Shown here in pieces: positions 1 to 64,000 of a stretch of DNA of 64,000 nt (position 1 is the first letter of the stretch; each line of letters starts with the position of its first letter). Origin of the DNA: Thermoplasmata archaeon (lineage in GTDB: Archaea; Thermoplasmatota; Thermoplasmata; Thermoplasmatales; Thermoplasmataceae); the NCBI GenBank assembly GCA_021797555.1, contig JAJZZM010000020.1, positions 124,001 through 188,000 of the forward strand. Reading direction: 5' to 3'. The notes beneath the pieces were generated by a model. The model did no database searches. It saw only the letters and a program-made list of their open reading frames with translations, and was not told where the DNA came from. The translations under genes and the position numbers were made by a program.

Positions 1-2907
<2,907 letters not shown>

Positions 2908-2915
2908 GTGATAAA

Positions 2916-3347
2916 ATGAATGAAATAACTGTAGATAACCAGACCATGGGATATATAAAATTATTTGAGAGCTATGCCAGGACAAGTGTATATGAATGCC
3001 TTGAAAATGAGGAAATGGTTCTTTTTGTTGTTGGTGAGAGGAAATTAGCGGATATTTTTAAAAAACATGAGAACATAATTGCAGATCTGAAAACTAAAAT
3101 AAATAAAAGAATTTTAATGGCAGAATTTTCTTCGGATTTACTTACATTTATACATAACTTATTTTACAGGTATGATGTTAAAGAAATAGACCTGATCTGG
3201 AAGGATAATATAACAAATGTATTTATAGCAATAGCACCGGAAAATATAGGAAAAGCCATAGGTAAGGATAGTAGAAATATAAAATTAATGAGGGATGCAA
3301 TAGCCAGATATTTTAAAATTAAAAATGTTATAATAAAACAGAGATAA
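2916..3347 (+). CDS. nusA: NusA-like transcription/RNA-binding KH protein
   Basis: This 143-residue protein matches the short archaeal NusA, which consists only of the KH RNA-binding part of bacterial NusA and lacks its N-terminal polymerase-binding and S1 domains. The C-terminal KH motif is visible as APENIGKAIGKDSRNIKLM at about residues 108-126, with the GxxG loop read as GKDS. It directly follows rpoA2 with 8 nt between, preceded by GTGATAAA as ribosome binding site. Unlike many archaea, no rps12/rps7/EF-2 genes follow on this strand; the transcription unit meets a convergent permease gene. The role (termination/antitermination or rRNA transcription) is inferred from family membership. 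Confidence 0.88.
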   Translation: MNEITVDNQTMGYIKLFESYARTSVYECLENEEMVLFVVGERKLADIFKKHENIIADLKTKINKRILMAEFSSDLLTFIHNLFYRYDVKEIDLIWKDNITNVFIAIAPENIGKAIGKDSRNIKLMRDAIARYFKIKNVIIKQR

Positions 3348-3392
3348 TTATTTTTTAAAAAAATAAAATTTTTAATAAATAAAATTATAAAT
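3348..3392. terminator. A/T-rich intergenic between convergent nusA and permease genes
   Basis: The 45 nt between the two convergent stops are almost entirely A and T with runs of six to seven T or A on each strand. Oligo-T tracts are typical archaeal intrinsic termination signals, so this stretch may end transcription in both directions. No stable GC stem is seen. Confidence 0.4.
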
Positions 3393-5147
3393 TTATTTCT
3401 TTCCTGCCGAGGTTACAGTTTCATCTTCTGTTATATACTGTGTTCCCGAGTCTATTATATCAGATATTTCTTCTGTTTTATATCCAGCGTGTATTGATAA
3501 TAGGTAGAATATTATTGCCACCAGGATTACAACTACGAAATCGTATGGATATGGGAAAACATTTGTCCCTCCATAATCTGATTCACCAAGGTATGATAGT
3601 ATTGTTAGTACTATTATGTATAAAGGTACCCAGTAGCCCGCCTTTATATTCTGTGATGTGAATATATTGTTTACCCTATGTGTTGCAAGCATAACCAGAT
3701 ATATAACTATTCCGAGAAATATGCCTATTGACAGGTAACCTACAGTTGGCCAGCCCGTCCAGTAAACAATTAAAGATGCGCCAATAAATGATATCGGGGC
3801 TAAAATTTTTGCATATTTTAATTTAAATGGCCTTTTTAATTCATCGGCTTCCCTTCTAAATACCATTAATGCTGAACCACCTACTATATATGTGAATGCC
3901 GTAGCTCCTGTTATTAAACCTACTAAAGCATACCATGATGGGAAAGGTGCTAGAAATATTAAGCCAATAATCACTGATATTATTATGGGATAAACAGGAA
4001 CCCTTGTTTTCTTGCTTACCTTTGACAGTGCTTGAGGGAAATAACCATTCTCAGCTAACCCAAATAGTGTTCTTGTTGATGTACCTGCATAGACATTTAA
4101 TGTTCCTGATGGAGATACATAAGCATCGATATATAATATATAAGTTAAAACTATGAGTATAAGTATGCCTGAACTCCTTGCAAGGAATGCAAATGGTGCA
4201 GATGAAACTTGGAAAGCATAACCTGATGATGCAGATGATATTACTCCGAAACCACCGGCAGCTGCGAGTTTTGATGGATTAATTGCACCGATGAATATAA
4301 GCTGTAATAATACGTAAACTCCGATCCCTGTTAAAACTGAGAATATTGTTGCCCTTGGTATTGATCTCTGCGGTGTTTTTGCCTCGCCTCCATAGTCCAA
4401 TGCCTGCCTGAAACCAAGGAATGAAAATACTATACCATCAGTTGAAATAGCTTCAAATATATACGATGTATTGCCCTTCAGAAGGAACCCACCAAGAGCA
4501 GGGTTATTAAAATTTGAGCTGTGGAATACAAGTGCACCGATTAATATAATTGTACCTATTGGTATTATTAATTTCCACCATGTCATACCTGTATTTGTTT
4601 TGCCCATTACTTTGATACCGGCATAATTCAACCCAAAAAATCCTATAATAAGTGCAGCAGCCATCACTATACCTAATCCTGAAAGCAAAATCAGTTTTGG
4701 CCCAGAAGGATTTAATGGATCTGTAGCACTCTGTGTTATAGTTATATACTTATCTATATATGAACCTGCATAAGTTATAACTGCTTCAGCCTCTATGGTG
4801 GGTACAGATACTGCAGATAAAAAATACGTCCAGCCGAAGAACAGACCAGCAACACCGCCGTGTGAGTAATGGCCATATCTGCTAATGGCCCCCGTCCTTG
4901 GTATCATGGATCCAAGTTCTGCATATACTAAAGCTATGAATAAAACAATTACCCCGCCTATGAGCCATGATAATATTGCCGCAGGACCTGTTGTACTTGA
5001 AGCAGCGGCTGCTGCGAATAACCATCCTGAACCAATTATACCTCCCAGGCTTAGAAAATATAAATCCCAGGTAGATAAAGATTTTCTTAATCTTTTGTCC
5101 TGTTTTAAACTATTTTTTATGGTTTTCTCATTTTTGTTAATAGCCAT
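3393..5147 (-). CDS. APC-superfamily amino acid permease
   Basis: This 584-residue polytopic membrane protein is an amino acid-polyamine-organocation (APC) type permease. After a basic cytoplasmic N-terminus (residues 1-25) comes the diagnostic first helix with LGGIIGSGWLFA (near residue 33-44), the unwound substrate-binding helix of the LeuT fold. About twelve to fourteen hydrophobic segments follow. A region after residue 240 (GFRQALDYGGEAKTPQRSIPRA) is the conserved loop next to TM6 of the family. The C-terminal 30 residues are hydrophilic. It likely imports amino acids at acidic pH; the substrate cannot be read from sequence. It is a single gene, divergent from aif1A, with its own TATA-like promoter and a start codon embedded in a palindrome. 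Confidence 0.85.
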   Translation of the reverse strand: MAINKNEKTIKNSLKQDKRLRKSLSTWDLYFLSLGGIIGSGWLFAAAAASSTTGPAAILSWLIGGVIVLFIALVYAELGSMIPRTGAISRYGHYSHGGVAGLFFGWTYFLSAVSVPTIEAEAVITYAGSYIDKYITITQSATDPLNPSGPKLILLSGLGIVMAAALIIGFFGLNYAGIKVMGKTNTGMTWWKLIIPIGTIILIGALVFHSSNFNNPALGGFLLKGNTSYIFEAISTDGIVFSFLGFRQALDYGGEAKTPQRSIPRATIFSVLTGIGVYVLLQLIFIGAINPSKLAAAGGFGVISSASSGYAFQVSSAPFAFLARSSGILILIVLTYILYIDAYVSPSGTLNVYAGTSTRTLFGLAENGYFPQALSKVSKKTRVPVYPIIISVIIGLIFLAPFPSWYALVGLITGATAFTYIVGGSALMVFRREADELKRPFKLKYAKILAPISFIGASLIVYWTGWPTVGYLSIGIFLGIVIYLVMLATHRVNNIFTSQNIKAGYWVPLYIIVLTILSYLGESDYGGTNVFPYPYDFVVVILVAIIFYLLSIHAGYKTEEISDIIDSGTQYITEDETVTSAGKK

Positions 5148-5178
5148 ATGATATCATATATCATGTATATATAAAGTT
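5146..5178 (-). promoter_or_regulatory. Leaderless-type promoter and 14-bp palindrome at the permease start
   Basis: Reading toward the permease, a TTTATATA box lies about 28 to 21 nt before the ATG, the spacing expected for a leaderless archaeal transcript. Between the box and the ATG, and overlapping the initiation codon, lies a perfect 14-bp palindrome ATATGATATCATAT (5146-5159). An operator here would block initiation or ribosome binding; that role is inference. Confidence 0.45.
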
Positions 5179-5340
5179 TTCCTAATAAATATCGTATAAC
5201 TGTCGACAAACTTGTATCAATAAATATATTTTTAATAGTAATTTATATGCTTTGTATAGTCTATAGTTAAATTTTATTGTATAAACAAAAATTAAAAATT
5301 GATTATGTTTATATTAACGTAATGAATTATGTAATTAAAT

Positions 5341-5676
5341 ATGAATCAAAAAAATAATTACAATAATGAAGAAAATATTACGAGGGTTATAACCCCTAAT
5401 AAAAGGAAGGGAGAAATATACGGCATAGTTGAGAAATTATCCGGTGCATCAAGGTTAACGGTTATGTGTGAAGATGGATTAACCAGAAATTGTAGAATAC
5501 CTGGCAAAATGAAAAAAAGGATGTGGATACGTGAGGGTGATCTTGTAATAGTTAAACCCTGGGATTTCCAGAATGAAAAGGGTGATATAGTATATAGATA
5601 CACCAGGACACAGGCATCTTATTTAAGCAGAAATAAAATGTTGCCGGAAATAATAGATGTATTTAATGAGAGATAA
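5341..5676 (+). CDS. Translation initiation factor aIF1A
   Basis: This 111-residue protein is archaeal initiation factor 1A, an OB-fold protein that binds the small ribosomal subunit A site and promotes scanning-independent start selection. The family signature is clear: GEIYGIVEKLSGASRLTV and the basic CRIPGKMKKRMWIREGDLVIVKPWDFQ segment split across residues 24-85. A lysine/arginine/asparagine-rich N-terminal tail precedes the OB fold. It is the first gene of a three-gene ribosome-biogenesis unit (aIF1A, RIO1, KH protein); the RIO1 start overlaps its end by 20 nt. A TTTATATTA box about 35 nt upstream of the ATG is a plausible promoter. Confidence 0.95.
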   Translation: MNQKNNYNNEENITRVITPNKRKGEIYGIVEKLSGASRLTVMCEDGLTRNCRIPGKMKKRMWIREGDLVIVKPWDFQNEKGDIVYRYTRTQASYLSRNKMLPEIIDVFNER

Positions 5677-6430
5677 AAGTGCATTAGAACAGCTAATAGA
5701 ATCGGACGAATTTTCAAACCGCTTAAACCTTGATAGAAAAACCTATGGACTTGTTTTTGATAAACGAACGTTAAGTTCAGTATATGAAATAATAAAAAAA
5801 TATAATGTAAATTATATAGATTTCCCAATATCGAGTGGTAAAGAATCTTTGATATTTAAGGTAATAATGGATGATGGAACATCAAGGGTTATGAAAATAT
5901 ATAAAATGTCAACATTAAAATTTTCAAATACGTTTGAATATATAAAAGGCGATTACAGATTTGACAAAGAGAAAATAAATAGAACAAACGTTGTATATGT
6001 ATGGGCACAGAAAGAATATACAAATCTTGATGCACTGGTTAATTCAAAGGTAAAGGCACCAAAGCCATATGGCTTTTATAAAAATGTTTTATTATTATCA
6101 TATTTAGGGACAAAAACTGGTCCGGCAAGACAAATTAGGGAGATAGATACGGACTTTAATTTACTGTATAGCAAGCTAAAAATTAATTTATGGAGAATGT
6201 ACAACGTTGCAAAAATTGTACATGCGGATTTAAGTGAGTACAATGTATTATATTATAGAAAAGAGCCATATATAATAGATGTTGGGCAATCGGTATCCAT
6301 TAAGCACCCCATGGCCGAAGAATTCCTGAGAAGGGATATAAAAAATATAACCTCATTTTTTATTAAGAAAAATGTAATATGCAATGAAGGTAATCTATAT
6401 AATTACATAAAAAGTGGTAAAAATGTATGA
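5657..6430 (+). CDS. rio1: RIO1-family atypical serine protein kinase
   Basis: This is a RIO1-type atypical protein kinase of 257 residues. The nucleotide-binding strand region reads ISSGKESLIFKV (STGKEA-like loop of RIO kinases), the subdomain II lysine is in SRVMKIYK, and the catalytic loop is VHADLSEYNVL (HxDLSEYN, typical of RIO). The metal-binding segment is IIDVGQSV (IDxxQ). RIO1 kinases act in late maturation of the small ribosomal subunit. The gene starts inside aif1A (20-nt overlap, other frame) and its end overlaps the next KH-protein gene by 8 nt, so the three are one operon. A second in-frame ATG at 5666 is an alternative start. Confidence 0.93.
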   Translation: MYLMRDKSALEQLIESDEFSNRLNLDRKTYGLVFDKRTLSSVYEIIKKYNVNYIDFPISSGKESLIFKVIMDDGTSRVMKIYKMSTLKFSNTFEYIKGDYRFDKEKINRTNVVYVWAQKEYTNLDALVNSKVKAPKPYGFYKNVLLLSYLGTKTGPARQIREIDTDFNLLYSKLKINLWRMYNVAKIVHADLSEYNVLYYRKEPYIIDVGQSVSIKHPMAEEFLRRDIKNITSFFIKKNVICNEGNLYNYIKSGKNV

Positions 6431-6980
6431 GATAGGCAATTTAAAGGTACCGTTTAACAGGCTTGGTGCCGTGATAGGGAAAAATGGTTCTGTAAAGGAT
6501 AAAATAGAAAAATCCGGTGATGTGAAACTGGATATTGATTCGAATAACGGTGTAATAACAGTATTCCAGAAAAATGATGCGGTGAAAGCCATGCTATCAT
6601 TAAACGTTATACAGGCAATAGCCCGTGGTTTTAATCCCGAGAAAGCCATGCTCCTTTTTGATGAAAATATGCAATTGATAGTAATATCAATAAAAGAATA
6701 CGCAAATAAAAATTCAAAAAGAATTTCGGAAATAAAAGGAAGGCTAATAGGCAGGGAAGGGCACACAAGAGAAATTATAGAAGAGTTGACAAGAACATAT
6801 GTTTCTATCAGTGGAAATACAGTCTCTATAATAGGTGATTTTGTTTCAATACAGTATTCTAGAGAGGCTATAAACATGCTACTGCAGGGCAGAAAACACA
6901 AAACTGTATATTCTTACCTTGAGAAAAATGCAGGAGAGCTCAAATTTAAAAGAATGGAAGAGTCATTCGGGGATGATTAA
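6423..6980 (+). CDS. Dim2/Pno1-like KH-domain RNA-binding protein
   Basis: This protein has two KH modules: the first with LGAVIGKNGSVKDKIE near the N-terminus (GKNG loop) and the second with GRLIGREGHTREIIEELT near residues 105-125 (GREG loop). This arrangement matches the archaeal Pno1/Dim2 (Krr1-like) protein, which in archaea and eukaryotes binds the 3' end of small-subunit rRNA and cooperates with RIO1. The position directly after rio1 supports that role. I place the start at ATG 6423; an upstream in-frame GTG (6414) is part of the GTGGT ribosome-binding segment. The protein ends with an acidic tail. Confidence 0.88.
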   Translation: MYEIGNLKVPFNRLGAVIGKNGSVKDKIEKSGDVKLDIDSNNGVITVFQKNDAVKAMLSLNVIQAIARGFNPEKAMLLFDENMQLIVISIKEYANKNSKRISEIKGRLIGREGHTREIIEELTRTYVSISGNTVSIIGDFVSIQYSREAINMLLQGRKHKTVYSYLEKNAGELKFKRMEESFGDD

Positions 6981-7022
6981 CTTCTCTTAAAGTTTATATT
7001 CTTTTTAGTTATATAGGTATGA

Positions 7023-7097
7023 AGCGGGGTAGGGTAGTCAGGAGATCCCGACGGGCTCATAACCCGTAGATCAATGGTTCAAATCCATTCCCCGCTA
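7023..7097 (+). tRNA. Initiator tRNA-Met (CAT)
   Basis: A complete cloverleaf can be folded. The acceptor stem AGCGGGG (7023-7029) pairs with CCCCGCT (7090-7096), giving the A1-U72 end pair typical of archaeal initiators. The anticodon arm GGG-CTCATAA-CCC carries the three G-C pairs diagnostic of initiator tRNA. The T-loop reads GGTTCAAATCC. CCA is not encoded. A TTTATATTC box lies about 30 nt upstream. The last 19 nt are also the 3' end of hemD on the other strand. Confidence 0.95.
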
Positions 7098-7786
7098 TTT
7101 TTATCTATTTCTTTGACTGTTTCTTCAAAGTTTGAATTTCCCGTAAAAGTAGTATTATAACCATGTCTTATTACTGTTTCCTCTGTTATTTTCCCTATTG
7201 CGAAGATATTTTTATGGATTTTATTATTTTTCAATATATTAAAAAATATATCAGCTTCCAGCGATGATGTAAATAATATTCCTATGCAATTGCTACTGTT
7301 TAATAAATTAATAATTTTAGTGTCATATATATTCTCAATATCATAAATATAATATTCATAAAATGTGTAATTATTGCTTTTTAAATAATTGTTTAATATA
7401 TTATTTGATTTTTTGCTTCTAAATAATGCAATTTTTTTATTTTTATAATTTTTTATTATGTTTATTATTCCATATGAATCCTTTTCATCTGGAATAAGAT
7501 AATTATCTGTGTATTTTCTTATTACATCTAAAGTTTTATCGCCTATGGGTATAAAAGTGGCTTCTTTTATATATCTATAATAATTATTAAAAAATATTTC
7601 TGCACCATATGAACTTGTTAGTATTATTATATCATAGTTGTTGTTTTTTATTTCGTTTATGCATTTTTCATCCAATTTTATATCAACTATTTTTGTTAGA
7701 GGGAAATTTATAATATTTATGTTTTCAGTATGTATCTTATTAAATTTAATTTCAGGCCTTGTTGTTAGAAGATATTTTGTATCCAT
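7079..7786 (-). CDS. hemD: Uroporphyrinogen-III synthase
   Basis: This 235-residue protein is a divergent uroporphyrinogen-III synthase, which closes hydroxymethylbilane with inversion of ring D. Family hallmarks are weak, as usual for HemD: an N-terminal LLTTRPE, an IILTSSYGAEIFF segment, a GILFTSSLEADIFF segment and IFAIGKITEETVIRHGY (residues about 195-211), each typical of the two Rossmann-like lobes. Context is decisive: hemC overlaps its start by 35 nt and hemL lies upstream. The 3' end runs into the convergent initiator tRNA gene, so the last few residues and the TGA stop are encoded by the antisense of the tRNA T-arm and acceptor stem. Confidence 0.85.
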   Translation of the reverse strand: MDTKYLLTTRPEIKFNKIHTENINIINFPLTKIVDIKLDEKCINEIKNNNYDIIILTSSYGAEIFFNNYYRYIKEATFIPIGDKTLDVIRKYTDNYLIPDEKDSYGIINIIKNYKNKKIALFRSKKSNNILNNYLKSNNYTFYEYYIYDIENIYDTKIINLLNSSNCIGILFTSSLEADIFFNILKNNKIHKNIFAIGKITEETVIRHGYNTTFTGNSNFEETVKEIDKNSGEWI

Positions 7787-8624
7787 AATCCCTTATTTCC
7801 TCCATTGTTATATTTATAATATCATTAATGTTCTCGTTTAAGTCAAAATGCATATCCTTATATTCCTCAGAGTTGAGTGAGTAAAATCTCATCCTTATGC
7901 TATTATCATGTACTATAATCCCTACAGGCATTGAACATCCAAGATTTAGGGCCTCTACTATAGACCGTTCATATTTCATTTCATTAAATGTTTTTTTATT
8001 ATTTATTTTTTTTATAATTTTTGATATATCAGAATTCTTTTTTGATACAATAGCTATTATTCCCTGGTTCGGTGCGGGTATAAAATCATCCTCATCCAGT
8101 ACAGTGTAGTTTAAATCCAAATTCATGCGGTCATATGCAGCTTTTGCCATGATAATGCCATCATATTCCTTATTATTATATTTTGATAATCTTGTATCTA
8201 TATTTCCTCTTATATCCTTTATTATTATATTTTTATTCAAAGTTTTTAATTCCTTAATTCTTCTCATACTTGATGTGCCTATAACTTTATTATTTAAGGA
8301 ATTTATATCATAAATTGAAATTAAAATATCATGGTAATCATCTCTTTTCAGTACACCTGAAATTTCAAGCCGGTCATCAATTTTTGATGGGATATCCTTT
8401 GCACTGTGAACCGCAAAATCTATTTCATTGTTTATTATTAAATTATTTAACTCATCAACAAAAACACCGGTGGATCCAATTTTATATAAGGGCATTGAAT
8501 TGATTGAGTCACCCCTTGATGTATACCCCTTAATATTTATATTATAGCCCTCCAGTGCGTCTTTAACCATTTTAGCCTGGATCATTGCCAATTTGCTTTC
8601 CCTTGTTCCTAGAATTAAAGACAT
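7752..8624 (-). CDS. hemC: Hydroxymethylbilane synthase (porphobilinogen deaminase)
   Basis: This 290-residue enzyme polymerises four porphobilinogens into hydroxymethylbilane. The N-terminus [14 protein letters not shown], the FVDELN and [10 protein letters not shown] segments (catalytic aspartate region) and GTSSMRR are all family signatures. The dipyrromethane-anchoring cysteine is in [12 protein letters not shown] near residue 228, with a shortened LGC where GGC is more usual. The start overlaps the hemL stop by 10 nt and the end overlaps hemD by 35 nt. The C-terminal domain after the cofactor cysteine is shortened, as in other archaeal HemC proteins. Confidence 0.93.
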
Positions 8625-9877
8625 TTTAATACCCTTGAAAATGCATTTACAGTATTATTTAAATCATCATTGTTATGTGCAAAGCTGATAAACTCGGTTT
8701 CAAACTGGCTTGGAGGCAAATATATATTCTCTTTTAATAGCAATTCAAACATTTTTTTGAATTTGCCTGCATCCGATAATCTGGCTATATTATAACTATT
8801 AACCTTTTTATCATTGAAAAATAACTGGAACATAGAATAGCATTTGTTTATATTTGCATTTATTTTATTTTCCTCTATTATTTCGTTTAAACCATTTACC
8901 AATTTATCCGCATAATTATTTATGTAATCATAATTTTTATTTTTTAATATGTTCATTGTTGCAATTCCCGCACTCATTGTTAATGGATTGCCTGAGAATG
9001 TACCTGCCTCATAAACATTACCCCCCGGGCTTATCTTATCCATTATATCCTCACGACCACCGAACATACCTACAGGAGCACCCCCGCCTATTATTTTACC
9101 TAGTGTTGTAATATCAGGTATAACATTTATTATATCCTGGTATCCCTTAAATGCGAATCTAAATCCTGTTATAACCTCATCAAAAATTAATAATGATGAA
9201 TATTTAATTGTAATTTCTCTTAAAAATTTTAAAAAGTCATTTCCAGGATTTATTACACCTATATTTCCAAGAACGGGCTCTGTTATTACTGCAGCTATAT
9301 CATTTCCAAATTCCTTAAACAACTTTTCTATGCTTTCCTTATCATTATACTGACCAACAAGAACTGTTTTTGAAACCTCATCGGGAACACCGGCAGATGA
9401 TGGTACACCAAAAGTCATTGTTCCACTTCCTGATTTTATAAGTGCATAATCGTGGGACCCGTGATATCCACCCTCCATTTTTAATATGTATTTTTTTCCA
9501 GTATATCCCCTTGCAAGCCTTATTGCATGCATTGTTGCCTCTGTTCCGGAATTTGTGAACCTCATTTTATTTATTGATTTTATTGCATTTTTAATTATTT
9601 TGCCCAATTCAATTTCATTTTCTGTTATTGATCCAAATAATATACCATTATCAAGCTGATCTTTTATTTTTGATATTACATTATCATTGGCATGGCCAAG
9701 TATCATTGGACCGAAACCAAGGGAGTAATCAATATATTCATTGCCATCGACATCCATTATTTTTGAACCCTTCCCTTGAGAAAACATTACCGGCACTGGA
9801 GAATAGTATCTAACGGGCGAATTAACCCCCATTGGAAACAATTTTAAAGCCTCATTAAATAATTCTTCTGATTTCAT
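8615..9877 (-). CDS. hemL: Glutamate-1-semialdehyde 2,1-aminomutase
   Basis: This PLP enzyme (420 residues) converts glutamate-1-semialdehyde to 5-aminolevulinate, the C5 route to heme. Visible motifs: [14 protein letters not shown] at the N-terminus, [46 protein letters not shown] (PLP-ring aspartate) and [14 protein letters not shown] with the Schiff-base lysine. It is first in the hemL-hemC-hemD operon; hemA (glutamyl-tRNA reductase) and hemB are not in this window. The upstream gap (9878-10011) separates it from the divergent His/Cys-rich gene and PadR regulator, and must hold both promoters. Confidence 0.95.
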
Positions 9878-9970
9878 TATTGATAATTATTTTTAAGGAT
9901 TTATCCTTTTATATTTTTATATTATTTTAATAAAAAATTAAAATAGGAATACTTAAATACTGTAATATAA

Positions 9971-10001
9971 TATCTATATTAGATATCATTAAAAGATATC
10001 T
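9971..10001. promoter_or_regulatory. Overlapping inverted repeats before the PadR unit
   Basis: Two interlocked inverted repeats lie just before the His/Cys-rich gene. One is TATCTA-TAT-TAGATA (9971-9985). The other is AGATATC, seven nt, GATATCT (9981-10001). They sit in the likely promoter of the miniprotein/PadR operon and about 100 nt from hemL. Autoregulation by the PadR protein is the natural guess, as PadR family members bind such dyads in their own promoters; that is inference. Confidence 0.5.
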
Positions 10002-10011
10002 AGTGATAAAA

Positions 10012-10191
10012 ATGTATGGAAAAAGATGTTTAGATAGCAATGAATACTATAGAGAAGGCAACAGATATGAAAATAATAACCATGATAGGGGATGCAATAA
10101 AGATAATAGAATGTGCCATGAATACCGTGGTCCAATGCATGGTTACAGGAAATGCCACAGTGATGAACACAGATGCCATGGAGGATATTAG
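10012..10191 (+). CDS. Small His/Cys-rich putative metal-binding protein
   Basis: This 59-residue protein is rich in cysteine (five), histidine (seven), arginine and asparagine. The second half has the spaced pairs MCHEY, KCHSDEHRCHGGY, which look like metal ligands. I recognise no named family. The start is the ATG at 10012, preceded by AGTGATAAA as ribosome-binding site; a further in-frame start lies three codons upstream. The stop is directly followed by GGTGAT and the PadR gene, so both are co-transcribed. A role in metal sensing, buffering or delivery together with the PadR protein is inference from composition and linkage. Confidence 0.65.
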   Translation: MYGKRCLDSNEYYREGNRYENNNHDRGCNKDNRMCHEYRGPMHGYRKCHSDEHRCHGGY

Positions 10192-10200
10192 GTGATTAAT

Positions 10201-10656
10201 ATGTTCGGACCAAGGGGCAGATACATGCACGGAATGCATCATATGCAAGGAATGCGTGGCTTTGGATTAAAGTACTGGATACTTGGAATAGCATCAGAGA
10301 ATGAGGTTACCGGCGCAGATATAGCTAACAGAATAGCAGAGATGACAAATGGAAACTGGGTGCCGTCGCCCGGAATAATATATCCAACATTAACATCGTT
10401 ATATAATGAGAAATATCTTGACCTTAAAGAAAAGGACAATAAAAAATATTATAGAACTACAGATGAGGGCAAAAAGCTTTTAAATGATTCATACTTTCCA
10501 TGGGATGAAATTACAGGTAAAAACAATGATATTGATGATGTTATAAATAAAATGGATGACTATTCACAGTATTTAATAGATAATTCAGAAAATTTAAATG
10601 ATGAGGAAAAAAATAAAATAAAAGATATTGTAAACAATTTGAATAAAATTAATTAA
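10201..10656 (+). CDS. PadR-family transcriptional regulator with Met/His-rich N-terminus
   Basis: This winged-helix regulator shows the PadR core: LKYWILGIASENEVTGADIANRI, then SPGIIYPTLTSLYNEKYLDL and YYRTTDEGKKLL, and an acidic helical C-terminal tail for dimerisation. The first 25 residues carry an unusual cluster of Met and His (MHGMHHMQGM), a candidate metal-binding patch. The start is ATG 10201; the in-frame GTG at 10192 is within the GGTGAT ribosome-binding site. It follows the His/Cys-rich miniprotein without gap. PadR proteins are mostly repressors responding to small ligands; a metal effector is suggested only by the N-terminus and its neighbour. Confidence 0.85.
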   Translation: MFGPRGRYMHGMHHMQGMRGFGLKYWILGIASENEVTGADIANRIAEMTNGNWVPSPGIIYPTLTSLYNEKYLDLKEKDNKKYYRTTDEGKKLLNDSYFPWDEITGKNNDIDDVINKMDDYSQYLIDNSENLNDEEKNKIKDIVNNLNKIN

Positions 10657-10658
10657 TT

Positions 10659-11609
10659 TTATTCACTTAATTTTTCTATTAAAAATGGAATTGATTCTTC
10701 ATATCTTGTGGTGTTGTAGAAATGGCCTCCTTTAAATTCTTCGTATTTATGTTCTATGCCATTTTTTTCCATTTTTTTATGCAGTGTGCCCATTCCTATA
10801 AATAGGCTATATTCATCCTCTATACCAACATCCAAATATATTGCCTTTAATTTTTTTAAATTGTTTATGTAGTTTACAACATTCTTTGCAGGGTCATATT
10901 TTATCCATTTATTCCATATATCGGGTTTAAATGAACCGGTATCGCGTTCGAATGGCAGATCAAATTTTAGCTCTGAATTTTCATTATATGAATAAAAAGC
11001 AGACATACCTATAATATTCAATGCCCTTATTTCGTTATCAGTTAAGTCATCTTTTTTGGATTTTTCTATTAAATAATCGTTTATATTTTTATTATATAAT
11101 TCCTTATATGTTACCGGAATATCAGGGATATAAACGTATTCAAAACAGCTATCTCCAAAATGGTCGGCGAAACCACTTATAATATCAGGATGATTTACAG
11201 CCAGTGTATATGCACCAAAACCACCTGATGATTTTCCGAATAAGCCAACGTTTTTTGTGTGGTATAACTCTGACATATATGGAATTATTTCATTTATTAT
11301 AAAATCTTCATAATTGCCTGCTGCAGGTGAATTTATATACTGATTTACATGATATTTTGTTGAAAAGTTTGGATTTATTATTATTGCATTTTTTAATAAA
11401 TCCTTTTTATATAATTTATTTAATACCTGCGAAAATCTATTATTTAATTTTGGCGTGCCGTTTAAACCTGCCAGTTCAATTAATAATGGCGCATTGTCAA
11501 CAATTTTATCTGGACTGAATACCAGTATCTCTCTTTCGACAGGGTCATTTAAATAATTATTTTCAAGTGCTTTGCTTTTAATTTTTATTATTGTTTGATT
11601 CAATGACAT
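10659..11609 (-). CDS. Alpha/beta-hydrolase, esterase D-like
   Basis: This 316-residue protein belongs to the putative esterase family (esterase D / S-formylglutathione hydrolase-like alpha/beta hydrolases). The nucleophile elbow is GLFGKSSGGFGAY (GxSxG, with Ser near residue 147). The acid is probably Asp in LDVGIEDEYSLF and the catalytic His is in FKGGHFYNTT near the C-terminus. An N-terminal beta region with LLIELAGLNG forms the oxyanion side. No signal peptide is seen, so it is probably cytoplasmic. It is convergent with the PadR gene (2 nt between stops) and divergent from the next methyltransferase gene. The substrate is unknown. Confidence 0.8.
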   Translation of the reverse strand: MSLNQTIIKIKSKALENNYLNDPVEREILVFSPDKIVDNAPLLIELAGLNGTPKLNNRFSQVLNKLYKKDLLKNAIIINPNFSTKYHVNQYINSPAAGNYEDFIINEIIPYMSELYHTKNVGLFGKSSGGFGAYTLAVNHPDIISGFADHFGDSCFEYVYIPDIPVTYKELYNKNINDYLIEKSKKDDLTDNEIRALNIIGMSAFYSYNENSELKFDLPFERDTGSFKPDIWNKWIKYDPAKNVVNYINNLKKLKAIYLDVGIEDEYSLFIGMGTLHKKMEKNGIEHKYEEFKGGHFYNTTRYEESIPFLIEKLSE

Positions 11610-11672
11610 AATATATAATTGCAGGAAAATATTTATTATTAATTATATATCATTTAAAAATTAAATTATATA

Positions 11673-12665
11673 ATGCAATTATCCTTAATGAGAAAATACT
11701 GCATTAAGGTTAAAAGGAGCTGTGGAGATAATATGATTAAAAAACTTAATAGCAAGAACCTTGTGGATAATAACTATATTATACATCATAATAAAAAATA
11801 TGTATACATACCATTAAAAAATTATACTGATGGTTCGGTTATATTTAATTTTAAAAGGAAAAATAATCCGGTAGAAAATATTAAAAAAAGGCTAAATAAG
11901 CACAAAATCTTTGATATGCCCAAGTATATACGATATGAAAACTCAATAATACTAAAATCTGAGTTAAAAAATAAATACATGGCAAAAGTATTTTCTGAGG
12001 AATTTAATGTAAAAAATGTTTATATAGAAAATGGAAAAATAATTGGAGACATGAGAATACCGTCATTGGAATTGTTATACGGCAATGGCGGAGATGATAT
12101 TATTATAGAGGATAATGTAAAATATATGCTTAATCCTAAAAAAATAATGTTTTCACAAGGAAATATAAACATAAGAAGTAATATGAAAAAAGAGAATTTA
12201 AATAATAAGATAGTTATGGATATGTTCTGTGGCATAGGATACTTTTCATTGCCTTTAATGAAATATAATAAACTAAAAACAATATTTTTATGCGATATTA
12301 ATGTTAATTCTATATATTATCTTAAAAAAAATATAGAATTAAATAAAATAGAGAATAATATTGAGATTTATAATGGCGATTCAAGGATGGAACTACCATA
12401 TATAAAAGCAGATTATATAATTATGGGCAATTTTAAATCGGTGAATTATTTAGCTGCTGCGCTGGTAAGGTCAAAAAAGGGGACTATAATATCCATGCAT
12501 TATTTGACCGCAACAGAAAACATTAATAATTATTATGAAAAAATAATAAATAATGCAAGGAAATTGGGATACATAATTAATAGTATAGAAAATTTAAAGG
12601 TTAAATCTGTTGGGCCTAACTACTGGCATATAAAATCAAAATTTATAGTTTTAAATTTAGAATAA
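11673..12665 (+). CDS. Trm5/Taw2-family tRNA methyltransferase-fold protein (probable Taw2)
   Basis: This 330-residue protein has the archaeal Trm5/TYW2 plan: an N-terminal CIKVKRS...YVYIPLK domain, a middle MFSQGN segment and a class I SAM-binding domain starting at DMFCGIGYFSLP near residue 187. Instead of the NPP/NLP catalytic motif of the m1G37 methyltransferase Trm5 it has IIMGNFKS and then GTIISMHYL, closer to Taw2, which transfers the aminocarboxypropyl group of SAM to 4-demethylwyosine at tRNA-Phe position 37. Taw2 is therefore preferred over Trm5. A TTATATAT box centred 26 nt before ATG 11673 supports a leaderless start there. Confidence 0.72.
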   Translation: MQLSLMRKYCIKVKRSCGDNMIKKLNSKNLVDNNYIIHHNKKYVYIPLKNYTDGSVIFNFKRKNNPVENIKKRLNKHKIFDMPKYIRYENSIILKSELKNKYMAKVFSEEFNVKNVYIENGKIIGDMRIPSLELLYGNGGDDIIIEDNVKYMLNPKKIMFSQGNINIRSNMKKENLNNKIVMDMFCGIGYFSLPLMKYNKLKTIFLCDINVNSIYYLKKNIELNKIENNIEIYNGDSRMELPYIKADYIIMGNFKSVNYLAAALVRSKKGTIISMHYLTATENINNYYEKIINNARKLGYIINSIENLKVKSVGPNYWHIKSKFIVLNLE

Positions 12666-12682
12666 TAACATAAATATATTAA

Positions 12683-13153
12683 ATGCAAATATATGGGCAT
12701 CAGACAATGGGAAACAGTACAAAAAACATAGACAATAAACTTATAATAATTATCTCATCCATAATCAGAATTGCACTGATTATAGCGTTTGCAGGGGTTA
12801 TAATACATATGCTTATTGGCATGTTTGATATAATTATTGAAATTATAAAAACACCTGCAAATACTGAAAATCTTATATATTCACTAATAGATATAATTGT
12901 TGAGGATTCACTGCTAACAGTTGTCATTTTTGAAATTTATGAAAGCATAATTGATTTTTTTAATGGCAAGGATAGAACAATTTCAGATATAATAAACGCT
13001 GCAATATCGTTTGTTGCCAGAGAAATAATTTTAATTATTTTCACTGTTCATATATATAATAATGTGGACACCTATCATATAATTGCATTATCCATTTTAA
13101 TTGTTGCACTGGCATTAACGCATTACATTTTATCACTGACCAATAATAAATAA
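12683..13153 (+). CDS. PsiE-like small membrane protein
   Basis: This 156-residue protein has four predicted transmembrane helices and the arrangement of the phosphate-starvation-inducible PsiE family: a helix with an internal DIIIEIIK segment, a central EDSLLTVVIFEIYESIIDFF helix pair and FVAREIILIIFT. The function of the family is unknown despite its name. It stands between the Taw2-like gene (17 nt upstream) and the LSm gene. No ribosome-binding site is evident at the ATG; a second in-frame ATG lies eight codons downstream (12707). Confidence 0.65.
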   Translation: MQIYGHQTMGNSTKNIDNKLIIIISSIIRIALIIAFAGVIIHMLIGMFDIIIEIIKTPANTENLIYSLIDIIVEDSLLTVVIFEIYESIIDFFNGKDRTISDIINAAISFVAREIILIIFTVHIYNNVDTYHIIALSILIVALALTHYILSLTNNK

Positions 13154-13245
13154 TAAATTTTTATGCGATTTCATAAAAGTTATTATATTATTTTCTAATA
13201 CAGTTTTTACTGATAATAAGATTATTATCTGGATGGTGAAATTGT

Positions 13246-13497
13246 ATGGTTAATAATAAAACAACATATGCTGTAAAACCTATGGAAACGTTAAAAAATT
13301 CATTGGAAAAAAATATAATGATAGATGTAAAGGGCAGAAGAACATATTCAGGTATACTTGAGGGTTACGATGTTTACATGAATCTTGTTTTAAAAAATGT
13401 TTCTGAAACAATAAATGATGAGAATAAGGGAACATTTAATATGATGTTGTTAAGAGGAGATAATATAATATTTATTTCTCCTTCAGGGGGTGAATAA
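13246..13497 (+). CDS. Sm-like archaeal RNA-binding protein (LSm)
   Basis: This 83-residue protein is an archaeal LSm protein that forms heptameric RNA-binding rings. The Sm1 motif reads IMIDVKGRRTYSGILEGYDVYMNLVL and the Sm2 motif MMLLRGDNIIFISP. It is followed after 2 nt by rpl37e, the standard archaeal LSm-L37e pairing, and this pair leads into purF. Confidence 0.95.
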   Translation: MVNNKTTYAVKPMETLKNSLEKNIMIDVKGRRTYSGILEGYDVYMNLVLKNVSETINDENKGTFNMMLLRGDNIIFISPSGGE

Positions 13498-13499
13498 AA

Positions 13500-13664
13500 A
13501 TGAGTAATGGAACAGCTTCAATGGGAAAGCACAACAAACACAAAGTGCATATAAGATGCAGGAGATGCGGGCACAACAGTTATAATTTAAGGGAAAAAAG
13601 GTGTTCATACTGTGGATTTCCATCACCAAGAATCAGGCATTACAACTGGGCAAAAGCTAAATGA
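13500..13664 (+). CDS. rpl37e: 50S ribosomal protein L37e
   Basis: This 54-residue basic protein contains the L37e zinc ribbon: CRRCG, fifteen residues later CSYCG, after an N-terminal GTASMGKHNKHKVHIR. It is a surface protein of the large subunit with homologs in archaea and eukaryotes. It starts 2 nt after the LSm stop. Its last 53 nt are shared, in another frame, with the start of purF, so zinc-ribbon codons and the PurF propeptide codons overlap. Confidence 0.95.
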   Translation: MSNGTASMGKHNKHKVHIRCRRCGHNSYNLREKRCSYCGFPSPRIRHYNWAKAK

Positions 13665-15009
13665 GGACTGCGCTGTTGCAGGATATATAGGCAACAGCAC
13701 ATTTACCAATATAATTTTTTTATTAAAAGCTTTACAGCACAGAGGCCAGGAAAGCTCAGGCATAGCCACATACGATGGCAAAATCCATATAAAGAAGGGT
13801 ATGGGACTCGTTTCAGAGGTCTTTTTAAATGAAATTTTGCCAGGCAATATAGGCATAGGACATAACAGATACTCGACATCCGGGTCTAAAGGACTTGAAA
13901 ATGCAGGTCCATTTATAATATCTTCCTCACTTGGTTATATAGGCATTTCACATAACGGAGAAATAACAAATGCGCATTCACTCAGGGAAGAATTAAAGAA
14001 TAAGGGCTATATTTTCTTCAGTTCAAGCGATACAGAGGTAATGTTGGTAGAGATAATAAATGAAATAAACAAATATGGCATATACGATGGTATAAAAAAG
14101 GCCATGCTTAAATTAAAAGGGTCATATGCATGTTCTATTATGATAAACGATAAATTATATGCATTGAGGGACCCATTTGGCTTCAGGCCATTAATTTTTG
14201 GCAGGAATGATGACGGTTATATAATAGCATCTGAAAGCGCCGCAATAGATTCAGTTTCCGGCAAAGTTATAAGGGATGTAAAACCAGGTGAATTAATAGA
14301 AATTAATAAGTATGGATATAAAAGCATATTCGTGGTAAATCATGAAATAGCACACTGTATGTTTGAATATGTATATTTTGCCAGGCCGGATAGTGTAATA
14401 GATGGAAAAGAGGTATTTAATGTAAGATACAATCTTGGAGTAAAACTTGCACAGGAGTATCCATGCAATGCCGATGTTGTAATACCGGTTCCAGATTCAG
14501 GAAGGTCTCAGGCTCTAGGATATTCCATTTATTCAAAAATACCCTACAGTGAAGGATTAATAAAAAATAGATATTCCGATAGAACCTTTATACTGCCTGA
14601 TCAGAAATCCAGGTATAATGCAATTAAAATAAAGTTGAATACAATAAAATCGGTGATAAAAAATAAAAGTATAGTTTTGGTGGATGATAGCATCGTCCGT
14701 GGAAATACAATGAAATATATAATATCGTTATTAAAGAAAGATGGTGCAAAAGAAGTTCATGTAAGGATTGGGTCACCTGAAATAATTGCACCATGCTATT
14801 TCGGTGTTGACATGAAAACAAAGGAGGACTTTATTGCACTTGGAAAAACTGTTGAAGATATAAGGGAAGAAATAAATGCAGATTCTTTAGGCTATGTATC
14901 CATAGATGGCTTAAAGGAAAGCATAGGCATAAATGATTTGTGCCTTGGCTGCCTAACAGATAATTACCCGGATATAATACCTGAGGGAGCAAAAGCAAAC
15001 TATACTTAA
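13612..15009 (+). CDS. purF: Amidophosphoribosyltransferase
   Basis: PurF catalyses the first committed step of purine synthesis, PRPP plus glutamine to phosphoribosylamine. The glutaminase nucleophile is the Cys in KLNEDCAVAGY (residue 20), which must become N-terminal; the preceding 19 residues are thus a propeptide, and KLNED resembles the propeptide end of other PurF proteins. HNRYSTSG and the PRPP loop SIVLVDDSIVRGNT (near residue 355-370) are present. No ATG lies between the upstream stop and Cys, so the GTG at 13612 inside rpl37e is the best start. A CLGCLT pair near the C-terminus recalls the Cys ligands of Fe-S-containing PurF. The end overlaps nop5 by 4 nt tail to tail. Confidence 0.93.
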   Translation: MDFHHQESGITTGQKLNEDCAVAGYIGNSTFTNIIFLLKALQHRGQESSGIATYDGKIHIKKGMGLVSEVFLNEILPGNIGIGHNRYSTSGSKGLENAGPFIISSSLGYIGISHNGEITNAHSLREELKNKGYIFFSSSDTEVMLVEIINEINKYGIYDGIKKAMLKLKGSYACSIMINDKLYALRDPFGFRPLIFGRNDDGYIIASESAAIDSVSGKVIRDVKPGELIEINKYGYKSIFVVNHEIAHCMFEYVYFARPDSVIDGKEVFNVRYNLGVKLAQEYPCNADVVIPVPDSGRSQALGYSIYSKIPYSEGLIKNRYSDRTFILPDQKSRYNAIKIKLNTIKSVIKNKSIVLVDDSIVRGNTMKYIISLLKKDGAKEVHVRIGSPEIIAPCYFGVDMKTKEDFIALGKTVEDIREEINADSLGYVSIDGLKESIGINDLCLGCLTDNYPDIIPEGAKANYT

Positions 15010-15803
15010 TTTTTCATTTTATTTTCTATAATGTTTTTCATTGAATCGATATCGCCATCTCTTTTATAATAATCCATTTTTACAGTTATTGCCATTTTAT
15101 TTGCAATTGTCCTTGCAACTTTGCCCCTTTTATTTGGCGGTAATGCAGATAATCCTGGATAATTAAATATAATTCCGTGCTTTGGCATTGGCGTTCCTTT
15201 TCTCATATGATTAAAAAATGCATTTTCTGCACCCAATATCTGCAGTGTGCTTGATGGATATTTTATTAAATTTTTTAAACCACCACTTTTTAATAAAAAT
15301 TCCAAGGTTAATGTATAACCTATTAATTTTATTGTATTTGGCATATAATTGTTTAATTCATTATTTAAATAATTATCCAGATATGATCTGAAATTGCATA
15401 ATTCATGGCCCATCGAGGCAATTTTTGTTTCAACTTCCGTTAAATTCATATTTTTTAATTTAAAAAAATATGTGCATGGGTCATTATTGTATTTTATATC
15501 TAACAGTGAATAAATTGACATTAATTTCTCCAGATATAAATTTATAATTTCATTTAATCCATTTTCCACAGAATATATCTTTATTATATACTGGTCTCCA
15601 GAAAACTCTTCATTTATTCTTTCCTTTTCGAAGGTTAGGAGCATTGTTCTTAGTTCCGGTATAACCTCCGAAGGTTCTTCTTCTATTTCCGGTATTTTTC
15701 CGTTTCTCAGCATTGCGAATATTTCCATGTAATTTTTTTCCAGGTTTTTGTATCTGTATATTTTTCCGTTCATTACTTTTCCGAACCACATTATTTTTTC
15801 CAT
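15006..15803 (-). CDS. nop5: Nop5-type C/D box RNP core protein
   Basis: Nop5 (Nop56/58) is the scaffold of the 2'-O-methylation RNP, binding L7Ae/box C/D RNA and fibrillarin. The C-terminal NOP domain is clear: SSTLQILGAENAFF, PKHGIIFNYPGLSALPP and NKRGKVARTIANKMAI (residues about 180-250). At 265 residues it is much shorter than the usual 370-400; the fibrillarin-binding N-terminal half is reduced. Start at 15803 is supported by GGTGAT four nt upstream of the ATG; a longer frame to 15821 lacks one. Its first 194 nt lie within the 3' end of cbf5 in another frame. Fibrillarin, the usual neighbour, is not in this window. Confidence 0.85.
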   Translation of the reverse strand: MEKIMWFGKVMNGKIYRYKNLEKNYMEIFAMLRNGKIPEIEEEPSEVIPELRTMLLTFEKERINEEFSGDQYIIKIYSVENGLNEIINLYLEKLMSIYSLLDIKYNNDPCTYFFKLKNMNLTEVETKIASMGHELCNFRSYLDNYLNNELNNYMPNTIKLIGYTLTLEFLLKSGGLKNLIKYPSSTLQILGAENAFFNHMRKGTPMPKHGIIFNYPGLSALPPNKRGKVARTIANKMAITVKMDYYKRDGDIDSMKNIIENKMKN

Positions 15804-16656
15804 AGCTATCACCCAATACACCAGTTATATCTATAACCTTTAAATCGTTTATTTCATCTACTAACATTTTTCCATAGGCTATTAATTCATTATTATCGGT
15901 ATATACTGCAACTAAATCTCCTTTTTTTGGATTTCCTATAACTGTTTTAATGCCCTGTGGAAATATATCTGAACCATTTTCTATATTTTTTACAGCTGTA
16001 TTTTTTACTATAATTTTTGGTTTATCTTTAAAAACAAAATCCATAGGCATAAATATATTTTCAAATTTTGATTGGTCACCGCTATTCTTTAAAACTATTG
16101 CATCACTTAATTCCTGCAATGTATGCATATTATTTTCATTAAAATCGCCCGTGGATAACCGCCTTAAATCTGCCATCTGGGCACCCGTGCCAATAACATA
16201 GCCCATGTCCGTACATAATGTCCTGATATATGTTCCAGATTCACATTTAACGGAGAATAATATTAATTTATCCTTTATTTCTAATATATCCATATTATAT
16301 ATTTTTCTTTCACGCAGTTCTCTTGCAACCGCTGACCTTACCGGTGGCAACTGATATATTTTATCAGTAAATTCTTTAAAAACATTATTTATTATATCTT
16401 TACCGGCATATGTATATAACCTCATAACTGCTACATACTCCTTTGGTTTTTCATGTATAATGTCTATTAATTTTGTTGCCTTCCCAAGTGCCATTACAAG
16501 AACACCAGAAACATTTGGATCGAGAGTGCCTGCATGGCCTACCCTAGTTTCTCCGGTTAGATCACGAACCCAGGAATCAATTTGATGGCTTGTTGGACCT
16601 ACTGGTTTATCTATCACTATAAAACCATTTAATTCATTTTTATCTAAACTATCCAT
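15610..16656 (-). CDS. cbf5: H/ACA RNP pseudouridine synthase Cbf5 with basic tail
   Basis: This TruB-family enzyme is the catalytic subunit of H/ACA RNPs. The start is GFIVIDKPVGPTSHQ, the catalytic Asp is residue 46 in GHAGTLDPNVSG, and the KCESGTYIRTLCTDMG segment is diagnostic. A PUA domain (about 205-283) ends with VIDITGVLGD. The remaining 63 residues are extremely Lys/Arg/Asn-rich and lie entirely over nop5, whose ATG is read in another frame exactly where PUA ends. The eukaryote-like N-terminal extension is missing. Whether the tail is selected or only the absence of a stop is uncertain; the stop is at 15610. It ends the superoperon with nop5. Confidence 0.92.
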   Translation of the reverse strand: MDSLDKNELNGFIVIDKPVGPTSHQIDSWVRDLTGETRVGHAGTLDPNVSGVLVMALGKATKLIDIIHEKPKEYVAVMRLYTYAGKDIINNVFKEFTDKIYQLPPVRSAVARELRERKIYNMDILEIKDKLILFSVKCESGTYIRTLCTDMGYVIGTGAQMADLRRLSTGDFNENNMHTLQELSDAIVLKNSGDQSKFENIFMPMDFVFKDKPKIIVKNTAVKNIENGSDIFPQGIKTVIGNPKKGDLVAVYTDNNELIAYGKMLVDEINDLKVIDITGVLGDSYGKNNVVRKSNERKNIQIQKPGKKLHGNIRNAEKRKNTGNRRRTFGGYTGTKNNAPNLRKGKNK

Positions 16657-16713
16657 AATTAATACTCTATTATAAAACTGATTTTAACTTTTCTTTTTAA
16701 ATAATTTTTATAT

Positions 16714-17241
16714 TTAAATGTTTTTATCTTTTAATCTTTTAATAATGATTTCTGAAATTTCCGCTGGTTTATATTTATCAGTGTTTATTATTAAATCATA
16801 ATACGAAAAATCCTTATAATTAATACCATAAAAAATCATATATCTTTTTAATTCAGACCTGCCTCTCCTTATTATATCGGATTTATCTATATTTTTATCC
16901 CTTAATTTTAATCGGTTAATCCTTTCATTTTCAGATACAAATAAATATATTTTATATGCATTTATATTATTTTTATATGATAAATAACCTGATAATCTTG
17001 ATTCAATTATAATATTATCATTGCTTTTAATAAAATTTAATAGCATAGTATCTTCTTCATGGTCTATTTCCTGATGTTTTTCTGCATATTTACTAAAATT
17101 AATTAAATCCATATTGTATTCTTTTGCTTTTTCCCTGAAAAAGTAACCACCAGAAATAAATTTATAATTCATTAAATTGGATAATAATTTTCCTACAGTA
17201 GTTTTGCCTGACCCTGATTCTCCACTAATAGTTATAATCAT
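16714..17241 (-). CDS. cmk: Cytidylate kinase, archaeal type
   Basis: This 175-residue P-loop kinase phosphorylates CMP/dCMP. The Walker A reads ISGESGSGKTTVGKLL at the N-terminus, followed by FISGGYFFREKA (substrate-binding region) and IIESRLSGYL, both typical of the archaeal Cmk. Its start overlaps the stop of the Oxa1-like gene by 4 nt. Order secY-adk-EMC3/DUF106-cmk-cbf5 is the common archaeal arrangement, which supports the name. Confidence 0.92.
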   Translation of the reverse strand: MIITISGESGSGKTTVGKLLSNLMNYKFISGGYFFREKAKEYNMDLINFSKYAEKHQEIDHEEDTMLLNFIKSNDNIIIESRLSGYLSYKNNINAYKIYLFVSENERINRLKLRDKNIDKSDIIRRGRSELKRYMIFYGINYKDFSYYDLIINTDKYKPAEISEIIIKRLKDKNI

Positions 17242-17918
17242 ATTGATTTCGCTTCGTCTTCATCAATTTTTCTTATTTTATAGGTAAAATCAACATATTT
17301 CATTATCATGGTTACAAAATAACCAACTGCAAGATTGCCAAGTGTATATAAACCCATCCATAATGGCATTATGTATATACGTGCAGTTACAATATTAAGA
17401 TTAAGGTTCCATGGCATTGAAACATACTGATAATGCAATGATAGCATGAAAACATATAGCCATATAAATATCAGGAAGAAAAATACTTCTGTTACCATTA
17501 ATGGTTTCATTGTATTCATTGACATTGCAGCCTGATCCATCTGCCTCTGCATGGACATTTTCTGCAATTTCTGTTGCTTTACACGATCTCCGTTTCTCAT
17601 GGCCTCCCTCATTGCCTTGGAATATGCACGGCTTACCATCTGTGTTTTTCCCATTTTAATCCAGTCCGTAAAGAAATACCTTGGTATTGAGGATATTAAC
17701 CCCAGTAGAATTCCTGTTAACATTAACGTAAGTACCGGTGATGTATAATGGAATCCTAATAATGGCAGTAATACTACATTTAAAGCACTACCTATAGGAT
17801 TCCTTATAGACGGGTCACTTATAATAAATATTAATATAAGACCTGCAAACATAAAGACGAACTCAATCATCATAAATTTAGTCATCTGTGGGTTTGCCTG
17901 TGGCCTATTTTGTTGCAT
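17238..17918 (-). CDS. EMC3/DUF106-type membrane protein of the Oxa1/YidC superfamily
   Basis: This 226-residue protein has three core transmembrane helices and the cytoplasmic helical hairpin (residues about 95-140, GKTQMVSRAYSKAM...MQRQMDQAAM) characteristic of the archaeal DUF106 proteins, which are placed in the Oxa1/YidC/EMC3 insertase superfamily. It probably helps insert membrane proteins alongside SecY, two genes upstream. The N-terminus is Gln/Asn-rich (MQQNRPQANPQM). It overlaps adkA by 14 nt and cmk by 4 nt. Confidence 0.88.
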   Translation of the reverse strand: MQQNRPQANPQMTKFMMIEFVFMFAGLILIFIISDPSIRNPIGSALNVVLLPLLGFHYTSPVLTLMLTGILLGLISSIPRYFFTDWIKMGKTQMVSRAYSKAMREAMRNGDRVKQQKLQKMSMQRQMDQAAMSMNTMKPLMVTEVFFFLIFIWLYVFMLSLHYQYVSMPWNLNLNIVTARIYIMPLWMGLYTLGNLAVGYFVTMIMKYVDFTYKIRKIDEDEAKSI

Positions 17919-18462
17919 GATTTAACCTCATAACTATATTATCTGCTGCTATTTCAGGATTTCCCTCTGGGTTGTCAATAAAATTTACAGTTGCACCAGA
18001 ATATATAGAATACGCTGCTGCATAGTACCTATTTATTTCCTGGTGCTCTTTTATATCATCCAATGTATCATCGTCCCTTAATCTGGTTTCATCATTTTTT
18101 CTTCTTTCCCTTATTTCATCGGGCTTTGATTCTATTAAAAAGAATGAGGAAACATTGAGCTCATTTAAAACCCATTCTGGCAATCCCGGTAAATATCCGT
18201 ATGGGGATTTTATTGACATATGTGTATCTATTATGATATTGTCCATTTTGCCTAGTACGTTAGATGTAAATTTTTGAATATTTTTTTGAAGTTCTATATT
18301 CAACTTTCTTATATCATCACGGCTATTTACCAAACCTTCTTTTTTTGCAATATCAAACATTAATGAACCGAAGTTTATTATTTTATAATCTACTTTTTTT
18401 GATACAGAATCCAGTATGGTAGATTTCCCTACCCCTGGAATACCTGAAATTACAACTCTCAT
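17905..18462 (-). CDS. adkA: Adenylate kinase, archaeal AdkA type
   Basis: This 185-residue P-loop kinase is the archaeal trimeric adenylate kinase. The Walker A is VISGIPGVGKSTIL, a later segment reads IIIDTHMSIKSPYGYLPGLP, and RRKNDETRLRDDDT corresponds to the short lid that replaces the bacterial one. It interconverts AMP, ATP and ADP. It starts 4 nt downstream of the secY stop and overlaps the DUF106 gene by 14 nt. Confidence 0.93.
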   Translation of the reverse strand: MRVVISGIPGVGKSTILDSVSKKVDYKIINFGSLMFDIAKKEGLVNSRDDIRKLNIELQKNIQKFTSNVLGKMDNIIIDTHMSIKSPYGYLPGLPEWVLNELNVSSFFLIESKPDEIRERRKNDETRLRDDDTLDDIKEHQEINRYYAAAYSIYSGATVNFIDNPEGNPEIAADNIVMRLNHATK

Positions 18463-18466
18463 ATTA

Positions 18467-20224
18467 TCATCCCATAAAGAACTGCCTTATCAATGGATGC
18501 ATTTCCATTAACTGTTCCCTTCCCATAGCTTCATAGAACTGAATGACTATTCCAACTGCCAGCAATAAGCCTGTACCACTGGTATCACCTACAGTTCCGA
18601 TAAGATCTGCAGCTCCGGCAAGAATACCTACTATGGCACCGCTGAATATTGTTATTGCTGGTATATACTTGCTTAAAACTCTTTCCATTACTCTTGGGTC
18701 CCTTCTGAAACCAGGTATTTGCATACCGCTAGATCTTATCTGTTTTGCCACTGCACCGGCACCCATGTTTGTTGTTTCTATCCAGAATTTTGCGAAGAGT
18801 ATACTGAAACCCACTAAAAATGCCATAAAAGCAAGAACGTGGATAAGTTCCTCAATAGGTGTGTGCCCCAACAGCACATCCTGCGACACCCCTGGTTGCA
18901 ATATTGGGAACAACCAGTCTGATAAGCCATTTGGCGTATATAGATAAAATGCCAGACCGCTGGTAGGCGTGGTGTTTGATATGCCAAGGGCAGTGATCTG
19001 GGCTGAAGTCGCATAAGAACCCAGAAGAGGATTATGGCCCAGAAGCGGTATCCTGCTTAAAGTTGGGCTACTCCAGAACAATAATGTCCACATGGATATG
19101 TTTGCTAATAATGCTGTTGCCAATATAACCGGTATATTTGATGCATATAATAACTGCAGTGGATATCTTCCCCTTGCACCCCTTACCCTTTCATGTGCTA
19201 TGGGCAATTCTATCTTGCTGCTCTGGAAGAATGCAACTATAAAGAATATTAATAATGTGCCTATCAGTGCGATCATTGGATTTGGCTGTGCAAATAGTAT
19301 CTGTTCCATACCTGTACTTGTTAAATATGAACCTGGTGCATTTAAAAATAGGTATATTGCTTTCGGTATTGCACCACCCGGTGGGTTAGCTAAAGATAAT
19401 GGTGATGTTATTGTGGATGGAATCCAGCTAAATGTTCCTGTAAATAACTGCTGGGATACACCTGCAGCTATGAATAATGATATGCCTGAACCTATTCCAT
19501 ATTTTGAAACAACCTCATCCATTAAAAATACTAAATATGAACCAAAGAATAATTGCAGTATAATTATTGACTGTGCTAAAAACTCACCGTATCCTGGTGC
19601 AAACCTGTTTAAACCGGTAACAAGACCTGCATCCGGTACAAGGAATCCAAATGCCTGTGGTATAGCTTCAACAAATATCATTATAATAACCAGCAGCTTC
19701 TGTGTTCCTTGATATATAGCCTTATCCGAAGAATCTGTTAAATCTATATTGAATATTTTTGCACCGGCAAATAACTGCATTACTATACTTGCGGTTACAA
19801 TCGGGCCTATACCTAAATCCATTAATGACCCGGATGCACCTGCAAATATAGCCCTGAATGATGCAAAGACATCAACAGTTTTTGATGTGTTTAAACCATA
19901 TATGTATATATTTGTCAATGCAAAATATATTAATACAACTATGGCAGTCCACATTATTTTATATTTAAATGGAACATGCCCCTTGGCTTTCTTTACCGCC
20001 GGCAATTTTGCCGTTAGGGTTTCCAAGCCATATAACTTACTCTTTTTTGGCCCTTTATAACTTACAAGCAGATATGCTATTAAAAATAAAGGTGATGACA
20101 AAAGGGCTACAATAAATAATTTAAGACCTGTATAGTGGTAAAAATAATAAAATATAAGTATATAAAGAGCGAAAACAAATACTATTGGAATTGCTGTTCC
20201 CTTATTCCTTTGTATCTCAGTCAT
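18467..20224 (-). CDS. secY: Preprotein translocase subunit SecY
   Basis: SecY (Sec61 alpha) is the ten-helix protein-conducting channel. The plug region is visible as GASGSLMDLGIGPIVTASIVMQL (residues about 125-150, split over two motifs), and the conserved cytoplasmic loops as ELPIAHERVRGARGRYP and QIRSSGMQIPGFRRDP. At 585 residues it is longer than most archaeal SecY (about 430-500); extra length lies in an additional N-terminal hydrophobic region (about 1-60) and in enlarged outward loops with Ala/Pro/Ser-rich sequence, perhaps an adaptation to an acidic exterior. It overlaps rpl15 by 8 nt. Confidence 0.95.
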   Translation of the reverse strand: MTEIQRNKGTAIPIVFVFALYILIFYYFYHYTGLKLFIVALLSSPLFLIAYLLVSYKGPKKSKLYGLETLTAKLPAVKKAKGHVPFKYKIMWTAIVVLIYFALTNIYIYGLNTSKTVDVFASFRAIFAGASGSLMDLGIGPIVTASIVMQLFAGAKIFNIDLTDSSDKAIYQGTQKLLVIIMIFVEAIPQAFGFLVPDAGLVTGLNRFAPGYGEFLAQSIIILQLFFGSYLVFLMDEVVSKYGIGSGISLFIAAGVSQQLFTGTFSWIPSTITSPLSLANPPGGAIPKAIYLFLNAPGSYLTSTGMEQILFAQPNPMIALIGTLLIFFIVAFFQSSKIELPIAHERVRGARGRYPLQLLYASNIPVILATALLANISMWTLLFWSSPTLSRIPLLGHNPLLGSYATSAQITALGISNTTPTSGLAFYLYTPNGLSDWLFPILQPGVSQDVLLGHTPIEELIHVLAFMAFLVGFSILFAKFWIETTNMGAGAVAKQIRSSGMQIPGFRRDPRVMERVLSKYIPAITIFSGAIVGILAGAADLIGTVGDTSGTGLLLAVGIVIQFYEAMGREQLMEMHPLIRQFFMG

Positions 20225-20624
20225 TTTCTATCGTGATACCATAATGTGAAAGCTTATTAATAGATTTTTCGGTAGCTTTTGGAACTTTAATTTTACATTT
20301 TATTTCAAAACTTCCTGTACCAAGCAATTTTGTATATCCTGCGCTTTCAAGGTCAATCACATCATTTTCAACGTAACCATCATTTTTTAAGTTTTCATAT
20401 ATGTTGTTCAACTGTTTTAACGTTATTGGCTTTTCATAGGTTTTTGAATGGCTTGTAAAACCATGGACTCCATAATAATTTTTATCATGTAATATTAACC
20501 ATGTTTTCCTGTGGGCTCCGAAGCCAGCATTTCCATTTCCACCTTTCTTGCCCTTTCCTCTTCCAGATTTCATTCCCCTGCCGTAATGGCCTCCTCTTAA
20601 TTTTTTAGTTTTTGTTCTCACCAT
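20217..20624 (-). CDS. rpl15: 50S ribosomal protein L15
   Basis: This 135-residue protein shows the L15 signature, a long basic glycine-rich N-terminus ([20 protein letters not shown]) followed by [12 protein letters not shown] and a globular C-terminal domain. It assembles late into the large subunit. It overlaps rpl30 upstream by 20 nt and secY downstream by 8 nt; GGAGTTGAT precedes the ATG. Confidence 0.95.
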
Positions 20625-21099
20625 TTAAATCAACTCCTGGAATAATCATTTTTTTAATTAAATTATTAATTTTATCTCCCCTATAACCAGAGGAACCTTT
20701 TTCATGGAACGGTTTCTGTATTGCTTCATATCCTCCTTTTGGCGGGTTTAATCTTATCACAGGTATCAGGTCTTTAACATTTTTTATTTTTGTTTTATTA
20801 TTTATAAGTGCATCAGCCAGATCCTCAAAGGAGTTATATCCTAAATTACTTATATAATCATCAGTAATTTTCTTCCTGCCCTGTAATAATGCCCTATTTT
20901 TCAATATTAATGTCAAAGTTTCCTTATTAACTTCTCCCCATGTTACGTAATCTTTTACCCTTTTAAGCATGCCATTTATACTATCATTCTCATTGAATAA
21001 TACCATATGATTTATCCTGTTAAGATTTAACAGTTCTGCCGTTTTTTCAGCTACAGGTTTTATTCCTGTGCTGCCCCTAATTCTGATTATTGCTATCAT
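20605..21099 (-). CDS. rpl30: 50S ribosomal protein L30 (archaeal/eukaryotic L7 type)
   Basis: The 164-residue length is archaeal; bacterial L30 is about 60. The ferredoxin-like core starts [14 protein letters not shown], followed by RINHMVLFN and [10 protein letters not shown], and the C-terminus has [21 protein letters not shown], all diagnostic. GGAGGTATA lies before the ATG. It overlaps rps5 by 23 nt and rpl15 by 20 nt. Confidence 0.95.
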
Positions 21100-21742
21100 G
21101 TTCTATACCTCCTACATATATAGGTGTTGTAAGATTTATTTTCGGGTTTATTTTCATTGAAACTGTTTTTTTAATTGCATCGAATGTTGCAAGTGCATAA
21201 TTTACGGTTGTTTTTGTATGCCCCGATGCAAAACCCCATGCATCTTCTATGCCCGCCATTTTTAATATAACTTTTACTACATCACCAACTGCAAGCCCTA
21301 CGCCCTGGGGCGCAGGTTTTAATTTAACAATAACCGATCCGGATTTACCGATTATTTGAAATGGTAGTGAATGTGGCCTTCCACAGCCACACTCCCATGA
21401 ACCACAACCTCTCTTTATTTCTATTATATTTACCTTTGCATTATTTATTGCCTTCCTTATTGCAGGCGCAGCTTCCTTTGCTTTACCACGCCCTATGCCT
21501 ATATATCCATTTCCATTGCCTACTACAGCTGTAATGGAATAATTCATTCTTCTGCCTGAATCGGTCATTCTCTGTGCTCTTTCTATATTGATTACCTCGT
21601 CCTTTAAATCAGGTATAAGGTAATCAACTATCTGATATTCCTTTAAAGGCAATTTTGTATGTAATGCTTCTCCCATAGTTTTTATTTCATCGTTTGCTAC
21701 TAATCTCCCGAGTTCAGTTTTCGGAATCCATTCTTCATCCAT
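21077..21742 (-). CDS. rps5: 30S ribosomal protein S5
   Basis: S5 has the double-stranded-RNA-binding segment [27 protein letters not shown] near residues 65-90 (split here by its G-rich loop) and the C-terminal [14 protein letters not shown] and [15 protein letters not shown]. It contributes to decoding fidelity. The start at 21742 is chosen because GGTGAATAAA lies directly before that ATG; the frame extends three codons further upstream without a separate ribosome-binding site. [12 protein letters not shown] segment with two Cys is typical of archaeal S5. Confidence 0.94.
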
Positions 21743-21743
21743 T

Positions 21744-22214
21744 TTATTCACCTTTAATATATTTATTAATATCTACTTTATTTTTTAAATGGTCACCATT
21801 TAATCTTGAATCATCAGGAAAAACATCTTCGTTTACAGGTATATCAATGCCGGAATCCTTAATGCCTTTTAATGCTGCAGCCAGCCTTCCACCATGTATA
21901 AATTTATATCTCCCCGTATCAAATATTGCTGATCCTATATTCTTTTCTATGGCCTTTTTGCCTGCTAAATAACCGCCAAGGTAGTACATCTGTATATTAT
22001 TCCCTGTTACACCATAAACCTTTTTCAATGTGATGTTTGTCACTGTTACCAGTACTTTATCCCCTTCTGGATTATAATCTATAAATTCTATTATAAAACC
22101 TTTATTGCTGGGTCTTACTGTTGCTCTTGTTATACCTGATTTCAATAAATTATATCTTTTATGGTAATCAGTTATTCCTTCCTTTCTACGTTTAAGAACT
22201 GGTATTGTTTTCAT
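21744..22214 (-). CDS. rpl18: 50S ribosomal protein L18
   Basis: L18 binds 5S rRNA. The motif RKEGITDYHKRYNLLKSGITRATVRPSNK at the N-terminus (split over residues 9-37), GYLAGKKAIEKNIGSAIFDTGRYKFIHGG and the LKGIKDSGIDIP segment identify the archaeal/eukaryotic L5-type form. The start at 22214 follows GGAGG by six nt; an ATG two codons upstream overlaps that site. It overlaps rpl19e by about 23 nt. Confidence 0.94.
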   Translation of the reverse strand: MKTIPVLKRRKEGITDYHKRYNLLKSGITRATVRPSNKGFIIEFIDYNPEGDKVLVTVTNITLKKVYGVTGNNIQMYYLGGYLAGKKAIEKNIGSAIFDTGRYKFIHGGRLAAALKGIKDSGIDIPVNEDVFPDDSRLNGDHLKNKVDINKYIKGE

Positions 22215-22668
22215 TTTCATCCTCCTTTATTAATGATGCGCCCTTTAAATGTGATACAAGCTGTGACCTTGAAACATAGGACCCACTTTTTATTACTCTA
22301 TAATACTTGCGGTAAGTTTTATTGTCTATTTTATTCTCTTCCTTTAATGTTTTTAATTCTGACCTCAATGCCCTTATAAGTGTTATCCATCTTCTTTTTC
22401 TCGGGTATCTAGCATATTTTGTTCCCCTTACAGATCCCGGCCCTCTTCTTCTACCTTTTTTTAACTGGTTTATTCTTTTCTTTAATCTGTTATTTGAATT
22501 TGTTTTTTTATCTTTTCTCTGTATTATGTGCAGAGCTATAAGTTTCCTTATATCTTCACGTGATGTCGCATCCAGAATCTTTTCAGTACTGTTTGTATCG
22601 ATCCATACTCTTGATGTACCTATTTTCAATTCATCTGATGCTATTTCCTTTACACTGGACATTTTCAT
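22192..22668 (-). CDS. rpl19e: 50S ribosomal protein L19e
   Basis: This protein is found only in archaea and eukaryotes. It begins with KEIASDELKIGTSRVWID and has the very basic linker RKDKKTNSNNRLKKRINQLKKGRRRGPGS (residues 53-81, in two parts) followed by TKYARYPRKRRW, the L19e signature. Its C-terminal helix (LRSELKTLKEENKID) bridges to the small subunit. GGTGG four nt before the ATG is the ribosome-binding site. It overlaps rpl32e by 4 nt. Confidence 0.95.
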   Translation of the reverse strand: MKMSSVKEIASDELKIGTSRVWIDTNSTEKILDATSREDIRKLIALHIIQRKDKKTNSNNRLKKRINQLKKGRRRGPGSVRGTKYARYPRKRRWITLIRALRSELKTLKEENKIDNKTYRKYYRVIKSGSYVSRSQLVSHLKGASLIKEDENENNTSS

Positions 22669-23069
22669 TTTACCACCCTATTGAATACGTGAATTCCAAG
22701 GTTATCTGCTTCAGATTCTATATCCATTCTTTTCTTATAACCAACGGTTGAGGCTATTCTCGCACCTTCTAAATCGGGATTAACTTTTCTTAATTCATCA
22801 ACATTGTGGATTAATACTTCCTTAAAACCCGATGGATGTAACCCCCTTACTGCTTTTGGCGTTCTGTATCCGGGATTCACCATGGGTATTCTATAACCTA
22901 TATGCTTCCTTAATTTTGAATGCTTCCCCCTTGGTTTTCTCCATGAATCGTCAAATTTTTTATATCTGAACCATTCCTGCCTGTGAAATTCTACTCTTCT
23001 TCTATTTACCTCATTCTTCTTTTTTAATAATACTTTCTGTTCTTTCGTTAATAATGGTTTATAGCTCAT
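22665..23069 (-). CDS. rpl32e: 50S ribosomal protein L32e
   Basis: This 134-residue archaeal/eukaryotic protein has the core FHRQEWFRYKKFDDSWRKPRGKHSKLRKH (in two stretches) with the GYRTPKAVRGLHPSGF segment, both diagnostic of L32e. It overlaps rpl6 by 11 nt and rpl19e by 4 nt within the superoperon. Confidence 0.95.
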   Translation of the reverse strand: MSYKPLLTKEQKVLLKKKNEVNRRRVEFHRQEWFRYKKFDDSWRKPRGKHSKLRKHIGYRIPMVNPGYRTPKAVRGLHPSGFKEVLIHNVDELRKVNPDLEGARIASTVGYKKRMDIESEADNLGIHVFNRVVK

Positions 23070-23604
23070 CTGGATTCACCCCCTTCAAAAGATATATTCC
23101 ATCCTGGAAAACCCTTGAATCGAAATGTTTTATGTATGTTGCCTTTTCTATGTTTGCCGCCGTATCGCCCATATCTCTTTTGTCTATTCCTTCTATAAAC
23201 ACACGGTCTCCTTTCACTGAAACTTTGCAATTTTTTATTTTTGCGGTCCTTGGAGCTTTGCCACCAAGGAAATTTTCTATATATAATAAATTACCACGAA
23301 CGGAAACCCTCATAGGGAAATGGGTGAAATCTATTTTCATTTCATATTTAAATCCCTCAGTTACACCCTTGAATACAAGATTTAATTCAGAATACCATGT
23401 GCCTATTATACCATTAGTAAATTTATTTTCTTTGCTTACTGCTATAATCAATGAATTGTCCTTTTTATAGACCTTTGCGTATTTATCCTTGAAGTTCCTT
23501 GATGTTTCTCCAAGTTTACCCTTTATCGTTATCAGGTATTCATTAACATTTACCTGAATACCATCAGGTATTTTTAATTCCATTTTATCTTTCCAGTTTA
23601 TCAT
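23059..23604 (-). CDS. rpl6: 50S ribosomal protein L6
   Basis: L6 consists of two related beta domains near the GTPase centre. ELKIPDGIQVNVNEYLITIKG (two stretches) marks the first domain and GNLLYIENFLGGKAPRTAKI plus VFIEGIDKRDMGDTAANIE the second. Start 23604 is preceded by GAGGTG eight nt upstream; a second ATG seven codons in is an alternative. Confidence 0.94.
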   Translation of the reverse strand: MINWKDKMELKIPDGIQVNVNEYLITIKGKLGETSRNFKDKYAKVYKKDNSLIIAVSKENKFTNGIIGTWYSELNLVFKGVTEGFKYEMKIDFTHFPMRVSVRGNLLYIENFLGGKAPRTAKIKNCKVSVKGDRVFIEGIDKRDMGDTAANIEKATYIKHFDSRVFQDGIYLLKGVNPDEL

Positions 23605-23616
23605 TTTATTTACACC

Positions 23617-24006
23617 TCAATACACATAGGCAAGAAGCTTCCCGCCTATTCCAAATTTCCTTGCCTCAAGATGGCTCATTACGCCTTTGGTTGTTGTTAA
23701 TATTATTATTCCAAAATCCTGGGCTGGAAGATATCTTGATTCGTATTTTTCTATATTTGACTTTTTAACTGATAACCTTGGCTTGATAACACCACAATTG
23801 TTTATTGTATCGCTTAAAGTAACCTTGAATTTTCCACCACGTTCTTCTTCAACTACTTCAAAGCTTTTTATATAATTATAATCCTGCATTACTTTTAATA
23901 CCCTTCCTATTATTATAGATGCTGGATTTATAAATATCTCGTTTTTGCCGATTCTCGAAGCCATTTTTATTGTATTTATTACATCATTTAAAGGATCACT
24001 TTTCAT
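23617..24006 (-). CDS. rps8: 30S ribosomal protein S8
   Basis: S8 binds the central domain of 16S rRNA. The N-terminus [20 protein letters not shown], the middle [17 protein letters not shown] and the C-terminus [19 protein letters not shown] are family signatures. The ATG follows GAGGTGATTTAA. Confidence 0.95.
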
Positions 24007-24016
24007 TTAAATCACC

Positions 24017-24175
24017 TCAACTATATTTCCTGAAACCAATCTTCTCTGCTGTTTCTCTAAAGCATTGTCTGCACAGTCTTATACCATATCTTCTTACTAA
24101 TCCTCTTTTTCTTCCACAGCGGACACATCCCTGAGAATGCCCGAAATTCTTTTTTGGCTGTAATTTTACCTGCAT
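24017..24175 (-). CDS. rps14: 30S ribosomal protein S14 (zinc-binding type)
   Basis: This 52-residue protein carries four cysteines in CVRCG (17, 20) and CRQCF (35, 38), the zinc-binding type of S14, with the basic [14 protein letters not shown] between them. It is placed between rpl5 and rps8, its canonical position. GGTGATATT precedes the ATG at 24175. Confidence 0.96.
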
Positions 24176-24179
24176 AATA

Positions 24180-24710
24180 TCACCTTATAATTTTAACATT
24201 AAAGTTTTCTTCAAGAAACTTTATTGATTCATCCTTTTTAACCCTTATTTTTGAGGGTACACTTTTACGGTTTATCCTTCTTTTTGATATTCTATATCCA
24301 CCTGCTTTTTTCAATATTATCGCTATATCCATACCAAAGATACCTATATCCGGATCATACTTCATTCCCTTGAAATCTGTATAATCTGTTATTCCAAAAT
24401 ATGCATTTCCCTGTTTATCAAATGAATAAACCGGCAATTTATAATCCTTTGCAAAGAAAGCCTCCTTGAGGAATTTATATGCATCATCTTTTCTTAATGT
24501 AACCTTTACACCTATGCTTAACCCCTTCCTTATATTGAAATCCCTTATGGTTTTTTCTGCACGTGTAAATACAGGTTTGTGCTTTGTTAATAATTCTATT
24601 ACCTTTGCTGCCTTCGTTAATCTTTCACCTGCAGCGCCAACACCTATGTTTATTACTACCTTATCGATAACAATTTCTGTCATAGGATTTTTCATTTTTT
24701 CACTCATCAT
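24180..24710 (-). CDS. rpl5: 50S ribosomal protein L5
   Basis: L5 (176 residues) binds 5S rRNA. It is identified by [40 protein letters not shown] and the FGMDIAI segment, followed by the Arg/Lys-rich [12 protein letters not shown] loop. It overlaps rps4e by 11 nt; GAGGTGATC lies upstream of the ATG. Confidence 0.95.
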
Positions 24711-25416
24711 TTATGATCACCTCTTTTTCAGGGATTTTGAATGTGTATCTAGGATTCCCAATAATAAAAATATAGTCTTTTATTGTTGAGAAACCGTCAT
24801 TAAGGTTTACCATATTATGCCCTGATGATTTTTTAACCTCTATTGATTTTATTGTAGCAATTTCACCAACATGGGAACCACCCGTAATAAAGGCCTTATT
24901 GCCTCCTTCCATTTTTATGACATCTGTAATTTCAAGATCTGGAATTTTCATTAATACAACATCGGAAGTTTTTATATCTTTTTTATCTGTTATTATAGTT
25001 TTGCCATCATGAAAACCTAACTGTAGTTTCCCGTTATTTATTACAGTCTTTTTTGTTACCTTTAATAATTTAATACCCTTATTCTCATCAGGGTTTGTTG
25101 CGGTTATAAGCTTGCCTTTATTATCATATAATATTATAAAATCATGGTCAAAAGTGTCTATTGAGAGCACATCCATGAAACCTAATGGGAATCTTCTATC
25201 CTTTACTATTTTGCCATCAACTTTAACATGGTTTGTGTTCAATAATCTTGTTATTTCCCTTTCCTTATCTCCTATTTTTAAATAATCCCTTAATACTATA
25301 AGTAAGGGTATCGAATCCTCTTTTTTATGTGTTGCTGGAGTTGGAGTAGTAGACCAGAAATTTGTCTTTCTTGGTATTTTTAATTTCCTTGACGCCATCA
25401 TAATTTTAGTTTTCAT
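24700..25416 (-). CDS. rps4e: 30S ribosomal protein S4e
   Basis: S4e is archaeal/eukaryotic and combines an S4-like domain (KIGDKEREITRLLNTNHVKVDGKIV), a central S4e domain with FPLGFMDVLSI, and a C-terminal KOW motif (GGSHVGEIATIKSIE). The N-terminus reads MASRKLKIPRKTNFW-like rather than the common KHLKRL. I place the start at 25416, where GGTGAT precedes the ATG by four nt. It overlaps the end of rpl24 by 11 nt. Confidence 0.92.
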   Translation of the reverse strand: MKTKIMMASRKLKIPRKTNFWSTTPTPATHKKEDSIPLLIVLRDYLKIGDKEREITRLLNTNHVKVDGKIVKDRRFPLGFMDVLSIDTFDHDFIILYDNKGKLITATNPDENKGIKLLKVTKKTVINNGKLQLGFHDGKTIITDKKDIKTSDVVLMKIPDLEITDVIKMEGGNKAFITGGSHVGEIATIKSIEVKKSSGHNMVNLNDGFSTIKDYIFIIGNPRYTFKIPEKEVIINDE

Positions 25417-25939
25417 TATTATCACCATTATCTTTTATATCATCATCGTCTGAATTATCTTCTTTATTGTCATTGTCCTCAGATACTTCATCATCTGAAT
25501 TGTCGCGATCATCAATGATTTGCTGTTCTGTTTCTTCTGTAGTTTCTTCTGTAGTTTCTTCTGTAGTTTCTTCTGTAGTTTCAGTGCTTTCCTTTGGTTC
25601 TTCAGGTACTTCTGGTTCGGGAGTGGGCAAATTACGCCTTGCTGTTATGTCTTTAATTTTATTATACCTGCCGGGCCTTGATAGATCAAGTTTTGTTATA
25701 ACTAAATTACTATGGTCTATGTAATATTCCACCTGCTTTCCGTCTGCCTTTGATATTGTTACACCCTCTATGGATATTTTCTTTGACTTGTGGCTTACGT
25801 CAATTACCTTGCCACCCTCGCCTTTTCTTGATCCTGAAATAATTTTTACAATATCTCCTTTAACTATGGGAAATTGCCTTATTCCATATTTTTTACGTAA
25901 ATCCTTATTTATTGATACATTTATTTTACTTTCTAACAT
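25406..25939 (-). CDS. rpl24: 50S ribosomal protein L24 with long acidic, repeat-encoded C-terminal tail
   Basis: The first 120 or so residues are a normal L24/L26e: SINKDLRKKYGIRQFPIVKGD, the KOW loop GSRKGEGGKVIDV and DHSNLVITKLDLSRPGR. After that the protein continues for about 65 residues with TEET repeats followed by Asp/Asn/Glu runs to the end. The TEET part is encoded by four exact 12-bp repeats. L24 binds 23S rRNA, so a strongly acidic tail is unexpected. Start 25939 is supported by GAGGTG four nt upstream; the frame is open for 16 further codons over rpl14, which I discard. It overlaps rps4e at its end. Confidence 0.93.
   Translation of the reverse strand: MLESKINVSINKDLRKKYGIRQFPIVKGDIVKIISGSRKGEGGKVIDVSHKSKKISIEGVTISKADGKQVEYYIDHSNLVITKLDLSRPGRYNKIKDITARRNLPTPEPEVPEEPKESTETTEETTEETTEETTEETEQQIIDDRDNSDDEVSEDNDNKEDNSDDDDIKDNGDNNEN
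25531..25582. repeat. 12-bp coding minisatellite in rpl24
   Basis: Four perfect tandem copies of TTTCTTCTGTAG (plus-strand reading) and a trailing TTTC lie at 25531-25582. The 12-bp unit keeps frame and encodes TEET units of L24. The absence of any substitution between copies suggests recent expansion by slippage. Confidence 0.95.
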
Positions 25940-25947
25940 AATACACC

Positions 25948-26346
25948 TCATACTATTGTTGACGCTATTGATGCAATTCTTGGCCATCTTTCTGCGGCTT
26001 CCCTTGCAACGGGACCCTTAATTTCAGAACCACGGACTTCTCCTTCTGGAGTAACAAGAACTGCAGCATTATCCTCAAATTCTATAAGATTACCATCTGA
26101 TCTGCGGTACGGCCTCTTTTGTCTTACTATTACCGCATATACAACTTTTGCCCTCATTTCTGGTGTTCCTTTCTTAACACTGGCAATAAATAAATCACCG
26201 ATACCTGCAGCAGGTATTCTCCTCGCAACTGTATGTAAGTCCTTTACACCAATAAGGCTTATTATTTTAGCACCTGTGTTGTCTACACAAGGTATTACCG
26301 CACCTAAGGGTAAACCCCTTGATTCATTCCCTGAAATTCCTTTCAT
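25948..26346 (-). CDS. rpl14: 50S ribosomal protein L14
   Basis: L14 (132 residues) is identified by GAVIPCVDNTGAKIISLIGV, the basic strand IFIASVKKGTPEMRAKVVYAV-like region and VIVRQKRPYRRSDG, with VRGSEIKGPVAREAAERWPRIAS at the end. It forms an intersubunit bridge. It ends 9 nt before the chosen rpl24 start and is adjacent to rps17. Confidence 0.96.
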   Translation of the reverse strand: MKGISGNESRGLPLGAVIPCVDNTGAKIISLIGVKDLHTVARRIPAAGIGDLFIASVKKGTPEMRAKVVYAVIVRQKRPYRRSDGNLIEFEDNAAVLVTPEGEVRGSEIKGPVAREAAERWPRIASIASTIV

Positions 26347-26667
26347 TTAAGCCACCTTTTCTATAACTACAAAACTTATAGTTTTTGCAAGTTTTCTGCA
26401 TTCACTAATTTTCACAATGTCTCCTGGCCTCACATCAATGCAGTCCGGCAAATGTGCATGATATTTTTTTAATTTTGTTTTATACCTTTCATATTTTTTC
26501 ATGTATTCTCTTGTTTCTCTCTGAATTACTATACTGCGTTCCATCTTTACAGATAAAACCTTACCTGTAATAATCTGGCCCCTAACAGGCAAACTACCGT
26601 GAAATGGGCAGTTTATATCGCTACATTCTTTTTCCGGTGGTTTAACATCTATTCCTATACTTTTCAT
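26347..26667 (-). CDS. rps17: 30S ribosomal protein S17
   Basis: This is an OB-fold 16S rRNA-binding protein of 106 residues. The archaeal N-terminal CSDINCPFHGSLPVRG, GKVLSVKMERSIVI, and HLPDCIDVRPGDIVKISECRKL identify it. The next gene rpl14 starts right after the stop. Confidence 0.95.
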   Translation of the reverse strand: MKSIGIDVKPPEKECSDINCPFHGSLPVRGQIITGKVLSVKMERSIVIQRETREYMKKYERYKTKLKKYHAHLPDCIDVRPGDIVKISECRKLAKTISFVVIEKVA

Positions 26668-26669
26668 TT

Positions 26670-26960
26670 TTACCTACTCCTTAACCTTTTATATATTTTC
26701 CTTTTATCTTTTGTTCTATCTTCCGGGCGTATTATTATCATATCGCCGTTCACATCATACAAACAATTCCCATACTTTATGGTAAATATTGTTTTATGTT
26801 TTTGTATTTTCATGATTTTATTACCATTCTTAATGAACATCATATTTTTTGTTTCATTTATTAATTTACCGTGAATGCTTACATTATTTACATTTGATGA
26901 TTTTTTTACACTTATTTCATTACCGATAAGTTCAGAAATATATATATTGTCTGAATTCAT
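26670..26960 (-). CDS. rnp1: RNase P protein component 1 (Rpp29/Pop4 homolog)
   Basis: This 96-residue protein corresponds to archaeal Rnp1 (Pop4/Rpp29), an Sm-like barrel that binds RNase P RNA in tRNA 5' maturation. Recognisable are SELIGNEISVKKSSN, GKLINETKNMMFI and the C-terminal GDMIIIRPEDRTKDKRKIYKR. Its place between aIF1 and rps17 is the conserved archaeal one. It overlaps the aIF1 gene by 4 nt. Confidence 0.9.
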   Translation of the reverse strand: MNSDNIYISELIGNEISVKKSSNVNNVSIHGKLINETKNMMFIKNGNKIMKIQKHKTIFTIKYGNCLYDVNGDMIIIRPEDRTKDKRKIYKRLRSR

Positions 26961-27256
26961 ATTAACTGAACCTTGAAACCCATGCTTTCCAGTTCCTTTT
27001 TAATAACGTCGCGATGGTCCCCCTGTAATTCTATTGACCTTCCATCCTTCACTGTTCCACCTGATGCAGCTTTTTTCTTTAATACCTTTGCAATATCATT
27101 GATATTTTCTGATTTAGGGTCTATTCCATCTATAACTGTGACCATCTTGCCATATCTTCTTTTATCAACTCCAATCTTTACCAGTTCATTATCACGATTG
27201 AAGCCTTCCCATGGCTGAAGTTCCTTTGGCATACCGGTAAAATTTTTATCCTTCAT
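26957..27256 (-). CDS. Translation initiation factor aIF1 (SUI1 family)
   Basis: The protein shows the SUI1 fold signature: RRYGKMVTVIDGID, then LKKKAASGGTVKDGRSIELQGDH (two stretches) and a final ELESMGFKVQLI. aIF1 monitors start-codon pairing on the small subunit. The gene overlaps the rpl29 end by 4 nt and the rnp1 start by 4 nt. Confidence 0.95.
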   Translation of the reverse strand: MKDKNFTGMPKELQPWEGFNRDNELVKIGVDKRRYGKMVTVIDGIDPKSENINDIAKVLKKKAASGGTVKDGRSIELQGDHRDVIKKELESMGFKVQLI

Positions 27257-27450
27257 TGCTTGATTTCCCCCATTACAGTTAATATCCTTGCTATCTGCCT
27301 TCTAAGTGACCTTGTTTTACCAGGGCTTGCAGGTGCACCACCCATTGCTACTGCAGATCTTTCCCTTAATAATGATTCCTTTAATGATTTTAATTTTTCA
27401 TTTAATTCATCATTATTCATATTTCTTAAATCCTTAGTTTTTAGTTCCAT
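27253..27450 (-). CDS. rpl29: 50S ribosomal protein L29
   Basis: A short helical-hairpin protein that sits at the polypeptide exit tunnel. [16 protein letters not shown] and [16 protein letters not shown] are typical. I use the ATG at 27450 (MELKT), next to GAGG; the frame is open for five more codons over the end of rps3. The end overlaps the aIF1 gene by 4 nt. Confidence 0.93.
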
Positions 27451-28096
27451 TATCCTCAACCTCATTATTTGAATTATTGTCTATTCTTACATTATCCGGT
27501 ATTACATTATTGTTGATATCGATTTCATCAGGTAATCTATAATTGGTTTTAAGGAGTCTAACGTAAACTCCAATAACGCCAGTTTTAAGTGTAGCAACTG
27601 AGTAACCACCTGCTACACCAGATCTTGCTGGTTCTCCAGAATATTTTATTTCTCCGTACATGAATTTCTGGGTACGTGCCCTTTCACCGGATATTTTTCC
27701 GCTTATCCTGATTAAAACTCCACGTGCATGCTGATCCATTATTCTTCTTAATGTCGTTGTGCCGGCCTTTCTATAATTCCAGCCTTTTTCAAGGAATAGT
27801 GCAATTTTCTTTGATACAATCTGTGGATTTAAATCCGGGTTATCTACCTCCTTAACCTCTATCTGTGGGGCCTCTAAACCGTATTTTGTTTCCAGTGTTG
27901 ATGTCATTTCCTTTATTTTTGATCCATGACGACCTATCACTAATCCAGGTCTGTTTACATATAATGTTATATTTGTTCCAAATGGAGTTCTTTTCATTTC
28001 CATTCCACCAAATCCAGCATTGTCATTCTCTGTTCTTAAGTATTCGGTAACCAGCAATTTTTTAATATTATCACTTACAAATTTTTTCTCTTTCAT
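27434..28096 (-). CDS. rps3: 30S ribosomal protein S3
   Basis: S3 has an N-terminal KH domain ([17 protein letters not shown]) and the C-terminal S3 domain with [16 protein letters not shown] and [26 protein letters not shown] lies right before the ATG at 28096, which I prefer to an in-frame ATG six codons upstream. The C-terminal tail is Asn-rich. It overlaps rpl29 by 17 nt. Confidence 0.95.
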
Positions 28097-28100
28097 ATAA

Positions 28101-28550
28101 TCACTCCTTTTCATTTTCAGTTACTACTATTTCAAGATTTATCAAATCTTTAAAGAAAGCGCCTGCCCTTCCATATGCCTTTGGGGTGAATTTTTTTACC
28201 ATTCTGCCTTTGGATGCCGATATATGAAAGATTTTTAAATCGTCTGATAAGCCTTTGAATTCTGCATTTGCGGATGCATCATCTAATAACTTTTTAAACT
28301 CTTTTGCTGCCTTTATTGGAAATCTTCCAGGTCCTGATGCCCTCCTATGCGAAACGGAATCTAAATATCTGAAATACGGTACAGGTGTTTTCTTCTCTAT
28401 AACACCATCTATAACGTTTTTTGCAGATTCAACACTCATACCTCTGAGAAAATGGGCTATATTAACCGCATCTTTCATGGATATATCTGTTTCTTTAACC
28501 CTTGCCTTCGCATATTTTTCCGGTAATTTATCTATATTATATCCTTTCAT
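28101..28550 (-). CDS. rpl22: 50S ribosomal protein L22
   Basis: L22 lines the exit tunnel. Motifs: [38 protein letters not shown] and [20 protein letters not shown]. The start at 28550 follows AGTGATATTT. The gene ends 4 nt before the chosen rps3 start. Confidence 0.94.
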
Positions 28551-28555
28551 AAATA

Positions 28556-29011
28556 TCACTTCAACGGTAAGAATTTGGATGATCTTGTAGCTCCAACTCC
28601 CGGTCCTGAATGTTTTACTTCCTTTCTTGTAGGTGCAAATTCACCTAAATAATGACCTATCATTTCCGGCCTTATTTCAAATTTAAGGTATGAATTGCCA
28701 TTGTAAAGTTCTATTGTTTTACCTATAAATTGCGGTAAAATTATAATATCCCTCACGTGTGTTTTTATATGCTCTTTATCGCTTAATAAATCATCAAACA
28801 CCTTTTTTTGTTCGTGATTCATTTCTCTGCTATAAGATCTCCTTATCCTTGCAGGGAAAAGTTCCAGTAACTGTGGCAATTCCATATCCTGCAATTCTTC
28901 AACTGTATGGCCACGGTATAAAAATTCTCTGGCCCTCCCTGTAATAGCTCTTTGGGCTTTCCTTGATCTTCTTTTTATTGATTTTACCGATGCCTGTCTT
29001 CTAACTACCAT
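28556..29011 (-). CDS. rps19: 30S ribosomal protein S19
   Basis: The archaeal S19 (151 residues) has an N-terminal extension with [19 protein letters not shown] and the core [22 protein letters not shown] with [20 protein letters not shown]. It lies in the head of the small subunit. GGAGGAATAAG precedes the ATG; it overlaps rpl2 by 7 nt. Confidence 0.95.
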
Positions 29012-29703
29012 TTCTTATTCCTCCTTTTTGGTGATAATCTTCCCACCTTTGCTCCAGGTGGTGCTCCTCTAGCAACTGTGCTAGGCCCTCCAACATGCTG
29101 ATGATTTCCTCCTCCATGGGGATGATTAACAGCATTCATTGCAACTCCTCTCACAGTATATGGTTTCTTTGCCTTGCTCTTTAAATATTTTATATGGCTG
29201 CCTGCTTTTAGTACTGGTATGTCCCTGGCACCTGATCCGGCAACTACACCTATTGTAGCCCTGCAACCGGGATTAAATTCCTTTGTTGTTCCGGACGGTA
29301 ATTTTATTGAAACTGAATTGCCATGACTTATTATAAGTCCAGAAGACCCTGCAGTTCTGCAGAATTTTCCACCGTCTCCAGGCATGCTTTCTATATTATA
29401 TACAAATGACCCATCCGGTATTTTAGATAGATACATTGTTGTACCGGTGGTTGAATTGCCTTCAGGCCCTATTTTTAGGGTCTGGCCTATGTAAGCTCCG
29501 TTAAACGCAAGCATATAATTCGTTTCATTTTTTTCATTTTTTAATAACAATAGAGGTGCATTCCTTCCAGGCGCCTGAATTATATCATCAATTTTATAAT
29601 TCCCGTCTCTTGGATGTTTTATATCTGTTATGTGCCTGTGGCTTGGGCTCCTATATGTTAACGAACCGTGACCTCTTCTCTGTGCTACTATATGTTTTCC
29701 CAT
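29005..29703 (-). CDS. rpl2: 50S ribosomal protein L2
   Basis: L2 is a peptidyl-transferase-centre protein. It is identified by [31 protein letters not shown], the [23 protein letters not shown] region and the C-terminal [20 protein letters not shown], including the conserved His of the functionally critical loop. I start it at 29703 (MGKHIV), preceded by GGTGAATGAG; three further codons upstream are open. Confidence 0.96.
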
Positions 29704-29713
29704 CTCATTCACC

Positions 29714-29962
29714 TCAGAATATTCCTATTCTACCTCCTATTTCTTCGGCAGAAAAATCTTTTGATAATTTTGCTATTGCCTTTTTGCCTTTTTTTGTTAT
29801 CAATATGTTTAATGAAACTACCTTTACATTAAATCTTTCTTCGATTTCTTTTTTTATATCTTCCTTTTTACCCCTGCGATCTACCATAAATGTAAGCTTA
29901 TTTTCCTTTTCCATCATCAATGTAGTTTTTTCTGTAACAACTGGAGTTATAACATAATCCAT
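29714..29962 (-). CDS. rpl23: 50S ribosomal protein L23
   Basis: L23 (82 residues) sits at the tunnel exit and docks [27 protein letters not shown] and [22 protein letters not shown] are diagnostic (each cited in part). It follows rpl4 with no gap and precedes rpl2 by 10 nt. Confidence 0.95.
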
Positions 29963-30733
29963 TTAATTCACCCCTTCAAGTTCTTTTATTGCAGTTTCCG
30001 TATATAATGTTAACCTCCCGGGAATCCCACCTGGAGCCAGTTTGGTTATGCTTAAACTGTTTAATGAAGCTGTATCAACACCAGGCAATGATGAAAATGC
30101 CCTTAATTTTTCATTTGAAGATCCTACAATGAGTATACTTTTTGGCTGTTTATATGTCCTGTTCCTCATTTTTCCCCTTCCTGGCCTTATTTTTTTGCCG
30201 TTTTTAGATCTTATAATATCGTCGTAAATTCCGATATCTGATAATATTTTTACTGCATCCTTTGCTTTTGTTATATTTTCCATATCGTCTTCTACTATAA
30301 CAGGGAATGTTAAGGTATCCATTACGTTCTCTGAGATTTTATGGCCTCTTTTTAATACATAATCCCTATTCGCAGTAAAAGCTATTGCACTTAGTTTAGC
30401 TAATCTTCTTTCTTTTTTATTTATCTTCTTATATAATACCTTATCACTTCTCGGTGATAATGCGCTTCTGCCACCTACCATGCTTGCCAGCAGTACTCCC
30501 TTGGAGCCACCGGCTAACCTTGGTATCCTTGATATGCCGTGATTCGGGCCAAGATTATGGCCTACCCTTCTGGTTCCTGCTAATGGGCTTGAACCATAAG
30601 GTTGCCTCAGTGATAATGATATAGCTTTAAATGCCTTATGAACAAGGTCTTCTCTTGTGTCTATACTAAATACTGCAGGCAACTCTATTTCCTTTTTTAC
30701 TTCGCCATTAATTGAATAAACATTTGCCTTCAT
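29963..30733 (-). CDS. rpl4: 50S ribosomal protein L4
   Basis: The archaeal L4 (L1e type) is recognised by the extended loop PYGSSPLAGTRRVGHNLGPN and RIPRLAGGSKGVLLASMVGG that reaches into the tunnel wall, and by KKIRPGRGKMRNRTYKQPKS. The ATG at 30733 is preceded by GGTGATTAAA; the in-frame GTG of that site is not the start. It overlaps the end of rpl3 by a few nt if the upstream GTG is counted, and otherwise abuts it. Confidence 0.95.
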   Translation of the reverse strand: MKANVYSINGEVKKEIELPAVFSIDTREDLVHKAFKAISLSLRQPYGSSPLAGTRRVGHNLGPNHGISRIPRLAGGSKGVLLASMVGGRSALSPRSDKVLYKKINKKERRLAKLSAIAFTANRDYVLKRGHKISENVMDTLTFPVIVEDDMENITKAKDAVKILSDIGIYDDIIRSKNGKKIRPGRGKMRNRTYKQPKSILIVGSSNEKLRAFSSLPGVDTASLNSLSITKLAPGGIPGRLTLYTETAIKELEGVN

Positions 30734-30734
30734 T

Positions 30735-31727
30735 TTAATCACCCTGTTTTGATTCTTTTGATATATATGTTATTTCTACCTTTTCTGCTTTAACTACCTT
30801 CTGCCTTGCAGGATCCCTTAATTTAATTAACCTTTTTGCAGGTCCCGATATTGAACCATATAAAAGAACATAATCATTTTTTACAAGTCCATAGTTAAGA
30901 AATCCACCCTTAACGTTGATATCATTGATATCTTCCTTTTTGCCGTATTTTACTACCCTTATGTTATGCAATGTCCTCTGATGCAAACCTACCTGGCCTG
31001 CTTGTGGAACAGTATTTCTTACCCAGTCAGGATGCCATGGACCTAATGTGCCTATCATCCTCCTGTGTTTCCTGTTCTTTTTTGGCAATAATTTTACTCC
31101 GAATCTTTTTACGACGCCCTGGAAACCTTTTCCTTTTGTAACAGATATTGCATCAATAAATGCACCATCAGAAGTAAAGTCTGTGAAATGTAATTCCTTG
31201 CCCAGCTTTTCTTCGGCAAGTTTTATTCTATCTTCTATTGTTGATCCACCTATTCTTATTTCAAATATTTCAGGTGTTTTTGATGGTATTCCAGGAACAA
31301 GCTTAGGATTTGTATGTACTAATAATCTTACATCTGAAACGTCTTTTAATTCGATTTCCTTTGAATTCTTATTTTTAATTTCAGGTATTCTTTTAAATAC
31401 TTCTTTATCTATATTGTCTGCCCTTTTCTCTGCAAATATTTTTAAGCCATTGTCTCCATCCTCATAATATCTTATTGCCATTACCTTCAATGGAGGCACT
31501 TCTACAACAGTTACAGGTGCCATTATAGTTTTTCCTGCGGTTACACTAGTTTTTCTATAGTCTGTCATCTGTATATGTGTCATACCAACTTTATAGCCTG
31601 CGAATGCCTGAATCTTCGCATTGCCTTCTATTTCAGGCCATGAACGAATATCAGCCCCAATTTTTTTAGCGCGTACTCTGGGATAATACGCCATTGATCC
31701 CCTACGGGAATGATGCGGTGTCGCCAT
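30735..31727 (-). CDS. rpl3: 50S ribosomal protein L3
   Basis: First gene of the ribosomal superoperon. The archaeal L3 (330 residues) begins HHSRRGSMAYYPRVRAKKIG and contains GYKVGMTHIQMTD, SVTKGKGFQGVVKRFGVK and HRRMIGTLGPWHPDWV near the peptidyl transferase centre. GGTGATAAAAA precedes the ATG. The upstream region has TATA-like elements (TTATATCG near 31775-31782 on the minus strand) and so a short leader. Confidence 0.96.
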   Translation of the reverse strand: MATPHHSRRGSMAYYPRVRAKKIGADIRSWPEIEGNAKIQAFAGYKVGMTHIQMTDYRKTSVTAGKTIMAPVTVVEVPPLKVMAIRYYEDGDNGLKIFAEKRADNIDKEVFKRIPEIKNKNSKEIELKDVSDVRLLVHTNPKLVPGIPSKTPEIFEIRIGGSTIEDRIKLAEEKLGKELHFTDFTSDGAFIDAISVTKGKGFQGVVKRFGVKLLPKKNRKHRRMIGTLGPWHPDWVRNTVPQAGQVGLHQRTLHNIRVVKYGKKEDINDINVKGGFLNYGLVKNDYVLLYGSISGPAKRLIKLRDPARQKVVKAEKVEITYISKESKQGD

Positions 31728-32050
31728 TTTTTATCACCAACCGTTACACTTTCTATATCGCCAATAAATTACGATATAACGGGATGCGTATAGCATTGCC
31801 CATTGTGTATGGTTAAATATAGTAGAGGTTTATCGATTTAATATTTATTAAGTTTGTTATTTTTATTAAATAATTTAGAAATCATTACATTCATTGTTTC
31901 TGCCATTTAAATTGCATTACATGATAATATGCATATAATGTTACTAATAACCCAGGAAAATATAACTATTAATTTATGCCACGGACTATATTTTATAATA
32001 TACTAATTACATGACAATATAATTTTTAAATTTAATATATTAAAATAATT
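31728..32050. other. Intergenic region with superoperon promoter
   Basis: These 323 nt separate the superoperon start from the glucoamylase gene end. Toward rpl3 there are two TATA-like boxes (TTATATCG about 50 nt and CTATATTT about 95 nt before the ATG) and a leader with GGTGAT. The rest is A/T-rich with T-runs expected for termination. I see no reading frame of gene quality or RNA gene here. Confidence 0.5.
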
Positions 32051-33949
32051 TTAATTTTTATTGACATTTTTATAATTCAATAAAGTAATTATTAACTGTG
32101 CATGTGACCATATTAATGGTGAAACTGATAATGGTTTTTCTGTTACAGGATCTATCTGTTCGGATAAAACTCCGGATTCTTCACTATGATTAATGACCCA
32201 GTTAATTAACTCATTTGCTTTATCTAGATTATTAATTTTTATATAATAATCGGCAAGCCATAGTGTTGTTATTATCCAGGGATTGCCCGTTATATCTGGA
32301 TTAGCTTCTTTCCTCTGATAAAAATCATTACTATATCTTGCAATACCACCAGAATTTTTGACCCATAAGTATTCATTAATTTTTTCAACTGATGATTTTA
32401 TTTTTGGGTCATTTACATCCTTTACATCAAGATTAACTAATGATAATATTGATGAATCCAGTGTAAAATCCATTTTACCATTATAATAATTTCTACCATA
32501 GTATCCTGTTAAATCTGAATAGAATATCTCATCGAATGTTTTAATCATCATATCTGCCTTATCAGAATACTTCTGTGATAAATCCATATCATTAAATATT
32601 TTAGCAAAGTATGATGCATATTTTAATGCTTTATATACTGTAGCTACAGTATATGTATGTATGCCATATCTTTCCTCCCACAAATCAAAGGATTCCCTAG
32701 GCAAACCATTGTCATATGTGTAATTATATAAAAATTCTGCTATTTTTTTAATTAGTTTTTCATATATGTATGAAATATATTCAACATCCTTATTTATTGA
32801 GTAATAATACCATACCGCTATTATTACCAGTGCGGATTCATCTTCCTGTATTGGCAGTATTTCATGATTATCCATAAAATATGGTAGCCAGCTACTTGCT
32901 ATTTTGCCGTCCGGATTGTATTTATGGTAAAAATAACCTTGATCAGATATTGTGTTAATGCAGAAATCAAAAAATAATTTTGCAGGGTCACTATGCCCTG
33001 ATAAAATTATTGATATTGCCGCGTATGCAGAATCTCGTGGCCATGAATAATAATATGAATCCATATTGCTTCTCAATATATCACTATCACTTGATGCCAT
33101 TATTGCACCTATATCATTTATGTGTGACCTGACTATAAACAATGATTTTTTAAATATATCATTATAGTTATTAATATTTAATGGATATTTAGAAACCCAT
33201 AATTCCCAGAAATGCTCTGTTCTATTAAGCATTTTTCCCATATTATCAATATTCATAGATTTTGAATTTTCAAACAGATTTAACCGATCCCTTGAGCATA
33301 AGATATAATAAAATAATTCCATTGAAGAATCTGGCTCCATTTTGATATGATGCCTTATAACAGAATCAACTGACCCTGTTGCAATTGTATTCATTGACAA
33401 TTCATTATCCTCTGCATCTTTCCATGTACCGGCCAAACCATTAAAATCCTTTATTCCTATAGCATATTCATCAAATGAATTTTTATTGTCTATAGTTGAT
33501 ATCATAAAGTATCTTCTGCCCTTATAATGGACTATTGAATTATTTTCTGGATAATAAAAAGCGGTATCACCTATATTATTACCATATATGGAAAAATTTT
33601 GATGGAAGAACAGTTTTATATCAATTTTATTATTTGTTCCATTTATTAATTTTATTTTTTTTATATATACATCTTTATAAATATCTACAAAGTTCTGGTC
33701 TTCGAAATTTATATTATTAACTTTATACTTAACTATGCCTATCATTGTATGGTCGAAATAATCCTTCGAGATAATATTTGATTTATTAACCCATGTAAAA
33801 TTATTATCAATAGAAATACCATATTTAAATGGTTTGCCACCACTATGGTTTTCTGCCATATCCCTTGAAAAATAAAAATCTGTGAGATTATAATCCTCAT
33901 TAAAACTTACTAATAATCTACCATTGCCTATTGGTATGTATCTTACCAT
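32051..33949 (-). CDS. Glycoside hydrolase family 15 glucoamylase-like enzyme
   Basis: This 632-residue protein has the archaeal GH15 plan: an N-terminal beta-supersandwich (about 1-265) and an (alpha/alpha)6 barrel. Barrel motifs include YYYSWPRDSAYAAISII, SFDLWEERYGIHTYTVAT with the probable general acid Glu, and SEQIDPVTEKPLSVSPLIWSHAQ with the second Glu. Such enzymes release glucose from starch, glycogen or maltooligosaccharides; related Thermoplasmatales proteins are intracellular or secreted acid-stable glucoamylases. No clear signal peptide is seen here, so storage glycogen turnover is plausible. It stands alone downstream of the respiratory genes, same strand. Confidence 0.9.
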   Translation of the reverse strand: MVRYIPIGNGRLLVSFNEDYNLTDFYFSRDMAENHSGGKPFKYGISIDNNFTWVNKSNIISKDYFDHTMIGIVKYKVNNINFEDQNFVDIYKDVYIKKIKLINGTNNKIDIKLFFHQNFSIYGNNIGDTAFYYPENNSIVHYKGRRYFMISTIDNKNSFDEYAIGIKDFNGLAGTWKDAEDNELSMNTIATGSVDSVIRHHIKMEPDSSMELFYYILCSRDRLNLFENSKSMNIDNMGKMLNRTEHFWELWVSKYPLNINNYNDIFKKSLFIVRSHINDIGAIMASSDSDILRSNMDSYYYSWPRDSAYAAISIILSGHSDPAKLFFDFCINTISDQGYFYHKYNPDGKIASSWLPYFMDNHEILPIQEDESALVIIAVWYYYSINKDVEYISYIYEKLIKKIAEFLYNYTYDNGLPRESFDLWEERYGIHTYTVATVYKALKYASYFAKIFNDMDLSQKYSDKADMMIKTFDEIFYSDLTGYYGRNYYNGKMDFTLDSSILSLVNLDVKDVNDPKIKSSVEKINEYLWVKNSGGIARYSNDFYQRKEANPDITGNPWIITTLWLADYYIKINNLDKANELINWVINHSEESGVLSEQIDPVTEKPLSVSPLIWSHAQLIITLLNYKNVNKN

Positions 33950-34031
33950 AAAAAGAGATATAATTAAGTTCTATATAAAAGAATTTATATTTAATATTAT
34001 TATTGAGTAAAAATTATAACCATATATAAAG

Positions 34032-34646
34032 CTATATTAATTTATAAGGTTCACCGTGTGATGGATATATTGTTATTGGTTTCATGCTTTTTATTTTTTC
34101 CATAGACACTTCTGCAGATTTTATATCCTGTGTAAACATTTTATCTATTTTTATTTTATTTCTTTTAACTGTTAATGCATCTCCAACAAAAATTGCACTG
34201 CCAAGCTCATAATAAATGGAAATGTTTGTTTTTGTGTATCCAGGAGTGTCTATAATTTTTAGAAAATCTAGATTAAATCTATTATATGATGAAATATTTT
34301 TTACACCATCAAATTTTATACCTTTACCTTCAACTTCCATAATTCCCTTTAATTCCGGGCCATTTATCATTGCATCCATTTCCCTTTTATTTACAAATAT
34401 TTTTGGTTTATATTTATCATACAATTCTTTTAATGCACCAACGTGAATGTAATCAACAGATGTTATTAAAATATAATCAGGGCCCTCATTTTTTTCATCA
34501 TAAAAATCATAAATTTTATTTACATCGTTTTTTATGCCTGCGTCTATTTGAATAATAGTATTTTCATGATTTATAACATATATATTTACAGCAGTTTTAC
34601 CTCTAATTTTGTTTATATTATCCGGGTATTCAAAATTATTTTTCAT
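34032..34646 (-). CDS. Metallo-beta-lactamase fold protein with degenerate metal site
   Basis: The 204-residue sequence threads the MBL-fold order: IIQIDAGI strand, ILITSVDYIHVGALKEL, IIDTPGYTKTNISIYYELG, AIFVGDALTV and TIYPSHGEPY. In active members the second element is THxHxDHxG; here it is TSVDYIHVG, so most of the first metal-ligand set is lost, and the His of TPGHT is Tyr. The GDA aspartate and the last His remain. It is thus either a non-catalytic relative or binds a single metal. It is next to ctaB and downstream of the oxidase genes. GTGATTACA precedes the ATG at 34646. Confidence 0.7.
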   Translation of the reverse strand: MKNNFEYPDNINKIRGKTAVNIYVINHENTIIQIDAGIKNDVNKIYDFYDEKNEGPDYILITSVDYIHVGALKELYDKYKPKIFVNKREMDAMINGPELKGIMEVEGKGIKFDGVKNISSYNRFNLDFLKIIDTPGYTKTNISIYYELGSAIFVGDALTVKRNKIKIDKMFTQDIKSAEVSMEKIKSMKPITIYPSHGEPYKLI

Positions 34647-34659
34647 TGTAATCACTAAA

Positions 34660-35526
34660 TTATAAAAATGGATATAATATTATAACAACAAGTAAAATAA
34701 AAAGATACATGTTAGATAAGCCAAATGCGCTCCTGAAGTATTTTTTATTATAGTCATGCAGGAGGGGTTTAAGTACATAATACAGTAATATAATATCCAT
34801 TATTACAGCTATCGGTATGTACACAAAGCCTAACTTTATCTGTGGTACCAGTAGTGGAATCATAGAATAAAATATAAGAATTACAGTATTAACAATAATC
34901 CAGAATTCAGTTTTTTTAATTCCCACTACTGCAGGTAACATCGGTACGTTGCTTTTTTTATAATCATCAACGTTATTTACAGAAAGATTCCAGAAGTGTG
35001 TAGGTGTCCACATAAACACAAGAAATGCTACAAATAACGATGTCAATGATACCGAGTTGGTTAATGCTGCCCATCCTGCCAATGCGGGAAAACCTCCTGC
35101 TATACCACCTATAACAATGTTTAATGATGTCCTTCTTTTTAATATAATTGTGTATAAAAGTACATAACTTAAAAACCCTGCGAATATGAAAACCGCAGTT
35201 AATAAATTAATAAATGTATAACTTATAGCAAAAGATAAAATTATCATTACTGTTGATATTAAAAATATTTTATTTCTTGTTTCTGGATTTAATGTACTTG
35301 ACCTTGATTTTGTTCTTTTCATTTTTATATCTATATCCATATCATAAATATTATTAAATATACTTGCTGACATTGATGCCAGAGTTCCGCTTAATAGTAA
35401 AAGGAATAAAATTAAAGGATATTTTATACTTCCAGGTACAAGCATAAAGCCTGCAACGGCAACTAAATCAATAAGAATCGTAATTTCCATTTTTGTAATT
35501 TTCATGAAATTTGAAAGTTTTGACAT
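34660..35526 (-). CDS. ctaB: Protoheme IX farnesyltransferase (heme O synthase)
   Basis: This UbiA-family integral membrane prenyltransferase (288 residues, about eight to nine helices) farnesylates heme B to heme O. The first Asp-rich motif is NIYDMDIDIKMKRTKSR near residue 60-76, then AGWAALTNSV, and the heme-synthase segment WTPTHFWNLSVNNVDDYKKS with MLPAVVGIKKTE. It is downstream of coxB on the same strand (49 nt gap), and the heme A synthase gene lies at 45918, so both heme-tailoring enzymes flank the oxidase. Confidence 0.93.
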   Translation of the reverse strand: MSKLSNFMKITKMEITILIDLVAVAGFMLVPGSIKYPLILFLLLLSGTLASMSASIFNNIYDMDIDIKMKRTKSRSSTLNPETRNKIFLISTVMIILSFAISYTFINLLTAVFIFAGFLSYVLLYTIILKRRTSLNIVIGGIAGGFPALAGWAALTNSVSLTSLFVAFLVFMWTPTHFWNLSVNNVDDYKKSNVPMLPAVVGIKKTEFWIIVNTVILIFYSMIPLLVPQIKLGFVYIPIAVIMDIILLYYVLKPLLHDYNKKYFRSAFGLSNMYLFILLVVIILYPFL

Positions 35527-35575
35527 ACAATCTCACCTTGTTAAGTTTTAAAATTTATAAAAAATAAAAATTTAT

Positions 35576-36409
35576 TTAATCTCCAGCTGATGGTGGTGCT
35601 GCTGGTATACCATTATCATAATCTGTTGGACCATAGTTATATGTTACACCGTGATAAACAAATGTTTCATTCATTTCTCCGGGTTTCTGCTGATTTTCCC
35701 ATTTTGTGAAGTTCTGCGGTGTTAAAACAAATGCCTGACCTCTCATATGTGCATGTCCTAATCCACAGAGTTCTACACATTCGAAGTAGAATAAGCCTGT
35801 TTGTGTTATATTTGTCCATATATAGTTGTAATGCCCAGGGAATGCATCCACCTTTGTTACATTAATTAGATAGAACGAATGCATTACGTCAACACTAGTA
35901 ACATTAAACTGTATCGGCGTATCGTCTGGTAGTACTGCATAGTGCCTTGTTGATGACCCGTTTGGATATATGAATATCCACTGCCACTGATAACCGACTA
36001 CATCAATGTCCATATAATGATGGGCATCTGTGGGTGCACTTGGTGCTGCTCCGGCAACCCTTATCCCATATGCTGGTGGTAAATCATAAACCAGTAATGA
36101 CAACAATATAAGAACAACGAATAGAACGAACAATTTGAATATAGTTTTATTGCCACGTTCTATTTCTTCTATTCTGCCTGGTCTCATATCCTCTTTTGGA
36201 TTGTAATGTTCGTTTATGAAATTATCTGATTCTTTTTTATGATAACTCCTTATGAATACAAATACATACCAGAAGGCAAAACCTCCACCAATAACTATTC
36301 CTGGCAGTATGTATGCCAGAAATATTGATGTTATTTCAGCACCGGTTATGGAACCTGTAGGTATTAAATGATATACATCAGGAATTATATTATATATATT
36401 TTCTAACAT
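35576..36409 (-). CDS. Heme-copper oxidase subunit II with CuA site
   Basis: This 277-residue protein has two N-terminal membrane helices (about 25-50 and 90-110) and an exterior cupredoxin domain. The CuA ligands are present: His in VDVMHSFYL and the cluster CVELCGLGHAHM (two Cys, Glu, His, Met). WQWIFIYPNG is the Trp-rich electron entry patch of subunit II. A CuA site means it takes electrons from a soluble or anchored carrier such as sulfocyanin rather than from quinol. It lies 11 nt downstream of the sulfocyanin gene. The C-terminus is Pro/Ala/Gly-rich. Confidence 0.93.
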   Translation of the reverse strand: MLENIYNIIPDVYHLIPTGSITGAEITSIFLAYILPGIVIGGGFAFWYVFVFIRSYHKKESDNFINEHYNPKEDMRPGRIEEIERGNKTIFKLFVLFVVLILLSLLVYDLPPAYGIRVAGAAPSAPTDAHHYMDIDVVGYQWQWIFIYPNGSSTRHYAVLPDDTPIQFNVTSVDVMHSFYLINVTKVDAFPGHYNYIWTNITQTGLFYFECVELCGLGHAHMRGQAFVLTPQNFTKWENQQKPGEMNETFVYHGVTYNYGPTDYDNGIPAAPPSAGD

Positions 36410-36420
36410 TTTTTATCACC

Positions 36421-37035
36421 TTATTTTATTGTGTAATATGGAACAGTTACACTGCTGCTCACTATCACGAATGCGTACATGCCTGCTTCAGCGTGTGTAG
36501 TTAAACCACATACGACCCAATAGTTACCGGGTATTGTATTGTTCCACCATATTGCCCTGTAATGTGCGGTATTTCCATACCATATTGGGAGTATTGTGCC
36601 CGTACTGACTATGACCTTCTCAACATGAACACTGGTATGTGCCCATATAGGTCCACGTGCCCACTGATATGAATATGGCAATTCAAATTTCAGTGTGTGT
36701 GGCTTTACCTCATAATTTGTCATATTTGCATGTATATATGCGTGTGCCGGTAAATATATTGTCATTGCACCGTAGGATGTACCGTTAAAGTTAAATGGAT
36801 ATGCATCTGGATGACCATTTCCCTGACCCCATGCAGCAAGTGAAAGATTTACCACCTCATGGGTTCCAGTTGCATTTGTTACATTATAATATGGTATATC
36901 CCTATGTGCTACTGCACCCTGATCTGACATTATGGTATTCATGGGTTCGTAGGATGCAACTGTTATACCTATTGCCGCAATCAGTATGACCGCCACTATC
37001 AATACGGCAAATGCAGCTTTTGTTAATGTCTTCAA
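36421..37035 (-). CDS. Sulfocyanin-like membrane-anchored blue copper protein
   Basis: This is a cupredoxin with one N-terminal membrane anchor (about residues 5-28) and an exterior domain. Copper ligands: His in VKPHTLKFEL, and Cys, His, Met in VVCGLTTHAEAGM, the C-x4-H-x4-M pattern of sulfocyanin. The best start is TTG 37035, which overlaps the stop of the small upstream gene (TTGA) and is preceded by AGGTGG at five nt; the frame continues upstream without a good start. It is a likely electron donor to CuA of subunit II. In acidophilic archaea sulfocyanin has been linked to iron oxidation and general respiration. Confidence 0.87.
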   Translation of the reverse strand: MKTLTKAAFAVLIVAVILIAAIGITVASYEPMNTIMSDQGAVAHRDIPYYNVTNATGTHEVVNLSLAAWGQGNGHPDAYPFNFNGTSYGAMTIYLPAHAYIHANMTNYEVKPHTLKFELPYSYQWARGPIWAHTSVHVEKVIVSTGTILPIWYGNTAHYRAIWWNNTIPGNYWVVCGLTTHAEAGMYAFVIVSSSVTVPYYTIK

Positions 37036-37262
37036 GAGAACCACCTGCCCATAAATACATTCATGAATAGCCATAAGGTAAACCATATAGCTATTACAAT
37101 TACGGCAAGTGCATATGGATTTTTCCATATAGTGACTTCATTGTATTCAAAGTCGTCATCACCAAGTGTCATCTCAACATCTGCATAGTCATATGATTTT
37201 TTTACTTCGTTTTTATTTACATTTTTATTTATATTTTCAGCTCTTTCATTATTTTCAACCAT
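37032..37262 (-). CDS. Small single-helix membrane protein of the oxidase operon
   Basis: A 76-residue protein with a hydrophilic, Asn/Lys/Glu-rich N-terminal part (residues 1-48, acidic patch LGDDDFEY) and one C-terminal transmembrane helix (about 50-70) ending in GRWFS. I recognise no family. Its position between the CoxI-III fusion gene (10 nt upstream) and sulfocyanin (4-nt overlap) suggests an accessory or assembly subunit of the terminal oxidase. GTGATAAAA precedes the ATG at 37262. Confidence 0.75.
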   Translation of the reverse strand: MVENNERAENINKNVNKNEVKKSYDYADVEMTLGDDDFEYNEVTIWKNPYALAVIVIAIWFTLWLFMNVFMGRWFS

Positions 37263-37272
37263 TTTTATCACC

Positions 37273-39774
37273 TCACACTACAAATGCTATTGTAGTAAAC
37301 ACACTTGTAAGGAATACAAATGCAATAAACCACATTAGTATATCTGCGCTTGTAGCAGTTCTTCCCCATAATATTCTCTTACTTTTCTTTATCTGTACCA
37401 TGTATCTTATCATTACGGCTATTACACCTACTGCAAACAATGCATCCATTAATGATATTATCCAGAACATGGATGATACTGGATTTGTACCAATGTTTGA
37501 TAGGTTCATTGCACTGTATGAATTTATTACCACAAATGATAATAACGATGTTATAAGGTATATTATTGCAAATACTGTTGCTATTAGCATATGATTGAAT
37601 GATTTGTTTCTGTTTTTATTTATTGCACCGTATAGTGAAAACCATGAGAATAAAGCCGCTATTCCTATAGTTATTATTGATACTGCTATATATACAGATG
37701 CCAGTGATGGGAAGAAGAATGTTGTTGGGTCATTCCCTTCCACATAGGGTGAAACTGCCTGTAATTTTAACCATTCTACCATTCCATAGAACGTTGCCAT
37801 CCATATCATGTCACCTGCAAGGAATATTAACATTCCAAGCCTCATGTTGTTGAAACCCTTTGTAACAGGGTCTTTTTTATATGTGGGTGGTACGTTTGGT
37901 GATTTTAATTTGTAATCATCATACATCCATCTTAAGCATCCCCATACAAATAATGCTAGTGCGAATGCAACTATTGCATAACCAAGATATGCATATAATG
38001 CCCCAAATGCGTATGGTTTATGTCCCATTAATGCTATAACAGCACCAAAGAATGCCAGTGTAACTCCTCCACCTATAAGCAATGGTGAATATGATAGCTC
38101 CACTTTTGATGGTTTTATTGGATGATTCTGATCCATTAATAAATCTCTATGGTCTTCTCCACCAACATATGGCTCATAGTCAAAGTTATAGTATTTTGGA
38201 GGGTTTGTTGTGAACCATACAAATCCAGCCGTTGCCTTGTATGGATTTGTTTCTGTTAATGGTTTATGTTTCTTTAATGAATAACCGAAGTTTGCAAACA
38301 TTATAAGGAATGATAAACCGAATATAAATGCACCCGCTGTTGAGATCTCATTAAATATTGTATAACCAAATCCGGACTGGTATGTATAAACCCTTCTGGG
38401 TAAATCATACAGGAAGAACATTGGGAAGTATAATGTGTTTACACCTATGTATGCAATTGCCCAGTGGATTCTTCCAAGTGTTTCATTATACATTTTCCCC
38501 GTAAATTTTGGGAAGTAATAGTATAAATTACCCATTAATCCCATTACGGCAACTCCTACCATAAAATAATGGAAGTGCGCCACTACATAATAATCTCCAT
38601 GAACTATTGTATCTATAGCTAATGATGACTGTGTTACCCCTGTTACACCCCCTATCATAAATGATGTTGAGGCTGCAAGCGCAAATAATATTGGTGTCTG
38701 GAATTTATGCTTTGCACCCAGTAACGTTGCTATTAGACCTACTATAAGCATTGATGTGGGTATAGATATTGTCTCTGTAAATATACTAGTTGCCATTAAC
38801 CATGCAAATACTATGCCCGTCATAAATGTATGATGCAAGAACACCATTACACTATCTACGGATATTGCACCCATTGCAGCTATCATCCATTTTTTCAGGT
38901 AAGGTGCCTTATGACCTAGATTCGATAAATAATCGAACATTGCGCCTGTTCCAGGCAATAGCAATAGATAAACCTCGGGGTGACCGAAATACCAGAACAG
39001 GTTTTCCCACATTAACGCACCGCCATATGTTGATATATATGCTGAAAAACCAAATACATTTGATATAACTAGTATAAAGAACATTGCAGTTATTTCGGGG
39101 AAAACAAACCAGGATATCATTGCAACCCATAATACTGCCCATGCAAATAATGGTAGATTCATTAATCTGAAACCTCTTGCCCTTGCTTTGAATACCGTTG
39201 CTATGACCTCTGTAGAAGCTATTATAGTACCAAGTCCTCTAACCACCACAGCGGCAGCAGCAGTATCTGCTCCAAGATATGGTGTGAATTTAAATGAGGA
39301 TAATGGCTCATATACTGTCCATCCTGTATCCAAATTGCCACCAGGTAAGAAGAAACCAATCCATAATAATATTCCGCTGAATAGAAATAACCAGTAACCC
39401 AATGCATTTATTCTTGGATAGATCATATCTCTTGACCCTATTGCCAGCGGTATTAAATATATACCAAAACCAAAACCCAACGGTCCAAGGAACCATATTA
39501 ACATTGTTAATCCATGTATTGTCACAAGTTGATTGTATTGTAGTGCATCAAGGAATCTTCCTGAGAATAAACTGAAATTAACAAGGTCATACCTTGGTAT
39601 CGCTAGCTGTACTCTCATTAGTAATGCAAGAACTCCACCTCCAATGAAAAAAGTCAGTGACGTTAGTATGTACAATAAACCTACCTGTTTGTGATTGGTT
39701 GTAAAGATCCAACCTTTCACGGAATTGTAAATCTTATTATTCTCTTCGTATACTTTATTATCTTTACTTTCCAT
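37273..39774 (-). CDS. Fused heme-copper oxidase subunits I and III
   Basis: The first ~560 residues are subunit I of an A-type (SoxM-like) oxidase: the low-spin heme His in VTIHGLTMLIW, GHPEVYLLLLPG with CuB His and the cross-linked Tyr, FLHHTFM with two CuB His, and VAHFHYFMVG with the high-spin and low-spin heme ligands. After a linker (about 560-620) the last ~220 residues have five or more helices with the layout of subunit III. TTATATC lies about 26 nt before ATG 39774, fitting a leaderless start there rather than the ATG 57 nt upstream, which follows a second TATA-like box too closely. Terminal step: O2 to water with proton pumping. Confidence 0.93.
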   Translation of the reverse strand: MESKDNKVYEENNKIYNSVKGWIFTTNHKQVGLLYILTSLTFFIGGGVLALLMRVQLAIPRYDLVNFSLFSGRFLDALQYNQLVTIHGLTMLIWFLGPLGFGFGIYLIPLAIGSRDMIYPRINALGYWLFLFSGILLWIGFFLPGGNLDTGWTVYEPLSSFKFTPYLGADTAAAAVVVRGLGTIIASTEVIATVFKARARGFRLMNLPLFAWAVLWVAMISWFVFPEITAMFFILVISNVFGFSAYISTYGGALMWENLFWYFGHPEVYLLLLPGTGAMFDYLSNLGHKAPYLKKWMIAAMGAISVDSVMVFLHHTFMTGIVFAWLMATSIFTETISIPTSMLIVGLIATLLGAKHKFQTPILFALAASTSFMIGGVTGVTQSSLAIDTIVHGDYYVVAHFHYFMVGVAVMGLMGNLYYYFPKFTGKMYNETLGRIHWAIAYIGVNTLYFPMFFLYDLPRRVYTYQSGFGYTIFNEISTAGAFIFGLSFLIMFANFGYSLKKHKPLTETNPYKATAGFVWFTTNPPKYYNFDYEPYVGGEDHRDLLMDQNHPIKPSKVELSYSPLLIGGGVTLAFFGAVIALMGHKPYAFGALYAYLGYAIVAFALALFVWGCLRWMYDDYKLKSPNVPPTYKKDPVTKGFNNMRLGMLIFLAGDMIWMATFYGMVEWLKLQAVSPYVEGNDPTTFFFPSLASVYIAVSIITIGIAALFSWFSLYGAINKNRNKSFNHMLIATVFAIIYLITSLLSFVVINSYSAMNLSNIGTNPVSSMFWIISLMDALFAVGVIAVMIRYMVQIKKSKRILWGRTATSADILMWFIAFVFLTSVFTTIAFVV

Positions 39775-39971
39775 GGATATAATATTTTTATTCTGGATAT
39801 AAGTGTAATTATAGAATATTTTCAAATCCATTATTATTTTATACGTATAATTATTTTAAGGTCATAATGATTCATTTAAATTAAATTTAGATTTATTTTT
39901 TATAATGCTAAATAACAATATAATGATATAATACATATAAAATTTTTATCTAAAAATACTATCAATAAAAA

Positions 39972-40784
39972 ATGATATATATCAAATTGAAATTTTGCTA
40001 TATGGCAAAGGAGAGAAATATAAGCTACAAATTATTAGCTTTTTTTATAATTTTCTTCGTAATTATTGCATTTCTTGGTATATATGGTGCATATCATTAT
40101 AATCCATCAGATGAAACTATAGAACTTGAACAGTATTGTAAAGTAAGTACATCAGATTTAATAAAAAATAATAGCAATGACCATATTTATTTTGTTTCAT
40201 GGGATGGAAGCCCATTTGGCGATGCGAGCTCATGGGCCATATATTCGCTTTTAAATGAAAGCCATGTTAGCCATATAAAATATAATTGTACAGAATCCTC
40301 GGAAAAATTTCAGTATAATAACACACCGGGATTAATTTTATACAACAATACATATAATTTCACATATAATACTCATAAGGTTACATTGCAAACAATTTAT
40401 TTGTATGGAGAGAACCTTTCCAATAATAGCCACGAAATAAAATTAGGACTTAATGAATTGAAAAATATGGTACCTGAAAGCATATATAACGAAATAGAGA
40501 TATATACAACTGAAGCGATAGTGGACGGTACAAGTAATACCAGCGCAAATATAAGTAGCATACCGCATATAAATACGGTTACATTAATAACGGGCAAAAC
40601 CGGGGCTTATTTATTAAATGGCTATCTTTTAAGCCCAAGCGATTTTGAGAAATCCAATAAGCCATTGGCACCGGAAGTTGTAATGGAAAATATAAATGGT
40701 ATATCAAATAGGTATCCATCAATTACAAGTGCAGTAAAAACGTCTAGAGAGGGCATAGAAAGTACATTAAAAGATGTCCAATAA
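39972..40784 (+). CDS. Membrane-anchored thioredoxin-fold protein lacking cysteines (DUF929-like)
   Basis: This 270-residue protein has an N-terminal helix (about 20-42) and an exterior domain rich in Asn, Ser and Tyr. VSWDGSPFGDASSWAIYSLL matches the region where DUF929-type archaeal proteins have a GCPFC/GCPYCA-like active site, but both Cys positions are Ser and Gly here. The GKTGAYLLNGYLLSPSDF segment near the end resembles the thioredoxin-fold cis-Pro/beta region. A role as copper or heme chaperone is suggested only by its place divergent from the oxidase. A TATAAAAT box at about 39936-39943 serves ATG 39972; a second start at 40002 is possible. Confidence 0.6.
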   Translation: MIYIKLKFCYMAKERNISYKLLAFFIIFFVIIAFLGIYGAYHYNPSDETIELEQYCKVSTSDLIKNNSNDHIYFVSWDGSPFGDASSWAIYSLLNESHVSHIKYNCTESSEKFQYNNTPGLILYNNTYNFTYNTHKVTLQTIYLYGENLSNNSHEIKLGLNELKNMVPESIYNEIEIYTTEAIVDGTSNTSANISSIPHINTVTLITGKTGAYLLNGYLLSPSDFEKSNKPLAPEVVMENINGISNRYPSITSAVKTSREGIESTLKDVQ

Positions 40785-40834
40785 ATTATATAAAACTAAA
40801 TTTTTTAAAAATTTTTAATTATAAAATAATTAAT
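40785..40834. terminator. A/T palindromic tract between convergent genes
   Basis: Between two convergent stops lies AATTTTTTAAAAATTTTTAA (near 40799-40818), with T runs on both strands. This matches an archaeal bidirectional oligo-T terminator. Confidence 0.45.
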
Positions 40835-41047
40835 TTAAGCTTTATGCTTTCCCTTTAATTTATATATTATAAGAACTGAAACAAATGCTATTCCTACAAC
40901 CAGCATAAACAAGTCTACGGCATATCCATCTGCGTAAAAACCCCCAATTATAGAACTTGTAGAGTCCGGTGTTATAACTTTTGTTGTACCTATCAACGGC
41001 AATAGTGCCATATTCCTTAATTTTCTTATTCCGTATCTATGCATCAT
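40835..41047 (-). CDS. Small single-helix membrane protein
   Basis: A 70-residue protein with a basic N-terminus (HRYGIRKLRN), a small Thr/Ser/Gly-rich segment, and one transmembrane helix at 45-63 ending in KLKGKHKA. No family recognised. It lies in the respiratory block, convergent with the DUF929-like gene. Its length and topology resemble other small accessory subunits in this region, but a role is not shown. Confidence 0.6.
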   Translation of the reverse strand: MMHRYGIRKLRNMALLPLIGTTKVITPDSTSSIIGGFYADGYAVDLFMLVVGIAFVSVLIIYKLKGKHKA

Positions 41048-41121
41048 AATACATTAATTTGAAAAAATATATAAGTCTTATTATAAAATATGTTTATAAC
41101 ATTAATGTAAATAAAATATAT

Positions 41122-41367
41122 TTAATCGTTTATCTGCTTATTCCCGTCGTTATTATTATTGTTCTTATCCGAACTAACCGAATTTTTTAATGAAAATTTA
41201 ACAACGGCCAGTGCAGTTGTGACTAAACCAATTATGTATAAACCAGCCCCAAGTATCCCTATATATGCACTAAATGGTATCAATGAGAATAGAGATACTA
41301 TAAACAGTCCGAAACCTCCTCCAATTAAAATCAAACCTATTGCCAATCTTTTCCACATATCAATCAT
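41122..41367 (-). CDS. Small two-helix membrane protein with Asn/Asp-rich tail
   Basis: An 81-residue protein with two transmembrane segments (about 5-28 and 33-55), separated by SLIPFSAYIGIL, and a hydrophilic C-terminus of Asn, Asp, Lys and Ser. GTGATAATT precedes the ATG at 41367. No family recognised. It is 75 nt upstream of the 70-residue membrane protein on the same strand. Confidence 0.6.
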   Translation of the reverse strand: MIDMWKRLAIGLILIGGGFGLFIVSLFSLIPFSAYIGILGAGLYIIGLVTTALAVVKFSLKNSVSSDKNNNNNDGNKQIND

Positions 41368-41882
41368 AATTATCACTATTAATGATTATATATTATTTTA
41401 ATATATAATTCTTATTGTAGACATTGTATATATGTTATCCCAAATCTAATTCCTATTTAAAGGTTATTTAATGGTTAGAGTCATTTCATATTAAACAAAA
41501 CTAAAGAAATAGAAATATGCAGAATTATTGCCGGTGATTCAATATTTATTTAAGGCCATTTTAAATTAAATATTCAATTTAATATAAAATTTAAAAAATT
41601 CATTTTATAAATATTTTTTATCTCTTCAATCCAAATTTTGCTATAGATAAAGAGCATATCCAAATATGTTTAATTATACACATCATAAAAGTCTTAAAAT
41701 ACAGATTTTAATTGACATAATAATTATAATAGAAAGTTAATATATAATTTTAGTCCAGTTTAATGATCAATATCAAACATCACAACTTCAATACAATATT
41801 TTATTATTAGTATAATGAATATATTCACTAATTAATTTTTTATATATAGTTACAATAGATATTTATGATAAGTGAAATAATA
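41368..41882. other. Intergenic stretch without a recognisable gene
   Basis: About 515 nt of A/T-rich sequence. No frame of gene quality and no tRNA-like fold is seen. A TTTATATATA box near 41838-41848 could be the promoter for the 47-residue gene that follows. A GCCGGTGATTC segment near 41531 stands out in composition but lacks a following reading frame of note. Confidence 0.4.
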
Positions 41883-42026
41883 ATGAATGCAATTGTGGTG
41901 CACCCAGCAGCATATAATCCAAATACAGAGTTTTTTTTCCTGGAGATTATTATGGGTTTAAGTGGCCTCATAGCTATAGGTGCAACAATATTTACAAAAT
42001 TGTTTATAATGAGAAATACAACATAA
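41883..42026 (+). CDS. 47-residue single-helix membrane miniprotein
   Basis: A short frame encodes a 47-residue protein: a polar N-terminus with VVHPAAYNPNTEF and one transmembrane helix (about 17-42, FFFLEIIMGLSGLIAIGATI) ending with basic RNTT. AAGTGAAA lies seven nt before the ATG and a TATA-like box about 40 nt upstream. Such miniproteins are common as accessory subunits of oxidases and quinol-oxidising complexes. It is convergent with the 512-residue membrane protein gene. Confidence 0.55.
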   Translation: MNAIVVHPAAYNPNTEFFFLEIIMGLSGLIAIGATIFTKLFIMRNTT

Positions 42027-42068
42027 GCACATTTTTATATTAATTTTATAAACAAAAAAATAAAATTT

Positions 42069-43607
42069 TTATTCATTAAATGTTTTTGGATTTCTCTTTT
42101 TGTTTTTTATTACATATGGTTCTTCAGGTATTGAATATTGATACATTGTATCTATTGTACTTAGCCACATAAATGGCAATGCAACCCCCCATAGTATAGC
42201 GGAAAAGTATATCTGTTGTGTTACCCCGTATAATGGATATAATGTAGTTACGTTTATAAGTGATATGTAGAATATTATAAGTGCTGTCATACTGAACATC
42301 ATTGAGTTGAACTCAACGTATGCCCTTTTAAGTTGATATAAATTAATATAAACAGTATAGGTTATCAATCCAGATACTAATGAGAATATGTTCATAAGTA
42401 AATAAAATGTATAATATGTATAGGCATAATAGGCTATTGATGGAATAAACCATATAAACATTAACAGTGAGGCTACTATAACCAGAGTTATCTTTATTTT
42501 ATTATTAATAATAGTTGGCTTTATGCCTATTTTTGTCAGTACGTAAACAAGGAATATTCCTGCAACAAACATTAAAATGTTAATGCCGTAGAAAAATAGC
42601 AATGATGTAAATTCTAGATGGAAAGCAATGCCTATAGTTTCTGCCACGGGCGTAATAATTATAAAGAATATTGCTAATAAGGGAAATACATTACTGTTTC
42701 TAATATCCTTTATATTGGATACAATTTTAAGCCTTGACCTTTTAGTAAGGAAAACAGTAAGCATAAAATTACTGAATAAAAGCAACGCTATGCTTTCCGA
42801 TAATAGAGCGGTGCTTACAGTAGTCGCAATTACAGCGGCCACTGTTGGCAAGGTTGCAGTTAAACCCTCACACTGGCAGCTCAGTACAGAAATACCACCA
42901 CTTATTGTCGGGCTTATTAAGTCCTTTGCATTGTTTCCTTTTCTATTCTTTTCTTTACGAATTTCTCCTGTACCGCCCTTTACTATGCCGAAGATTAAAA
43001 AATAGTTCTCAGTTAATAATGCTGCGAGTATTATATAAAGTATTATTGACTGTATCCCAATAGTAAAATTTAGGTAATTTACTCTCATTATAATACCATA
43101 ATAGAAAAAGAAGGGGACCTTAGATGATGGGAAATCAGCATAAATTGAGTCTACAACAATTTTTGTCGGCTCTATAGGGACAGTTATTGCAAGAAATCTC
43201 GATATAAACAGCATTATAAATAGTATAAGTATAAATGCAGCACCACGATAGAAAAGTTTTCTATCTTTCCTGAAATATGTTATATCTATTATATCTGTGT
43301 AAAAAGCGAGGGTAAACAGAACTAAAACTTCTATTAATGGATAAACTATGTATGTAAATAAGAGTATAATAAAGGTTACAAGCCCTATAAATAGAAAATA
43401 TGCATATATTCTATTTATTATAGAATTTTTTCTGAAAAAAACAAGAAATGGAAATATAACATATGGTAAAAGTATGAATAGGAATTGATATGATGCTGGA
43501 TATAATCTAGCTGAATATACAACGAAAACCCCGGTAACGTAAGAGTAAAAAAATAGATATATTGTGAATATAGATACTAATATACTTTCTATAGCTTCTC
43601 TTTTCAT
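42069..43607 (-). CDS. Polytopic membrane protein with a Cys-x-Cys motif (unknown)
   Basis: This 512-residue protein has about thirteen to fourteen transmembrane helices with few charged residues. Near the middle, after a basic cytoplasmic loop (EIRKEKNRKGNNAKD), lies the hydrophobic segment ISGGISVLSCQCEGLTATLP with a Cys-x-Cys pair, unusual in a membrane helix. I know no family with certainty. It is divergent from the polyferredoxin gene with 90 nt between, which suggests joint control and a joint complex. A metal-binding, quinone or electron-transfer subunit is possible. The first codon MKREAIES lies close to the promoter region and could be leaderless. Confidence 0.6.
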   Translation of the reverse strand: MKREAIESILVSIFTIYLFFYSYVTGVFVVYSARLYPASYQFLFILLPYVIFPFLVFFRKNSIINRIYAYFLFIGLVTFIILLFTYIVYPLIEVLVLFTLAFYTDIIDITYFRKDRKLFYRGAAFILILFIMLFISRFLAITVPIEPTKIVVDSIYADFPSSKVPFFFYYGIIMRVNYLNFTIGIQSIILYIILAALLTENYFLIFGIVKGGTGEIRKEKNRKGNNAKDLISPTISGGISVLSCQCEGLTATLPTVAAVIATTVSTALLSESIALLLFSNFMLTVFLTKRSRLKIVSNIKDIRNSNVFPLLAIFFIIITPVAETIGIAFHLEFTSLLFFYGINILMFVAGIFLVYVLTKIGIKPTIINNKIKITLVIVASLLMFIWFIPSIAYYAYTYYTFYLLMNIFSLVSGLITYTVYINLYQLKRAYVEFNSMMFSMTALIIFYISLINVTTLYPLYGVTQQIYFSAILWGVALPFMWLSTIDTMYQYSIPEEPYVIKNKKRNPKTFNE

Positions 43608-43697
43608 GATGTTAGATATTTATAACTATGAATAAGGTTAATTATAGAATAATGTCTACAAACAAATAGTAATATAATAATATAATTAGATAAACAG

Positions 43698-45905
43698 ATG
43701 GGTAATCTTACATTAATTTTAGGATTAATTACGATAATTATAATGGTTACATACATAATACTTGTATTTTCATATGTGCTTAGACATAAATATGATATAT
43801 CATTTGTAAGAGTAGCCGTAATAGGCATATTTACAGCTATGATGGCAAGTATGCTTGATGCATTATTATTTTATATTACAACAGAAAAAAATTTCCTTGA
43901 TACAACCCTTTCATTTTCATTTGGAATGATTTTAATGACGCAGCCAATTGTTGCAACGTTTGTTGGAGTAATGCATGGTGGATTATATAGAAAAGGTATT
44001 ACAAAGGCAAATTCAATAGCTTTTACCGGACTTATAGTATGGAATGAAGTATCTATGGGATTATTTCTATATTATCTTTTCCATCCAACTATAATAAATT
44101 TTAATTACTATCATGCATTTTATTCACTTGATTTTGTATACGCCTTAAGCAATGGAATAAATACATTATATTTTCTTATACCAATGAGTGTTGAGATGAT
44201 TGCACTGTTCTTTGTTTACAAACCGAAGGGTATGCATAAGTATGCGGCAATATCAATATTTACCATGGATTTATTTTCACCTACAATACTCGGAAATGAT
44301 AAATTTGTTTTTATAGGAGGTGTCGGGGAAACAGCCGTTATGATAATATTTATGATAATTTTCTTTGAGTTTATAGCATCGCATAAAATGGTATTACCAA
44401 AAGAGGATGCATATCATATAAAAATGATTTTTATAGATTATGGCATGATGGCAACTGGAACTTTTCTTGGTACAATAATGTTAAAACCATTTGGACTTGT
44501 ATGGATATTCTATGCCATGGCTATAATATTTGGTATGTGGTACTATTTTCAGAGCATGTTTTCTATAACAATAAATACCACCACAGAAACAACCAAGAAT
44601 AATATTATCATAAAAAGAAAAAAAACTGTGTCAAAACCAGCTTATCTAATTTTCTTTGTACTTGTAATATCCTTTGTGTCTGAGCTTTTGATGGCAGGTT
44701 CAATGGATTTCGCAACCTATGTTTATCTACCATTTTATAGGGCTATAGATACAGTACCTTATTACAATAATGTGTCAGTTGCCTCTTTTTATGCAAAGGA
44801 CGTTTTAAAGGAATTTGTTTCACCATTTGTCCCTGCCACGGTAGGTGTTAAAAATTTTCTTGTCCTGTATGATATGGTTGGCGGCGTTTATAAATTTACA
44901 CCGATATCAACATTTATAGAAGTATTATATATTATCGGTTATATTACTGATTCTCCAACATTTTTAATTATAATGGGTATAGAGATGGGTGCCTTGGTAA
45001 TATCACAGATGAGAAAATTAAAGGATAAGGGCAAAAAGATTAATTTAGCATTTGCATTGACAGCCTACGTTTTATATACTACAGTAGGTCCGAACTTCCT
45101 TGACCCTTTATGGTATAATAAATTGCCCTTATGGGCAAATACAGGTTCACAGGCTGCATTGTATCCCTACCTTGTGATACCCTTGCTTGGGTCATATGCA
45201 TTGTATGCATTACTTGCATTATTATTTGGCAGGAGATCATATTGCTCAACTTTATGCCCTTCTGCAGTAATGTATGGAGGCACATTAGGGCAATCAATGA
45301 TAAAGTACAATTATGATACAAAAATAAGTAAAAAAATGCGAGGAAGTAAATTTACAGATTCAATAATGTTTATAGCAACTGGTAGCTGGCTATGGGCCAT
45401 ATTAGCATCATTATTCTCATATTATTATGCAAGTACAGGCAATTTATCATTCAGCATTTATGGCATAGACCCATCAGTATTTTATTCATATTTTATATGG
45501 AATTTATTATGGTATGTCTTCTTCTTTTCAATACCATTTATTGGTATGAGCCCGTGCCGTAAATATGGATGGTGTTCTACGGGCACTTTAGTGGGATTTT
45601 TCAGTGTTTTAGGATTCTTCAAACTTAAGGTAAAGGATAAAAATGTATGCAAAACGTGTAAAACAAAGGACTGCGCAAAATCATGCGAGGTTGGATTATC
45701 CACAATGCCAGGGTCATTTATAAAGAATGGTTCTTTCAAGAGCATTAAATGTGTTGGTTCAGGAGATTGTATAAGAGCCTGCCCATATGATAACATATAT
45801 TTTTATGATGTGAGGAATTATCTGGGTGAAAAACTCATGCATAAAAAAATAAATAAAAATGAGGAAATAACAAAATTTAAAGAAAATACAGAGATAAGAA
45901 AATAA
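43698..45905 (+). CDS. Membrane polyferredoxin of the NapH/CcoG type with large N-terminal membrane domain
   Basis: This 735-residue protein has an unusual N-terminal half of about ten membrane helices, then a NapH/CcoG-like part: YCSTLCPS (Cys 516 and 520), CRKYGWC (620, 626), and a cytoplasmic domain with C-x2-C-x4-C-x3-C and CVGSGDCIRACP, the last being a [4Fe-4S] ferredoxin site. It may pass electrons across the membrane or between membrane quinone and soluble carriers. Membrane polyferredoxins of the fox iron-oxidation clusters of Sulfolobales (FoxG) are the closest concept I know; equivalence is inference. ctaA follows with 12 nt, so both are one operon. Confidence 0.75.
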   Translation: MGNLTLILGLITIIIMVTYIILVFSYVLRHKYDISFVRVAVIGIFTAMMASMLDALLFYITTEKNFLDTTLSFSFGMILMTQPIVATFVGVMHGGLYRKGITKANSIAFTGLIVWNEVSMGLFLYYLFHPTIINFNYYHAFYSLDFVYALSNGINTLYFLIPMSVEMIALFFVYKPKGMHKYAAISIFTMDLFSPTILGNDKFVFIGGVGETAVMIIFMIIFFEFIASHKMVLPKEDAYHIKMIFIDYGMMATGTFLGTIMLKPFGLVWIFYAMAIIFGMWYYFQSMFSITINTTTETTKNNIIIKRKKTVSKPAYLIFFVLVISFVSELLMAGSMDFATYVYLPFYRAIDTVPYYNNVSVASFYAKDVLKEFVSPFVPATVGVKNFLVLYDMVGGVYKFTPISTFIEVLYIIGYITDSPTFLIIMGIEMGALVISQMRKLKDKGKKINLAFALTAYVLYTTVGPNFLDPLWYNKLPLWANTGSQAALYPYLVIPLLGSYALYALLALLFGRRSYCSTLCPSAVMYGGTLGQSMIKYNYDTKISKKMRGSKFTDSIMFIATGSWLWAILASLFSYYYASTGNLSFSIYGIDPSVFYSYFIWNLLWYVFFFSIPFIGMSPCRKYGWCSTGTLVGFFSVLGFFKLKVKDKNVCKTCKTKDCAKSCEVGLSTMPGSFIKNGSFKSIKCVGSGDCIRACPYDNIYFYDVRNYLGEKLMHKKINKNEEITKFKENTEIRK

Positions 45906-45917
45906 TTGGTGAATGAA

Positions 45918-46694
45918 ATGAACGTAATATTATATTATTATTTTATATTCCAGGTAATTCTTGCATTTGGAATAGTCATAGTTGGTGGTACTGTTGAGGG
46001 TTATGGCTATGGTTTATCCTTAGGTACAAACTGGCCGTATACAAAGGATATGCCATTAAAGGCAAAGGCAGGGGACCCTGAAGTATGGCACAGAATACTT
46101 GCAACACTACTTGGAATTGATGCAGTTATAATGGTTGTATTAATACACGGGGCACTTGAAATTACAGGGCTTATATTAATTATACTCACGGCTTTGCTTG
46201 GCATGGCAACATTGTATACCCTTGCTGGCAAGGCCCCATCTGTTGTACAGGGATTGCATGATGTGCTTGCGTATTCCACTGCAATTACATATTTATTAGT
46301 AGTTACCGGATCATATCCTAACGAAATATCGTTAATAATTCATAATATACCGTTGCTATTCTTTTTTATAGTAATTTACATGGGGGGCATGACTACAGGA
46401 GAGAGAGGGTATCAGAAATCAATAGGATATTTTAAATTTCCAAAAACGAAGCCACAGTGGATCTGGACAATACATGGTATAAGTGTGATAATATTTTTAT
46501 TCGCTTTAATATTATTCTTTTACAGATATAATATAGCTTTAATAATAATAGCATTCCAGATAATAGTGGGTATAATAGTGTTTATATCGGTTAACAAATC
46601 CGCATCAAAACCAGGATTTATAATACCAATGCATCAATTTTTTACAATATTAATAGTTGTATCAATAATACTCCGGCTAAGTATATTTAAATAA
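45918..46694 (+). CDS. ctaA: Heme A synthase
   Basis: This CtaA/COX15 family membrane protein (258 residues, eight helices in two four-helix halves) oxidises heme O to heme A. Four conserved His positions are in VWHRILATLL, GLHDVLAYST, TIHGISVII and MHQFFTIL. The IVGGTVEGYGYGLSLGTNWP loop corresponds to the GG(L)TRLTxSGLS region of the family. The ATG at 45918 is preceded by GGTGAATGAA; the frame opens 4 codons upstream at TTG. It is downstream of the polyferredoxin gene in the same operon. With ctaB it gives heme A for the oxidase. Confidence 0.85.
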   Translation: MNVILYYYFIFQVILAFGIVIVGGTVEGYGYGLSLGTNWPYTKDMPLKAKAGDPEVWHRILATLLGIDAVIMVVLIHGALEITGLILIILTALLGMATLYTLAGKAPSVVQGLHDVLAYSTAITYLLVVTGSYPNEISLIIHNIPLLFFFIVIYMGGMTTGERGYQKSIGYFKFPKTKPQWIWTIHGISVIIFLFALILFFYRYNIALIIIAFQIIVGIIVFISVNKSASKPGFIIPMHQFFTILIVVSIILRLSIFK

Positions 46695-46708
46695 AAATTA
46701 AATAAATT

Positions 46709-47338
46709 TTATTTCACATTTTCGTGTATTATCTGTTTTATTTCCCTTCTTATTAATAAATCAAGGGTTGTCTGGGGTATCCCCAGTACGGATGACAATT
46801 CCCTGAGACCAATTTTTTTAGGAACATCAAAATATCCCCTTTCATAGGCTTCTTTCAATATATATTCTGATTTTATATCTATGTGCCTGCCGATGGAAAC
46901 TTTAATGCTGGTTGATTCTATATCAAATTTATCTCTTAAAGTATCGTCTATCTGCTGTATTTTATTATAGCTCTTAACATCCATTTCTAACTTAATATTA
47001 CCTGAATAATCAATTCTTTCTAAATTCATTTTGTTATTATTATTTACTAATTTTTTTCTTATAATATCCATGACAGGACATTTCAGTGCCGATATTTTAA
47101 TTAAAACACAGTTTTTATTTTTTTCAAGTACCGATATGTTATTATCTATACAGCTATAATTATTAAGATAGTCAATAGTTTTATCTATTAACTCCGGTGA
47201 ATTTGAATATATAGACAATGTTTCACTCATAACATTATCATCAAAATTCTGGTCTATTACCTTCATTCTCACATTAAAATTATGTACCAGGTCAGATGCA
47301 AAGCATTTATCATATTTAAATGAGTACAGGACTTTCAT
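46709..47338 (-). CDS. Bacterio-opsin-activator-type HTH regulator
   Basis: This 209-residue protein ends with the archaeal HTH_10 DNA-binding domain (about 165-205): AYERGYFDVPKKIGLRELSSVLGIPQTTLD and a short recognition helix (cited in parts). The N-terminal two thirds have a repeated alpha/beta pattern, likely a ligand- or protein-interacting sensor domain. One CPVMD motif contains a Cys. It sits next to ctaA and upstream, divergent, of the MFS gene. Bat-like regulators often control respiratory or redox genes. Confidence 0.82.
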   Translation of the reverse strand: MKVLYSFKYDKCFASDLVHNFNVRMKVIDQNFDDNVMSETLSIYSNSPELIDKTIDYLNNYSCIDNNISVLEKNKNCVLIKISALKCPVMDIIRKKLVNNNNKMNLERIDYSGNIKLEMDVKSYNKIQQIDDTLRDKFDIESTSIKVSIGRHIDIKSEYILKEAYERGYFDVPKKIGLRELSSVLGIPQTTLDLLIRREIKQIIHENVK

Positions 47339-47438
47339 TGTAGGTCATTATCTATAATATATAATATATATTAAACTTTGCGATTTAAAATATAATTGTT
47401 AAAAGAAAATAGTAATTTTATTAATTAAAATATTATAT

Positions 47439-47458
47439 TATAACGAATATCGACTATG
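47439..47458. promoter_or_regulatory. Partial copy of the TATAACGA-ATA-TCGTTATA operator
   Basis: TATAACGAATATCG at 47439-47452 is identical over 14 nt to the left 14 nt of the palindrome at 53852-53870; the right half is degenerate here (ACTATG). It lies in the 230-nt gap between the HTH_10 regulator gene and the MFS transporter. It may be a weaker operator of the same regulator; proof is absent. Confidence 0.4.
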
Positions 47459-47568
47459 TAGTAATATAAAATAATATTTATTAATACGTATAATAATAAA
47501 ATGTATAAAACGATAGTATAATATTTAAAATAGTAAATAATATAATAAATAATAAAATATCGAATTAT

Positions 47569-48732
47569 ATGATGAAACTATTTGATAAAAAGCAATTTAG
47601 AATTTTATCACTTGTATCACTCACAATAGGTATGAGAACACTTGGATTGTTTATGGTTCTTCCAATATTTTCATTATATGGTGAAAAGTTTACAGATTCA
47701 TACTTATTAATAGGATTGGCTCTAGGGGCATACGGTATTACAATGGCCATATTCCAGACACCACTTGGAAGGTTATCAGATAGATATGGAAGGAAATTAA
47801 TAATGTCTATAGGTATTATTACATTTATAATAGGGAATATTATATGTGCTGATCCGGTAAATATATATGGATTAATTTTAGGAAGGCTGGTAGAGGGTGC
47901 AGGTGCGGTAAGTTCCGCTGGCATAGCCCTTGTTCATGAAAATGTTCCAGTTAATACAAGAAATATATCGGATGCAATAATAGGCATAGCAATAGGATTT
48001 TCTTTTATGCTGGGTGTTATTGTTGGGCCATTGTTAAGCGTTGTTGTAAGCTATTCAACGCTGTTTATAATAGTTGCAATAATAGGTGTATTATCATTTA
48101 TACCATTATTAACAATAAAGGAAAAAAGAAAGGAGTATGCTTTTGAAACAAAATCAAGAATAGATTTTAAACTTGCCATGATATCAATAATAAGTTTCTT
48201 CATATATTTTTATATGATAGTATTTTATTTCTATTTGCCGTTCTTTTCACTAAAATATTTCAGCGTAAGCCATTTTTATGAATTTTTAATACCCGTTGTA
48301 GTTATAGCAGGAATTATAGGATTAGCAATAGCAAGACCTGCAGATAAAAATAAAACTGTATTGTTTTCTCTGATTTCATTGATAATATTGCTTATAAGTA
48401 TTCCAATATTCTTTTTAAATAGCAAAGTAAACGATGTGACATATTTTGGGTTAAGTGTAACAGCTTTTTACTCCGGTTATATAATAAGTGAAACTGTATT
48501 CCCAACACTGATTACAAGATTAGCAAGAGAGGATAGTTATGGTGGCAATCTTGGATTTTATACATCAATGCAGCACGCAGGAGTTTTTGTTGGCGCGGTT
48601 TTTGCCGGATTACTATTAATAAAGATAAACAATGACCTGTCAATTATGATTTTACTTGCTATTTCCTTTGCCTTTAGTATATTTTTATTGTATATTTTAA
48701 CAAAATTTAAGGAGATATACATAAAAAAATGA
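47569..48732 (+). CDS. Major facilitator superfamily transporter
   Basis: This 387-residue transporter has twelve helices. The MFS motif between TM2 and TM3 is GRLSDRYGRKLIMSIG and its relative in the second half is weaker. LGRLVEGAGAVSSAG in TM4 is typical of the drug/sugar efflux subfamilies (DHA1). The substrate is unknown. It is divergent from the HTH_10 regulator gene and its promoter region contains a partial operator-like sequence. Two adjacent ATG codons (47569, 47572) are possible starts. Confidence 0.85.
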   Translation: MMKLFDKKQFRILSLVSLTIGMRTLGLFMVLPIFSLYGEKFTDSYLLIGLALGAYGITMAIFQTPLGRLSDRYGRKLIMSIGIITFIIGNIICADPVNIYGLILGRLVEGAGAVSSAGIALVHENVPVNTRNISDAIIGIAIGFSFMLGVIVGPLLSVVVSYSTLFIIVAIIGVLSFIPLLTIKEKRKEYAFETKSRIDFKLAMISIISFFIYFYMIVFYFYLPFFSLKYFSVSHFYEFLIPVVVIAGIIGLAIARPADKNKTVLFSLISLIILLISIPIFFLNSKVNDVTYFGLSVTAFYSGYIISETVFPTLITRLAREDSYGGNLGFYTSMQHAGVFVGAVFAGLLLIKINNDLSIMILLAISFAFSIFLLYILTKFKEIYIKK

Positions 48733-48816
48733 TTTATTTTTTAAATATAAAAATTCATTTATAGAATATGTTAAACAATATCTGATATAAACAATAAATA
48801 GCTTCATGATATTATA

Positions 48817-49317
48817 ATGAAAAAATGGATTCTTGCTATAGGAATAGTTTTGCTTCTTATTGGCGTTGCATTATATGGCTACGAAGGTCTTGAAAAGCCG
48901 GGGATAACTATGAATAAGTTTACGTATAATAATGGTAAATATATATCAGGCAATATGTCTGTTAAAACAAATAATTATATAATATCTGTTAAAAATCCAT
49001 CAAGTGATTCAGGGCTTGTTCCTGCAAGGGACGTTAAATACATAAACAATAAAACAGAGCTTGGAAAATACATGTGCCCAACAGATTACAGTTTTGGAAA
49101 TATAAAGGAATATAAAAATATAACACCTGGAGCCTATGCATTTGTAGAATTTGCGGGATATAATCATGATACAAGCATTACATATGGTCCATTTGGCTCC
49201 CTTGTTTATATAGGGTATGCCGGTGATTTCGGTGCATTTTTAATAGTAATAGGGATAATAGTAATAATACCGGGAATAGTTTTAAGAAAGGATTATAAAA
49301 TAAAAAACTTTTTGTAA
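48817..49317 (+). CDS. Two-helix membrane protein with exterior domain
   Basis: A 166-residue protein with a helix at 4-22, an exterior domain of about 105 residues rich in Tyr, Asn and Ser (with a single Cys in KYMCPTDYSF) and a C-terminal helix (about 138-157) followed by a basic tail. No family recognised. It stands alone between the MFS gene and tRNA-Lys. Confidence 0.6.
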   Translation: MKKWILAIGIVLLLIGVALYGYEGLEKPGITMNKFTYNNGKYISGNMSVKTNNYIISVKNPSSDSGLVPARDVKYINNKTELGKYMCPTDYSFGNIKEYKNITPGAYAFVEFAGYNHDTSITYGPFGSLVYIGYAGDFGAFLIVIGIIVIIPGIVLRKDYKIKNFL

Positions 49318-49424
49318 ATTAATAATTTTAAAAATTCAAAATTTTTACTTACAGAAAATGAATTTATGAAAATTAAATTTAAAAAGTTAAAATACTATTT
49401 AGCAATTATGTACTTGAAACCTCT

Positions 49425-49498
49425 GGGTCCGTAGCTCAGCTAGGTAGAGCGATGGACTCTTAATCCATCGGTCAGGGGTCCAAATCCCCTCGGACCCG
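49425..49498 (+). tRNA. tRNA-Lys (CTT)
   Basis: The acceptor stem GGGTCCG (49425-49431) pairs with CGGACCC (49491-49497), with discriminator G at 49498. The anticodon loop is ACTCTTAAT with CTT; the T-arm GGGGTCCAAATCCCC is perfect. CCA is not encoded. No intron is present. Confidence 0.95.
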
Positions 49499-49933
49499 TT
49501 ATAGATATCCTTATTATAACTGTGTTAAGTCTAATTATATTATGCTATGAATGATTTAGTATTATAATAAAATGATGAGTTTAAAAATATACGTAGCATT
49601 TAAGTGAAGCCACTTTACTATTAAGCCCCCGCATTTCAAAAACCTAACTCAGTATCGTAAAAAATATATAAAAAGATCAGTTATTAGAGATGTATTTATT
49701 ATATAAATTTAATAGAAAAATGCGTTTTGTTTTATTTCATAAGAGGGCCCAATAAAGAAATAATACACAGTGTTATGAAAGTTATTATTAAAAAAAGATG
49801 TTTTATAGACTTAAATTTTAATATATGATTCCTACAGGATATAAAATTATACTGTAGACATTATAATAATAGAAATCGTTACATATGGTGCTGCTGTTAG
49901 TATTTAAAGAGAGGCCAGGATTATATAGTAAAT
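49499..49933. other. Gene-free stretch after tRNA-Lys
   Basis: About 435 nt without a supported gene. It is A/T-rich except two small G/C-rich islands (GCCCCCGC near 49625-49632 and GAGGGCCC near 49743-49750) that differ from the background. I see no tRNA fold, transposase frame or clear terminal repeat. Confidence 0.4.
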
Positions 49934-50590
49934 TTATGATAATTTCATTGAATAATGTATAATTATTGAACCAAATAAAAATTTTTTTATTTTTATTATC
50001 TTGAAGTTATTATTTATTAGAATATCTGATATATATTTATAAGAATGAAAATTTTTAACTGAATCAGAGAAATATGTGAAACTATCACTTTTCGTTATTT
50101 TATTCCCAAAATATTTCAAAATTATATGAAAATATATATCAAATAGCAATTTAAAATATTTATTTTCTGGTTCATAAATTTCCATTATTATAAAATTTTT
50201 ATTTTTCTTTAGTATTCTATTCATTTCATTAAAATAATCATTTATACTATTTTTTAATGGCCTTATAAGAAATGATGATACAATTAAATCGAAATAATTA
50301 TCATTAAAACCTGTATCTGTAACATCAGAATTTATTTTTATAATTTTATTATTTTTAATATTTTCCATCATTTTTTGACTTTTATCCACAGCATATATAT
50401 TACAGTTATTGAATTTTTTATATAGTATATCAGTAAGTTTTCCTGTCCCGGACCCTGAATCAAGTATTTTTGAATTCTTATCCAGCTTTATGTCCCTTAT
50501 CATATATTTTCTCCAGTAATTGTCCATGCCAAATGTTTCAAGTGTTGTTATTTTATCATATAGTAAACTTATTTTATCAAAATTATACAT
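49934..50590 (-). CDS. UbiE/MenG-like class I methyltransferase
   Basis: This 218-residue protein has the UbiE order: FDKISLLYDKIT at the N-terminus, glycine-rich SAM loop ILDSGSGTGKLTDIL (about 43-57), acidic AVDKSQKMM and the later FLIRPLKN in place of the more usual GLRN segment. UbiE/MenG enzymes methylate demethylmenaquinone, which would fit a respiring archaeon using a menaquinone-type quinone. The match in the catalytic segment is loose, so another small-molecule substrate is possible. It is divergent from tpiA. Confidence 0.72.
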   Translation of the reverse strand: MYNFDKISLLYDKITTLETFGMDNYWRKYMIRDIKLDKNSKILDSGSGTGKLTDILYKKFNNCNIYAVDKSQKMMENIKNNKIIKINSDVTDTGFNDNYFDLIVSSFLIRPLKNSINDYFNEMNRILKKNKNFIIMEIYEPENKYFKLLFDIYFHIILKYFGNKITKSDSFTYFSDSVKNFHSYKYISDILINNNFKIIKIKKFLFGSIIIHYSMKLS

Positions 50591-50647
50591 TTCAGTTATA
50601 TATAAATTAAGGTTATAATATTATATCCATAATTGCAATATGATTAT

Positions 50648-51295
50648 ATGGAACCAGAAATATTTATAAATTTTAAGCATTATGAAAATGCAGTAGGTGA
50701 AAGCTGTGAAAGCCTTTTAAACCAGTTTAATACGGTAAAAAATAATAAGATATATTACTGTTTATCATATATTGATTTAAGGCTTAATTCAAAGTTTCCT
50801 GATTTGAATATAATTTCACAGAGTGTCGACTTAAATGGTTATGGCGCCTTTACAGGGTCTATTTCTATTGAATCATTAATGAGCATAGGCATTAAAGGCT
50901 CGTTATTAAATCATTCCGAAAAAAGAATAGAAAAAAACAATATAGTTGAAACAGTAAAAAAGGCAAAGGAAAATAATTTTAAAATTGTATTATGCGTAGA
51001 AAATATTGAAGAAATAAAAAATTATTCAGAGCTTGAACCTGATTATATAGCATATGAACCACCAGAATTAATAGGTGGCAACATATCTGTGTCAAGTTCA
51101 AAGCCAGAAATAATAGAGAAAGCGTCAAAAATATGTGAAAATAAAACAAAATTACTTGTTGGTGCCGGAGTAAAAGCAAAAAAAGACATAGACAAATCAA
51201 TGGATTTGGGTGCACAGGGAGTTTTAATTGCATCAGGAATTATCAGAGACCCGAAACCAATAAATAAGTTAATTTCATTAACTGGTAAAAGGTAA
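50648..51295 (+). CDS. tpiA: Triosephosphate isomerase, archaeal
   Basis: The archaeal TIM (about 215 residues) is shorter than bacterial ones. Lys in FINFKHYE, the His/Glu region LLNHSEKRI and the catalytic loop YEPPELIGG with Glu are present, then VGAGVKAKKDI and the phosphate-binding QGVLIASGII. It interconverts dihydroxyacetone phosphate and glyceraldehyde-3-phosphate. I use ATG 50648: a TATA-like box centred about 27 nt upstream fits a leaderless transcript, while the frame extends a few codons to a TTG. Confidence 0.93.
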   Translation: MEPEIFINFKHYENAVGESCESLLNQFNTVKNNKIYYCLSYIDLRLNSKFPDLNIISQSVDLNGYGAFTGSISIESLMSIGIKGSLLNHSEKRIEKNNIVETVKKAKENNFKIVLCVENIEEIKNYSELEPDYIAYEPPELIGGNISVSSSKPEIIEKASKICENKTKLLVGAGVKAKKDIDKSMDLGAQGVLIASGIIRDPKPINKLISLTGKR

Positions 51296-51299
51296 ATTT

Positions 51300-51959
51300 A
51301 TGGTTAACCCTAAAAAGAATGAAGAACCTATATTTGAAGAACCAAAATTCGATAAAAGAGAATACCTATCATATGAAAGAGAAAGGGCTAAATCAATAAT
51401 ACTTGTTTTTATAACCGGTGCTATAGTTGGTTTGCTTTCAGGTTATCTGGAAATATTTGGCTACTGGTATATTGCGATCTTGCTTATTATAGCTATAATG
51501 TATCTTCTGGGAAGAATTATAAAATTATTTAAAATAACAATGCCTAAGAGAACTTCACATAAATTCTTAATTTATGCCGAGCTTATTCTTACATGGTTTG
51601 TATTCTGGATAATCGCATTAAACCCACCGTTGCATGTTGCATCGGGCCCGGAAGTTATAGATTTATCTGTGTATCATAGTGGTGCTTGGAAAGCTGTTAC
51701 AGAATCAAATGGCCGTTATGATATACCACTTAATTCTTCTGCAGTTGATGAAATGCGTTATTTCACTGAATATAAATTCAGCATAACATGGATAAATATA
51801 ACCGAAAATGGTAAAGCAGTGCTGTACCATTATAATAGAACAAGTGGATACGTTTATTTCAATGTTACTGGATTAAGTTCCGAGGGTTTAGAAACACTTA
51901 CAATATCAGAATATTCAACACATGTAACGACAACAAAAACATTTATATTATATTCTTAA
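51300..51959 (+). CDS. Conserved membrane protein with exterior beta-rich domain
   Basis: A 219-residue protein with an acidic cytoplasmic N-terminus (about 1-30), three transmembrane helices (about 32-50, 56-75, 90-108) and a C-terminal exterior domain of about 105 residues that is rich in Thr, Tyr and Ser. No family recognised with certainty. It follows tpiA after 4 nt, so the two genes are likely co-transcribed. Confidence 0.65.
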   Translation: MVNPKKNEEPIFEEPKFDKREYLSYERERAKSIILVFITGAIVGLLSGYLEIFGYWYIAILLIIAIMYLLGRIIKLFKITMPKRTSHKFLIYAELILTWFVFWIIALNPPLHVASGPEVIDLSVYHSGAWKAVTESNGRYDIPLNSSAVDEMRYFTEYKFSITWINITENGKAVLYHYNRTSGYVYFNVTGLSSEGLETLTISEYSTHVTTTKTFILYS

Positions 51960-52055
51960 TCTTTATAAATTACACAAATATTTTTATAAATTTAGAATAA
52001 TTTTAGTTGTTGATAAATAGAAAAATACATTAATTAATTTGTAATATATGTTTAA

Positions 52056-52128
52056 GCAGGTGTGGTGTAGCCTGGTAGCACGGAAGCCTTCCAAGCTTTC
52101 GACTCGGGTCCAAATCCCGACACCTGCA
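52056..52128 (+). tRNA. tRNA-Gly (TCC)
   Basis: Acceptor GCAGGTG (52056-52062) pairs with CACCTGC (52121-52127); discriminator A at 52128. The anticodon arm GAAGC-CTTCCAA-GCTTT has TCC. The T-arm CGGGTCCAAATCCCG is intact. No intron and no encoded CCA. Confidence 0.93.
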
Positions 52129-52523
52129 TAGATACAAAAGTTTAATGCATAAACATACAATATTAATATTCATCTGACCATATTTTATTCTACAATTAAT
52201 TTTTTATTGTTTGATATAAACATAATATTGACTGTAATTAATAATTTTTATTCATTTATATTCTTAATAATATTTCTTATATTCTTATCATTTTCCTTAA
52301 ACGTTATGATAGAAACTATTGAGCTATATTTAAAGGTATAATTTTGGTATCTTCTCCATGTATTAAAATAGTGCTTCTAGTTTTTATTGATTAAGTCTCC
52401 ACTGACATAAATTCTGGGAGTTATTAACTTAGATTTAAACTATTGTTTTTACAAATCAGGATTATGATAATATTATATATCAATAGAAGCATAAAATTAA
52501 ATAGTTATAAATGATGATATTAA
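52129..52523. other. Gene-free stretch with a possible decayed reading frame on the minus strand
   Basis: No intact gene. On the minus strand between about 52425 and 52248 three successive short stretches in different frames have coding-like composition (TPRIYVSGDLINKN, then KTRSTILIHGEDTKIIPL, then FKYSSIVSIITFKENDKNI to a stop), which could be one small frame-shifted gene. I do not recognise the family. Confidence 0.3.
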
Positions 52524-52925
52524 ATGGTAAACTCTAACACCGATAGTTTAATCCCAAGGCTATACAGGATAATACTTCCAGTAAACAACATAGAAAAAGC
52601 CCAGATATTTTATTCAAACTTATTAAATCTGGAGGGAAAACGTGTATCTTCAGGAAGACATTATTTCAACTGTGGAGTTACAATACTGGCCTGTTTTGAT
52701 CCAAGAATAGATGGAGATAATTTTGATCTTCCTCCCAATCCAGACCACATATATTTCTCCGTTAAAAATATCAACGATATATATTTAAGAGCGAAACATT
52801 CTGGGGCGGAAATATTGGATGGCATAGCTAAGAGACCATGGGGAGAAATATCATTCTACCTGAAGGACCCTTTTGGAAACAAAATATGTTTCGTTCAAGA
52901 GGAAACTGTATTTACTGGAGAATAG
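52524..52925 (+). CDS. VOC-superfamily (glyoxalase/bleomycin-resistance-like) protein
   Basis: This 133-residue protein has the two beta-alpha-beta-beta-beta modules of the vicinal oxygen chelate fold: IPRLYRIILPVNNIEKAQIFY with YSNLLNLEGKRVSSG, and DHIYFSVKNINDIYLRAK with FYLKDPFGNKICFVQ. The usual metal ligands would be at His/Glu positions of each half; here DHIYFS offers His. The reaction is unknown; many of the family are dioxygenases, glyoxalases or resistance proteins. It stands alone between two gene-poor stretches. Confidence 0.82.
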   Translation: MVNSNTDSLIPRLYRIILPVNNIEKAQIFYSNLLNLEGKRVSSGRHYFNCGVTILACFDPRIDGDNFDLPPNPDHIYFSVKNINDIYLRAKHSGAEILDGIAKRPWGEISFYLKDPFGNKICFVQEETVFTGE

Positions 52926-53457
52926 GAATTTATATTACTCTAGACCCTAGTGAAAAGCAAAATTATAGGAAAAGATACAATTTCTAGCATTTAAGCCTAG
53001 GAGTTTATTCCCCAATTTTTGCAGTGCTATTCAGTTTGAAGTCGTAAATATGACTTTATGCTGACGTATTTGTTAATACAATTATTATATTAATATTTAG
53101 TTACCTATATATCTTAAAATATGATTATTTCCAAAATATAAACATATAATCCATCAGATCTTTAAATAGTTGTAAGAGCGTTTAAAAATAGGTTAAAAAT
53201 TCGTGAATGCCTATATTCCGCTATTATAGATATGTTTCAGGGTCAAGATGATGTTCTAAAGATATCCCATTTACTATTTTTATTATTTCCACCATTTCTC
53301 TTGCCCGTTTACTTACATATGGCATTTTATTATCATTAAATCTAATATATTATATCTATATATTAAATATTTTAAATTTTATATTAACTTATATTAAAAG
53401 TTATTAAAAATAATGTTAAAAAATTAATTAAAAAATAAAAATTGATTAATTAAAAAT
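52926..53457. other. Gene-poor stretch with a 33-codon frame
   Basis: About 530 nt without a well-supported gene. A minus-strand frame at 53325-53224 encodes 33 residues (MPYVSKRAREMVEIIK, then IVNGISLEHHLDPETYL) with plausible amphipathic composition, but without a clear ribosome-binding site. It could be a remnant or a small regulator fragment. The rest is A/T-rich. Confidence 0.3.
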
Positions 53458-53775
53458 TTATACAACCATGTATATATACCCTTCCTGAATTTTCTTTGCT
53501 ATTTCCTTAAAGCTTGCTGGAACATATACAACTCCCGGGGCAAGCTCCTCCTTCATTATATTATGTGCTGTCATGGATGTCCCGCATGCCACGACCTTTA
53601 CCTTCTCATTTTTTAATAATGGCTCTATTCTAGTTTTTTCAACAACTGCAGCTATTGCACCGGCAAGATAAACAATTTCAACTTCCTCTGTCTCAGGCAT
53701 TTCTGACATATGTGTTCCCGCCGTAATAGACATGGCTATATCCTCTTCTCTTGGTACCTCAAATAATATTTTCAT
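53458..53775 (-). CDS. DsrE-family protein
   Basis: This 105-residue protein has the DsrE/DsrF-like alpha/beta fold: KILFEVPREEDIAMSI, VEIVYLAGAIAAVV, VKVVACGTSMTAHNI with a Cys (near residue 72) at the place of the conserved DsrE sulfur-carrying Cys, and GVVYVPASFKEIAKKIQEGY. Such proteins bind persulfides or transfer sulfur. It is divergent from the 87-residue gene and a second DsrE gene lies at 54190-54525, with a perfect palindrome between. Function in sulfur relay is inferred. Confidence 0.82.
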   Translation of the reverse strand: MKILFEVPREEDIAMSITAGTHMSEMPETEEVEIVYLAGAIAAVVEKTRIEPLLKNEKVKVVACGTSMTAHNIMKEELAPGVVYVPASFKEIAKKIQEGYIYMVV

Positions 53776-53807
53776 AGTGACTAATTTGTATAATTTATTT
53801 AAAGATT

Positions 53808-53870
53808 TCGTTATAAAATAATTTAATTAAAATAGTTACAATAAAATATAATATAACGAATATCGTTATA
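53808..53870. promoter_or_regulatory. Perfect palindrome and half-site between the divergent DsrE and DUF5752-like genes
   Basis: TATAACGA-ATA-TCGTTATA at 53852-53870 is a perfect 8-3-8 inverted repeat. An extra half-site TCGTTATA lies at 53808-53815. They sit between divergent promoters, about 33 and 56 nt from the two starts. A sequence identical to 14 nt of the palindrome recurs at 47439 before the MFS gene. A dimeric regulator site is the likely meaning; which regulator is unknown. Confidence 0.6.
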
Positions 53871-53925
53871 TATAATATGTTTAATAAAAACGAAAAGTAT
53901 ATATTACTGATGCAATTTAGTTTTT

Positions 53926-54189
53926 ATGGAGCCTTTTTATTTTAAAAGTTATGATAAAATTTTAGCTACAGCAAATAATGTAAATGAATTGCTGGCTGCA
54001 ATGGAAAAATTATTAAAAGAGAATCCTGAAAGTTTAAAATATCATTTAAATAATAAAGATATCTATGCATGGCTTAACTATACCGGTGAGAAAAAGCTTG
54101 CATCAAAATTAAAAAATATAGAAGACCCTGAAAATGCTATATCATCAATAAAAAGTTATTTAAACCCTAAACCAAAAAGAAAAAAGTGA
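53926..54189 (+). CDS. Small helical protein, DUF5752-like
   Basis: This 87-residue protein is helical and basic at its end (KPKRKK). The pattern FYFKSYDKILATANNVNELLAAMEKL, SLKYHLNNKDIYAWLNYTG and LASKLKNIEDPENA recalls the DUF5752 family (in which a His and Trp recur), whose role is unknown. It is enclosed by two genes for DsrE-like proteins and ends flush with the second, which is convergent. The assignment rests on memory of the family pattern and is tentative. Confidence 0.6.
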   Translation: MEPFYFKSYDKILATANNVNELLAAMEKLLKENPESLKYHLNNKDIYAWLNYTGEKKLASKLKNIEDPENAISSIKSYLNPKPKRKK

Positions 54190-54525
54190 TTATAACTGCA
54201 GATATGAATAACCTTCAGCCTGTTTTTTAACTATTTCTTCAACACCCGCATCGACAAAACCTATTCCAATGGATGTATCCACATCATCTTTTGATAAATT
54301 CATTTCCTTTAACGTGTTTATACATGCGTTCATTTTAACTCCGGAATCTATTATTTCCCTTATTTTGTCCCTATATTCAGAGTTTTTTAATAATGCTTTA
54401 ACAGCAGACCTTGTAAATACAACCTCTATTTCAGAATCAGGCATAGAATTTTTCAAATTTTTTATCTGCTTTAATATCATATCCATTGTTTTTATGTCAT
54501 TTCCATTTACTATTGTCCTATACAT
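54190..54525 (-). CDS. DsrE-family protein (second copy)
   Basis: This 111-residue protein has the DsrE/F fold order: YRTIVNGNDIKTMDMIL, IEVVFTRSAVKALLKN, a segment with GVKMNACINTLKEMNL whose Cys corresponds to the sulfur-binding position, and VDAGVEEIVKKQAEGYSYL at the end. It is closer to the YchN-like subgroup than the first DsrE protein. It is convergent with the 87-residue gene, with no gap between the stops. Together these form a small sulfur-handling cassette. Confidence 0.8.
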   Translation of the reverse strand: MYRTIVNGNDIKTMDMILKQIKNLKNSMPDSEIEVVFTRSAVKALLKNSEYRDKIREIIDSGVKMNACINTLKEMNLSKDDVDTSIGIGFVDAGVEEIVKKQAEGYSYLQL

Positions 54526-54611
54526 ACTTAGTAATTAATTAAAAATATATTTATTTAACTTTTATAGGTTATAAAAATAATTTAATATAATTGTTAAATA
54601 CTGGATATAAA

Positions 54612-56609
54612 ATGATTAATATTAAAATTAAAAAAGGAGAGAAATTCAACAATATAGTTCCTGAAAAGCTTAAAGATAAAATAATTGCAACAAGAATTAA
54701 TGATAAATTATATGATTTATATGACGAGGCTCCGGAAGATGGTGAAGCTGAATTAATTGATATATATTCAGCGGAAGGAGAAAAAATTTTATTGCACAGT
54801 GCAGCTCATTTACTGGCAAATGCAGTTACAGACATATATAAAAATGCTCTGCCAAACACAAGCAATGAGGATGAGAATACATTTTACTATGATTTTAAAA
54901 TGGATCCGGTTTCTATTGAAGATTTTCCCATAATAGAGAAAAAAATGGAAGAAATTGCAAAAAATAATATAAAAATAGAAAAAATAATTTTAAGTAAGGA
55001 GGAAATATTAAAAATATTTAAAAATAATAAATATAAAATCGATAAAATAAATGATAATTTAAAGGATAATATGGAATCGTCGGTATATAAGCAGGGAGAT
55101 TATATGGAATTCTGCAGGGGCCCACATGTACCATCAACCGGATATATAAAAGCATTTAAATTATTATCTGTTTCAAGTACAAATTACGAGGGCGATATAA
55201 ACAAAGAAAAAATGATAAGGATATATGGCACTGCTTTTCCGGACAAAAAATTATTGAATAGTTTTTTGGCCAAAAGGGAAGAGGCCATGAAAAGGGACCA
55301 TAGGAGAATAGGTGCAGAGATGGATTTATTCATGTTCGACAATGAAAGGGCCCCAGGAATGCCTTTTTATACACCTAACGGTGCTATTATAAGAAATGAA
55401 TTAATAAATTATATGAAAGAAATCAATAAAAGCCATGGCTGGGAAGAAGTATGGACTGCACATGTTTTTAAGGATATAATATGGAAGCAATCCGGGCATT
55501 ATGATAAATATAAAAATGATATGTTTTTATTTGAACTGCAGAATGGTGATCACTATGGGCTAAAACCAATGAATTGCCCCGGCCATATAACAATATTCCA
55601 GAGAAATGCATACAGTTACAGGGATATGCCGGTAAAATATTCAGAGCCAGGAACTGTATATAGATATGAAAAATCTGGTGAAATGGGAGGGTTAACAAGG
55701 CCCAGGGGCTTTACAATAGATGATGGCCATGGATTTGTTAGGCCAGATCAGGTTTTGGAGGAAACTATATCATTATTAAAAATGGTTCCTGAGATTTTTA
55801 GAACAATATTAGGGACAGAGGAAATATCATACGATTTAAGTGTAATAGACAAAGACCATCCTGAAAATTATTTGGTATCGTATATATGCAATAATTGCAG
55901 TACAAAATTTGAAATGCGTGCAGTTTCAAAGGAATTAAAGTGCCCTAACTGCGGATCCTTTGATTTAAAGGTAGATTTTTCGATGTGGGACAATGCCACA
56001 GATAGCCTTAGGGAAGCATTAAAAACTTTAAACCTAAAATATACAGAATACCCTGGTGAAGCTGCCTTTTATGGACCCAAAATAGATATACACATTAAAG
56101 ATGCACTTGGCAGATTATGGCAACTGTCGACGATACAGCTGGATTTCTTCATGCCAATAAATTTTGATTTGTCTTATATAGACAGGGATGATAAAAAGGT
56201 AAGGCCCATAATAATACACAGAGCTATATACGGAAGCTATGAAAGGTTTATAGCAATATTGTTAGAGCATTTCAATGGCAAACTGCCCACATGGCTATCA
56301 CCACTACAAACATATGTTATACCGGTGTCGGATAATTATAATGACTATGCATCTAATATAAATAAAATATTAACAGAAAATAATATAAGGTCAAAGGCAG
56401 ATTTATCTGGTGAAACATTATCAAAGAAAATAAAGCTTATAAGAAAAATGCGGCCTTCGTATATAATAGTTGTGGGTGAGAAGGAGCAAAATGCAAATAC
56501 AATTTCTGTTCGTAATAGAAAGGATAAAATGGAAATATTTGAAATAAATAAATTTATAGACTACATAAAAAAAGAAATAGAAAATCATAAAATAGATCAA
56601 ATATTTTAA
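54612..56609 (+). CDS. thrS: Threonyl-tRNA synthetase, bacterial-type plan with zinc-ribbon-like insert
   Basis: The 665-residue class II synthetase has a TGS-like N-terminus, the editing domain with HSAAHLLANAV and MEFCRGPHVPSTG (bacterial-type N2 editing motifs), and the catalytic core with zinc ligands in MNCPGHI, TIDDGHGF and IHRAIYGSYERF. Between IDKDHPENYL and MWDNATDSLREAL it has an extra segment with C426-x2-C429-x14-C444-x2-C447, a zinc-ribbon pattern. The anticodon-binding domain ends in IENHKIDQIF. The start is ATG 54612 with GGTTATAAAAA about 40 nt upstream. Bacterial-type ThrRS in an archaeon suggests ancient transfer. Confidence 0.93.
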   Translation: MINIKIKKGEKFNNIVPEKLKDKIIATRINDKLYDLYDEAPEDGEAELIDIYSAEGEKILLHSAAHLLANAVTDIYKNALPNTSNEDENTFYYDFKMDPVSIEDFPIIEKKMEEIAKNNIKIEKIILSKEEILKIFKNNKYKIDKINDNLKDNMESSVYKQGDYMEFCRGPHVPSTGYIKAFKLLSVSSTNYEGDINKEKMIRIYGTAFPDKKLLNSFLAKREEAMKRDHRRIGAEMDLFMFDNERAPGMPFYTPNGAIIRNELINYMKEINKSHGWEEVWTAHVFKDIIWKQSGHYDKYKNDMFLFELQNGDHYGLKPMNCPGHITIFQRNAYSYRDMPVKYSEPGTVYRYEKSGEMGGLTRPRGFTIDDGHGFVRPDQVLEETISLLKMVPEIFRTILGTEEISYDLSVIDKDHPENYLVSYICNNCSTKFEMRAVSKELKCPNCGSFDLKVDFSMWDNATDSLREALKTLNLKYTEYPGEAAFYGPKIDIHIKDALGRLWQLSTIQLDFFMPINFDLSYIDRDDKKVRPIIIHRAIYGSYERFIAILLEHFNGKLPTWLSPLQTYVIPVSDNYNDYASNINKILTENNIRSKADLSGETLSKKIKLIRKMRPSYIIVVGEKEQNANTISVRNRKDKMEIFEINKFIDYIKKEIENHKIDQIF

Positions 56610-56659
56610 AAATTTATTACAAATCTATTTACAAGAAAGGAAGTTACTAAGGTAGTTGG

Positions 56660-57080
56660 CAATATTACTATTTCCAATATTTTTTTAATAAACCCTATAT
56701 CAAGGTATCACCATATTTACCTTTATAATACTCATTTTCCTTTAATATGCCCTCAAGTTTAAAATTTGATTTTTCATATAATTTTATTGCCATTTTATTT
56801 TCGCTCCATGTATCCAGCTGAATCCTGTTGAGATTTAATCTATTAAATAAAAAATCTATTAACAACTCCATGGCATTAAAACTATATTCATGTCCCTGAA
56901 ATTGTTTATCTATTACTATGCCTATTACCGCGGACCTTGTTATACGGTTGATATCCCTAGAATCACATAATCCTATTAATTCCTCATTTAAATATATACA
57001 GAATTCATAACTATTTATCATATTACCACGCTCAATATTTTTTGAAAGCAGTTTGCCTCTTCTTCATTAATATATTGATA
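56660..57080 (-). pseudogene. Decayed GNAT acetyltransferase
   Basis: The intact part (57021-56695, 108 residues) has the GNAT core FCIYLNEELIGLCDSRDI, a beta-alpha FQGHEYSFNAMELLIDF with the acetyl-CoA loop, and SENKMAIKLYEKSNFKLEG. Upstream, the minus strand encodes INEEEANCFQKILSVV in another frame, the usual N-terminal piece of such proteins. Downstream an in-frame TAG follows DTLI, and the sequence continues GLLKKILE as in full-length family members (GLLREE-like). Thus it is frame-shifted at one end and stopped at the other. It was probably a RimJ/RimL-like acetyltransferase. Confidence 0.75.
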
Positions 57081-57151
57081 TTATGAATTAGATGCACTCG
57101 TAAATTTTGCTATTCCAATCACACTGATAGTTCAGTATAGCAAACAACGTT

Positions 57152-57476
57152 GCCAAAATAGGAATAACAGATTTTGGACGGCAACAATTAACAGGTATCA
57201 TTTATATATGCATAAAATAAATGATATTAAAAGGTAGGTAATACATCATTGACAATAGAATAATTTAAATCTGCAGAGGATGTTTATTACCAAGTAAATG
57301 GAAAGGTAATTGAAATAAATAATGAATTAGACAATAAGCCAGAACTTGTAAATTTGTATTGTTATAGATACTGGTTAATAAAAATAGGATTACTGAATAA
57401 TGAATTTGATCTAGACGAATTTATAAAAAATATTAAGGATAAAATAAAGGAGCATAAAATTGATCTGATCTTTTAA
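57152..57476 (+). pseudogene. Dead gcvH copy with a ThrRS-like 3' end
   Basis: On the plus strand, AKIGITDFGRQQLTGIIYI (from 57152) matches ATIGITDFAQNQLTDIVYI of the intact GcvH at 58967. After two in-frame stops and a frame change, KSAEDVYYQVNGKVIEINNELDNKPELVN matches its SAEDVYSPVNGKVVEINNDLNEKPELVN region (cited by parts; the lipoyl-Lys context KSAEDV is kept) and RYWLIKIGLLNNEF its YWLVKIELSDNNF. The last ~20 residues, EFIKNIKDKIKEHKIDLIF, instead resemble the ThrRS C-terminus KFIDYIKKEIENHKIDQIF. The N-terminus is not recognisable. It is a relic, not an expressed gene. Confidence 0.82.
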
Positions 57477-57544
57477 TTTTATTATTTATATGAATATTTA
57501 TTGCATGTTAAAAACTTATTTATTAAAATTGTTAATATACCGAT

Positions 57545-58909
57545 ATGAAAGAATATGATGTTATAACTATTGGTGCAGGTGGTGCAGCCTATCCTGCGGC
57601 CTTTAAATTAAAGAAATCGGGTTACAGTGTTTTAATGATAGATGAAAAAGGCATTATGTCAGGAAATTGTTTATCAGAGGGCTGTGTCCCATCAAAAACA
57701 ATTATAGAAACAGTGCATAATTATAGAAGAATCAGTGATTTTTATAAATTTAAAATAGATTATAATGATATTATAAAAAGGAAGGATAAAGTTCAGGAGA
57801 TAAGGTATAAAAACCATGCAAAGGAAATGAGGGATGCAGATTTAGAATTATTAAAGGGGACAGCATCCATAATAGATAGAAATACCGTAGAGGTAAATAT
57901 AAATAATGATACAGGGAAAAGAGAAAAAATTGGTTTTAAATATTTGATAATAGGCTCTGGTGCAGTTACATCTGTGCCTAAAATAGATGGCCATGAGTAC
58001 TGCATTACCAGCAAAGATTTATATGATTATAAAAATTCAATAAATAAATTGCCGGAATCAATAGCAATTATTGGTGCGGGCTATATTGGTGTTGAAACTG
58101 CATCGTTTTTATCTATTCTCGGTGTAAGGGTGGAATTAATAGAAAGGGAAGATAGAATATTAACAGATATGGATACAGAGGCCGTAAATAAATTACTGCC
58201 ATTGCTGCCAGAAATGAAGGTTCATTTAAATAATAATGTAACCTCAGTAGAAAAACATGGTGATAAATTTAAGGTAAATATAATAGACAACAATAATAAA
58301 AATGACAATATAGTTGCTGATACTGTTTTAATGGCAACAGGAAGAATACCATTAATACCTGAGGGTGTTAGGGAATTAGGGATAGAATATGATAGAAAAG
58401 GAATAAAGGTAAACTCAGGAATGCAGACTAATATTGAAAATATATACGCAACAGGCGATGTTAATGGCATTGCACCGTTGTTCCATGCTGCAAGAAGGCA
58501 ATCCATAGTTGCAGCAAATAATATAATAAATAACAAATTGGCTGACTATTTTAATCCATTGGCGGTGCCATTTACATTATTTACCATACCACAGATGGCA
58601 TTTACTGGCCTATTGCCTGACGAATTAAACAAAAAAGGCATAAAATATGTAAGAACAACGTATTATATGAAAAATGATACACTTGCAGAGGCATTTAACG
58701 AAATGTATGGTGAAATAAATCTATTTTTTGATGAAAATTCAATGACAATTTTAGGAGGATATGTAATAGGCAATGATGCTGGAAATATAATAAATGAAAT
58801 AGCACTTGGCGTACAGAAAGGCTTAACTGCAAGGGATTTTGCGGAAGTATCACACCAGCACCCGATGACATTTGAGGGCATAGATGAAGCGGCAAGGAAG
58901 TTATATTAA
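57545..58909 (+). CDS. lpd: Dihydrolipoamide dehydrogenase
   Basis: A flavoprotein disulfide reductase (454 residues) that reoxidises dihydrolipoyl groups with NAD. FAD-binding GAGGAAYPAAF is at the N-terminus, the redox-active disulfide is CLSEGCVPSK (CxxxxC near 43-48), the NAD-binding segment is IAIIGAGYIGVETASF, and the C-terminal catalytic His/Glu is in HQHPMTFEGIDEA. The Gly-rich first motif reads GAGGA rather than the common GxGxxG with P. With gcvH after 57 nt, it probably serves the glycine cleavage system. The gene follows the gcvH relic. Confidence 0.93.
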   Translation: MKEYDVITIGAGGAAYPAAFKLKKSGYSVLMIDEKGIMSGNCLSEGCVPSKTIIETVHNYRRISDFYKFKIDYNDIIKRKDKVQEIRYKNHAKEMRDADLELLKGTASIIDRNTVEVNINNDTGKREKIGFKYLIIGSGAVTSVPKIDGHEYCITSKDLYDYKNSINKLPESIAIIGAGYIGVETASFLSILGVRVELIEREDRILTDMDTEAVNKLLPLLPEMKVHLNNNVTSVEKHGDKFKVNIIDNNNKNDNIVADTVLMATGRIPLIPEGVRELGIEYDRKGIKVNSGMQTNIENIYATGDVNGIAPLFHAARRQSIVAANNIINNKLADYFNPLAVPFTLFTIPQMAFTGLLPDELNKKGIKYVRTTYYMKNDTLAEAFNEMYGEINLFFDENSMTILGGYVIGNDAGNIINEIALGVQKGLTARDFAEVSHQHPMTFEGIDEAARKLY

Positions 58910-58966
58910 TAACAAATTAAAAATTGTAAAACACACTATTTTTATATTAAGTTTTTATATACAGTT

Positions 58967-59341
58967 ATGTCTATAATACCTGAAAATTTAAATTATACGA
59001 AAAGCCACGAATGGTTTATTATAAAGGATAATGTAGCCACAATAGGAATAACAGATTTTGCACAGAATCAATTAACAGATATAGTATATATTGATATGCC
59101 AAAAATAGGCGATACAAAAAAAATTAAGGGCATACTTTTAACAATAGAATCAGTTAAATCAGCCGAGGATGTATATTCTCCGGTAAATGGAAAGGTGGTG
59201 GAAATAAATAATGATTTAAATGAGAAACCTGAACTTGTCAATTCCGACCCATATAAATACTGGTTAGTAAAAATAGAATTAAGCGATAATAATTTTGAAT
59301 CCATGGATTATAAAAAATATAAGGAATATATAGGAGAATAA
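58967..59341 (+). CDS. gcvH: Glycine cleavage system H protein
   Basis: The H protein (124 residues) shuttles the aminomethyl group on a lipoyl arm. YTKSHEWFIIKDNVATIGITDFAQ is typical of the N-terminus, and the lipoylated Lys lies in LTIESVKSAEDVYSPVNG (about residue 65). The C-terminal YWLVKIELSD closes the barrel. TTTATATTA is about 30 nt upstream of the ATG, so a leaderless start is likely. gcvT and gcvP are not in this window. A decayed second copy lies upstream of lpd. Confidence 0.95.
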   Translation: MSIIPENLNYTKSHEWFIIKDNVATIGITDFAQNQLTDIVYIDMPKIGDTKKIKGILLTIESVKSAEDVYSPVNGKVVEINNDLNEKPELVNSDPYKYWLVKIELSDNNFESMDYKKYKEYIGE

Positions 59342-59359
59342 TTTTATAAAAATGATAAC

Positions 59360-59944
59360 ATGGATAGAAAAGATAAATATTACATAAAGGCAAAGAGAGA
59401 AAAATATAGAAGCAGGGCAGCGTTTAAATTAATAGAAATAGAAGAAAAGTATAATATCATAAATAAAAACGATTATGTCCTTGAGTTCGGGGCCTCTCCG
59501 GGTGGCTGGACACAGATTATAAAGGAGTATACAGATATGCCTGTGGTTTCAGTTGATTTAAGTAAAATGGTGCCAATAGACAATGTAATCTTTATTCAGG
59601 GAAATATCAATGATGTATCACTGCATGGTAAAATAAATGAAATAATGGCTTCTAATAATATAAAATTATTTAATGCAATAGTATCAGATGCTATGGTAAA
59701 AACCAGTGACAATGGTGAGAGAGACCATTATCAATCATACCAGCTATGTGAAAACGTAATGGAATTATCAATAGATTTGTTATCTAAAAACGGAAATATG
59801 CTATTAAAGCAATTTCAGGGCGATATGACAGATGAGTTTTTAAATAAATGGAAAAGCAAGTTTGGTTTTTATAAAATAACAAAACCTCATGCCTCAAGGC
59901 CACACAGCAAGGAAATATATATTTTATTTAAAAATAAGCGTTAA
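59360..59944 (+). CDS. rlmE: 23S rRNA (uridine-2'-O-)-methyltransferase, FtsJ/RlmE
   Basis: This SAM methyltransferase (194 residues) has the FtsJ order: YYIKAKREKYRSRAAFKLIEI (catalytic Lys of the K-D-K-E tetrad), VLEFGASPGGWTQII (SAM loop), IVSDAMVKTSDNGERDH (catalytic Asp) and NMLLKQFQGD with Lys, and the final Glu in PHSKEIYILF. It 2'-O-methylates a uridine in the peptidyl-transferase A loop. It starts 18 nt after gcvH and overlaps the convergent gene by 4 nt. Confidence 0.93.
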   Translation: MDRKDKYYIKAKREKYRSRAAFKLIEIEEKYNIINKNDYVLEFGASPGGWTQIIKEYTDMPVVSVDLSKMVPIDNVIFIQGNINDVSLHGKINEIMASNNIKLFNAIVSDAMVKTSDNGERDHYQSYQLCENVMELSIDLLSKNGNMLLKQFQGDMTDEFLNKWKSKFGFYKITKPHASRPHSKEIYILFKNKR

Positions 59945-60552
59945 TCATTAAATGATTCAACAATATCCTTATAAAAGTCATAATCAGATATGCATATTAT
60001 TTTTTTGTTATTATTCTCATTTATTTCTTCTTTCAATTTTTTTATGATATAAGCCACCCTCTCATGGTTTAACTGCTTATAATGCTTTAAATCTGCAATC
60101 CTGTTCCACGAATCAACAAAGTCTTCAGGCGTTTCATTTTCAAATTTTATTTTGCTTATTTTCTTTTTTCTTAATGAATGCCTTAATAAATCTCCAGTTT
60201 TTATGTGCTTTCTGTATATTGTCTGATATGTGTTTTCATCCATGTCCAAACCTATCATTGGTATATCATTTTCCATGGAATATTTTGTTGCCTCTATGTA
60301 TATTGGTGGCGGTGTCATTACCTCCCCGTATTTTAACAGATTAATCCCATATATTATCTCATAATCCGATAAGCTTATTTCAAAAGGGTCCTTGATAAAG
60401 GATTTCATGCCATCAACTTCCTCAGGTGCTATTGTTATTAAAATAATATCCGGCCTTTCATATAATAATTCCTTACGTAATTCATTACCATCACGTACTA
60501 ACCCTTTTATGCCTCCGAATATTAATATATTATTATTAACACGATGCATCAT
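59941..60552 (-). CDS. Conserved protein of unknown function
   Basis: A 203-residue soluble protein without a family I can name. Visible pieces are ILIFGGIKGLV, PDIILITIAPEEVDGMKSFI, EVMTPPPIYIEATKYSMEND, IPMIGLDMDENTYQ, and a Lys-rich C-terminal half with KKLKEEINENNNKK. The layout loosely resembles TraB-like proteins (an alpha/beta domain plus helical tail), but I do not claim this. The start codon overlaps the stop of the upstream HTH gene (ATGA), so they are one operon. The tail overlaps rlmE by 4 nt. Confidence 0.7.
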   Translation of the reverse strand: MMHRVNNNILIFGGIKGLVRDGNELRKELLYERPDIILITIAPEEVDGMKSFIKDPFEISLSDYEIIYGINLLKYGEVMTPPPIYIEATKYSMENDIPMIGLDMDENTYQTIYRKHIKTGDLLRHSLRKKKISKIKFENETPEDFVDSWNRIADLKHYKQLNHERVAYIIKKLKEEINENNNKKIICISDYDFYKDIVESFND

Positions 60553-61481
60553 AGGCGTTTTTCCAGCATTCTTTTGAATTTGTCCCCATCATACATATTT
60601 TTTAACTCTTTTATATTTATAACAGGGCAGCCATATAAATTCTCCTTCTCTGTATTTTCCCTATTTATAATTACCGGGGTATCATCTAATATTTCACTTA
60701 TCTTTTTTATTGATATTATTCTATTAGCATTGCTATTTATATCGGTAAATGCGCCTACAATTAGAAATGATTTTAAATCGTAGGACAACCCATCAAATGG
60801 ATTCCTGCTTATATATTCAGATACGTAGCCAAAATTATTCATTATGTTAAATACCTCCTTTATAAAATCATTTTCAGAGTATTCCTGTTTTATATTAATA
60901 TTATCCCTAGTAATATTTATATTTAGATTTTTACTGACATCACAGTTTAATATTTTTTCAAGTTTAAAATATATATCTATTGTTGCAGAACTGCCTGATT
61001 CATATAATGATACAGATCTCCTTGATACGCCAAGTTTCTGTGATATATAGCCTATAGAGTATTTCTTTTTTTCCCTGATCTCCCGCATCTTTTTCCCATC
61101 TATCTGGACATAAAAGCCCCCTGGTGCAGAGTAGATATAAGGGTCCTGCCCCTTTATATATTCAATAAATGTTTCTAAGGACATTATGGGTACACCATGC
61201 CTGAAATATAATACATAATTCTCAAGTTTTCCATTACCTGCCTTTTCACCTATTATTATGGCTATTGAATCTGTCAGCACACCCATTTTTATTAATGGTG
61301 TAACACTTATTTTACTGAATGTATCAATATTGTATAATACTTTTATTATATATTTTTTCTCATGACTTTTACAGATTAAATCGAAGGTGACCAGTCCATA
61401 TAGATCTGGCTCAGAAACTTTAAACTCATTTTTTTTAAGGAAGTCGTATACCTTTTTTATTAATTCCCTTCTTTCATCCAC
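60549..61481 (-). CDS. Archaeal XRE/Cro-type HTH regulator with nuclease-like N-terminal domain
   Basis: This 310-residue protein matches the archaeal conserved family of putative HTH-type regulators: an N-terminal alpha/beta domain of about 120 residues (VTFDLICKSHEKKYIIKVLYN, a restriction-endonuclease-like fold in the family) followed by a Cro/C1 HTH near residues 130-180 (KKKYSIGYISQKLGVSRRSVSLYESG) and a C-terminal alpha/beta extension. Targets are unknown. It is co-transcribed with the unknown gene downstream by a 4-nt overlap. Confidence 0.85.
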   Translation of the reverse strand: MDERRELIKKVYDFLKKNEFKVSEPDLYGLVTFDLICKSHEKKYIIKVLYNIDTFSKISVTPLIKMGVLTDSIAIIIGEKAGNGKLENYVLYFRHGVPIMSLETFIEYIKGQDPYIYSAPGGFYVQIDGKKMREIREKKKYSIGYISQKLGVSRRSVSLYESGSSATIDIYFKLEKILNCDVSKNLNINITRDNINIKQEYSENDFIKEVFNIMNNFGYVSEYISRNPFDGLSYDLKSFLIVGAFTDINSNANRIISIKKISEILDDTPVIINRENTEKENLYGCPVINIKELKNMYDGDKFKRMLEKRL

Positions 61482-61544
61482 GGAGTAATATCAGTATACA
61501 TATATATATACTTTTATAATATATAACTAATAATATATTTAATA

Positions 61545-62132
61545 TTATATAGTATTTCTCTGAATTTCTGATGACAATTTATGTTTACATACCTTTACCT
61601 CGCATTTATCACATAAAACGTTTATTTTTTCCGGTGAATTTATTATTATTTTATTTATACCTGGAACATTGTTAAGTTCTTTAAATATATAATCGTTTAT
61701 TTTATTGTAAAATATAACCCTTATAAAATTGCCATCACGGTCAGAGTTCATTGAATATATTTCTTTTATATAAGAAGAATACTTCTTTGTAATAGACATA
61801 AACTCCCATAATACCCTGGAAAATGAACCCATGTTTATATAAATAGTAACAATCTCATACCCCATCATTAGAGATACTCTTGACTCATCAGTTATTACTG
61901 AAATATTTTCCATTATTTCCCTTACAACATTATTTTTATTTATGAATTTTATTGTTTCGTATAACGTTCTTCTATTTACATTAATTGCGTTTGCAATACT
62001 GCTTAATGATATTTCTATATTGTTTAAGAAAAACTTATCATTGATAATTGATATCCCATTCTTGTATAGCATTTCTACTATTTTTTTCTTTACAGGATAA
62101 TTCTTAAAATATTCATCAAATATTAACTGCAT
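61545..62132 (-). CDS. Predicted regulator of amino acid metabolism with HTH and ACT-like domain
   Basis: This 195-residue protein follows the COG2061 plan: FDEYFKNYPVKKKIVEMLYK at the N-terminus, the HTH segment SLSSIANAINVNRRTLYETIKFI (about 40-62), then an ACT-like domain with SVSLMMGYEIVTIYINMG and a C-terminal segment NNVPGINKIIINSP. The final CDKCEVKVCKHKL adds a Cys-x2-Cys and a further Cys pair. The ATG at 62132 has TTTATATG about 28 nt upstream, supporting a leaderless start. It is divergent from serA, which makes regulation of serine synthesis probable (inference). Confidence 0.82.
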   Translation of the reverse strand: MQLIFDEYFKNYPVKKKIVEMLYKNGISIINDKFFLNNIEISLSSIANAINVNRRTLYETIKFINKNNVVREIMENISVITDESRVSLMMGYEIVTIYINMGSFSRVLWEFMSITKKYSSYIKEIYSMNSDRDGNFIRVIFYNKINDYIFKELNNVPGINKIIINSPEKINVLCDKCEVKVCKHKLSSEIQRNTI

Positions 62133-62306
62133 GTATATGATAAATTTCAAATCATATAAAAACTTTATATTGTTACTTTTTATACACAACAGTATTTTAA
62201 TAAAAAATACGTATTTTATTTTTATTTTTAAACCATAAATAATTAATAATAATGAATTATATAACGGATAAAGAAATTTTTATAAATAATAATAACATTA
62301 AGTTGC

Positions 62307-63209
62307 ATGGATAGAAAAATATTAATATGTGATCCTGTAGATAATGTTTTAATAGATAAATTAAAAGATAAATTTGATATAGATTATAAACCAGAAATAT
62401 TAAAGGATGAATTATTAAATATTATAAATAAATATAATGTTGTTGTAGTAAGGAGCAGAACAAAAATAAATAAAGAAATCATTGACCGTGGAAAAAATCT
62501 TAAAATTATAGCAAGGGCAGGCATAGGTGTTGATAATATAGATACAGATTATGCTGAGGAAAAGAAAATAAAAATTGTTTATGCCCCGGGTTCATCCACA
62601 GAAAGTGTTGTTGAGATTACCATTGCAATGATGGTAATGGGTGCAAGAAATCTTGTAAAAGGCGTAGAAAACACAAAAGATAACAAGTTTAAAAAATTAA
62701 TGGGCTTTGAACTATCAGGAAAAACATTGGGCATATTAGGATTTGGCAGAATTGGCAAGTCAATAGCAGAAGCGGCAAGAATATTCAATATGAACTTTAT
62801 AGCATATGATCCAATGCCAGTTGAGTATCCTGATTATGTAAAAAAGGTATCTTTAGAAGAATTATTAAAAAATTCAGATTTAATATCAATAAATGTAACG
62901 ATGAGAAAGGATTCACCGTACATATTAAATGATAGGGAATTATCAATGTTAAAGAATAATGTAATAATAGTAAACACATCAAGGGCAAGGGCAATAAACG
63001 GCAGTGATATGTTAAAATATTTAAAAAATGGAAAAATTTCAGCCTTTGTAAGTGATGTATTCTGGGATGAACCGGCAAAGGAAGATTATGAATTGGAAAT
63101 GTTAAAATTGGATAATGTTTTAATAACACCGCATCTGGGTGCACAGACATACGAAGCACAGAAAAGAATAGCAATAATGACTGCTGATAACATCATAAAT
63201 GAGTGGTAA
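62307..63209 (+). CDS. serA: D-3-phosphoglycerate dehydrogenase
   Basis: A D-isomer 2-hydroxyacid dehydrogenase of 300 residues, the first step of phosphorylated serine synthesis. The N-terminal lobe contains VVRSRTKINKEIIDRG and IARAGIGVDNIDTDYA; the NAD-binding GFGRIGKSIAEAARIF lies near residue 145-160; catalytic Arg, Glu and His are in VNTSRARAING, DVFWDEPA and ITPHLGAQT. It lacks the C-terminal ACT/regulatory domains. A TTTTTATAAATA box about 25 nt upstream suggests a leaderless transcript. The aminotransferase gene starts 1 nt after its stop. Confidence 0.9.
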   Translation: MDRKILICDPVDNVLIDKLKDKFDIDYKPEILKDELLNIINKYNVVVVRSRTKINKEIIDRGKNLKIIARAGIGVDNIDTDYAEEKKIKIVYAPGSSTESVVEITIAMMVMGARNLVKGVENTKDNKFKKLMGFELSGKTLGILGFGRIGKSIAEAARIFNMNFIAYDPMPVEYPDYVKKVSLEELLKNSDLISINVTMRKDSPYILNDRELSMLKNNVIIVNTSRARAINGSDMLKYLKNGKISAFVSDVFWDEPAKEDYELEMLKLDNVLITPHLGAQTYEAQKRIAIMTADNIINEW

Positions 63210-63210
63210 A

Positions 63211-64000
63211 ATGTTATTGATCCCGGGTCCTGTGGAAGTACCATTCAGCGTTTCGAATGCAGGTAGCCTTGTAATAAATCATAGGTCAGATGAATTCAGG
63301 AATATTGTAAAAGAAAATCAGGAATTGCTAAATAAATTTTCAGGTGCATTTAAATCAGTTGTTATAACAGGTTCAGGCACATTGGCAGTTGAAACAATGG
63401 TTTTTTCATTAATAAATCAAAAACAGAAGGTTCTATCAATAAGTTACGGCAACTTTGGTGAAAGATTAATAGATTCCATAAAAAGAAAAACAAAAAACAT
63501 TGAATATATAAATTATGATAAATTAAATATAAATAAACTTATTGATGATATAAAGGAGAAAGATTTTGATTTATTATTCCTTGTTCACAATGAAACATCC
63601 AACGGCACTGCAATAAGAGAGTTGAAGGAAATAATAAAAATAGTTAAAAATAAGGGGGCAAAATTATTAATCGACGACGTTTCGGGTTTTGGTGGCTATA
63701 ATATAAGCATGGATGGCATATATGCTATGGTTACTGGAAGCCAGAAAAATATAGCTGCTATTCCCGGTACTGGTGTTATATTTCTTTCAGAGGAGGCGTA
63801 TAATGATTTAATAAATGATGATACTGGCAATGTACCGTTTTATCTTGATTTAAAAACATCGTTAAAATTTTTAAGCAAAAACGAAACGGCATTTACACCA
63901 TCAACGGGGGGTTTCAATTCATTAAATGTTGCATTAAAAATACTGGATAGAGAGGGCTTCAGTAACAGAGTTAAAAGAATAGAAAAATCATCGGAGTTTA
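63211..64000 (+). CDS. Class V aminotransferase, alanine-glyoxylate/serine-pyruvate type (3' end outside the window)
   Basis: The frame from ATG 63211 runs off the window. It begins MLLIPGPVEVPFSVSNAG and continues with VVITGSGTLAVETMVFSL, FLVHNETSNGTA, AKLLIDDVSGFGG (PLP-ring Asp) and MVTGSQKNIAAIPGTG with the probable PLP Lys, then TAFTPSTGGFNSLN. This matches small-molecule class V aminotransferases such as serine-glyoxylate or phosphoserine aminotransferase-like enzymes. Directly after serA, it most likely catalyses the second step of serine synthesis. Confidence 0.88.
   Translation, partial: MLLIPGPVEVPFSVSNAGSLVINHRSDEFRNIVKENQELLNKFSGAFKSVVITGSGTLAVETMVFSLINQKQKVLSISYGNFGERLIDSIKRKTKNIEYINYDKLNINKLIDDIKEKDFDLLFLVHNETSNGTAIRELKEIIKIVKNKGAKLLIDDVSGFGGYNISMDGIYAMVTGSQKNIAAIPGTGVIFLSEEAYNDLINDDTGNVPFYLDLKTSLKFLSKNETAFTPSTGGFNSLNVALKILDREGFSNRVKRIEKSSEF

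What the first reader, a model, noticed from the sequence alone, without database searches (positions are those of the whole stretch)
42069..45905. Divergent 512-residue membrane protein and membrane polyferredoxin as a possible redox module
A thirteen- to fourteen-helix protein with a rare Cys-x-Cys pair in a hydrophobic segment is divergently paired with a 735-residue polyferredoxin that has a large, unassigned N-terminal membrane domain. They lie between the oxidase cluster and heme A synthase. This resembles the idea of fox-type iron-oxidation clusters with a membrane ferredoxin, but the partner is unknown to me. It is the best candidate for a new respiratory complex here.
Basis: partly seen in the sequence, partly recalled or inferred. 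Interest (0 to 1): 0.6.

Follow-up and report, generated by a model that had tools for sequence, protein, structure and literature searches.

The report
Archaeal respiratory copper-handling membrane pair, putative
Two neighbouring, unassigned membrane proteins of acid-loving archaea turn out to be a conserved accessory pair of copper-based respiratory operons, and their invariant methionine, glutamate and cysteine residues suggest that they reduce and deliver copper in organisms where the usual copper-insertion proteins were not found.

Summary
The 512-aa protein has 14 predicted helices and an invariant SCQCE motif (32/32 sequences) in the outer half of helix 7. It is divergent from a 735-aa membrane polyferredoxin beside the aa3/sulfocyanin oxidase cluster. 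Neither protein has a family or PDB-fold assignment, apart from weak NapH/ferredoxin similarity in the polyferredoxin C-terminus. Across 250 genomes of the class, 46 of the 47 with the 512-aa protein also have the polyferredoxin, and polyferredoxin tracks COX1 (98/106). The 512-aa gene sits inside coxII-coxI-cupredoxin-ctaB or CuA-like/Rieske/cytochrome b operons, with dedicated paralogue clades. Two results were not in the finding. (1) The unassigned N-terminal domain is methionine-lined: 10 of 19 conserved positions are Met and 4 Glu, with MxxxM motifs, a pattern absent from nine control families. (2) In other families the polyferredoxin's neighbour is instead an unrelated polytopic protein with an invariant vicinal Cys-Cys. 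Cox11, Sco and Caa3_CtaG were not found. I read the pair as a copper(I) reduction/handling and insertion module (works like CcoG/CcoA plus Cox11, not homologous), probability about 0.45. A respiratory electron-transfer complex remains the main rival. No biochemistry exists; the Sulfolobales fox/cbs comparison could not be made.

The parts
42069..43607 (-). 512-aa, 14-TM membrane protein, new family (A1)
   Evidence: no Pfam/NCBIfam/PDB match
42867..42881 (-). codons of the invariant S243-C244-Q245-C246-E247 motif, outer half of TM7
   Evidence: C, Q, C, E invariant in 32/32; side by positive-inside
43608..43697 (.). 90-bp divergent intergenic region between the two genes
43698..45905 (+). 735-aa membrane polyferredoxin (PF, family A2)
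   Evidence: NapH-like C-terminus
43698..44732 (+). N-terminal Met/Glu-lined membrane domain (residues 1-345); also exists as a stand-alone ~300-aa paralogue elsewhere
   Evidence: 10/19 conserved positions Met, 4 Glu, p=4e-9; same residues in 32 distant PFs and 10 stand-alone paralogues
43839..43853 (+). M48-M49-xx-M52 (MxxxM)
44184..44198 (+). M163-xx-E166-M167 (MxxxM, MxxEM)
44973..44987 (+). M426-xx-E429-M430 (MxxxM, MxxEM)
45243..45257 (+). C516-x3-C520(P), cytoplasmic membrane edge, one half of a putative membrane-proximal Fe-S site
   Evidence: invariant; side
45555..45575 (+). C620-x5-C626, second half of the putative membrane-proximal Fe-S site
   Evidence: invariant; side
45648..45686 (+). 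C651-x2-C654-x4-C659-x3-C663 ferredoxin motif
   Evidence: invariant; Fer4_7 E=5.5e-5
45750..45785 (+). C685-x5-C691-x3-C695-P, three-Cys second cluster motif (SdhB [3Fe-4S]-type spacing)
   Evidence: invariant; cluster type inferred
45906..46694 (+). heme A synthase-like (ctaA/COX15), co-directional with PF in Ferroplasma-like genera only
   Evidence: annotation from PMC12524180; no Pfam hit
37273..39831 (-). cytochrome oxidase subunit I/III fusion
   Evidence: COX1 match in G000 at this place
36421..37128 (-). sulfocyanin (SoxE)
   Evidence: PF06525 E=5.8e-19
35576..36409 (-). cytochrome oxidase subunit II with CuA motif
34660..35526 (-). heme O synthase (ctaB, UbiA family)

Best explanation
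The pair is an accessory module that handles copper for the copper-dependent respiratory enzymes encoded around it. The polyferredoxin takes electrons from the cytoplasm through its C-terminal dicluster domain and a membrane-edge Fe-S site. It uses them to keep copper as Cu(I) in, or to move Cu(I) through, its Met/Glu-lined N-terminal membrane domain: a cupric reductase and Cu(I) conduit in one polypeptide. The 512-aa protein binds Cu(I) (or cycles as a dithiol kept reduced by the polyferredoxin) at SCQCE in the outer half of the membrane and passes it to the CuA/CuB/blue-copper sites of the operon in which its own paralogue lies. Shown: the genes, invariant residues, topology pattern, operon association, co-occurrence, paralogue specialisation and failure to find canonical Cu-insertion factors. 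Inferred: copper as the metal, direction of electron flow, contact between the two proteins.
For: (1) Conserved positions of the PF N-domain are almost only Met and Glu (10 M, 4 E of 19; p=4e-9), unlike coxI, ctaB, cytb, ctaA and five other control families; identical in 32 PFs of other families and, for nearly all positions, in 10 stand-alone paralogues. PF has three MxxxM motifs; MxxxM/HxxxM is the copper site of the importer CcoA (PMC7558416, PMC5829832). (2) CxC invariant in all 512-aa homologues; in families f13 and f12 the PF neighbour is instead a different polytopic protein with invariant GACC or GGASCC. (3) 46 of 64 512-aa genes lie within 7.5 kb of a CoxII, blue-copper, sulfocyanin or CuA-like gene; cox-type and CuA-like/bc-type copies separate on the tree with 4 label changes against 27 in shuffles. 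(4) Thermoplasma-type genomes have no COX1 but keep the 512-aa gene and PF next to a CoxII-like protein (c10) with invariant His, Cys-x3-Cys-Gly and Met, so a probable copper-protein gene is still present. (5) Cox11 0/61, Caa3_CtaG 0/250 over cut-off, Sco-like 6/250 and none in the window's family at E<=1e-5. (6) Membrane Fe-S cupric reductases exist: CcoG (PMC7558416).
Against: No experiment. The best sequence match of the PF C-terminus is NapH/MauN (quinol-linked), not CcoG. Invariant membrane Glu residues are not typical of Cu(I) sites. 13 of 64 512-aa genes are orphans without an oxidase or bc gene nearby, and 18 of 64 lack a copper-protein gene within 7.5 kb. Families f24/f25 have COX1 with neither PF nor Sco/CtaG over the thresholds used, so the module is not obligatory for oxidase assembly. 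The CC partners of f13 show no homology to the 512-aa protein, so 'same role' is inference. Structure models gave no PDB fold match.
Confidence: 0.45

Rival explanations
1. Both are catalytic subunits of a respiratory electron-transfer complex: the polyferredoxin exchanges electrons between cytoplasmic ferredoxin and quinone (or the b/Rieske or oxidase supercomplex), with the 512-aa protein as a quinone-binding or proton-conducting membrane partner.
For: NapH-like C-terminus; SdhB-like spacing C-x5-C-x3-CP of the second cluster, a type found next to quinone in succinate dehydrogenase (own knowledge); same operons as Rieske/cytochrome b and in f12 SoxE-PF-Rieske-cytb-coxI-coxII in a row; invariant membrane polar residues in the 512-aa protein (E200-N201, E247).
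Against: The 512-aa protein has several dedicated paralogues against one or two PF genes and PF often lies far from it (27 of 64 within 7.5 kb); PF occurs without it in 60 genomes; no NrfD/PsrC, haem His or other quinone/haem signature; conserved residues are soft-metal ligands.
Confidence: 0.27
2. A transmembrane thiol-reducing relay (CcdA/DsbD-like in role): the polyferredoxin reduces the membrane dithiol (CxC or CC partner), which keeps the Cys of CuA/cupredoxin sites or other extracytoplasmic thiols reduced.
For: Every PF-bearing family examined has a CxC or CC membrane protein, next to PF or in its operon in most genomes; CuA and c10 Cys pairs lie outside the membrane; in bacteria CcdA reduces ResA and perhaps Sco for CuA (PMC9145763).
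Against: Does not explain the Met/Glu-lined domain or its stand-alone paralogues that lack any Fe-S part; CxC with an adjacent invariant Glu is more typical of metal binding than of dithiol exchange (own knowledge).
Confidence: 0.13
3. The polyferredoxin supplies electrons to heme A synthase (as mitochondrial ferredoxin does for Cox15); the 512-aa gene is a bystander oxidase-assembly factor.
For: PF and ctaA are adjacent and co-directional in the window and relatives; Cox15 uses a ferredoxin in yeast (reference listed in PMC12808453).
Against: The adjacency is confined to Ferroplasma-like genera; six PF-bearing genomes elsewhere, three of them Thermoplasma-type without COX1, gave no match to this ctaA profile (no positive control in that search, and other CtaA types could be missed).
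Confidence: 0.06
4. A metal importer/resistance pair for copper or another soft metal with no specific link to enzyme maturation.
For: Weak MerE-like similarity around the CxC (E=0.01-0.03, below cut-offs); a YHS-domain heavy-metal P-type ATPase and TRASH-domain regulator next to the 512-aa gene in L057/L062.
Against: Operonic position inside cox and b/Rieske operons and paralogue specialisation.
Confidence: 0.09

Closest known systems
CcoG (FixG/RdxA) cupric reductase of cbb3-oxidase assembly
   Same: Membrane-bound Fe-S protein of the COG0348/NapH-CcoG kind encoded with oxidase genes; proposed Cu(II) reduction.
   Different: CcoG has no ~345-aa Met-lined multi-helix domain (own knowledge); the CcoG NCBIfam model is not among the 25 best matches shown, the best is NapH/MauN at E=5e-8, far under its cut-off.
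CcoA (CalT family MFS copper importer) and CTR1
   Same: MxxxM motifs inside membrane helices as copper ligands (PMC7558416, PMC5829832; CTR1 from own knowledge).
   Different: No MFS or Ctr similarity; Met residues are spread over most helices and combined with invariant Glu; fused to a polyferredoxin.
Cox11/CtaG and Caa3_CtaG CuB-insertion factors
   Same: Oxidase-operon-encoded; Cox11 carries a CxC copper motif (own knowledge); Caa3_CtaG is a polytopic membrane protein encoded last in a cta locus (PMC9145763).
   Different: No sequence match; 14 helices; CxC is within a helix, not in a globular domain.
NapH/MauN ferredoxin-type membrane proteins
   Same: C-terminal half: CxxxCP membrane-edge motif plus dicluster ferredoxin.
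   Different: NapH models are ~255-290 aa; some Fe-S motifs differ here (C-x5-C at 620/626, three-Cys second cluster); large extra N-domain.
Sulfolobales fox cluster (FoxG) and cbsAB-soxLN
   Same: Membrane ferredoxin or unassigned polytopic protein inside iron-oxidation / cytochrome b-Rieske clusters (recalled, a lead only).
   Different: Not compared: no Sulfolobales genome could be reached.

Membership tests
CcoG cupric reductase | Above-cut-off match to the CcoG/RdxA/FixG model | tested here: not met
   CcoG model not among the 25 best of 31 NCBIfam matches shown; best is TIGR02163 napH at 32.7 bits vs cut-off 213
CcoG cupric reductase | Two tetranuclear Fe-S clusters in a membrane protein | tested here: inconclusive
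   11 invariant Cys; motifs allow one [4Fe-4S], one three-Cys cluster and a membrane-edge site; cluster content not measurable
CcoG cupric reductase | Cu(II) reductase activity | not testable with these tools
   needs protein
CcoA / MFS copper importer | MFS fold and HxxxM in helix 8 | tested here: not met
   no MFS Pfam hit, no conserved His in PF; no significant fold match
NapH/MauN | Above-cut-off match and size ~255-290 aa | tested here: not met
   32.7 bits vs 213; 735 aa
Cox11_CtaG (PF04442) | Pfam match | tested here: not met
   no match for the 512-aa protein; none in 61 genomes
Caa3_CtaG (PF09678) | Pfam match | tested here: not met
Known transporter families | Pfam/NCBIfam/PDB sequence or fold match of the 512-aa protein | tested here: not met
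   only sub-threshold MerE; no PDB sequence match; Foldseek best E=0.2
Sulfolobales FoxG / CbsB | Profile match in fox or cbs loci | not tested
   the one genome-contig scan returned no Sulfolobales
Respiratory complex subunit | Encoded in respiratory operons | tested here: met
Respiratory complex subunit | Present in the isolated complex | not testable with these tools
   no proteomics examined; the Ferroplasma complex paper (Castelle 2015) was seen only as a reference

The most novel reading that the evidence does not exclude
A previously unrecognised archaeal copper-maturation system: a single-chain polyferredoxin/Met-lined Cu(I) conduit that works with lineage-specific membrane dithiol proteins (SCQCE, GACC, GGASCC families) to metallate CuA, CuB and blue-copper centres in Thermoplasmata where Cox11, Sco and CtaG were not found.
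Probability: 0.35. Interest if true: 0.8.

Novelty: new variant of a known kind. Interest (0 to 1): 0.58.

Why it matters
How archaea load copper into respiratory oxidases appears to be open: the bacterial/mitochondrial insertion factors were not detected in the window's family and hardly in this class, and the review read here names only CopZ of Archaeoglobus fulgidus as a known archaeal Cu(II)-reducing activity (PMC7558416). This pair gives named candidate genes and candidate ligand residues in organisms that can be grown, beside the operon that carries the Ferroplasma iron-oxidation chain. If it is not copper, it is still a conserved, unassigned component of aerobic respiration across much of Thermoplasmata.

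Tried and rejected
Known transporter: no family, PDB or fold match. Homology between the 512-aa protein and the f13 CC protein: hhalign probability ~0, rejected. Sulfolobus route: a SoxF fragment from 1jm1 was used for the single genome-contig scan; only bacterial loci came back, so FoxG/CbsB remain untested. PDB search with sulfocyanin found nothing. Fold searches of both models gave no significant match; the PF model is only moderate (pLDDT 70), so it was not used for geometry. Sco matches in the window's family at E~1e-4 were rejected as probable thioredoxin-fold cross-hits (~155-aa frames, mostly under cut-off). The ctaA search in six genomes had no positive control. A search of papers for cbsB/soxN gave mostly unrelated genes.
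Full report
OBSERVATION. Both ORFs are present as described: 42069-43607 (-, 512 aa) and 43698-45905 (+, 735 aa), divergent with a 90-bp gap. Upstream on the minus strand lie coxI/III, sulfocyanin, coxII and ctaB; downstream on the plus strand a ctaA-like gene. Pfam and NCBIfam give nothing for the 512-aa protein beyond sub-threshold MerE. For the polyferredoxin they give only weak ferredoxin and NapH matches in its C-terminal half. PDB sequence searches and Foldseek searches of AlphaFold models (pLDDT 82 and 70) found no relative of the 512-aa protein and only ferredoxin-domain relatives of the polyferredoxin.

ORGANISM. The window's genome belongs to a genus whose members include a complete genome of 1,826,943 bp; other members of the family have 1,584,804, 1,564,906 and 1,938,699 bp. 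From memory these are the sizes of Ferroplasma acidiphilum, Thermoplasma volcanium, T. acidophilum and Cuniculiplasma divulgatum; names below are inferred from that. Published genome papers mention the polyferredoxin only as a ferredoxin (COG0348 FAD_0146 in F. acidiphilum, PMC5473848, identity inferred; 'Fd' in the sulfocyanin cluster figure of Acidiplasma, PMC12524180). The second paper's figure legend also lists unnamed hypothetical genes in the same cluster.

CONSERVATION. 32 aligned members of the 512-aa family (19-89% identity to the window's protein) share invariant N201, I205, C244-Q-C246-E247, G413, P478, W481. The polyferredoxin shares 11 invariant Cys: C516-x3-C520P, C620-x5-C626, C651-x2-C-x4-C-x3-C663 and C685-x5-C-x3-C695P. 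The last motif has the spacing of the SdhB [3Fe-4S] motif (own knowledge), so a [4Fe-4S]+[3Fe-4S] domain is possible. Positive-inside analysis puts all Fe-S motifs on the cytoplasmic side and SCQCE in the outer half of helix 7 of the 512-aa protein.

THE UNASSIGNED N-DOMAIN. At 90% conservation the first 345 residues of the polyferredoxin have 19 conserved positions: 10 Met, 4 Glu, 2 Phe, Pro, Gly, Tyr (binomial p for Met 4e-9). None of nine control families from the same loci (coxI, ctaB, cytb, ctaA, CAAX, coxII, c10, BCP, Rieske) shows Met enrichment. The same residues are kept in 32 long polyferredoxins of families f12/f13, and nearly all of them in 10 stand-alone ~300-aa paralogues that lack the Fe-S part. 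M48-M52, M163-M167 and M426-M430 are MxxxM motifs and lie near mid-membrane in the predicted helices. This soft-metal pattern, with no conserved His, is the main reason to think of Cu(I) rather than haem.

DISTRIBUTION. In 250 genomes of the class, the 512-aa family is found in 47, all in two families (f1, f3); strong polyferredoxin matches in 106 (f1, f3, f12, f13); COX1 over cut-off in 113. 46 of 47 genomes with the 512-aa protein have the polyferredoxin (Fisher p=2e-19); 98 of 106 with polyferredoxin have COX1 (p=9e-43; sets transcribed by hand from the listings, relatedness not corrected). The five COX1-negative genomes with both genes are the Thermoplasma group.

CONTEXT. In f1/f3 the 512-aa gene lies in c8-coxII-coxI-cupredoxin-ctaB-512-CAAX operons, often overlapping ctaB; in c10-Rieske-cytb-512; or in c10-512-polyferredoxin (Thermoplasma). 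c10 is a CoxII-like protein with invariant His, Cys-x3-Cys-Gly and Met but without the second CuA His. Of 64 distinct 512-aa genes 31 are in cox contexts, 20 in c10/bc contexts and 13 are orphans; 46 have a copper-protein gene within 7.5 kb. On the tree the contexts need 4 changes against a shuffled mean of 27; all 20 c10/bc copies fall in one supported group of 22 (100/99). In f12 the order SoxE-PF-Rieske-cytb-coxI-coxII occurs.

PARTNER SWAP. In f13 the gene next to the polyferredoxin is usually a ~430-aa polytopic protein with invariant GACC (17 aligned; present in 54 f13 genomes and one f24 genome, absent from f1/f3). In f12 a ~270-aa polytopic protein with GGASCCISLP lies next to it or a few genes away. 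Neither is detectably homologous to the 512-aa protein (for f13; f12 not compared by profile). CC/CxC in hydrophobic stretches is otherwise rare (1 of 32 polytopic clusters, a P-type ATPase). A dithiol membrane partner therefore seems a requirement of the polyferredoxin, met by different families. Several f13 loci showed no such neighbour in the stretch examined.

MECHANISM. Copper fits best: Met-lined membrane domain, dithiol partner, copper-protein operons, paralogues dedicated to different copper proteins, and failure to find Cox11 (0/61), Caa3_CtaG (0/250 over cut-off) and convincing Sco in the window's family. In bacteria CcoG, a membrane Fe-S protein, reduces Cu(II) for cbb3 assembly and CcoA imports copper through MxxxM/HxxxM (PMC7558416, PMC5829832). 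I propose that the polyferredoxin combines reductase and Cu(I) conduit and the 512-aa protein is the delivery factor. The main rival is a quinone- or ferredoxin-linked respiratory complex, supported by NapH-like sequence and the Rieske/cytb neighbourhood. A thiol relay, electron supply to CtaA and simple metal transport are less likely.

STATUS. It works like known copper-assembly systems but is a member of none tested. The relation to Sulfolobales FoxG/CbsB is open.

Noticed in passing
L083:6070-6786 and 15 others (c10 family): A CoxII-like protein with invariant His, Cys-x3-Cys-Gly and Met but no second CuA His, encoded before Rieske/cytochrome b (or before the 512-aa gene) in Thermoplasmatales; possible electron acceptor of the b-Rieske complex replacing cytochrome c1. 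Only weak COX2/cupredoxin Pfam hits.
   Followed up: partly
L053:7601-8500, L055, L058, L060, L063, L065, L069, L075, L051, L088: Stand-alone ~300-aa paralogues of the polyferredoxin N-domain, next to a second polyferredoxin type (CPVG motif); they keep the Met/Glu pattern but have no Fe-S part.
   Followed up: partly
L171:9662-11583 (T. acidophilum-size genome) and L088:2101-3971: The polyferredoxin is split into two ORFs between membrane domain and Fe-S domain (overlapping by 37 bp in L171): natural fission or frameshift.
   Followed up: no
L168:5395-6399, L170:5703-6707, L194:2648-3871: Further polytopic proteins with SSGCCSPP / STGCCSPP near f13 polyferredoxins, besides the GACC family.
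   Followed up: no
L057:4801-6861 and L062: YHS-domain heavy-metal P-type ATPase and a TRASH-domain regulator directly beside the 512-aa gene in the c10-Rieske-cytb operon.
   Followed up: partly
families f24/f25 (e.g. G108, G113): COX1-bearing Thermoplasmata with neither polyferredoxin nor Sco/Caa3_CtaG matches over the thresholds used; how they metallate the oxidase is unclear.
   Followed up: no
window 45906-46694: The ctaA/COX15-like protein has no Pfam COX15-CtaA match although its invariant residues (EVWHR, further His) resemble heme A synthase; this profile matched none of six other genomes (no positive control).
   Followed up: partly
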